DNA from: Gammaproteobacteria bacterium
GTDB lineage: Bacteria; Pseudomonadota; Gammaproteobacteria; S012-40
DNA length: 36,922 nucleotides
Reading direction: 5' to 3'
Assembly (NCBI GenBank): GCA_029884425.1
Contig: JAOUHV010000028.1
Coordinates: 1-36,922 of the forward strand
Below, in pieces: positions 1 through 36,922 of the stretch; the first letter of the stretch is position 1; each line of letters starts with the position of its first letter. The position numbers and the translations under genes were made by a program. Under the pieces are notes generated by a model. The model worked only from the letters and a program-made list of their open reading frames with translations, was not told the origin of the DNA and ran no database searches.

Positions 1-9
1 ACGAATGTA

Positions 10-31
10 GACGGCATATTGGCCGTCTTTT
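10..31 (+). terminator. Intrinsic terminator of an upstream gene outside the window
   Basis: GACGGC (10-15), a six-base loop and GCCGTC (22-27) are followed by TTTT. This has the form of a rho-independent terminator on the plus strand and probably ends a gene that lies left of the window. Confidence 0.55.
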
Positions 32-74
32 ATCGACATCAAAAAGTAGGTGTACTAGATTTGCGAAAATAAAA

Positions 75-120
75 GTGTAACCCATGTCTCCGAACAGGGT
101 GTTACCTATGTCCCCGGTCT
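75..120. repeat. Dispersed 46-bp repeat, left copy (probable IS end remnant)
   Basis: The segment starts GTGTAACCCATGTCTCCGAA and ends in TGTCCCCGGTCT. It contains two related units of the form TGTxACCyATGTCTCCGxx. A closely matching copy lies at 35613-35657 in the same orientation. No transposase ORF is attached here. The internal repetition resembles the end of an insertion sequence, but the family is not identified. It is followed by a small inverted repeat, GTACAC (121-126) and GTGTAC (130-135). Confidence 0.55.
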
Positions 121-246
121 GTACACCGCGTGTACCCTACAGTATCGAAAACAGGGACTGCTGGTAGTTTGCCGTTTGGAGTGGCATTTGTCGGGGGTGG
201 CGTGCAATATTGTGCGCCTGGGTTGTTTCCTCGCAATTACCTGTAT

Positions 247-270
247 ATCAGAGATTGCTTAATCTCTGAT
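247..270. promoter_or_regulatory. Perfect 10-bp inverted repeat upstream of the BrnT-like gene
   Basis: ATCAGAGATT (247-256), GCTT, AATCTCTGAT (261-270) form a perfect inverted repeat. It ends only 19 bases before the start codon at 290. No T tract follows, so a terminator is unlikely. An operator or a 5' UTR hairpin controlling the toxin-like gene is the simplest reading. That role is inferred from position only. Confidence 0.4.
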
Positions 271-289
271 TGTCTCTGGAGCGATGCTA

Positions 290-676
290 ATGGACGTATT
301 CGAAAAACTTGGAGTGCAGGAAACGGATTTTCGACTTGTGTTCGGTCGTAGCCAACTCGATTTTGATCCCAACAAAGAGCTCATCAACAGAAAGAAGCAC
401 GGATACTCTTTAGCGAGTGCGGTGGATCTTTTGGCGAGGTGCATGTTGCCTATTTCCTTACTTCCGTTTATTACGAGCGACCCGTTTAAACAGAACGGCG
501 AAATAAGACATATGCATATGGGAGTTGATGATTCTGGAAATGTGGTTTTCATGGTGACGACCATGAGAGATGATGAAACGGTTAGAGTTATCTCTTTTCG
601 AAGAGCTGACCAAGAAGAGCAGCGCATTTTTGGTTCATTAACTGGTTACAATAAGTCTTTGGCGCCGACGCGATAA
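290..676 (+). CDS. BrnT-like (DUF497) toxin-family protein
   Basis: A 128-aa protein. The core has the BrnT layout: a FDPNKELINRKKHG segment (family form FDxxKaxxNxxKHG) near the N-terminus, a short strand with VDDSGNVVF, and a C-terminal RVISFRRADQEEQRIF segment matching the family's RiISaRkAtrrErr..Y. BrnT proteins are ribonuclease toxins normally encoded just upstream of the BrnA antitoxin. No BrnA-like gene follows; the next genes are DUF4177 and YidD-like. The protein is longer than typical BrnT (about 90 aa), mainly through an insertion around residues 45-75, so activity is uncertain. Start 290 is preferred over 284 because GGAG (278-281) is then well spaced. DNA is AT-richer than the housekeeping genes. 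Confidence 0.6.
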   Translation: MDVFEKLGVQETDFRLVFGRSQLDFDPNKELINRKKHGYSLASAVDLLARCMLPISLLPFITSDPFKQNGEIRHMHMGVDDSGNVVFMVTTMRDDETVRVISFRRADQEEQRIFGSLTGYNKSLAPTR

Positions 677-737
677 TATCGGGCAAAGTTGTCTGCAGCT
701 CGCGTCGTTTATGAAACGTAGTTACAAGGAGAGTTTT

Positions 738-980
738 GTGTTCGAGTATAAGATGGTTCAGATTCCGCCCAATATTACAGTGGAGATGAAAACGCATAGA
801 GGGAATGAGGCCGCTGCGTATCTAGAATCAGTGGTTAATGAATACGCTTCCGATGGTTGGGAGTTTTATAGGGTAGATAGTGTTGGTGTCAGATTGCAGC
901 CGGGTTGTTTTGCCGCCCTTGGGGGAAAGAAGGAGGAAAATAGCCTGTACTATGTGATTACTTTTCGGAAGGAAAAATAG
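738..980 (+). CDS. DUF4177 domain protein
   Basis: An 80-aa protein starting at a GTG preceded by AAGGAGAG (726-733). The upstream ATG at 711 would add nine residues in front of this ribosome binding site. The protein opens MFEYKMVQIPPN, contains EYASDGWEFYRVDSVGV near the middle and ends in a YYVITFRK strand. This is the DUF4177 layout, in which YeYkvv... and GWE... are conserved. The molecular function of the family is unknown. The stop codon lies two bases before the next start, so this gene and the YidD-like gene are probably translated from one message. I recall this DUF4177 type beside YidD-like genes in other bacteria, which a database search could confirm. Confidence 0.7.
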   Translation: MFEYKMVQIPPNITVEMKTHRGNEAAAYLESVVNEYASDGWEFYRVDSVGVRLQPGCFAALGGKKEENSLYYVITFRKEK

Positions 981-982
981 CT

Positions 983-1186
983 TTGGTCTGGTTATCAGTG
1001 CGCTTGATTATCTTGTATCGATACATTGCTCCAGTGTCACTAAGGAGTTCATGTCTTTTCGAGCCGACATGTTCTCAGTACGCCATTTTGGCGCTGGAAA
1101 AGTACGGGTTCCTAAGGGGGTGGAGGATGGCGCTTAGTCGAATTGCAAGGTGTCAGCAGCCAAATGGGGGAATGGATTACCCTTAG
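983..1186 (+). CDS. YidD-like membrane protein insertion factor
   Basis: A 67-aa protein with the YidD fingerprint: an N-terminal amphipathic or hydrophobic helix (LSVRLIILYRYIAPVS), then CLFEPTCSQYAILALEKYG, LRGWRMALSRIARC and a C-terminal GGMDYP. The family form is CRFxPSCSxYAxxAixxhG...RilRChPxxxGGyDPVP. YidD helps YidC insert inner-membrane proteins and normally sits between rnpA and yidC. Here it is an extra copy in an accessory cassette with DUF4177. The start is TTG at 983; GTG at 1001 is an alternative that would shorten the protein. The usual His after the last Cys and the final VP are changed, which fits a divergent paralogue. Confidence 0.75.
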   Translation: MVWLSVRLIILYRYIAPVSLRSSCLFEPTCSQYAILALEKYGFLRGWRMALSRIARCQQPNGGMDYP

Positions 1187-1208
1187 ATTTAACATATGAA
1201 CGCCATTA

Positions 1209-1955
1209 TCAAACCGCCCCCGGCAAACTGCCATTCACTGCGAATTGCTCCAGTGAAAAATTCACTACGCCGCCGACTGCTCGCTTAAACGCCACATGCT
1301 CACCGCTGGTTTCACATAGCCAGTGCGTGAGTTCACGAGGTTGTTGTTCCCCTAAGGCGGCAGGAACAAACAGCGCCACATTCAATCCTTCCTCACAGCG
1401 CGCAGAAAAAAATTCAAAGGCTTCAACACCGCTTTCGCGCATGGCGTTGCCTAGACTTTGCGTTACCGCGTAATCGCTGACGTGGCGCAATTGTTCGCGG
1501 TGATTATCGAACGGTGGATGCTGCAGTTGTATGCCTGACGCGGTTTGATAACTCACCTTGAACGAGCTGTGTTCTGTGCGCAGCAACTTGCTTGGCGGCG
1601 GTGTCTCCATGCTGTGATAAAACAGCAGTCGGTAATAAGCGGTTTCCGCCAGTGCGGTTGGCAATTCCAGCGAACCGTAAAACAGACTTGGTTCAAAGCG
1701 GCGGCCAAACCGCGAACCCCAGGGAAGTGGTGGGTAGCGAAATAGCGTTTTCAGCAGGTAGTGCAGATTTTCGCAGCCGCCCCTTTCTGGTGGCTTGTTG
1801 CCTTCCAGTAGTTCTTCGAGGATGGCTTGTTCTTGCAGTGAGTCGACCAGTTGATTGGTGGCAACTTGCTCCTGGCTTTCCACAAAGCGGAACAGCTCGC
1901 CGGCGATGGGGTGGATCTGTTCCGGGCCGCGGCAGCGATCCCAGATTTCACTCAT
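1209..1955 (-). CDS. RES-domain toxin of a RES/Xre toxin-antitoxin pair
   Basis: A 248-aa RES-family protein. The RES core runs from about residue 70 to 220. An Arg-rich LPWGSRFGRR stretch precedes SLFYGSLELPTALAET, which fits the family's conserved Arg, Tyr and Glu region. The Ser/Arg segment follows later (AVTQSLGNAMRESG). RES toxins degrade NAD+, and an Xre/MbcA-type antitoxin neutralises them. The antitoxin gene lies directly upstream, and its stop overlaps this start by four bases (ATGA, 1952-1955), so translation is coupled. Length is normal for the family and the frame is intact. The assignment is from motifs and gene pairing. Confidence 0.82.
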   Translation of the reverse strand: MSEIWDRCRGPEQIHPIAGELFRFVESQEQVATNQLVDSLQEQAILEELLEGNKPPERGGCENLHYLLKTLFRYPPLPWGSRFGRRFEPSLFYGSLELPTALAETAYYRLLFYHSMETPPPSKLLRTEHSSFKVSYQTASGIQLQHPPFDNHREQLRHVSDYAVTQSLGNAMRESGVEAFEFFSARCEEGLNVALFVPAALGEQQPRELTHWLCETSGEHVAFKRAVGGVVNFSLEQFAVNGSLPGAV

Positions 1956-2371
1956 ATTTTGCCTCGAATGGCATCCAGGTATTCAACGACTTTGACCAGT
2001 CCCTGAATCTGTTGCATCTGCTCCAGCGGAATGCCACCGGTGTGGCGGTTGGCGGTGCGCAGGAAGTGGCGCATGTCGTCTTGTTGGCCGCCGAACAAGG
2101 TGTACAGCGAACGAAATACCCGAATCAGCATTAGTGCCAGCTCGCCGTTTTTGGAATGGGGGTCGAGACGGCCCTCTTTGCGAACGCGGCTGACGCTGGT
2201 GCGGTGCAGGCCGATGATCTCCGCGAGCTCCTGCTGGGTCAGTCCCAGTTGTTCCTGGGTATTGAAGAGAGCCTTGGCGGTCACTTCCTCGGGCGTGGCT
2301 TGGGGCTGGCTTTGGGCGATCATAATCATAGTATCGTTCATTTCCGACATTTGTTTAGTATAATGTAGCAA
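1952..2371 (-). CDS. Xre/MbcA/ParS-type antitoxin (DUF2384)
   Basis: Up to 139 aa. A helix-turn-helix (LGLTQQELAEIIGLHRTSVSRV, about residues 42-64) precedes a C-terminal region with ALMLIRVFRSLYTLFGGQ and a closing YLDAI segment, as in the Xre-MbcA-ParS antitoxins that bind RES toxins. The protein should repress its own promoter and block the downstream toxin. A TATACT -10 box lies at 2357-2362 on the minus strand, so the message probably starts near 2350. The ATG at 2371 would then be untranscribed, and the real start is more likely ATG 2341 (129 aa, GGA just before it) or 2350. The pair lies just inside the left accessory edge, before tmcA. Confidence 0.8.
   Translation of the reverse strand: MLHYTKQMSEMNDTMIMIAQSQPQATPEEVTAKALFNTQEQLGLTQQELAEIIGLHRTSVSRVRKEGRLDPHSKNGELALMLIRVFRSLYTLFGGQQDDMRHFLRTANRHTGGIPLEQMQQIQGLVKVVEYLDAIRGKI
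2357..2362 (-). promoter_or_regulatory. -10 box (TATACT) for the Xre-RES operon
   Basis: TATACT on the minus strand lies 16-21 bases upstream of the ATG at 2341. No good -35 box is visible at 17 bases, so the promoter may be weak or need help. Confidence 0.35.
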
Positions 2372-2478
2372 AGGAGCGGTTTTTTGGAAGTGCTTGCGCT
2401 AGCTGCCGTTTGTCGCACCGGGCACACTCATGCCTGTTGTGTGGTAAGCTGACGCTAACTTGTTGAATCATCAGCCGC

Positions 2479-4629
2479 ATGTCCTTGCCTTCGATTTCCG
2501 ATACCGTTTCCTTGATCATCACTGCGAAACAGCCGTGTGCGGTGAATGGTTTTCGCCTGCCTGTGGTGCTTGCGGGTGATGAGGCGTGGGCGAGCAATAT
2601 TGCTGCGGAGCTGATCGAGTCGGCGGCCAAGCTGCTTTGGCTGGGTGAAGGTTCGCCCGAAGGTGTCGAACCCCAAACCTTTGCCACTGCTCGTACCTGG
2701 CTGGGCCGCGAGCTCGATGTGGTAGTCATCAACGCCTATTCCGGTTTGGACGTGGATGGCCTTGGGGCGGTTTCCGGAACGGTGCGCGCCGGCGGCATGT
2801 TGATTTTGCTGACGCCGCCGCTGGATGGCTGGCAAAACTTTGTTGATCCCGAGCACGCCAAGCTGGCGGTGGCGGGCTACGCCGCCGAATCCATATCCGG
2901 TCGTATGTTGGCTCGATTGGCGCGCATGATTCGTGAAGACGAGCAGTTGCTGCTGATTGAGCAAAACCAGCCGCTGCCTGCGCCGCCAAAACTTCCGCAA
3001 ACTGATGTGTCGAGCAAATCTGTTGAACCGTACGCGACAATCGATCAGCAACAGGCGGTAGAAAAAATTCTGCAAACTTTGCCGCAGGAAAATCCCGTGC
3101 CGTTGGTGATGACGGCGGATCGCGGTCGCGGCAAGTCGGCGGCGTTGGGCTTGGCGGCAGGGCAGTTGTTACAGCAGCAGAATATTCGCATCGGTATTTC
3201 CGGGCCGCGTTTGGCGGCGGTGGAACAGGTGTTTGTTCATGCCGCGAAGCTGTGTGCCGACGCCAAAATTCAGCGCAACCGTATTCATTTGTCGCACAGT
3301 CGGCTGGATTATTTCGCGCCGGATGAATTGATTCGTGAACAGCCGCCATTGGACGTGTTGCTGGTGGACGAGGCGGCGACGATTCCGGCTCCAATGCTGG
3401 CGCAATTATTGGCGTTGTATCCTCGAATTATTTTTTCGTCGACTTTGCACGGTTATGAAGGCAGTGGGCGCGGCTTTGCGCTGCGTTTTCGGCAAACGCT
3501 GGATCAGCAAGCGCCCGGTTGGCAGGCCATAACGCTGAATCAGCCAGTGCGCTGGGCGCAGGGTGATCCGCTGGAGCAGTGGATTTTCCGCGCATTGCTG
3601 CTGGATGTGGATTTGCGGCCGGCATTGGCAAATTCGTCGCCCAAGGAGGCGTTGCAGATTCGCCTGGTTGAGCGTGATGATTTGCTGGCGGATGAGGTTT
3701 TGCTGCGCGAGGTGTTTGCGTTGCTGGTGTGGGCGCATTATCAAACCCGTCCCCAGGATTTGCGGAATTTGCTGGATGGGCCGGCGGTGCAAGTGGTGGT
3801 GGCCATGCGCGCGGGTCAGGTGGTGGCGACCATGCTGCTGACCGACGAAGGTGGTTTTGATCAGGCAATGGCTGGCGCGATTGTGCGCGGCGAGCGCCGT
3901 CCTCGTGGCCATTTGGTGCCGCAGTCCTTGGCGCTACACTCAGGATTTGAGCAGGCGGCCGAACTTCGCTATGCGCGGGTGATGCGCGTCGCGGTGCATC
4001 CGCAGGTGCAGCGGCAGGGGGTTGGCAAGGCGATGTTGACCTGGCTGGCGACGTATCGCCGCGACGTGGATGTGTTGTGCGCTAGTTTTGGCGCGACATC
4101 GGCGCTGCTGCGGTTCTGGATGGCGCAAGAGTATCGCCCGCTGCGACTGGGATTTAGTCGCGACCAGGCAAGCGGGTGTCATTCGGTAATCGTCGCCAGA
4201 CCGGTCTCTGCCGCAGGGGAAAACTGTGTCGAAAAAATGCATCAGCGTCTGGCGCAATCGTTGCCGCTGCTGAGACGCGAAGCGCTGCGTGATCTGGAGC
4301 CTGAGCTGATTGATCAGTTACCGGCCGAGTTCCCGGCAAGCCTCATGGCGGCGCAGGACTGGCTGGATGTGCGGGCATTTGTGGCGGGACAGCGTGGTTT
4401 TGATAGCTGTTTGCTCGGATTGTGGCGCTGGTGGCAGCAATTATTACCACAGATTCAGAATAGATCTCAAAGCGACAGCAACCTATTGAATGCCAAGCTA
4501 ATTGAGGCACTGCCCTGGGCTGATTTGGTCGAGAAATACGGGTTTGCCGGACGCCAGGCCGCTATAAAAGAGCTTGAGCGTGCGGTAGCTCGGTTGCTAG
4601 AGTCGTATAAACTTACGGATTATGGGTAA
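2479..4629 (+). CDS. tmcA: tRNA(Met) cytidine acetyltransferase TmcA
   Basis: A 716-aa enzyme that makes N4-acetylcytidine at the wobble base of elongator tRNA-Met, using acetyl-CoA and ATP hydrolysis. Domain order fits TmcA: an N-terminal DUF1726-like region; a helicase/ATPase module with Walker A (TADRGRGKSAALG, about residues 211-223) and a DEAAT Walker B near residue 296; a GNAT acetyltransferase with VAVHPQVQRQGVGKAML near residue 504; and a C-terminal tRNA-binding tail. It is slightly longer than the E. coli protein (about 670 aa). The start ATG has only a weak ribosome binding site. It reads divergently from the Xre-RES pair, with 107 bases between them. The next gene starts three bases after the stop. 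Confidence 0.93.
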   Translation: MSLPSISDTVSLIITAKQPCAVNGFRLPVVLAGDEAWASNIAAELIESAAKLLWLGEGSPEGVEPQTFATARTWLGRELDVVVINAYSGLDVDGLGAVSGTVRAGGMLILLTPPLDGWQNFVDPEHAKLAVAGYAAESISGRMLARLARMIREDEQLLLIEQNQPLPAPPKLPQTDVSSKSVEPYATIDQQQAVEKILQTLPQENPVPLVMTADRGRGKSAALGLAAGQLLQQQNIRIGISGPRLAAVEQVFVHAAKLCADAKIQRNRIHLSHSRLDYFAPDELIREQPPLDVLLVDEAATIPAPMLAQLLALYPRIIFSSTLHGYEGSGRGFALRFRQTLDQQAPGWQAITLNQPVRWAQGDPLEQWIFRALLLDVDLRPALANSSPKEALQIRLVERDDLLADEVLLREVFALLVWAHYQTRPQDLRNLLDGPAVQVVVAMRAGQVVATMLLTDEGGFDQAMAGAIVRGERRPRGHLVPQSLALHSGFEQAAELRYARVMRVAVHPQVQRQGVGKAMLTWLATYRRDVDVLCASFGATSALLRFWMAQEYRPLRLGFSRDQASGCHSVIVARPVSAAGENCVEKMHQRLAQSLPLLRREALRDLEPELIDQLPAEFPASLMAAQDWLDVRAFVAGQRGFDSCLLGLWRWWQQLLPQIQNRSQSDSNLLNAKLIEALPWADLVEKYGFAGRQAAIKELERAVARLLESYKLTDYG

Positions 4630-4632
4630 ATT

Positions 4633-6369
4633 ATGCTATTAGGTCAGCCGGTTATGAACAAGGTGGCGGCTTGTGTTGCTCTGCTGGCCTTGTTGGTATC
4701 GTCCGGGGCAGGAGCCCAACCTTGTATTAACGGTCTGGCATCCAAGGTTTTCGCGCCATCGTTTACGCTGGCATCGCACAGTGGATTGACGTTGGCGGCT
4801 GCAGTCAGTGAGTACGATGCAGGGGCTTTGTTGCTGGATCCGCAGGTGCTTGTGACCTGGAGCTATAATTCAGTCGGCGATAGCTCGGTACCTGTGGCCT
4901 GGAGTCTGGCCGGAACCCTGAGTTGGGCGTCATTGCCAGCGCTGAGTGCAACGCTGGGTGGCACAGCGACTGACATTGTTTTTTCGGACGTGAATGCCGA
5001 TGGCCGAGCGGATTTGCTGCTCACTGTTGGGCCGTATCTTTTTTACTACCAGGGATTTAGTGGTGGTCGTCTGGGGCGGATGCAGAACGGCAATATAGAA
5101 GTGGCTGTTCCGCAGCAAGTGATTACGGTGGCGACGACGGCCACGCCCAGCAGTTTTGTCTCCCGTCCAGCGATAATCACCCTGGCCGGTGGGCAGAAGG
5201 GCTTACTGGTGGCGCACAGTCAGGGGTTGACGCAGTGGACGTTCAGTGCTGGCGTGTTTTCCAGTCCGGCAGCGCTGATTACGGGTACGGCAGTAGAGGC
5301 GTTGGCCGTGCTGGACCTGAATGGTGACGGCAAGGAAGATGTCGCGCTGGTCAGTGGCGGTCAGCTGCAAACGCGTCTGAGCGATGTCAGTGGCGGATTT
5401 ACGGTGGCGGCCAGTGACACGCTGCTTGCTAATGCCGATTCACGTCAGGTGGCATTACAGACGGCGGACCTGGACGGTGATGGCCGCGTCGATTTGTTGC
5501 TGAACAGCAGCATCAGCCAGCGCTGGCTGGTGACGGCTAGCGGCCTGGGGGCAACGGATAATTTTACCTCGCCACACGGCGTGCTGTTGGCGGACGTGGA
5601 TTTTGATGGCGATCTGGATTTGTTACCCAAGCAGGGTTTGGCCAGTTGTGGTTCGGTGGCGGACGTATTGGACGGATGGCGCAATGATGGTCATGGCGGT
5701 TTTGTGCAAACGCCTGGCAATTATGCCGACGAAAGCATGTGGCGCTTGGCTGAACTAAATGGCGTACCGCCGCTGGAGGTGTTGAGTCAGAACGTAGCGG
5801 TGGGAACGTACACCAACACGCGCGACGTCGATACTTCGGTGACCCTGGGTGGTGTTACTTCAAAAAATAGCGGCGCACAGCTGCTCTACCAATTGCGATT
5901 GGGTCAGCAAGGGGCCAGTTTGGCGGGTGAAAGTTTGCAATTGACGCTGCGTTATCCGCAGGCTGCCTGGATAGAGCCGGATTCAGTGCAGCATGAAAAT
6001 TATCCACTGCTGAGCTGTCCATTGGTGACGCCGCCGGATTTGGCGGCCGGGATGCTGGCGCGGGAGTGCGCGGTGAACCCGTTAACGATCAATCAGCACG
6101 TGTCGCAAATTTTGCTCGACCGAGCGGCGATGGAGCAGCAGGTTGTGGATGTGCGGCTGAGTTTGCCGCAACAGGTGCTGGATATCGACGCCGCCAACAA
6201 TCGATTATTGCTGCGTCTAGGGGCGGATCAGACACCTCCCGTCAAAAAGCCAACGACCTTGCTTGGCAGTGAAGGGCCGTCTCTGATATTGTTAATGCTT
6301 GTGTTATATTGTCTACGCTATACCAATGATTTAAAAGAAATTGTGAAGCGAAAACTGTTGGATTGCTGA
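4633..6369 (+). CDS. Exported FG-GAP/VCBS-repeat protein with a C-terminal membrane anchor
   Basis: A 578-aa protein, or 571 aa from the ATG at 4654, which places a clean signal peptide at the N-terminus (MNKVAACVALLALL, then Ala-x-Ala before QP). At least four calcium-type DxDxDG repeats of the FG-GAP/VCBS kind are visible: DVNADGRADLLL (nt about 4987), DLNGDGKEDVAL (5321), DLDGDGRVDLLL (5467) and DVDFDGDLDLLP (5593). Such repeats build beta-propellers in secreted or surface proteins. The extreme C-terminus has a hydrophobic stretch (SLILLMLVLYCLRY) followed by basic residues, like a single membrane anchor. It starts three bases after tmcA, so it is probably co-transcribed, but no functional link is evident. 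Substrate or ligand is unknown. Confidence 0.7.
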   Translation: MLLGQPVMNKVAACVALLALLVSSGAGAQPCINGLASKVFAPSFTLASHSGLTLAAAVSEYDAGALLLDPQVLVTWSYNSVGDSSVPVAWSLAGTLSWASLPALSATLGGTATDIVFSDVNADGRADLLLTVGPYLFYYQGFSGGRLGRMQNGNIEVAVPQQVITVATTATPSSFVSRPAIITLAGGQKGLLVAHSQGLTQWTFSAGVFSSPAALITGTAVEALAVLDLNGDGKEDVALVSGGQLQTRLSDVSGGFTVAASDTLLANADSRQVALQTADLDGDGRVDLLLNSSISQRWLVTASGLGATDNFTSPHGVLLADVDFDGDLDLLPKQGLASCGSVADVLDGWRNDGHGGFVQTPGNYADESMWRLAELNGVPPLEVLSQNVAVGTYTNTRDVDTSVTLGGVTSKNSGAQLLYQLRLGQQGASLAGESLQLTLRYPQAAWIEPDSVQHENYPLLSCPLVTPPDLAAGMLARECAVNPLTINQHVSQILLDRAAMEQQVVDVRLSLPQQVLDIDAANNRLLLRLGADQTPPVKKPTTLLGSEGPSLILLMLVLYCLRYTNDLKEIVKRKLLDC

Positions 6370-6434
6370 AAGCCGCAAGTCAAAAGCGCTAACGAGTTCA
6401 CCTCATGGGTGAGTAGGGTAGTTTCAGGAGCGTC

Positions 6435-7163
6435 ATGCCAGTTCAGTCCTTGGTTGAATCCTTGGCGAGGAGCCGTAGTTTGCGTGATGTTCACGATGCG
6501 TGTACTCGCGCCTGTGAGAGTTGGGGCTTCAGTCATTTTCACTACAGTGGCTATGTCCGTGGCGTGCTAAACAAATCCCGTTTTGTATTCGTGAGTGATT
6601 ATCCCCAGGACTGGTGGGATCACTACAACGATAACGACTTCTATTTTTCCGACCCGCTGGTTCATTACTCCGCCTGCCATGTGACGCCGGTGTTATGGGA
6701 GCAATTTTTTAAGTGGGACGAGACACGCTTTGGCGGTAAGCGTGAGGTGCTGATTGCGGCAAAGGAGTTTGGGCTGCAGCACGGCGTAACCGCGCCGGTA
6801 CATTCACCGCATGGGAATCGAGGGTCGCTGAGCATGATTGCCAGCGATGCAGGGCCGCTGAGTCTGGGCGACGAGCGAGTGGCCAAAATTCAGCTGCTGG
6901 CGGCCTGTGTTCACGAAGCGGTGGGGCGGCTAACCCAGCGTGAAGAAAACGATAACTTGCTCGAAAGCATCAGTGGTCGTGAACAGGAGTGTTTGCTATG
7001 GGCGGCTGAGGGCAAAACCACCTGGGAAACCGCGCAAATTTTAAATATCTCGGAACGTACCGTACTTTTTCATATGCAAAACGCGATGAAAAAATTGGGT
7101 GCAGCCAATAAGTCTCATGCTGTGGCCAGAGCGATCTGTTATGGCATTATTTCTCCTTCCTAA
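6435..7163 (+). CDS. LuxR-family quorum-sensing transcription regulator (LuxR solo)
   Basis: A 242-aa protein with an N-terminal acyl-homoserine-lactone-binding domain (about 17-165) and a C-terminal LuxR helix-turn-helix (about 178-235). The ligand-pocket residues of the LuxR/TraR family are all present: W60, Y64, D73, P74, W88 and a Gly near 117. The DNA-binding domain is close to classical LuxR (SGREQECLLWAAEGKT, then SERTVLFHMQNAMKKL), with the invariant Glu, Leu and Gly. A ribosome binding site (CAGGAG) precedes the ATG. There is no luxI in the window, so this looks like a LuxR solo or one separated from its synthase. A lux box lies 60 bases downstream of the stop, before the next gene on the same strand. 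Confidence 0.88.
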   Translation: MPVQSLVESLARSRSLRDVHDACTRACESWGFSHFHYSGYVRGVLNKSRFVFVSDYPQDWWDHYNDNDFYFSDPLVHYSACHVTPVLWEQFFKWDETRFGGKREVLIAAKEFGLQHGVTAPVHSPHGNRGSLSMIASDAGPLSLGDERVAKIQLLAACVHEAVGRLTQREENDNLLESISGREQECLLWAAEGKTTWETAQILNISERTVLFHMQNAMKKLGAANKSHAVARAICYGIISPS

Positions 7164-7222
7164 CTGTCCGATTTCGCTTACGAATTGAACGGATAGAAAA
7201 TATTCTCACTAAAATTGTGCAA

Positions 7223-7242
7223 ACCTGTCAGTTCTTACAGGT
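7223..7242. promoter_or_regulatory. lux box, probable LuxR binding site
   Basis: ACCTGTCAGTTCTTACAGGT is a 20-bp inverted repeat. Its half sites ACCTGTCAGT and ACCTGTAAGA agree at eight of ten positions, and it closely matches the canonical ACCTGT-N8-ACAGGT lux box. A -10-like TACTGT lies at 7266-7271, 23 bases after the box; the classical lux layout has about 20. The adjacent LuxR-type regulator has a classical recognition helix. The predicted target is the 103-aa gene at 7383. Confidence 0.75.
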
Positions 7243-7382
7243 GTGCGCACCAACAAATTGCGGTCTACTGTACTTGTCGCCGCAGCGACGGGAATTTAGC
7301 GCTGCGCCATCGTTTTAATAGTCCAATTGCGTGCTTATTCGCATGATTGCGAGCCGGACCGCACAGAAACGAGAGTCAGGGC

Positions 7383-7694
7383 ATGACCATTTTATTCGTT
7401 GGAGCAGGCGAGGCGCAGTCAAAATTCCGTCAAGCGATGGAACGGGGTCAGGTGAACTCCGTGAGTGAACTGGCTCCCAATGAGTTTCGTACCCTCAGTC
7501 AGCAATATGATTGGCTGGTGATGGAAGTGAAGAGTTTAGGGGTCGGCAGGGACGCTGCCCCTTCTAATTTGTCCGAGTTGCCGATGATGGCATGCTGTGA
7601 CACCAAAGTTCGGCGGAACAGCACGATTGCCGGTTTGCAGTTTGAGTACGAGCGCGCGGAAATTATCAGTTATCACCAGCCGCGCCAAAAGTAG
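7383..7694 (+). CDS. Small protein of unknown function, predicted quorum-controlled
   Basis: A 103-aa protein that I do not recognise. It opens with a beta-strand-like TILFVGAGEA, then a helix (SKFRQAMERGQ), a short LAPNEFRTLSQQ helix and a hydrophobic YDWLVMEVKSLG strand. The order resembles the first half of a receiver-type fold, with Glu where a receiver would have its phospho-acceptor Asp and with the acidic pair after strand 1 missing. That comparison is speculative. No signal peptide or TM segment is seen. It lies 140 bases downstream of a lux box, behind a LuxR gene on the same strand, and ends before a terminator. Start ATG 7383 is preferred over an in-frame TTG at 7347; GAGAG (7371-7375) is the likely ribosome binding site. 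Confidence 0.6.
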   Translation: MTILFVGAGEAQSKFRQAMERGQVNSVSELAPNEFRTLSQQYDWLVMEVKSLGVGRDAAPSNLSELPMMACCDTKVRRNSTIAGLQFEYERAEIISYHQPRQK

Positions 7695-7768
7695 CGAATC
7701 GCTGGTCCAGGGACGGATCAGTTTTTTAGTGCCAGATGATGGATGACGTAGAAATTCAGCGATAAACA

Positions 7769-7793
7769 AAAAGCCCCGCATTGCGGGGCTTTT
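7769..7793. terminator. Bidirectional intrinsic terminator
   Basis: AAAA, GCCCCGC (7773-7779), ATT, GCGGGGC (7783-7789), TTTT. A runs on one side and T runs on the other let it work in both directions, for the 103-aa gene (plus) and for hemE (minus), whose stop is at 7800. Confidence 0.85.
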
Positions 7794-7799
7794 GTATTT

Positions 7800-8864
7800 T
7801 TACTTGTGGTACTGGCGGCTGAGTTCGTGAACCGCGTTGACGAACGCGCCAGCGTGCTCAGGCTCTACATGCTGATGGATGCCGTGGCCCAAGTTGAACA
7901 CGTGACCTGTGCCGTTGCCAAAGCCTGCCAGGATGGTGGCCACTTCCTCACGGATGCGCTCAGGTGAGGCATACAGGGTGGATGGGTCCATGTTGCCCTG
8001 CAGCGCAACCTTGTCGCCGACGCGACGGCGGGCGTCGCCGATGTCGGTGGTCCAGTCCAGACCCAGTGCGTCACAGCCGGTTTCAGCCATGGCTTCCAGC
8101 CACTGTCCGCCACCTTTGGTGAACAGAATCACTGGCACTTTGCGACCATCTTTCTGGCGAATCAGACCATCCACGATCTGCTGCATGTAGCGCAGCGAAA
8201 ACTCGCGGTAGTCACGTGGCGTCAGCACGCCACCCCAGGTATCAAAAATCTGTACAGCCTGAGCACCGGCTTCGATCTGGGCGTTCAGGTAGCTGGTGAC
8301 CGACTGGGCAGTGGTATCCAGCAGTTTGTGCATCAGGTCGGGGCGATCGAACATCATGCCTTTGACCTTGGCGTAGTCTTTGGTGCCACCGCCTTCAACC
8401 ATGTACACGCCCAGGGTCCAGGGGCTGCCGGAGAAACCGATCAGGGGCACGCGACCGTTCAGCTCGCGACGAATGGTGCGAACCGCGTCCATGACGTACT
8501 TCAGTTCGCCTTCGGGATCGGGCACGAACAGCTTTTTTACATCGGCTTCGGTGCGAACGGGCTTGTCAAACGCAGGGCCTTCGCCGGCCTCAAAGCGCAG
8601 ACCCAGACCCATGGCATCAGGAATGGTCAGGATGTCGGAGAACAGGATGGCTGCGTCCAGCGGATAACGATCCAATGGCTGGATGGTCACTTCGCAGGCC
8701 AGCTCGGGGTTTTTGCACAGGTCCATGAAGCTGCCTGCTTTGGTGCGCGTGGTGCGGTATTCGGGCAGGTAGCGACCGGCCTGACGCATCATCCACACTG
8801 GCGTGTAGTCGACAGGCTCTTTACACAGGGCGCGTAGGAAACGATCGTTCTTTAATTCAGTCAT
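7800..8864 (-). CDS. hemE: Uroporphyrinogen decarboxylase
   Basis: A 354-aa enzyme that decarboxylates the four acetate side chains of uroporphyrinogen III to give coproporphyrinogen III in haem synthesis, in the cytoplasm. The N-terminal signature [16 protein letters not shown] (about residues 21-36) is intact. [14 protein letters not shown] and a late GLDWTTD and NLGHGI motif follow in the usual order. Length matches the family. It lies downstream of gltBD on the same strand with a 109-base gap, so it may be read from that operon or from its own promoter in the gap, which I could not identify. It ends at a strong terminator. Confidence 0.97.
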
Positions 8865-8973
8865 GCTGTTCTCTTTATTATTTGAGTTGGCCTAGCCAAC
8901 GTACCTCCCAAGTGTCGCTTGCGCGACGCGGGAAGAGTACGGCGCATTGCGCCATACTCACCCGGATACTTCT

Positions 8974-14857
<5,884 letters not shown>

Positions 14858-14883
14858 TACCACTTAAGAACAGGGATACCGGT

Positions 14884-14898
14884 CTCACCAACGGTGAG
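14884..14898 (-). other. Small hairpin in the gltB leader
   Basis: CTCACC (14884-14889), AAC, GGTGAG (14893-14898) lie between the gltB promoter and start codon. The role is unknown; it could affect leader stability. Confidence 0.25.
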
Positions 14899-14924
14899 CC
14901 GGAGCATAGGCAAAATGGTCGGAA

Positions 14925-14953
14925 ATTATACTGTCCAAGTTGTTGACGTGCAA
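14925..14953 (-). promoter_or_regulatory. sigma70 promoter for gltBD
   Basis: On the minus strand TTGCAC (14953-14948), a spacer of exactly 17 bases and TATAAT (14930-14925) form a near-consensus promoter. The transcript would start near 14918 and give a leader of about 60 bases before gltB. Confidence 0.75.
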
Positions 14954-15022
14954 ACGCCAAGAAAATCGGTCAAAATGTCGCCGCTTATATTTAAGGTGTA
15001 ATTATTGACCAGGACGAGGGTG

Positions 15023-16012
15023 ATGTCACAAAACATGCAACCGTACGAAGGGCTAGGGCCGGATCAGGTGCTCGATTGTATCGAGGCGACTGGACGTTAT
15101 TGCACGGGCGGTTTCCTGGCGCTGAACAGTTATGAGAATCGGGTGTATCAGGTGGCACTGGAAGATCGCGAGTATGTGGTCGCCAAATTTTATCGTCCCG
15201 GTCGCTGGACCAATGCGGCGATTTTGGAAGAGCACGCGTTCGCGCTGGAGCTGGCCGACGCCGAGGTGCCAGTGGTTGCGCCGTTGGTGGATGCCGATGG
15301 CAAAACATTGCACGAGATAAACGGTTATCGCTTTGCGTTGTTTCCGCGTCGCGGTGGTCGCTCACCGGAATTGGACAACGATGAAAATCTTCGCTGGCTG
15401 GGACGGTTTCTCGGACGGATGCACATGGTGGGGGCGCAAGATCGTTTTAAACATCGCGAAAAACTCGGCGTGTCCAGAGCGCAGCAAGCGACGACATTTG
15501 TGCAGGAAAGTGATTTTTTACCGTCCTATCTGCGCGACAGTTATCGTGCGGTGGCAAATGATTTGTTGGCACACATCGAGCGCTGTTTTGATTCGGTGTT
15601 TGATTTGCGCATGATTCGCCTGCATGGCGATTGTCATCCGGGAAATATTTTGTGGACCGATGCCGGGCCGCATTTTGTCGATCTGGATGATGCGGTGATG
15701 GGGCCGGCGATTCAGGATTTGTGGATGTTGTTGTCCGGTTATCGCGATGAGCAATCGCGACAAATGCAATTGATTATCGAAGGCTATCAACAGTTTCGAG
15801 AATTTGATCCGCAGGAACTGTTGTTGATAGAAGCGCTGCGCAGTATTCGCATGATTCACTACGCTGCCTGGTTGGCGCGGCGCTGGGATGATCCGGCATT
15901 TCCGCAGGCATTTCCCTGGTTTGCCAGTCCGCGTTTTTGGGAAGAGCATGTACAGGAGCTTAAAGAGCAGCTTGCCCTGATTGCCGAACCGGCCATTTCT
16001 ATCGCGTATTAA
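15023..16012 (+). CDS. srkA: Stress response kinase A (YihE/RdoA family)
   Basis: A 329-aa aminoglycoside-phosphotransferase-fold Ser/Thr kinase. The N-lobe has the family's opening (YENRVYQV with REYVVAKFYRPGRWT, including the nucleotide-binding Lys). The catalytic loop HGDCHPGNILW (about residues 204-214) and the metal-binding VDLDDAVMGP follow. SrkA/YihE counters Cpx-linked and MazF-linked stress death in E. coli. Start ATG 15023 is chosen for its GAGGG ribosome binding site (15016-15020); an in-frame TTG at 15005 lies upstream of that site. It reads divergently from gltB and convergently with the PilZ gene, with only four bases between the stops. Confidence 0.9.
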   Translation: MSQNMQPYEGLGPDQVLDCIEATGRYCTGGFLALNSYENRVYQVALEDREYVVAKFYRPGRWTNAAILEEHAFALELADAEVPVVAPLVDADGKTLHEINGYRFALFPRRGGRSPELDNDENLRWLGRFLGRMHMVGAQDRFKHREKLGVSRAQQATTFVQESDFLPSYLRDSYRAVANDLLAHIERCFDSVFDLRMIRLHGDCHPGNILWTDAGPHFVDLDDAVMGPAIQDLWMLLSGYRDEQSRQMQLIIEGYQQFREFDPQELLLIEALRSIRMIHYAAWLARRWDDPAFPQAFPWFASPRFWEEHVQELKEQLALIAEPAISIAY

Positions 16013-16016
16013 AAAT

Positions 16017-16670
16017 TCAGTGATGCAGTGACGCGTTCAATTGTTCGGTGATAAATCGATTGATAAACGTTTGTGCATCACTGTCCATGTCTAAAAAAAT
16101 CACGCCGTGCTGATGCAGGTTGGTTTGGTCATGAGTGGCGCTGCGCACATAGCGGATCATGCACTGCAGGCTGATCGGTTTTTGATTGTGACCCAGCTGC
16201 ATGTCGATAATGAATTTTTCGTCAATGTTACCCAGGCGTTGTTCGCTGATCAGCTTGGCACCGGCTAGACTGACATCGTCCATGGTGACAGAGATGCGCT
16301 GCTTGCCTTCCTGAACACTTAGCCGGATTTGTCGACGTTGCTCCTGCGCCAGTTTGAAGCGCGGACCTTTGCGCAACATGAGCCCCTGCACGCCTTCGGG
16401 ATAACTCAAGTGCAGATAGCCGAAGGGTTTTTCGCAACACTGCAATACTTGGGTTTCGAACGCGTAGGTGGTGTCGTTTTCCTGATAGTGGACGACAAAG
16501 CGATCGCCGTCGGCGACCAGCAGCGGCGTATTGTTGTGTTTGGGGCGGGTGATCATCAGGCTTTGATGATCGGCATAACCCAGCACGCAGGCTTCATAAA
16601 TCGATGATTCGTCTTCGCTGGGAGAGAGCAATACCCGCGAGCCGACCACAAAATTCATTGAGTGAGGCAT
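16017..16670 (-). CDS. YcgR-like PilZ-domain c-di-GMP-binding protein
   Basis: A 217-aa protein with an N-terminal YcgR-like domain (about 1-105) and a C-terminal PilZ domain. The c-di-GMP motif is present: an Arg-rich EQRRQIRLSV followed by the D-x-S-x-x-G segment DVSLAGAKL. Such proteins slow flagella or tune surface traits when c-di-GMP rises. No flagellar gene is nearby, so the partner is unknown. Start ATG 16670 is preferred because AGAAGGAAA lies just upstream; the longer frame to 16694 places that site inside the gene. Together with the HD-GYP protein at 27967 it gives the window two c-di-GMP components. Confidence 0.8.
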   Translation of the reverse strand: MPHSMNFVVGSRVLLSPSEDESSIYEACVLGYADHQSLMITRPKHNNTPLLVADGDRFVVHYQENDTTYAFETQVLQCCEKPFGYLHLSYPEGVQGLMLRKGPRFKLAQEQRRQIRLSVQEGKQRISVTMDDVSLAGAKLISEQRLGNIDEKFIIDMQLGHNQKPISLQCMIRYVRSATHDQTNLHQHGVIFLDMDSDAQTFINRFITEQLNASLHH

Positions 16671-16851
16671 GGAATTTCCTTCTACCGCAGTCATCTATAA
16701 CCGGGATTATCGGATGACGGCGACATGCCTTGAGATATTGCTGCACAGGAAGTGAGCGATCGTTAAGGGGCGGTTAATTTGCTGGTCATAATCTGACAGT
16801 CTGTCTTGGGTACAACTATAACCACAATCACAAACCAAGAGGAGGTGTCTC

Positions 16852-17046
16852 ATGCAAGGGTGTGCTGAGCCTCAAATCAATCGTTGGTATACCGGCTTGC
16901 GTGGTCGCCTGTTTCGGGTGAAGACCTATTCCCTCAATGACTCAGGAATTCACAGCGTTGTGCTTCAGTACGTCGATGGTGAAACCCAGGTGATTAATCG
17001 TCACGAGTGGTTTTGTCTGCAAAACATACTGAACAATCGCACATAG
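16852..17046 (+). CDS. Small conserved-looking protein (possibly DUF6763-like)
   Basis: A 64-aa protein with a strong ribosome binding site, AGGAGGTG at 16840-16847, and clean boundaries. It has the pattern RWYTGLRGRLFRV, a short loop, VVLQYVDGE, then NRHEWFCL. This resembles small gammaproteobacterial proteins of the type WYxxLxxGxxFxV...VxxQYFDGxxxEixxxxW (DUF6763 as I remember it), but that is from memory and weak. No membrane segment or known catalytic motif is visible. It stands alone between the divergent PilZ gene and the convergent DUF1841 gene. Confidence 0.6.
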   Translation: MQGCAEPQINRWYTGLRGRLFRVKTYSLNDSGIHSVVLQYVDGETQVINRHEWFCLQNILNNRT

Positions 17047-17064
17047 GCGGTTTTTCTAGCAATT

Positions 17065-17499
17065 TTACTTCTGTAGTCGCTCTTGCAGCAGTCGCAGGTA
17101 TTCCTGTTCGTCAGGGATAGTGTTGTGGCGTTGTGACATCCACAAGATTTCACCCAGGCATTCCATCATCTCGTGTTCGGCGGCATGGTCGTCACCGCGT
17201 TTTTTAATCATGGCGCGATAAACATCAACAATGCCATTGGGGCGATTGGTGGAAAGTTGTTCGTGCAGGCCGATGTGCATGCCCAGATGTAAAAACGGAT
17301 TGGTTTCGCCTTGTTCAGGGGAAAAATCGCGGGCCAGCGCTGAATCACCTTTTTGCAGAAAAGCGTGATATTCCGGGTGTTTTTCGATTACCAGCGCGAT
17401 GATCATCTGTAATTGATCCAGCGGTTCGTTGTTCTGCGCCTTTTGCCAGGTTTGCAAAAAATATTGGCGCAGGGCGTTGCGGTCTTGGGTGAAAAACAT
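17065..17499 (-). CDS. DUF1841 family protein
   Basis: A 144-aa cytoplasmic protein opening MFFTQDRNALRQYFLQTWQK, with MIIALVIEKHPEYH and NPFLHLGMHIGLHEQL in the middle and a His/Glu-rich HAAEHEMMECLGEILW segment towards the end. This is the DUF1841 pattern; its function is unknown, although the conserved His and Glu residues could bind metal. Start ATG 17499 lies just after the nth stop, and a longer frame to 17559 would run inside nth. It is the last gene of the metG-rnf-nth unit. DUF1841 is commonly found beside nth in gammaproteobacteria. Confidence 0.85.
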   Translation of the reverse strand: MFFTQDRNALRQYFLQTWQKAQNNEPLDQLQMIIALVIEKHPEYHAFLQKGDSALARDFSPEQGETNPFLHLGMHIGLHEQLSTNRPNGIVDVYRAMIKKRGDDHAAEHEMMECLGEILWMSQRHNTIPDEQEYLRLLQERLQK

Positions 17500-17501
17500 C
17501 G

Positions 17502-18137
17502 TCAGTCGCTCGTCTTGTCTTTGAATTCGCACAGGTCTTCGATCAGGCAGCTGCCGCATTTGGGCTTGCGCGCAATACAGGTGTAGCGCCCATGCAGAAT
17601 CAGCCAGTGATGTGCGTCCAGTTTGAATTCGTCAGGAATAAATTTCAGTAATTTGTGTTCGACTTCCAGCACGTTTTTGCCGGGAGCGATGCCCGTGCGG
17701 TTGGATACCCGAAAAATATGGGTGTCTACCGCGATGGTCGGCTGGCCAAAGGCGGTATTGAGCACGACATTGGCGGTTTTACGGCCCACGCCGGGCAGGG
17801 CTTCGAGCTCCTCGCGGGTTTGCGGAACGTTGCCCTGGTGTTTATCCAGCAGAATCTTGCATGCCTTGATGACATTTTCCGCTTTGGAATTAAACAGGCC
17901 GATGGTCTTGATGTAGGTTTTTAGGCCTTCCACGCCCAGGGCGTAAATTTTTTCCGGGGTATTGGCCACCGGGAACAATTTGGCGGTGGCCTTGTTGACG
18001 CCGACATCGGTGGCCTGGGCCGAGAGGGTGACCGCCACCAGCAGTTCGAACGGCGTGCTGTAGTTAAGTTCGGTGGTTGGTTGAGGATTTTCCGCCCGCA
18101 GTCGGCGGAAAATCTCCTGGCGCTTGGCTTGATTCAT
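17502..18137 (-). CDS. nth: Endonuclease III
   Basis: A 211-aa base-excision-repair glycosylase/AP lyase that removes oxidised pyrimidines. The helix-hairpin-helix LPGVGRKTANVV carries the catalytic Lys, and AVDTHIFRV carries the catalytic Asp. The C-terminal 4Fe-4S loop with Cys spacing 6-2-5 (CIARKPKCGSCLIEDLC) is intact. Length equals the E. coli enzyme. It follows rnfE by five bases on the same strand, the usual rnf-nth linkage. Confidence 0.97.
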   Translation of the reverse strand: MNQAKRQEIFRRLRAENPQPTTELNYSTPFELLVAVTLSAQATDVGVNKATAKLFPVANTPEKIYALGVEGLKTYIKTIGLFNSKAENVIKACKILLDKHQGNVPQTREELEALPGVGRKTANVVLNTAFGQPTIAVDTHIFRVSNRTGIAPGKNVLEVEHKLLKFIPDEFKLDAHHWLILHGRYTCIARKPKCGSCLIEDLCEFKDKTSD

Positions 18138-18142
18138 TGCGG

Positions 18143-18838
18143 TTAAGCGGCGGTTTCGCTGGTTTCGCTGCGGCGTTCGACGACGGGCTTGGCAATGCGT
18201 TTGGCGCGGCGCTGGTCGATGATATTTTTCGCCGCGATCAACAGTCCCAGGATCATGAATGCGCCGGGAGGCAGAATGGCCAGCAGAAAACCGCGATAGT
18301 CATCAACCAGGGTGATCTTCATCCCGGCGAAGTCCGGGCCAAGCATTTGTTCCATGCCGGCAAACAGGGTGCCGTGACCGATAACTTCGCGAACTGCGCC
18401 TATGGCCAGCAGCACCAGCGCAAAGCCCAGTCCCATGGTCAGGCCGTCCAGTGCGGCAGGCAAGGGTTTGTTTTTGGAGGCAAAGGCCTCGGCGCGACCG
18501 ATGATGATGCAGTTGGTGACGATCAGTGGGATGAAAATGCCCAGGATGACGTAGAGCTCATGCACAAAGGCGTTGAGCGCCAGTTCCACGGTGGTCACGA
18601 ACGAGGCGATGATCATGACGTACACCGCGATGCGCAGTTCCGGTTTGACGATGGGGCGGATCAGTGACACGGTGGTGTTGGAGCAAACCATCACGAATAC
18701 CGTGGCCAGGCCCAATCCCAGAGCATTGACGACATTGGTGGATACCGCCAGCAGCGGACACAGCCCCAGCAGTTGTACCAGACCGGGATTGTTGTGCCAG
18801 AGACCGTCAGTGGTAATGCGTTGATAATCGGTATTCAC
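18143..18838 (-). CDS. rnfE: Rnf electron transport complex subunit E
   Basis: A 231-aa inner-membrane subunit with about six TM helices, of the RnfA/RnfE/NqrD family. The opening ([32 protein letters not shown]) and the central [24 protein letters not shown] are typical. Conserved Cys residues in LGLCPLL and TNC probably take part in the membrane-embedded Fe-S site shared with RnfA. The start overlaps the rnfG stop by four bases (ATGA). The C-terminus is basic and cytoplasmic. Confidence 0.95.
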
Positions 18839-19482
18839 GCTTGTTTCCTCTGCTCCGATGGGGCCGCAAAAATTTGGTAAACGTAGCGGTCGTAATACTC
18901 TAGCGCCTTGCGCACTGCCGTGACTACTGCGCGCGGCGTGATGGTCGCGCCGGTCACCTGGTCAAATTCGCCGCCGTCTTTTTTGACTTTCCATTCTGAA
19001 GGCAACGGGTCTCTTAGGCTACGGCCATTGAAGCTGAGAATCCAGTCGGACTTGTCCGCTTCAATATAGTCGCCCAGGCCGGGGGTTTCCTTGTGATCGA
19101 TGACGCGCACGCCGGCAATGGTGCCGTCAAAATTGACGCCGACCAGAATTTTGATAGCGCCGCTGTAACCATCAGGGGCGACCACGTTGAGAATCGCGGC
19201 CACCGGAGTTTCTTTTTGGCGGGCGCGGTAAATGGTGGCGAGCTGGCCGCGATAACCCAGCGAGGCGGCCTGAACCGTAATGAAGTCGTTGTAAAGATCG
19301 TTATCGATTCGATCTGCCGGGATGATTTCATGCAGGCCGTTGAGCAGGGCCTGTTTTTCATTTTCGGCGATGCGCTCTTTGGTGTTCTCGAAGGTGTAGC
19401 CTACCAGCGCGCTGGCGACCAGGCCAAATACTGCCAAGGCCAGGCCGGCAATCAGGGCATTTTTGACGGAGCTGTTATTCAT
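18835..19482 (-). CDS. rnfG: Rnf electron transport complex subunit G
   Basis: A 215-aa subunit with one N-terminal TM helix and a large periplasmic FMN-binding domain. The covalent FMN attachment site is visible as [14 protein letters not shown] near residue 170. The start is placed at ATG 19482 ([13 protein letters not shown]), which overlaps the rnfD end by eight bases; the frame extends to 19509 but this adds residues unlike the family. It is translated with its neighbours in a tightly packed operon. Confidence 0.93.
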
Positions 19483-20512
19483 CGTCGTCCTCGTCATCGG
19501 TATAGCCAAACACCCGCGGGCGAGTGTAATAGTCGATGGTGGGGGCTGCCAGATTCATCAGCAGCACGGCGAAGGCGACGGCATCGGGGTAGCCGCCCCA
19601 GGTACGAATGACAAAAATCAGCACGCCAATACCGATGCCAAAATAAATGCGACCACGGGGTGTGGTGCAGGCGCTGACCGGGTCAGTGGCGATAAAAAAT
19701 GCGCACAACATTGTTGCGCCGGCAAATAAGTGGAAAGTGGGTGAGGCGTAATGTTCAGGATCAATCAGGTGAAAAATGCCGGCGCAGACCGCCAGACTGA
19801 TCAGTACCGCCGCTGGAATCTGCCAGCTGATAATTTTTTTGTGAATCAGCAAAAGGCCGCCCAGCAGGAAGGCGATGCTGACCCACTCAAAACCCTTGCC
19901 GGCCAGCTCACCAAAAATGGGACTGTCGCGCAGGATGTCGCTGATGTCATGGTTTTGTCCCAGCTGGGTTTTGATGTGATCCAGCGGAGTTGCGCCAGTG
20001 ACGCTATCGATGCCGGACTGACCAAAAATGATCTGCAGCGATTCGCTCAGGCCCAAGGATGTTTCGCGAAGATCCACACTGGCGACCCAGGAAGTCATTT
20101 CGCGCGGGAAGGAAATCAGCAGAATCGCGTAGCCAACCATGGCGGGATTGAATGGATTATGGCCTAGGCCGCCGTAAAGATGTTTGGCGACGACGATGGC
20201 GAAAAATACTCCGAGCAGGGTGATCCACCACGGTGCAATCGGCGGAATGGACAGCGCCAGCAAGAATGCGGTAACCAGCGCGCTGCCGTCACTCAGGAAC
20301 GGTGCCAATGGGCGATTGCGCAGTTTGAGCATCAACGCTTCCAGTCCGAGCGCAAAAACGCAGGCCAGGAGCAGATTGATGTAGACGCCGGCACCGAAAA
20401 ACCAGCCATAGGTCAACAGACCGGGGACCAGTGCCAGTAACACGATCAGCATGATGCGCGTCACCGAATTGCTGGCGTGAAAATGGGGCGAGCTGGGCGT
20501 GAGTAATTTCAT
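19475..20512 (-). CDS. rnfD: Rnf electron transport complex subunit D
   Basis: A 345-aa inner-membrane subunit with about nine to ten TM helices. A covalent FMN site is visible in SVTGATPLDHIKT (about residues 185-197). Other family marks include LGHNPFNPAMVGYAILLISFP. The start overlaps the rnfC stop by four bases (ATGA). The C-terminal tail is very acidic (TDDEDDDE) and overlaps the rnfG start. Confidence 0.95.
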   Translation of the reverse strand: MKLLTPSSPHFHASNSVTRIMLIVLLALVPGLLTYGWFFGAGVYINLLLACVFALGLEALMLKLRNRPLAPFLSDGSALVTAFLLALSIPPIAPWWITLLGVFFAIVVAKHLYGGLGHNPFNPAMVGYAILLISFPREMTSWVASVDLRETSLGLSESLQIIFGQSGIDSVTGATPLDHIKTQLGQNHDISDILRDSPIFGELAGKGFEWVSIAFLLGGLLLIHKKIISWQIPAAVLISLAVCAGIFHLIDPEHYASPTFHLFAGATMLCAFFIATDPVSACTTPRGRIYFGIGIGVLIFVIRTWGGYPDAVAFAVLLMNLAAPTIDYYTRPRVFGYTDDEDDDE

Positions 20513-22206
20513 TCTTGAGAATTTTCGCTACTGTTTACCGGATCAGTCACGGCCTTGATTTTGGCGCGGCGCTGATCTGCCTCGACAATGGCCTGCTGCT
20601 GTTCGCTGGTCAAATTATCCGTGTTGCGCGGTTGATATTGCTGCTGGTTTTTTTTGGCTTTGGCGCGTTCCAGCGCAGCCAGAATGGCAGCCTGTTTCAC
20701 GTCGCCACCATCGTTTGGTGCGCTGGGTGTTTCTGCGGCTGGCGCGGTCTGGTTTTTGACGGCATCAATCGCTGCTTTGCTTAAACGCTTGGCTTCTTTT
20801 TCGGCTTTTTCGCGTTCAAGGCGGCTTTGGCGGAAGTCATGGCGCTCACGGGCCTGATCGGCTTTTTGTTTGTCGCGTTCGCGCTTCCAGATCTGGCCTT
20901 TGGCGAAGCGATACACCTGTACCAGTGGAATATTGCTGGGGCAGACATAGTCACAGCAGCCGCATTCGATGCAGTCGAACAGGTTGTAGTTTTGCACCTT
21001 GTCGAATTCTTCGGCCTTGCTCAACCAGTACATTTGCTGCGGCAGCAGTTTGACCGGGCAGACTTCCACGCAAGAGCCACAGCGAATGCATGGCATGGTG
21101 CGGTCTCTGGGAGGCAGCACGGCCACATTGCCGGCGTCGACAATAATGCAGTTGCTGGTTTTGATGATGGGCACCTGGCTGTCGTGCAGCGCGAATCCCA
21201 TCATCGGGCCGCCCATGATGATCCGCTGACTGTTGCGCAGATTGCCGCCGCAAAATTCAACGAGATCCTCGACCAGCGTGCCGATCAGCACTTGCAGATT
21301 GCGCGGTTGGGCAACATCGCCAGTGATGGTGACGTAGCGGGAAACCAGCGGTTCGCCGCGATTGACGGCGTAATACACCGCTGCGGCTGTCGCGACGTTT
21401 TGACACAGCACACCCACGTGCAGCGGCAGGCCGTTGGCGGGTACTTCCAGTCCGGTGACTGTGTAAATCAGCTGTTTTTCACCGCCGGCAGGATAGCGGG
21501 TGGGAACGATGGCAATGCTGATGTCGGAAATGTTTTGCTCGGCCAGTGCCTGTTGCAGGGCGGCGATGGCCTGCGGTTTGTTGTCTTCAATGGCGATGAT
21601 GCAGTTTTTGGCCTGCACTGCGTGGCGAATGATTTTGACGCCTTCGATGATGTCGTGGGGGCGTTCTTGCATCAGCCGGTCGTCGCAGGTGATGTAGGGT
21701 TCGCACTCCGCACCATTGATGATCAGGGTATCGATGAGCTTGCCGGGGCCGGGATTGAGTTTGACGTAGGTGGGGAAGCCCGCACCGCCCAGACCGACAA
21801 TGCCGGCTTCGCGAATCAGGTTGCGTAGCGCGCTGGGTGCCATCGTGCGGAAATCCTGGCCGTGGGTTTCCCGGGGAGCCCAGGTGTCCTGAAAATCAGG
21901 CTCAATGACGATACACGGTGCGCGCATGCCTGACGGATGCGGTACCACCTGGTCGTCGATGGATACGACCGTGCCCGAGGTAGGTGCATGCAGGGTGGCG
22001 GACACGTACTCGGTGGCACGCGCAATTAATTGGCCTTTGAGTACTTTCTCACCTGGTTGAACCACAACTTCGGCGCTGCTGCCAATGTGCTGGTGCAGCG
22101 GCAGAATCAGGCGCGATGGAATCGGTGCGCGCTGACTGGGCAGGTCGCAGGTGGATTCCTTGTAGCTTGGGACTTTGATGCCGCCGAAAAAAGAAAACAG
22201 TTTCAT
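20509..22206 (-). CDS. rnfC: Rnf electron transport complex subunit C
   Basis: A 565-aa peripheral subunit with the NADH/FMN-binding fold (GLGGAGFPTYVKL, about residues 135-147) and two 4Fe-4S sites, CIRCGSCVEVCP and CIECGCCDYVCP. It links NAD(H) to the rest of the complex. The charged, Ala/Lys-rich C-terminal tail has essentially one copy of the AAILAALERAKAKK unit, whereas E. coli RnfC has several, so this protein is about 170 residues shorter. Start ATG 22206 lies one base after the rnfB stop; the longer frame to 22224 would overlap rnfB. Confidence 0.95.
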   Translation of the reverse strand: MKLFSFFGGIKVPSYKESTCDLPSQRAPIPSRLILPLHQHIGSSAEVVVQPGEKVLKGQLIARATEYVSATLHAPTSGTVVSIDDQVVPHPSGMRAPCIVIEPDFQDTWAPRETHGQDFRTMAPSALRNLIREAGIVGLGGAGFPTYVKLNPGPGKLIDTLIINGAECEPYITCDDRLMQERPHDIIEGVKIIRHAVQAKNCIIAIEDNKPQAIAALQQALAEQNISDISIAIVPTRYPAGGEKQLIYTVTGLEVPANGLPLHVGVLCQNVATAAAVYYAVNRGEPLVSRYVTITGDVAQPRNLQVLIGTLVEDLVEFCGGNLRNSQRIIMGGPMMGFALHDSQVPIIKTSNCIIVDAGNVAVLPPRDRTMPCIRCGSCVEVCPVKLLPQQMYWLSKAEEFDKVQNYNLFDCIECGCCDYVCPSNIPLVQVYRFAKGQIWKRERDKQKADQARERHDFRQSRLEREKAEKEAKRLSKAAIDAVKNQTAPAAETPSAPNDGGDVKQAAILAALERAKAKKNQQQYQPRNTDNLTSEQQQAIVEADQRRAKIKAVTDPVNSSENSQE

Positions 22207-22207
22207 G

Positions 22208-22786
22208 TCAGGCGCGTGCCTCAAACGGTTTGACGACGACGGGAATGGCGTCCAGTCCCTGGGGGACGGGCCATTGCCACTGCTCGATGGGGACGGCTAC
22301 TGGCACCATGTCGATGCAGTCCACCGGGCAGGGTGGGAGGCATAGTTCACAGCCAGTGCACTCTGAGGCGATGATGGTGTGCATGTGCTTGGCTGCGCCC
22401 AGAATGGCGTCTACCGGACACGCCTGAATGCATAGGGTGCAACCGATGCAGTTGTTCTCGTCGATGACGGCAACCATGGTGGGTTTTTCTGCGCCATTTT
22501 CAGGGTTCAGCGGTTTGGGCTGCACGCCCAGCAAATCCGCCAATGCCTGAATGGTGGGTTCACCACCGGGTGGACACTGGTTAATCTCTGCCTCGCCGTT
22601 GGCCATGGCCTGGGCATAGGGACGGCATCCGGCAAAGCCGCACTGACCGCATTGGGTTTGTGGCAGCAGCTTGTCGATTTTCTCGACCAGCGGGTCGCCT
22701 TCAACCTTGAAAAACACGGCGGCAAAGCCGAGCAGTAAACCAAAAACGGTGGCCAGTGCGCTAAGAACCAGAATGGCGGTGAGCAT
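22208..22786 (-). CDS. rnfB: Rnf electron transport complex subunit B
   Basis: A 192-aa subunit with an N-terminal TM helix, a 4Fe-4S domain ([13 protein letters not shown], about residues 46-58) and a two-cluster ferredoxin domain ([16 protein letters not shown] and [16 protein letters not shown]). It exchanges electrons with soluble ferredoxin. Length fits the gammaproteobacterial form. It follows rnfA by three bases. Confidence 0.96.
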
Positions 22787-22789
22787 GGC

Positions 22790-23371
22790 TTAACCTTTCA
22801 CCAATCCGGCAAAGCCCATGAAGGCGGTGGACATCAGGCCAGCGGTAATCAGGGTGATGGCCGGGCCACGAAAGGCCAGTGGGACATCGCCAACAGCAAT
22901 GCGCTCGCGCAGTGAGGCAAACAAAATCAGCGCCAGCGAAAAGCCCATCGCGCCGCCAAAACCGTAAACGGCGGATTGCAAAAATCCATGCTCATGTTGC
23001 ACGTTCAGCAGCGCCAGACCCAGCACCACACAGTTGGTGGTGATCAGTGGCAGATAAATGCCCAGCATCTGGTACAGCAGCGGACTGGTTTTGTGCACCA
23101 CCATTTCGGTGAATTGTACTACTACCGCAATCACCAGAATGAAGGCGATGGTGCGCAGGTATTCCAGTTCAAACGGTATCAGCAGATAGGTATTGACCAG
23201 ATAACTGCAGATTGATGACAGGGTCAGCACAAACGTGGTGGCCAATGCCATGCCGGTGGCGGTTTCCAGTTTGCGCGAAACGCCCATGAACGGACACAGG
23301 CCAAGAAATTTCACCAGCACGAAATTGTTTACCAATACCGTACTCAGTAGGATCAGTGCGAATTCAGTCAT
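22790..23371 (-). CDS. rnfA: Rnf electron transport complex subunit A
   Basis: A 193-aa inner-membrane subunit with about six TM helices, related to RnfE. The opening ([25 protein letters not shown]) and [18 protein letters not shown] are diagnostic, including the two Cys residues that can hold the membrane Fe-S centre. It is the first rnf gene. The metG stop lies 52 bases upstream with no terminator between, so metG and rnf are probably one transcript, though an internal promoter is possible. Confidence 0.96.
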
Positions 23372-23423
23372 CGTGCCTGTGTGCTTCCTGTTTAATGTGG
23401 CGTGGCATCCGTTACCGCGAACT

Positions 23424-25481
23424 TTATTTTACGCGCATGCCGGGCTGCGCGCCTTCTTCGGGATTTAAAATCCACAAATCCTTGCCGCCGGGGCCGGCTG
23501 CCAGCACCATGCCTTCGGACATGCCAAAGCGCATTTTGCGCGGCGCCAGGTTGGCGACCATGACCGTCAGCTTGCCTTTGAGTTGTTCCGGCGAATAGGC
23601 AGATTTAATTCCAGCAAATACCTGACGGGTTTCGCCGCCCAGATCCAGTTGCAGGCGCAGCAATTTTTCTGCGCCTTCGACGTGATCTGCTTCGACGATA
23701 CGCGCGATGCGCAAATCAATTTTGGCGAAATCATCGTACTCAATCGTGGGGAAAATCGGCTCCATCGTCTGGGCCGTGCTGCTGGATTTTGCAGCGGGCG
23801 CAGCCGCGGGGATGTCTTCTTTGGAGGCTTCAATCATGGCTTCAATTTTTTTCTCATCAACGCGAGTCATCAATGGTTTGAACGCATTGATGCGGTGGTC
23901 GCGCAGTGGCTTGGCAACGCTGTTCCACTGCATGGCATCAATGTTGAGAAACTCCTCGCTGGCCTGCGCCATGGCGGGCAGCACTGGCTTGAGGTAGTTC
24001 ATCAGCACGCGGAACAGATTAATGCCCATGCTGCAGATGTCTTGCAGGGCCTGATCAGCGCCTTCCTGTTTGGCAACAACCCAGGGCTGTTTTTCGTCGA
24101 TGTACTGATTGGCTTTGTCGGCCAGCGCCATAATGTCGCGGGTGGCACGGCCAAATTCGCGAGCTTCGTAGTGTTCTGCAATGATTTCTGCCTGGTCAAC
24201 AAAGCTTTGGTAAAGCTCAGGCTCAGCGAGCGTGGCTGACAGTTTGCCATCAAAGCGCTTGCTGATAAAACCGGCACAACGTGAGGCTATGTTCACAACC
24301 TTGCCGACCAGGTCTGCGTTGACGCGACTGGTGAAGTCATCAAATTGCAGATCCAGGTCTTCAATGCGGCTGTTCAGGCGCGCGGCGAAGTAGTAGCGCA
24401 GATATTCCGGGTTGAGATGATCCAGATAGGTGCGGGCCTTGATGAAGGTGCCGCGTGACTTGGACATCTTGTGGCCGTTGACGGTTAAAAAGCCGTGGCA
24501 GAAAACGGCGCTGGGTTTGCGGAAACCGCCGCCTTCCAGCATGGCTGGCCAGAACAGCGAGTGGAAATAGAGAATGTCCTTGCCGATGAAGTGGTAAACC
24601 TCGGCATCGCTGTCTTTTTTCCAGAAGCTGTCGAAGTCGATATTTTGCTTGGCGCACAGATTTTTAAAGCTGGCGATGTAACCGATGGGTGCGTCCAGCC
24701 AGACGTAGAAAAATTTGTTTTTGTGGTCGGGAATTTCAAAACCAAAATACGGCGCGTCACGGGAAATGTCCCAGTCGGCCAGACCGGCGTCGAACCACTC
24801 GCGCAGTTTGTTGCTGACTTCGGGCTGCAGGGTAGAGCTTTTTTCGCCGTTGTCGCCGTTGCCTGTCCACTGGCGCAGCATGTCTTCAAAATCTTTGAGC
24901 TGGAAGAACAGATGTTCGGATTGCTTCTGGATTGGGGTTGCGCCGGAAATGACCGACACCGCGTTTTTCAGCTCGGTCGGTGAGTACGTCGCGCCGCAGG
25001 CTTCGCAGTTGTCGCCGTATTGATCTTTGGCACCGCACTTGGGGCACTCGCCTTTGACGAAACGATCAGGCAGGAACATTTCCTTGACCGGATCATAGGC
25101 CTGTTCGATGCTGCGAACTGCGATGTGACCGTTGGCGTTGAGCTGATTGAAAATCTGTTCGGCCAGTGCGCGGTTTTCGTCCGAATGTGTGCTGTGGAAA
25201 TTGTCAAAGGCGACGCCAAATTCGGCGAAGTCGCGTTGTTGCTCTGCACTGATTTTTTTCACCAGTTCAGCAGGTTCCATGCCCTGCTTTTGTGCATGCA
25301 GCATGATGGGGGTGCCGTGGGCATCGGAGGCGCAGACGTAGTAGGTTTCATGCCCGCGCATTTTCTGGAACCGGGCCCAGATGTCGGTCTGAATGTATTC
25401 CACCATGTGGCCGAGATGGATCGGGCCGTTGGCATAGGGCAGGGCACTGGTGATCAGGAGTTTGCGTTTTTTTAGGTTCAT
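23424..25481 (-). CDS. metG: Methionyl-tRNA synthetase
   Basis: A 685-aa class I synthetase. The HIGH motif reads HLGH (residues 22-25), and KMSKS is present in [12 protein letters not shown]. The zinc-binding knuckles appear as [20 protein letters not shown]-terminal tRNA-binding (Trbp111-type) domain follows residue about 580 ([20 protein letters not shown]), which usually drives dimer formation. Full length and intact. It reads divergently from apbC, the common gammaproteobacterial arrangement, and starts a long unit running into rnf and nth. Confidence 0.97.
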
Positions 25482-25535
25482 GAGCTCATTATCAAGCGCT
25501 AATACAGCAACTTAGGCGAAAAATCAAAGCGCAGC

Positions 25536-25544
25536 ATTATAGCA
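25536..25544 (-). promoter_or_regulatory. Extended -10 promoter for metG
   Basis: On the minus strand TGCTATAAT has a consensus TATAAT (25541-25536) plus the TGn extension. The -35 region is weak. The transcript would start near 25529, about 48 bases before the metG ATG at 25481. Confidence 0.55.
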
Positions 25545-25636
25545 GAACTTTTCTTAATTAATTCAGACTAGAATGGCGGGATCATGTAAAATGGTACGCC
25601 AAAAAACTAGCGTTGTGTGTGGTTTTGGAGGAGAAC

Positions 25637-26725
25637 ATGTCCGTTTCCCAGTTACAGGTTGAAACCAGCCTGAAGTCCTATGTTGATCCTTACCTGAATA
25701 AAGACCTGGTCAGTGCCGGTGCAGTAAAGAAAATTACCGTCGAAGGCGGTGATGTCAGCGTGGAAATTTTGTTGGGATTTCCAGCCAAGGGCTATGAGAG
25801 CCGCTTGCGTGAGGCGCTGACGGCCAAAGTGCGTCAGATCGCTGGCGTGGGCGCAGTGAACATCAGCATCAGCAGCCGCATCCAGAAGCATGCAGTGCAG
25901 CATGGTGTTAAGCCTATGGCAAACATCAAAAATATTATCGCCGTTGCCTCGGGCAAGGGCGGGGTGGGCAAGTCCACCACCGCTGCCAATTTGGCGTTGG
26001 CGCTGGTGGCTGAAGGTGCCAAGGTCGGCATTCTGGACGCGGACATTTACGGTCCGAGCCAGCCACGGATGTTGGGCATCAAGGATCGTCCCGAGTCCAA
26101 AGACGGCAAGACCATGGAGCCGCTGGAAAATCACGGCCTGCAGGCGATGTCCATCGGTTTTCTAATCGATGAGGAAAGTCCGATGATCTGGCGTGGTCCG
26201 ATGGTGACCCAGGCGCTGGAGCAGTTACTCAACGAAACCAACTGGCATGACCTGGACTATCTGGTGATCGATCTGCCGCCGGGAACCGGCGACATTCAGT
26301 TGACGCTGTCGCAGCGGATTCCGGTCAGTGGCGCGGTGATTGTTACCACGCCGCAGGACATTGCCTTGCTGGATGCGCGCAAGGGGCTGAAAATGTTCCA
26401 GAAAGTGAATGTGCCGGTGCTGGGTATTGTCGAGAACATGAGCATCCACATTTGCAGCAAGTGCGGCCACGCTGAGCATATTTTCGGCGAAGGCGGCGGT
26501 CAGCGCATGGCGACGGACTACGACGTGGAGTTTCTGGGCTCTCTGCCGCTGGATATTCGCATTCGCGAGCAGGCCGACGGCGGCACGCCAACGGTGTTGG
26601 CAGACCCCAATGGCAAAATTGCGGAAATTTATCGGGAAATCAGCCGCCATGTGGCAGCACGTTTGGCCTCTCAGGGCCGAGATTATTCAGCCAAATTCCC
26701 CAATATCGTGATTCAAAACAGTTAA
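25637..26725 (+). CDS. apbC: Iron-sulfur cluster carrier protein ApbC (Mrp/NBP35 family)
   Basis: A 362-aa P-loop ATPase that carries and delivers Fe-S clusters. An N-terminal MIP18-like domain (about 1-90) is followed by the deviant Walker A motif SGKGGVGKSTTAANLA (about residues 108-123), a Walker B region (LDYLVIDLPPGTGD) and the cluster-holding CSKCGH pair. Start ATG 25637 is chosen for GGAGGAG just upstream; the frame extends to 25613. It is divergent from metG and is followed by dcd 21 bases later, so the two are likely co-transcribed. Confidence 0.95.
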   Translation: MSVSQLQVETSLKSYVDPYLNKDLVSAGAVKKITVEGGDVSVEILLGFPAKGYESRLREALTAKVRQIAGVGAVNISISSRIQKHAVQHGVKPMANIKNIIAVASGKGGVGKSTTAANLALALVAEGAKVGILDADIYGPSQPRMLGIKDRPESKDGKTMEPLENHGLQAMSIGFLIDEESPMIWRGPMVTQALEQLLNETNWHDLDYLVIDLPPGTGDIQLTLSQRIPVSGAVIVTTPQDIALLDARKGLKMFQKVNVPVLGIVENMSIHICSKCGHAEHIFGEGGGQRMATDYDVEFLGSLPLDIRIREQADGGTPTVLADPNGKIAEIYREISRHVAARLASQGRDYSAKFPNIVIQNS

Positions 26726-26746
26726 AAAAATTAGACGGACGCAGTG

Positions 26747-27313
26747 ATGAGCATAAAGTCAGACAAGTGGATTCGCCGTATGGCAGAAGCCGAGGGCATG
26801 ATTGAACCGTTTGAGCCGGGCCAGGTGAAAACCAATGCGAGTGGACGAATCGTTTCCTACGGTACGTCCAGCTATGGTTACGACGTGCGTTGTGCCGACG
26901 AATTCAAGATTTTCACCAACATTAACTCTGCGGTGGTGGATCCCAAAAACTTCTCTGAAGCCAGTTTTGTGGATGTGAAGTCTGACGTGTGCATCATCCC
27001 GCCCAACTCGTTTGCCTTGGCGCGGACGGTGGAATACTTCCGGATTCCGCGCAATGTGCTGACGATTTGTCTGGGCAAGTCCACCTATGCGCGTTGCGGC
27101 ATTATCGTTAACGTCACGCCGCTGGAACCGGAGTGGGAAGGCCATGTGACGCTGGAGTTCTCCAATACCACGCCGCTGCCGGCGAAAATATATGCCAACG
27201 AAGGCGTGGCACAGATGCTGTTCCTGGAGTCCGATGAGGTGTGTGAGACCTCCTATCGTGACCGTTCGGGTAAATACCAGGGGCAGGTTGGGGTCACCTT
27301 GCCCAGGACGTAA
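26747..27313 (+). CDS. dcd: dCTP deaminase
   Basis: A 188-aa enzyme converting dCTP to dUTP for thymidylate synthesis. Family marks include [11 protein letters not shown] near residue 38, [10 protein letters not shown] with the catalytic-site Arg, and [15 protein letters not shown] with the catalytic Glu. Length fits the shorter bacterial Dcd form. Start ATG 26747 is preferred to the GTG directly before it. It ends upstream of a small hairpin (27344-27365). Confidence 0.95.
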
Positions 27314-27343
27314 TAAGTCTAAGTTTCCTTTAAAAAAGCATGG

Positions 27344-27365
27344 AAATGTAACCGGGATTACATTT
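27344..27365 (+). terminator. Hairpin after dcd, possible weak terminator
   Basis: AAATGTAA (27344-27351), CCGGGA, TTACATTT (27358-27365). The stem is AT-rich and the T run is short, so termination is uncertain. Confidence 0.35.
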
Positions 27366-27568
27366 TGCATTTACTGAGTTGAGCGGCTCTTGAAACCAAC
27401 GACCAAGGCCCCATATCCTGAGCTAAGGCTATGGTAATTGGCGAAAAATCAGTCAAGTAGGTTTTTCTCTGGTTTGGCCCGCAAATATGGGTTAATGTGG
27501 TACTGGCACGAGCCGATAACCTAAATGAGACAACTGCAGTTAATGTGGTTTTTTTGAGGAGGAAAGCC
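27366..27568 (+). other. Unexplained leader between dcd and the 75-aa gene
   Basis: About 200 bases with no gene. It holds an imperfect hairpin at 27411-27434 (CCATA.CCT paired with AGG.TATGG). I compared it by eye with common riboswitch cores (c-di-GMP, TPP, SAM, glutamine) and saw no match. It ends in AGGAGG (27557-27562) before the 75-aa gene. Confidence 0.3.
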
Positions 27569-27796
27569 ATGATCATCACGATAGACATGGTAACGGGGGA
27601 AGTCAGCGACGATTCCGTCTCCCAGCATGTTGCAGAGACAGGTTCCATCCGCCGGCCCGAGATGCGAATGCCGCGGAATCTTGAGCCAGGTTTGCAGACG
27701 TACGATTCCAGCGTTCCGCAAAAACCGGTCAATGGGTTTCCAGACAGTATGATTAATAGCCGTATCGATACGTTCATTGATCAGATGAATAAATAA
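27569..27796 (+). CDS. Small orphan protein (75 aa)
   Basis: A 75-aa protein opening MIITIDMVTGEVSDDSV and closing SRIDTFIDQMNK; not recognised. It has a strong AGGAGG ribosome binding site at 27557-27562 and a strong terminator 16 bases after its stop, so it is a well-bounded single gene. The frame extends to 27497, but that would put the ribosome binding site inside the gene. No TM segment, signal peptide or cysteine is present. The middle is Pro/Arg-rich (SIRRPEMRMPRNLEPG) and looks flexible. It lies between dcd and an HD-GYP regulator; a functional link is not shown. Confidence 0.6.
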   Translation: MIITIDMVTGEVSDDSVSQHVAETGSIRRPEMRMPRNLEPGLQTYDSSVPQKPVNGFPDSMINSRIDTFIDQMNK

Positions 27797-27812
27797 GATA
27801 ACAGAACACCGT

Positions 27813-27846
27813 AAAAAGCCGCTCCGGAGTGGGGCGGCTTTTTTTT
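27813..27846 (+). terminator. Intrinsic terminator after the 75-aa gene
   Basis: AAGCCGCTCC (27816-27825), GGAGT, GGGGCGGCTT (27831-27840) with one G-U pair, followed by a run of T to 27846. Confidence 0.88.
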
Positions 27847-27966
27847 GTCTCCGATTTGCCATGGCGGGCTTACACACTTTTACATTGTCGCTATCAACCC
27901 CTACCGGAAATGTGCGCTAAAAAGGTAGATGAGTGGCCTGAGAATCGGAAACGGGTAGAGGGAAGT

Positions 27967-29055
27967 ATGCACATGTGGAAATGGCCATCGGCGGCGGAAC
28001 AGGTGAGTTACCGCGCGTTGATTGTGGATGATTCGCAATCGCAGCGGATGCTGCAGCGAACCATTCTACAGGGCCTGGGGTTTGAGGTGGCTGAGGCAGT
28101 GGATGGGGCTGAGGCGCTACGCCAGATTGCAGAACACGATTTTGATGTGATTCTGATGGACAAAAACATGCCGGTTATGGATGGCGATCAGGCTTGTCGC
28201 GAAATACGGCAGACGCTGGGCAATGTGCTGGTGCCGATTTGTATGGTGACCGCCTCCAGTGATGATGCTGAGCTGGAACGTAGTTTGAAGGCGGGCGCGA
28301 CGGATTTTATTCGCAAACCATTTAGCGAAACAGAGTATGCGGCGCGCGTGGTTCGTGCCGCACAGAGTAAACGTGTTACAGATCAATTGGACAGTGCTGA
28401 AGCGTTTATGTTTGCACTGGCGCGTATGGTTGAGGCGAAAGACGTAAATACCGGTGATCATTGCTCCAGATTGCAACATTTGTCACGGGTGTTTGGTGCC
28501 AGGCTGGGTTTGTCGGAATCTGAATTGCAAACCTTATGGCGTGGCGGTGTGTTGCATGATCTTGGCAAGTTGGGAATCCCCGATGCCATTTTGCTCAAGC
28601 GGGGGCCGCTGACGGCAGAGGAATGGGTGGTAATGAAAACTCATCCGCAGATAGGTGCCAACTTGTGTGCCAGTTTGAGCAGTATGCGGGCTACGGTACC
28701 CATTATTCTTTATCACCATGAGGCTTGGAATGGCAGTGGTTATCCGCATGGCTTGCAGGGCGAGGCAATACCTTATTTGGCGCGGGTGTTCCAAATTATC
28801 GATATCTATGATGCCTTGTCGAATGCGCGTCCCTACAAGCCGGCGATGTCAAATGACGAAGTGGTGCAGGTGTTAACAGATGAAATGAATCGTGGTTTGC
28901 GTGATCCGCAACTGACCACGGCTTTTATTGAATTGGTGCGCGAAGCACCACAAAGTTTGATTGTACCTAAAAGACAAGAAAAATATTTGGACGAACAAAT
29001 TTTTGAACAGATTATGAGTGCAAGGGTGCAAGTGACTGGCCGGTCAACGGCTTAG
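27967..29055 (+). CDS. Response regulator with HD-GYP c-di-GMP phosphodiesterase domain
   Basis: A 362-aa protein with an N-terminal receiver domain (about 16-135) carrying VDDSQSQR and the phospho-acceptor Asp in ILMDKNMPVMDG (near residue 64), followed by an HD-GYP domain. The catalytic HD sits in LHDLGKLGIPD (near 195), and the GYP loop reads HHEAWNGSGYP (near 251), so hydrolysis of c-di-GMP is expected. No sensor kinase is adjacent. Start ATG 27967 is chosen for GAGGGAAG upstream; the longer frame to 27829 would begin inside the terminator. The next gene is a lone receiver 17 bases downstream, probably co-transcribed. Confidence 0.9.
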   Translation: MHMWKWPSAAEQVSYRALIVDDSQSQRMLQRTILQGLGFEVAEAVDGAEALRQIAEHDFDVILMDKNMPVMDGDQACREIRQTLGNVLVPICMVTASSDDAELERSLKAGATDFIRKPFSETEYAARVVRAAQSKRVTDQLDSAEAFMFALARMVEAKDVNTGDHCSRLQHLSRVFGARLGLSESELQTLWRGGVLHDLGKLGIPDAILLKRGPLTAEEWVVMKTHPQIGANLCASLSSMRATVPIILYHHEAWNGSGYPHGLQGEAIPYLARVFQIIDIYDALSNARPYKPAMSNDEVVQVLTDEMNRGLRDPQLTTAFIELVREAPQSLIVPKRQEKYLDEQIFEQIMSARVQVTGRSTA

Positions 29056-29072
29056 AGAATGAGGACAAGGTT

Positions 29073-29480
29073 ATGTTGAACTTGGCGATGAGTGATGCCG
29101 TACCCGAACGGACCGTGCTGGTAGTGGATGACAATGTTCAGTGGGGCGAGTGCCTGCGGGAATATTTTGAAATGGAAGGTTTCGAAGTTTTACTGGCAGA
29201 AAATGGCAAGGTCGCGTTGGAAATTTTAGGTAACCACCGGCCAAGCATTATTTTTACCGACATGATCATGCCGGAAACCGAGGGATTTGAATTTATCATC
29301 GCTGTGCGGCGGATGGATAAAGATATTCCCATTATCGCCATGTCCGGCGGATTGATCGGGCGCGCCGAATATTATCTGGACGTAGCCAAAAAAGCCGGCG
29401 CGAATTTCTGTTTGGACAAGCCATTTTCGTGGGCGACGCTGGAAGAGGTATTGGGGAAGTTTTTACCCGCCGGTAAATAA
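29073..29480 (+). CDS. Single-domain (CheY-like) response regulator
   Basis: A 135-aa receiver domain with the acidic pair in VLVVDDNVQW, the phospho-acceptor Asp in IIFTDMIMPE (near residue 63), a Ser in AMSGG at the Thr/Ser switch position and the conserved Lys in CLDKPFSW. There is no output domain, so it signals by protein contact or phosphotransfer. It lies 17 bases after the HD-GYP regulator, and the two may share a kinase encoded elsewhere. Confidence 0.88.
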   Translation: MLNLAMSDAVPERTVLVVDDNVQWGECLREYFEMEGFEVLLAENGKVALEILGNHRPSIIFTDMIMPETEGFEFIIAVRRMDKDIPIIAMSGGLIGRAEYYLDVAKKAGANFCLDKPFSWATLEEVLGKFLPAGK

Positions 29481-29505
29481 AAAAACAGGGCCCTTTCGGG
29501 CCCTG
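29478..29505 (-). terminator. Terminator at the convergent junction
   Basis: CAGGGCCC (29486-29493), TTTC, GGGCCCTG (29498-29505). On the minus strand it is followed by a T run (A run at 29478-29485), so it works best for the yifB-side transcript. On the plus strand only a weak T tract follows. Confidence 0.75.
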
Positions 29506-29510
29506 AATGT

Positions 29511-29738
29511 TTAGTAGCGAACAGTAAGTGCTCGAGTGGCAATATTGCCGCTGCTCAGATCCAGAATTCCTTCATGCCGCAGTGAACAGCGGATGGCTAA
29601 CTTGATGCGGTATTGTTTGCCGTAGATTATTAGTGTTGGCCGGCAAGCCGGATTGATCATCTGGTCTGTGGTGATAGTCTCCGCAAGTTTACACATGGCG
29701 TCTTGCATAGTGTCCAGGAACTCGGCGTGATTTTCCAA
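29511..29738 (-). CDS. Small hypothetical protein downstream of yifB
   Basis: A frame of 75 aa from a TTG at 29738, or 65 aa from ATG 29708, with no convincing ribosome binding site. The sequence begins with a helix (MQDAMCKLAETITTDQM), and the C-terminal half is strand-rich (PTLIIYGKQYRIKLAIRC). I do not recognise it. It begins 11 bases after the yifB stop and ends right before a minus-strand terminator, which supports it being the last gene of that transcript. Confidence 0.4.
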   Translation of the reverse strand: MENHAEFLDTMQDAMCKLAETITTDQMINPACRPTLIIYGKQYRIKLAIRCSLRHEGILDLSSGNIATRALTVRY

Positions 29739-29749
29739 TCTGACAAAAT

Positions 29750-31264
29750 TTAGTGGCTGCGACCCCGGTCGTAACGGCGGTAGCTGATGGCTTCCAGCAG
29801 GTGAGCGGTTTGGATGGCGTCGCTGTCGGCCAGATCGGCGATGGTGCGGGCGACTTTGAGGATGCGGTGGTAGGCGCGCACCGATAGTTTGAGTCGTTCC
29901 AGGGCGTTTTCCAGCAGCAACTGATCACTGGCGGTGAGTCGGCAATGGCGTTCGATTTCCTGATTGGACAATTGCGCATTGGTCTTGCCGCTGCGAGCCA
30001 CCTGGCGCTGATGGGCATGCTCGACGCGCAACTGCACCGTCTGGCTGGCTTCAGTGTCGGCAGTGCCGGTTTGCGGGCGTAACAATTCCTTGGGCAAACG
30101 TGGCACTTCCAGTTGCAGGTCGATGCGATCGAGCAACGGGCCGGAGATTTTGTGACGATAGCGTGCGACCTGTTCAGGTGTGCAGCGACAGCGACCATCG
30201 GCGTCGCCAAGGTAGCCGCAGGGACAGGGGTTCATTGCGGCGACCAGTTGGAAGTCAGCGGGAAATTCGGCGCGGCGGGTGGCGCGGGAAATGGTGACGC
30301 GTTTGGATTCCAGCGGCTCGCGCAGTACTTCCAGCACTTTGCGATCAAATTCGGGCAGCTCGTCCAGAAACAATACGCCGTGATGCGACAGCGAAATTTC
30401 GCCCGGACGGGGATGGCTGCCACCACCGGCCAGCGCCACCGCCGAGCAGGTGTGGTGTGGGCTGCGAAAGGTGCGGCAACGCCAGCGGGCGCTGTCAAAT
30501 CCCTGATCGCTGATGGACAGCAGGGCGGCGGATTCCAGTGCCTCCTGCTCGCTCATGCTGGGCAAAATGCTGGGCAGACGACTGGCCAGCATACTTTTGC
30601 CGGTGCCCGGCGGGCCGACCATCAGCAGCGAATGCCGGCCGGCAGCGGCGATTTCCAGTGCCCGCTTGGCGTGTTGCTGACCGCGCACTTCGTTCAGGTC
30701 GGGCAGGTTCATGGTCATGATCGGCGTGGTGGCCGGTTGGCGCGCTAGTGGTTGATGGCGATTGAGATGAGCGCACACCTGCAGCAAATGACTGGCAGCG
30801 TAAATTTCCGCATCACTGATCAGTGCCGCTTCGGCAGCGTTGCTCTGCGGGATAATGACAGCCTGATTTTCGCGACTGGCTTGCAGCGCAAACGGCAGCA
30901 CGCCTTTGACTGCGCGCAATTCGCCGCCCAGCGCCAGCTCGCCGACAAATTCGTAGCCTTGCAGTGCTTCCAGCGGCAACTGACCAGAGGCAGCCAGAAT
31001 GCCCAGCGCAATGGGCAAGTCAAAGCGTCCGCCCTCTTTGGGCAAATCGGCGGGTGCCAGACTGATGGTGACGCGCTTGAGCGGAAACTCGAACTGACTG
31101 TTGATCAGTGCAGCGCGCACGCGGTCTTTGCTTTCCTTGACCGCCGCCTCAGGCAAACCGACCAGCGATAGCGCTGGCAGCCCGTTGGAAATATGTACTT
31201 CTACACTCACCCGCGGCGCTTCAATTCCATTGGCAGCGCGGGTGTGAACGATGGCTAGGGACAT
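29750..31264 (-). CDS. comM: YifB/ComM family Mg-chelatase-like AAA+ ATPase
   Basis: A 504-aa protein with an N-terminal Lon-protease-like ChlI domain (GLPALSLVGLPEAAVKESKDRV), a central AAA+ domain with Walker A GPPGTGKSMLA (near residue 217) and Walker B LFLDELPEF, and the NPCPCGYLGD segment. The C-terminal helical domain is complete. ComM is a branch-migration helicase that extends homologous tracts during natural transformation. E. coli yifB is the orthologue. It is followed by a small orphan and preceded by ubiK on the same strand. Confidence 0.93.
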   Translation of the reverse strand: MSLAIVHTRAANGIEAPRVSVEVHISNGLPALSLVGLPEAAVKESKDRVRAALINSQFEFPLKRVTISLAPADLPKEGGRFDLPIALGILAASGQLPLEALQGYEFVGELALGGELRAVKGVLPFALQASRENQAVIIPQSNAAEAALISDAEIYAASHLLQVCAHLNRHQPLARQPATTPIMTMNLPDLNEVRGQQHAKRALEIAAAGRHSLLMVGPPGTGKSMLASRLPSILPSMSEQEALESAALLSISDQGFDSARWRCRTFRSPHHTCSAVALAGGGSHPRPGEISLSHHGVLFLDELPEFDRKVLEVLREPLESKRVTISRATRRAEFPADFQLVAAMNPCPCGYLGDADGRCRCTPEQVARYRHKISGPLLDRIDLQLEVPRLPKELLRPQTGTADTEASQTVQLRVEHAHQRQVARSGKTNAQLSNQEIERHCRLTASDQLLLENALERLKLSVRAYHRILKVARTIADLADSDAIQTAHLLEAISYRRYDRGRSH

Positions 31265-31288
31265 TCCTTGACCCCCTTTGTGGGTTGT

Positions 31289-31555
31289 TTAGCTGTTGGG
31301 TTTAGCGTCCTTGTTGATCAGCGCTTCGAGTTCGGCCAGTTGTTTTTCCAGTGTTTCAAGTTTGCTGCGGGTGCGCGCCAGTACCTGGGTTTGCACATCA
31401 AATTCTTCGCGTGTCACCAGATCGAGTTTGCCCAGTGCGCCTTGCAGGGTGGAACGGAAATTTTTCTGCAAATCATCGCGCAATTCCTGCAGGCCCGGCG
31501 GCAGAGCGCCAGCGAGTTTGTGCGACAGTTCGTCAAGAATTTTGGCATCGAACAT
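31289..31555 (-). CDS. ubiK: Ubiquinone biosynthesis accessory factor UbiK (BMFP domain)
   Basis: An 88-aa protein opening MFDAKILDELSHKLAGALPPG, with a coiled-coil C-terminal half (VLARTRSKLETLEKQLAELEALI). This is the YqiC/BMFP pattern: a trimeric coiled-coil protein that binds lipids and assists the soluble Ubi complex. Start ATG 31555 is preferred to the TTG just before it. It lies 24 bases upstream of yifB on the same strand, so the two are likely co-transcribed. Confidence 0.9.
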   Translation of the reverse strand: MFDAKILDELSHKLAGALPPGLQELRDDLQKNFRSTLQGALGKLDLVTREEFDVQTQVLARTRSKLETLEKQLAELEALINKDAKPNS

Positions 31556-31631
31556 CAATACTTCCTTAAAAATCCAGTGGTGAACAAGGGCTCATTGTAC
31601 GGCGAAAGGTCGGGGAAATCATCCCGCAGCG

Positions 31632-31648
31632 TGCGCCTAAGTGGTGCA
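31632..31648. promoter_or_regulatory. NtrC-like enhancer site 1
   Basis: TGCGCC-TAAGT-GGTGCA matches the NtrC palindrome TGCACC-N5-GGTGCA at 11 of 12 defined positions. It lies about 128 bases before the predicted glnK transcription start. Confidence 0.7.
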
Positions 31649-31663
31649 TTTTTCACTCTGCGG

Positions 31664-31680
31664 CAGTTTATTTTGGTGCA
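31664..31680. promoter_or_regulatory. NtrC-like enhancer site 2 (one strong half site)
   Basis: GGTGCA at 31675-31680 is a full half site; the left half is degenerate. Its centre is about 32 bp (three helical turns) from site 1, the spacing seen for cooperating NtrC dimers. Confidence 0.5.
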
Positions 31681-31730
31681 TGAAAATGATCGGAAAAAAA
31701 TAATCAGACGTAACGTCATGAAAAAACTAG

Positions 31731-32162
<432 letters not shown>

Positions 32163-32187
32163 TGCGCAACCGTTCGGGAGTAAAACA

Positions 32188-33444
32188 ATGGAAGCAGTGA
32201 AAGAATTAAGTTATGCGTTGGACACATTTTATTTTTTGATGTCTGGCGCGCTGGTGATGTGGATGGCTGCGGGCTTTGCCATGCTCGAAGCGGGTATGGT
32301 GCGGGCAAAAAATACCGCTGAAATTTTGGCAAAGAACGTCGCGTTGTTCGCCATTGCCTGTGTGATGTATTTGCTGTTTGGCTACGCCATTATGTACGGT
32401 GGCGATGCGGGTGCCATTATTCCAAATTTTGGTGCGCTGATCGGTGACGATCACACCCAGGCTGCCGTTATCGCAGGTGGTGAAGGTGCGCCGTATTATT
32501 CGAAAATGGCCGACTTTTTCTTCCAGGTAGTGTTTGTTGCCACCGCCATGTCGATTGTGTCTGGTGCCGTTGCGGAACGTATGAAGCTGTGGGCCTTCCT
32601 CGGTTTTGCCGTGGTGATGACTGGATTTATTTATCCGGTGCAGGGCTTTTGGAAATGGGGCGGCGGATTCTTGAATGAATTGGGCTTCCTGGATTTCGCA
32701 GGCTCGGGCGTGGTGCATTTGTGTGGTGCAGCAGCAGCGCTGGCAGGTGTGTTGGTGCTGGGCGCGCGCAAAGGCAAATACGGTCCAAACGGTGAAATCA
32801 ATGCGATTCCCGGTGCAAACATGCCGTTGGCAACGCTGGGCACGTTTATTCTGTGGATGGGATGGTTTGGTTTTAACGGTGGTTCAGAGTTAAAAATCTC
32901 CGACGTGGGTGAAGCAAACTCGGTTGCGCAAGTGTTCGTCAACACCAACATGGCCGCTGCTGGCGGTGTGATTGCAGCGATGATTGTTGCCCGCTTGTTG
33001 TTTGGCAAAACCGATTTGACCATGGCGTTGAACGGCGCATTGGCTGGTCTGGTGGCGATTACCGCAGAGCCGCTGACACCCATGCCACTGACGGCAACAG
33101 CGATTGGTGCCGTAGGTGGTGCGCTGGTGGTGTTCTCCATCCTGGCGTTGGATAAATTGAAAATTGATGATCCAGTCGGTGCGATTTCTGTACACGGCGT
33201 GGTGGGTATCTGGGGCTTGCTTGCGGTGGTGTTGACCAATGAAAAAGCAACCATGGTTGCGCAATTGACCGGTATCGCGACGATTTTTGTCTGGGTATTC
33301 GGTGCCAGCCTGGTGGTGTGGTTGCTGCTGAAAGCGGTGATCGGTATTCGCGTCAGTGAAGAAGAAGAGTTCAACGGCGTGGATGTCGCCGAATGCGGTA
33401 TGGAAGCCTATCCGGAATTTACCGGCGGTCGCGGCGGCAAATAA
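32188..33444 (+). CDS. amtB: Ammonium transporter AmtB
   Basis: A 418-aa Amt-family channel with about 11 TM helices. The twin-His pore residues are visible in SGVVHLCGAAAAL and SVHGVVGIWGLL. The opening segment MWMAAGFAMLEAGMVRAKNT is typical. No separate cleaved signal peptide is visible, unlike E. coli AmtB. Start ATG 32188 is preceded by GGGAG; the frame extends back into glnK to 32137 but is not needed. GlnK should block the channel when nitrogen is plentiful. A strong terminator follows. Confidence 0.95.
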   Translation: MEAVKELSYALDTFYFLMSGALVMWMAAGFAMLEAGMVRAKNTAEILAKNVALFAIACVMYLLFGYAIMYGGDAGAIIPNFGALIGDDHTQAAVIAGGEGAPYYSKMADFFFQVVFVATAMSIVSGAVAERMKLWAFLGFAVVMTGFIYPVQGFWKWGGGFLNELGFLDFAGSGVVHLCGAAAALAGVLVLGARKGKYGPNGEINAIPGANMPLATLGTFILWMGWFGFNGGSELKISDVGEANSVAQVFVNTNMAAAGGVIAAMIVARLLFGKTDLTMALNGALAGLVAITAEPLTPMPLTATAIGAVGGALVVFSILALDKLKIDDPVGAISVHGVVGIWGLLAVVLTNEKATMVAQLTGIATIFVWVFGASLVVWLLLKAVIGIRVSEEEEFNGVDVAECGMEAYPEFTGGRGGK

Positions 33445-33471
33445 TCGCGAAAGATTCGCAAAGGAAAAATA

Positions 33472-33500
33472 AAAACGGGCACCTTGGGTGCCCGTTTTTT
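33472..33500. terminator. Intrinsic terminator after amtB
   Basis: AAAACGGGCACC (33472-33483), TTG, GGTGCCCGTTTT (33487-33498), then more T. The A run on the other side allows it to act also for the convergent gene at 33504. Confidence 0.9.
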
Positions 33501-33503
33501 ATT

Positions 33504-33965
33504 CTATGGTTTTAACCATTCATTCATGGCATCAACTTCGGCCTGTACCAGCGGTCTTCCCTGTGCGGCGACTTGTGTTACGTAGCGGGAAATATTATCC
33601 GGTGGTTGTTTGTTGTTGGTTTTAACAGCGGATGCTTCGGTCAAGCCGGCGATAGTTTTGTCTAATAACTTGCTTGGCTTCTCGATAAATTTAATGTGCA
33701 AGTCGTTGCCGACTACAAAAATAACAAAGGTAAAATAAGGGAAAAAATAGGTTGCCATGCCCCAGTCGGGTTCGGCCTCGGCCATCATCGGAATGATGAC
33801 CTTGATCACGAATGTCACGTAGACCACAACAAGCAGCGCCAGTGAAGAAGTGAAAATGATGTTCTTCTTGCGGTATGCCGCTCTTTCGGCAACCGCTTGG
33901 GCGCGTTTTTCGTTTAAAACATCGGCAGAAGGCGGTGCTGCATCAAAATCGATTTCAATCGGCAT
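33504..33965 (-). CDS. Small membrane protein of unknown function (two TM helices)
   Basis: A 153-aa protein. A polar N-terminus (MPIEIDFDAAPPSADVLNEK) is followed by two hydrophobic segments (FTSSLALLVVVYVTFVIKVII and MATYFFPYFTFVIFVV) and a hydrophilic C-terminal half of about 65 residues ending in VDAMNEWLKP. I do not recognise the family. Start ATG 33965 has AGGAACAG upstream; the frame extends to 34010. It is a single gene, convergent with amtB and sharing its terminator. A link to nitrogen metabolism is not evident. Confidence 0.6.
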   Translation of the reverse strand: MPIEIDFDAAPPSADVLNEKRAQAVAERAAYRKKNIIFTSSLALLVVVYVTFVIKVIIPMMAEAEPDWGMATYFFPYFTFVIFVVGNDLHIKFIEKPSKLLDKTIAGLTEASAVKTNNKQPPDNISRYVTQVAAQGRPLVQAEVDAMNEWLKP

Positions 33966-34312
33966 GGGCTGTTCCTGTTTGAGCTTATTATTTGAGCAGG
34001 ATTGTAGCAAAAAAGCCTAGGGAGCATGAGTCCAAGCAGGCAGAGGAGGCTGTCGCTCTGTGTGCCCAGCTTTTGCTGGATCAATCGGCTAGTGTGGCCA
34101 GAAGGGGGCAATTTCTCCCCTGTTACGGAAAAGTCTGAAATAAAAATGTCTTTATTATCAATGTGATAATAAATATCAGGGCGAATATTGGTCTAAAAGG
34201 TTATGCCTTTGTGACGCAATTGGGATTTTTATCCCAAATTTGTAAAGATCTCTGCGCGGTGGGCGATACAAGAGGTTGTACGTGATTCGGCACAACCTGA
34301 GAGGCAAATATC
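33966..34312. other. Intergenic region with three inverted repeats
   Basis: No gene is seen in these 347 bases. The left half is featureless. The right half, upstream of the lipoprotein gene, has three inverted repeats, at 34152-34172, 34220-34237 and 34273-34298. The last ends directly at the ribosome binding site GAGAGG (34299-34304). Confidence 0.6.
34152..34172. promoter_or_regulatory. Perfect 9-bp inverted repeat, possible operator
   Basis: TTATTATCA, ATG, TGATAATAA. It is not a Fur box (GATAAT units point outwards here) and not an FNR site (TTGAT-N4-ATCAA). The regulator is unknown. Confidence 0.4.
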
Positions 34313-35116
34313 ATGAAAGCAAAAAAGGCTCTATTTACTGCAATCGGTTTAGCAACCCTGGCCATGGCTGGCTGTAACGATGGTGGCAATAGTGCGGCCA
34401 CCTCCAGACTGAGCATGCTGGTGCAAAATAATGGCGTCACCGTGGCGAAGCCAACATTGGTCGGTGTCGCTGCGGCAACGGTCGCCCCGATTACCTTCAG
34501 CGATAGTGCGACAACTTTCACCATTACCGAAGCTCGTATGCATGTGCGAGATATCCGCATGGATACTATCAACTCAGATACACAAAGTGGCAGCACCTAC
34601 ACGGTTACTGGCCCGTTTGTGATGAATCTGCTGGACGGCAGCGCCTATCCTGCCAATGTTTCTTTTGCGGCGCCTGCGGGCAACTATCAGCGCGTCGATA
34701 TTCGTCTGGATGAAGCCAATCCTGGCGAGGGAGTGGTGAGCAATTCGGACGAGCTGGTTGGCAATGCGCTGATCATCAAAGGCACACATGATTACAACAG
34801 CGGCGGTACATTTACCCTGACAGTGAAGGTGACTGAAGACATTCGTCTGGCACCTACCAACGGCATTGTCATTGACAGCGATGTGGGTGCCAATGTGATG
34901 CTGACATACCGTGTTACCGACTGGTTGGAAAATGCTGCTATGCCGGGAACCATGATCAACCTGACTTCCTGCATTGCCGATCCGAATATGCACCTGGTTG
35001 ATGTAAACAATCACATCACGCTGAATGAAGGTACCCAATGTGCAGGTATTACCGAATCCATTGGTAACCTGATCAAAAACAACATGAAAAACAAATACGA
35101 TTTCAGTAATCTGTAA
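34313..35116 (+). CDS. DUF4382-like lipoprotein
   Basis: A 267-aa protein with a lipoprotein signal peptide: MKAKK, a hydrophobic core and the lipobox LAMAGC with Cys at residue 21, then Asn-Asp after Cys. The mature part is beta-rich. It includes FTITEARMHVRDIRMD near residue 75 and a later PAGNYQRVDIRLD, which resemble DUF4382 domains (xlteaxvxixxVxv... and paGxYxxIrLxl). Such proteins are exposed on the envelope and their role is unknown. It has two Cys near the C-terminus (SCIADP and TQCAGI) that could form a disulfide. It is a single gene with its own terminator and an unusually structured leader. Confidence 0.7.
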   Translation: MKAKKALFTAIGLATLAMAGCNDGGNSAATSRLSMLVQNNGVTVAKPTLVGVAAATVAPITFSDSATTFTITEARMHVRDIRMDTINSDTQSGSTYTVTGPFVMNLLDGSAYPANVSFAAPAGNYQRVDIRLDEANPGEGVVSNSDELVGNALIIKGTHDYNSGGTFTLTVKVTEDIRLAPTNGIVIDSDVGANVMLTYRVTDWLENAAMPGTMINLTSCIADPNMHLVDVNNHITLNEGTQCAGITESIGNLIKNNMKNKYDFSNL

Positions 35117-35133
35117 TTGTCTGCAAAATTATT

Positions 35134-35168
35134 AAAAAAAACCGGGCCGTTGTGCCCGGTTTTTTTTG
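35134..35168 (+). terminator. Intrinsic terminator after the lipoprotein gene
   Basis: An A run, ACCGGGC (35141-35147), CGTTGT, GCCCGGT (35154-35160), then T to about 35167. Confidence 0.9.
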
Positions 35169-35453
35169 GCTAAATTAATGCGAGCGGTGATGTTGGAGGC
35201 TGGGCGTCGTTTGGTTGTGCGCGGGTTGATGCATACGAAACCTGCGCATGTGGCGCAGACGCCTGAGCAAGGCACCAATATCGGCACAGGTTATGTGCTG
35301 ATCGCGCCATCGACGGATCCAGGTTGGATACCGTTATTTTTACATGCGGCTGCGGTGGTGAATGTCGCGGGCATGATGGATAAAATAAGCAATCATATGT
35401 CGGTCACGGTTGATGGTGATCGGGGTGTGGTGGAAATCGTGCGCAGTTCGTGA
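35166..35453 (+). pseudogene. Degraded C-terminal relic of a PEP-utilising enzyme
   Basis: An open frame of 95 codons from a TTG inside the preceding terminator, so it is unlikely to be expressed. Three blocks match the end of PEP-synthase/rifampin-phosphotransferase-type enzymes: VMLEAGRRLVVRGLM; GYVLIAPSTDPGWIPLFLHAAAVV; and MSVTVDGDRGVVEIV. Between the second and third blocks the usual segment of about 23 residues with the phosphohistidine (GG..sHGa..AReyGiPaV) is missing, and residues are also missing after the first block. The swivelling phosphohistidine domain can therefore not work. I call it the remains of a larger gene that lost pieces by in-frame deletion. Confidence 0.65.
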
Positions 35454-35612
35454 TTGATGGCGGTCTGTCCCGATTTTTGAAGTGCGAATGACGTAGGATG
35501 CGCCGTGCGCATCAGAGCAGAGAACTTGGTTAGAACGGTTTGCTCGGCATGCACTTGAATTACATTCGTCCGATTACGCTGCGCTAATCGGACCTACTTG
35601 CTAAGATTTAAA
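35454..35612. repeat. REP-like palindromes
   Basis: Two hairpins in an intergenic region without genes: GATGCGC-CGT-GCGCATC (35497-35513) and GTCCGATTA-N8-TAATCGGAC (35568-35593). The surrounding GTAGGATGCGCC and CGGACCTAC phrases are typical of short dispersed palindromes in proteobacteria. No other copy is seen in this window. Confidence 0.5.
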
Positions 35613-35657
35613 GTGTTACCCATGTGTCCGAACAAATGTTACCTGTGTCTCCGGTCT
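35613..35657. repeat. Dispersed 45-bp repeat, right copy (probable IS end remnant)
   Basis: It starts GTGTTACCCATGTGTCCGAA and ends in TGTCTCCGGTCT. It matches the copy at 75-120 with a few substitutions and a one-base length change, in the same orientation. Confidence 0.55.
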
Positions 35658-35886
35658 AAACAGTTTCACTTCATCCGGGCTACTTGCTTGGCGGCAGGGG
35701 GCGATGTCGCATGTTGAGCCGGCGGGGCCGACGGGCGACATTGGGTGTTAATTTAACAGATATTTACCGGGGTTTAGAAGTGGAAATTGGGGGGAATTCA
35801 TTCCCCGATATCATTTGCACTCCATGCGGAATACTTGCTTTCTCTTCTTGGCAATAGCGGCCTATCTTCCTTGTTAATTCTCAGTC
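35658..35886. other. Intergenic region, no gene seen
   Basis: The 229 bases between the repeat and the end of the TPR-like gene hold no supported gene. The inverted GGGGAATTCATTCCCC (about 35791-35806) is the only structure noted. Base composition becomes AT-rich towards the right. Confidence 0.4.
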
Positions 35887-36822
35887 TCATCCCCCTCCTA
35901 GGTAGCTCTTCAATTCATTATTTATCCTCGCTTCAAGCTCGACTGACCTTGTAGCCTTTTTCGCTTCTTTTAGTGCTCTTTGAAAAAAGTCTTTGCCAAT
36001 TTTCCGGTTAATTTTTCTCTCCATTATGGCTTGATAGAATAAAGAAATAGACAAGCCAAAGTGACTCTTTGTTATTTCAAAAAAGCTATTGGCCCTTTTA
36101 TACATATCTCTAGCCTGATCCAGCTTTCCTTCACAATAGAAAAACATTCCCATGGTGGCCGACAATACGGCTTTTTCTCGGTCGTTACTCGCTAATCTCG
36201 ATAGCGATAAAAACATTGGTTCTACATCAGAATGTTTTCCTAACAACAGTTTCGATACAATGTAGTTGTTCAGTGATGAGAATTTGTTATATACGATTAG
36301 ACCTAAGGATTCACTTATTTTACATACAAATTCGGGATCATCTAAAACTACTAAGCTTATATATCCGGCGTCTGCCAGAGCCCCACCACTAAAGGGCTGG
36401 AATTCATACAAATCCATTAGTGTGTCTCTGCACTTTATATAATTTTGCGCATGAAACTGTGCGATCGCATCAGCCTCAAGAGAGTAAATTTGTGAATTGT
36501 GTACGGGTATGGAGACCTTGTGCTGCTGTGATATCCACTTTAGCTGAGCAATCGTATTCTCTGTAGGGCTTATGGATGAATGAATCAGTAGTGGCTTTGC
36601 TTTTTTTATAGCCCCTGATTCCAGTTCTAGCGTTCCTATTGAGGCTGACAGCTCTGAAATGAGATGTGGTCGGTCGAGATAATTACTCACAAGCCTTTTT
36701 GCAACGGAGACATCCTCGCCCCCTATATGGAATGCTTTTCTTATGGCTATATCGGCACTTAATATTTCAGGATGAGATTTTAGTCGGCCAGTTCCTCGAA
36801 GCACGCGAAGTGTAGTGGTCAA
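35887..36822 (-). pseudogene. TPR-like helical protein gene, 5' end cut off by an IS3-family element
   Basis: The open frame has 311 codons, but its first codons (TTG, ACC, A..) lie inside the IS end at 36816-36835, so the original N-terminus is lost. The retained part is all helical with tetratricopeptide-like units, for example AVLSATMGMFFYCEGKLDQARDMYKRANSFFEITKSHFG split into two helices (about residues 219-257). It also has ISPTENTIAQLKWISQQHKV near residue 87 and a C-terminal RALKEAKKATRSVELEARI helix. No catalytic motif is seen. It is clearly AT-richer than the core genes, so probably acquired. Similar TPR regions occur in large accessory or defence proteins (some with an N-terminal PIN domain), but that identity is a guess. 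Confidence 0.55.
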
Positions 36823-36835
36823 CTAATTCCGGACA
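36816..36835. repeat. Terminal inverted repeat of an IS3-family element
   Basis: TGGTCAACTAATTCCGGACA starts with the TG typical of IS3-family ends and overlaps the stop codon of the transposase fragment. The element continues beyond the right edge of the window. Confidence 0.7.
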
Positions 36836-36922
36836 GTCGTTTAAGTTTTTCTTCTTTCGCCGCAGGCGAAAGGCCATCATTAGCCGCATGAGGACGCCGC
36901 TGGTTATAGTGCGCCATCAGGT
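36819..36922 (-). mobile_element. 3' end of an IS3-family transposase (OrfB), partial at the window edge
   Basis: The last 33 codons before a TGA at 36819-36821 read LMAHYNQRRPHAANDGLSPA followed by a short Lys/Glu-rich tail ending in LSGIS. The YNxxRPHxxxxGLSPxxxE pattern is the C-terminal end of the DDE integrase core in IS3-family OrfB transposases. The stop lies within the terminal inverted repeat, as in compact IS3 elements. The rest of the element is outside the window. Confidence 0.85.

Follow-up and report, generated by a model that had tools for sequence, protein, structure and literature searches.

A small locus in the window, the 36,922-nucleotide stretch of DNA analysed in this work, is very probably a luxR-luxI-X cassette that has lost its luxI, and in which an AHL-listening LuxR solo would drive one obvious target, a putative signalling adaptor referred to here as X (Table 1). 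In the simplest history, luxI would have been lost between its promoter and X, and LuxR would have been kept together with the LuxR-dependent luxI promoter (lux box and -10 element), which would now have X as its only gene ahead of a terminator. At the level of sequence, this history is shown by the gene order in relatives, by the retained luxI-type promoter, by the missing luxI, and by membership of the small protein in the X family at low but significant similarity. LuxR solos are common, and their targets are usually not known. At this locus, the DNA appears to record how a complete quorum-sensing operon became a solo, and a single obvious target is in view.

Table 1. Features of the luxR-X locus and its surroundings (positions in the window)
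Feature	Position	Strand	Remarks
luxR	6435..7163	+	242 aa; AHL-type LuxR regulator, solo in the source genome; PF03472 6e-31, PF00196 3e-18
lux box ACCTGTCAGTTCTTACAGGT	7223..7242	.	no other perfect site genome-wide; agrees with the boxes preceding luxI in 29 related loci
-10 element TCTACT, putative former luxI promoter	7264..7269	+	21 nt after the lux box
Leader, putative deletion junction	7270..7382	+	expected luxI start region from box-to-start distances in relatives; no luxI remnant with the luxI HMM
X, putative luxI-linked pseudo-receiver	7383..7694	+	103 aa; ATG at 7383; possible TTG start at 7347
Terminator-like stem-loop with T-run	7701..7722	+	just 3' of X; suggestive only
Strong bidirectional terminator	7769..7793	.	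11-bp stem; between X and hemE

The LuxR solo, its promoter and the missing luxI

Both domains of the window LuxR, Autoind_bind and GerE, were matched well above their cut-offs, and a residue alignment with QscR (3szt) revealed that the AHL-pocket and DNA-binding invariants are kept (W57, Y61, D70, P71, W85, G113, E178, L182 and G188 in TraR numbering, read by eye through QscR and not directly against TraR). The nearest LuxR to this protein, with 43% identity, is that of G003, a genome of the same family, where the gene heads a luxR-luxI-X locus. Furthermore, the two proteins are sisters in the LuxR tree (support 100/92, with a long branch leading to the window LuxR), which agrees with a history of luxI loss.

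The two 6-nt arms of the 20-bp lux box are perfect, and the pattern ACCTGT-N8-ACAGGT occurs with zero mismatches only once in the 2.9-Mb source genome. Sites with one mismatch number three, all of them inside ORFs, and among the sites checked in this genome we found no second good intergenic lux box that would indicate a wider LuxR regulon. In 29 related loci, the luxR-luxI interval contains a lux box; in 25 of these the best -10 hexamer is found 21-22 nt past the box, and TCTACT itself recurs at this spacing in L049, L051, L053 and L099. In many relatives, 57-64 nt separate the box from the luxI start. The window has nothing luxI-like at that place, and X starts 140 nt after the box. We read the lux box as an element of the former luxI promoter, since X appears to be the third gene of a luxR-luxI-X cassette from which luxI has been lost. 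Downstream of X, the stem-loop at 7701-7722 has limited weight because the stem-loop search returned 4 structures against 1.9 expected in shuffles; the minus-strand gene hemE has its end at 7800, and no Rfam match was obtained in the region 6300-7900.

No LuxI (PF00765) was detected in the source genome, a 2.9-Mb draft that is 98% complete, even at E<=1, and three genomes of the same family (G003, G004 and G010), used as positive controls, were matched at about 1e-33 in the same search. The source genome thus lacks the AHL synthase gene of a complete LuxI/LuxR pair. The window sequence contains no N, and no luxI remnant was detectable with a luxI HMM, for which the best E-value in any frame was 0.77. 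The possibility that the 103-aa ORF is itself a degraded LuxI was rejected after this HMM found nothing in X or in the gap. The loss of luxI from this locus is well supported; with luxI gone, the promoter leads straight to X, and because luxI is absent, LuxR would respond only to AHLs from elsewhere. The window LuxR is most likely an AHL-listening solo made by luxI loss.

An initial annotation of this DNA had described an AHL-type LuxR solo with the classical pocket residues, a near-perfect lux box, no luxI, and behind the box a small ORF on the same strand that was put forward as a candidate for LuxR control. The domain matches and QscR alignment, the unique zero-mismatch site and the genome-wide scan agree with this description, and the small ORF exists with codon usage like that of coding DNA. 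Its control by LuxR is likely. What had been missed is that this lux-box target would be the third gene of a widespread cassette from which luxI was lost.

It has been previously reported that LuxR solos can arise by loss of luxI, SdiA being one example (PMC4338825). Such solos have in common with the window an AHL-type LuxR, a genome without LuxI, and relatives that carry luxI at the same place. In contrast to SdiA-type solos, the window still shows what appear to be the orphaned luxI promoter and the gene once located behind luxI; because both remain recognisable, the sequence itself shows what the solo would control.

The luxR-luxI-X cassette in relatives and a proposed role of X

When the LuxR DNA-binding domain was searched for in 85,000 species genomes, 80 loci were obtained and then annotated; a contig scan with AHL-domain patterns found no relatives. 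The order luxR-luxI-X was seen in 30 loci, G003 included, from gamma-, beta- and deltaproteobacteria, with hosts that comprise Nitrotoga, other Gallionellaceae, Nitrosomonadaceae, Thiogranum, Thiohalobacter, Arhodomonas, Natronospiraceae, other Gammaproteobacteria and two Desulfuromonadales. X proteins of these cassettes have about 105-165 aa, and the start of the gene usually overlaps the luxI stop (gap -4); in G003, a 107-aa X follows 9 bp after luxI. Apart from the window, each full-length X in an even sample of the class (369 genomes) directly followed luxI, or a decayed luxI in the case of G091. Homologues away from luxR or lux boxes, which the initial annotation had named as evidence against a quorum-controlled gene, did not appear, as all full-length homologues found lie at luxR/luxI (the lux box of G003 being degenerate). 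None of 36 other luxI-less luxR loci tested had kept X, and no case other than the window was seen in which luxR, lux box and X remain with luxI gone. Of nine loci tested for the gene that follows X, seven encode a GGDEF-EAL protein there, and the remaining two a histidine kinase and a response regulator. Compared with the cassettes of Nitrotoga, Nitrosomonadaceae, Thiogranum, Thiohalobacter and others, the window has the same LuxR type, the same promoter layout and an X behind the promoter, but it is without luxI, its X is shorter, and the GGDEF-EAL gene downstream of X is absent.

Several loci depart from the common arrangement. In G251 (L170:2283-3290), the gene directly behind the normal luxI encodes a 335-aa in-frame fusion of a second, diverged LuxI with an X domain. 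In G091 (L181:1450-1899), the initial portion of luxI continues in frame into the second half of X across an internal deletion; the luxR ahead is also truncated, and the cassette is decaying. Behind luxI in G347 (L173:1090-1317) lies a 75-aa Cys-rich ORF in which only the C-terminus is X-like (YVLEYHMPC), followed by a histidine-kinase-like gene, from which the C-terminal motif of X may be a separate functional unit. Three Nitrococcus loci (L075, L096 and L099) have an X region broken by stops after luxI, and they keep the C-terminal peptide of X (e.g. WLFEYHAPERKRF), which either overlaps the next gene or immediately precedes it. Nitrosospira and Nitrosovibrio (L060, L064-L066, L069, L070 and others) carry a conserved LuxR solo with no luxI nearby, adjoining an exonuclease-III-like gene on the other strand; these solos nest in the tree near the Nitrotoga LuxRs that bear luxI-X, and they perhaps represent another loss of luxI in which X was lost as well. 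The Desulfuromonadales cassettes (L048 and L051) place luxR-luxI-X in Thermodesulfobacteriota, which suggests horizontal transfer between phyla. Finally, two loci of the window's own family (L006:1150-2254 and L007:1137-2205) have a LuxR-type gene beside a Cys-rich small gene of 103-123 aa and a glutathione-transferase-like gene.

In relatives, AHL-bound LuxR would switch on luxI and X together. The source cell would make no AHL of its own of the cassette type and would listen to the AHLs of others, and AHL-bound LuxR would bind the box and turn on X. X would then most likely be a protein-protein adaptor or modulator that passes the quorum state to another signalling protein. A role as adaptor between quorum sensing and another signalling pathway is suggested by the facts that X is co-encoded with LuxI, is fused to it in one case, and is commonly followed by a gene for a GGDEF-EAL protein, a histidine kinase or a response regulator. 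In addition, the retention of X after the loss of luxI suggests that X does more than help in AHL synthesis. We put forward more tentatively, as a proposal that may well not hold in full, that X constitutes a new family of luxI-linked pseudo-receivers that, in gamma-, beta- and deltaproteobacteria alike, links AHL quorum sensing with c-di-GMP or two-component signalling, and that serves here as the dedicated output of an eavesdropping LuxR through an orphaned luxI promoter. If X does couple AHL sensing to c-di-GMP proteins, it would provide a new and testable link between the two. The X loci include those of nitrite and sulfur oxidisers, about whose quorum sensing little is understood.

Genes cotranscribed with luxI homologues have been reported to modulate quorum sensing, namely BCAM1871 (254 aa) and CinS (67 aa) (PMC3356288). 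Like X, they lie directly behind an AHL synthase gene, and they affect quorum-sensing output; the pairs cepI-BCAM1871 and cinI-cinS (PMC3356288) are therefore a precedent for X as an anti-activator or enhancer whose target is LuxR or LuxI itself, with which the tight linkage of X to luxI and the single LuxI fusion are also consistent. We regard this as unlikely, if still worth weighing, because X persists in the window without LuxI, and because a receiver-like fold with GGDEF-EAL neighbours fits a signalling adaptor at least as well. Compared with X by their published descriptions, CinS and BCAM1871 differ from it in size, BCAM1871 weakly resembles HMG-CoA reductase, and no family named for RsaM/AbaM, CinS or BCAM1871 came up in the Pfam and NCBIfam scans.

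A further parallel to X is orf3 in the afeI-orf3-afeR locus of Acidithiobacillus ferrooxidans, a conserved luxI-linked gene whose function is not known (PMC3759942, PMC7984328). Like X, orf3 is a conserved gene tied to luxI, but it lies between afeI and the divergent afeR; it could be related to X, to which we liken it by gene position and description only. The LuxI/LuxR system of Nitrotoga has been published, and X is not mentioned in the available part of that paper (PMC6050957). A literature search, with subscription papers outside its scope, found no paper that joins pseudo-receivers with luxI. The X family is undescribed: it is not named in any curated library searched, yet it stands behind luxI in at least 30 loci.

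Likely membership of the window protein in the X family

The length of the 103-aa ORF is by itself not significant (P ~0.26 in simulated DNA), so codon usage was taken instead, and this was found to be in-frame, coding-like and comparable with that of luxR. BLASTP of the G003 X against the window X gave no match, and because this pairwise search was empty a family profile was needed. An HMM of the family, built without the window protein and scored against about 2,000 targets, gave the window protein an E-value of 0.003 when the G003 X was included and of 0.11 when it was not, so that the significance depends partly on G003. The window X scored above all 1000 shuffles with the family HMM, and the corresponding p is of the order of 1e-5 to 1e-6 for a single test. 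Receiver proteins elsewhere in the window also match the X profile. The N-termini of the two proteins are alike (M-T-I-L-F-V-G in the window, M-K-I-L-F-V-G in G003), and the hydrophobic-x-(F/Y)-x-Y-x-x-P motif near the end of X proteins is present in the window X, whose C-terminus EIISYHQPRQK (SYHQP) fits the family motif FEYHAPC with p ~0.016. The middle motif C-G-V-E...L-x-C is eroded, and the protein is shorter than most of the family (103 aa vs mostly 125-151). It does not lie directly behind a luxI and adjoins a luxI-type promoter instead; since the missing luxI is the proposed loss itself, we claim its membership as likely and not as certain. By position, two motifs and profile, the window protein is likely a remote member of the X family.

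Single-sequence searches, of P0002 in 56 relatives and of P0003 in the 369 class genomes, returned only self or one match at E 0.009, and a search of P0003 in plasmids gave no match. Hundreds of profile matches in the 369 genomes were rejected as X, as they cover model positions 1-90 only and look like ordinary receiver domains; the profile used there contained the window protein, whose own match of 2e-11 is circular and was not used.

The shorter length and the eroded central Cys motif are also what would be expected if the promoter and the ORF were decaying leftovers, with luxI lost and X on its way to a pseudogene without present function, and G091 and Nitrococcus do carry decayed versions of the same cassette. 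We consider such decay improbable, given an open frame with coding-like codon usage, an intact promoter, its lux box perfect in both arms and its -10 present, a terminator-like hairpin after the stop, and the preservation of both the N- and C-terminal motifs of X. It is still harder to maintain that the ORF is an unrelated gene driven by the lux box, X-like by chance or through shared receiver-likeness. Although the BLASTP comparison with G003 was empty, receiver proteins of the window match the X profile too, and simulated DNA often holds ORFs of such length, the ORF is the last gene behind a luxI-type promoter and behind a LuxR whose nearest relative heads luxR-luxI-X, and the HMM p-value, the fit of the C-terminal motif and the similar start M-x-I-L-F-V-G all speak for kinship with X.

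The predicted receiver-like fold of X

No NCBIfam model matched any of 32 X members, and the Pfam scan of the same proteins gave one sub-threshold flavodoxin match only and no PF00072. When the profile of the family was compared with the PDB, 43 sequences were matched over the first 80-90 positions, nearly all of them receiver domains (best RpfC, 6e-6). The AF2 model of the window X predicts a beta-alpha-beta-alpha-beta arrangement with a pLDDT of 66, in blocks near 80 for residues 1-50 and low later. Foldseek matched this model to receivers with E-values no better than 5e-3, and VIA to receivers with Z up to 8.6 and to the CikA pseudo-receiver with 8.2, where a Z of about 8 can also arise from common arrangements; for a Nitrotoga X model, Foldseek returned receivers mixed with other alpha/beta folds. 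E49 of the window X aligns with the phospho-Asp of receivers, a position occupied across the 32 members by D (20), E (5), Q (3), N (2), H (1) and P (1). The acidic pair of receivers, at the end of strand 1, is absent from the X family, and the window X has G-A-G there. With this pair always missing and the phospho-Asp site variable, X is classed as a putative pseudo-receiver, and phosphorylation is not regarded as a conserved trait.

From profile and models, we conclude that the N-terminal half of X is probably homologous to receiver domains and that X is a probable pseudo-receiver with a conserved, predicted C-terminal F-E-Y-x-A-P strand. This half resembles receivers and pseudo-receivers (PF00072; CikA, 5jyu) in its predicted fold and, remotely, in sequence, whereas X differs from them in its missing acidic pair, its variable phospho-Asp position and its C-terminal part with F-E-Y-x-A-P. 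The initial annotation had proposed a receiver-like first half with Glu in place of the phospho-Asp, and this is supported by the PDB profile, the structural matches and the alignment of E49. Its further suggestion, that Glu49 makes X a constitutively "on" receiver, is very hard to sustain, since for all that E49 aligns with the phospho-Asp and a D10A/D53E PhoB mutant (constitutively active according to its PDB title) was among the structural matches, residues as different as D, E, N, Q, H and P occupy that position in the family, the acidic pair is never conserved, and none of the 32 members has a Pfam receiver match.

Elsewhere in the window, at 27829-29055, we noted a receiver protein with, by eye, an HD-GYP-like output; its receiver matches the X profile at 6e-4, and the protein is possibly a c-di-GMP phosphodiesterase.
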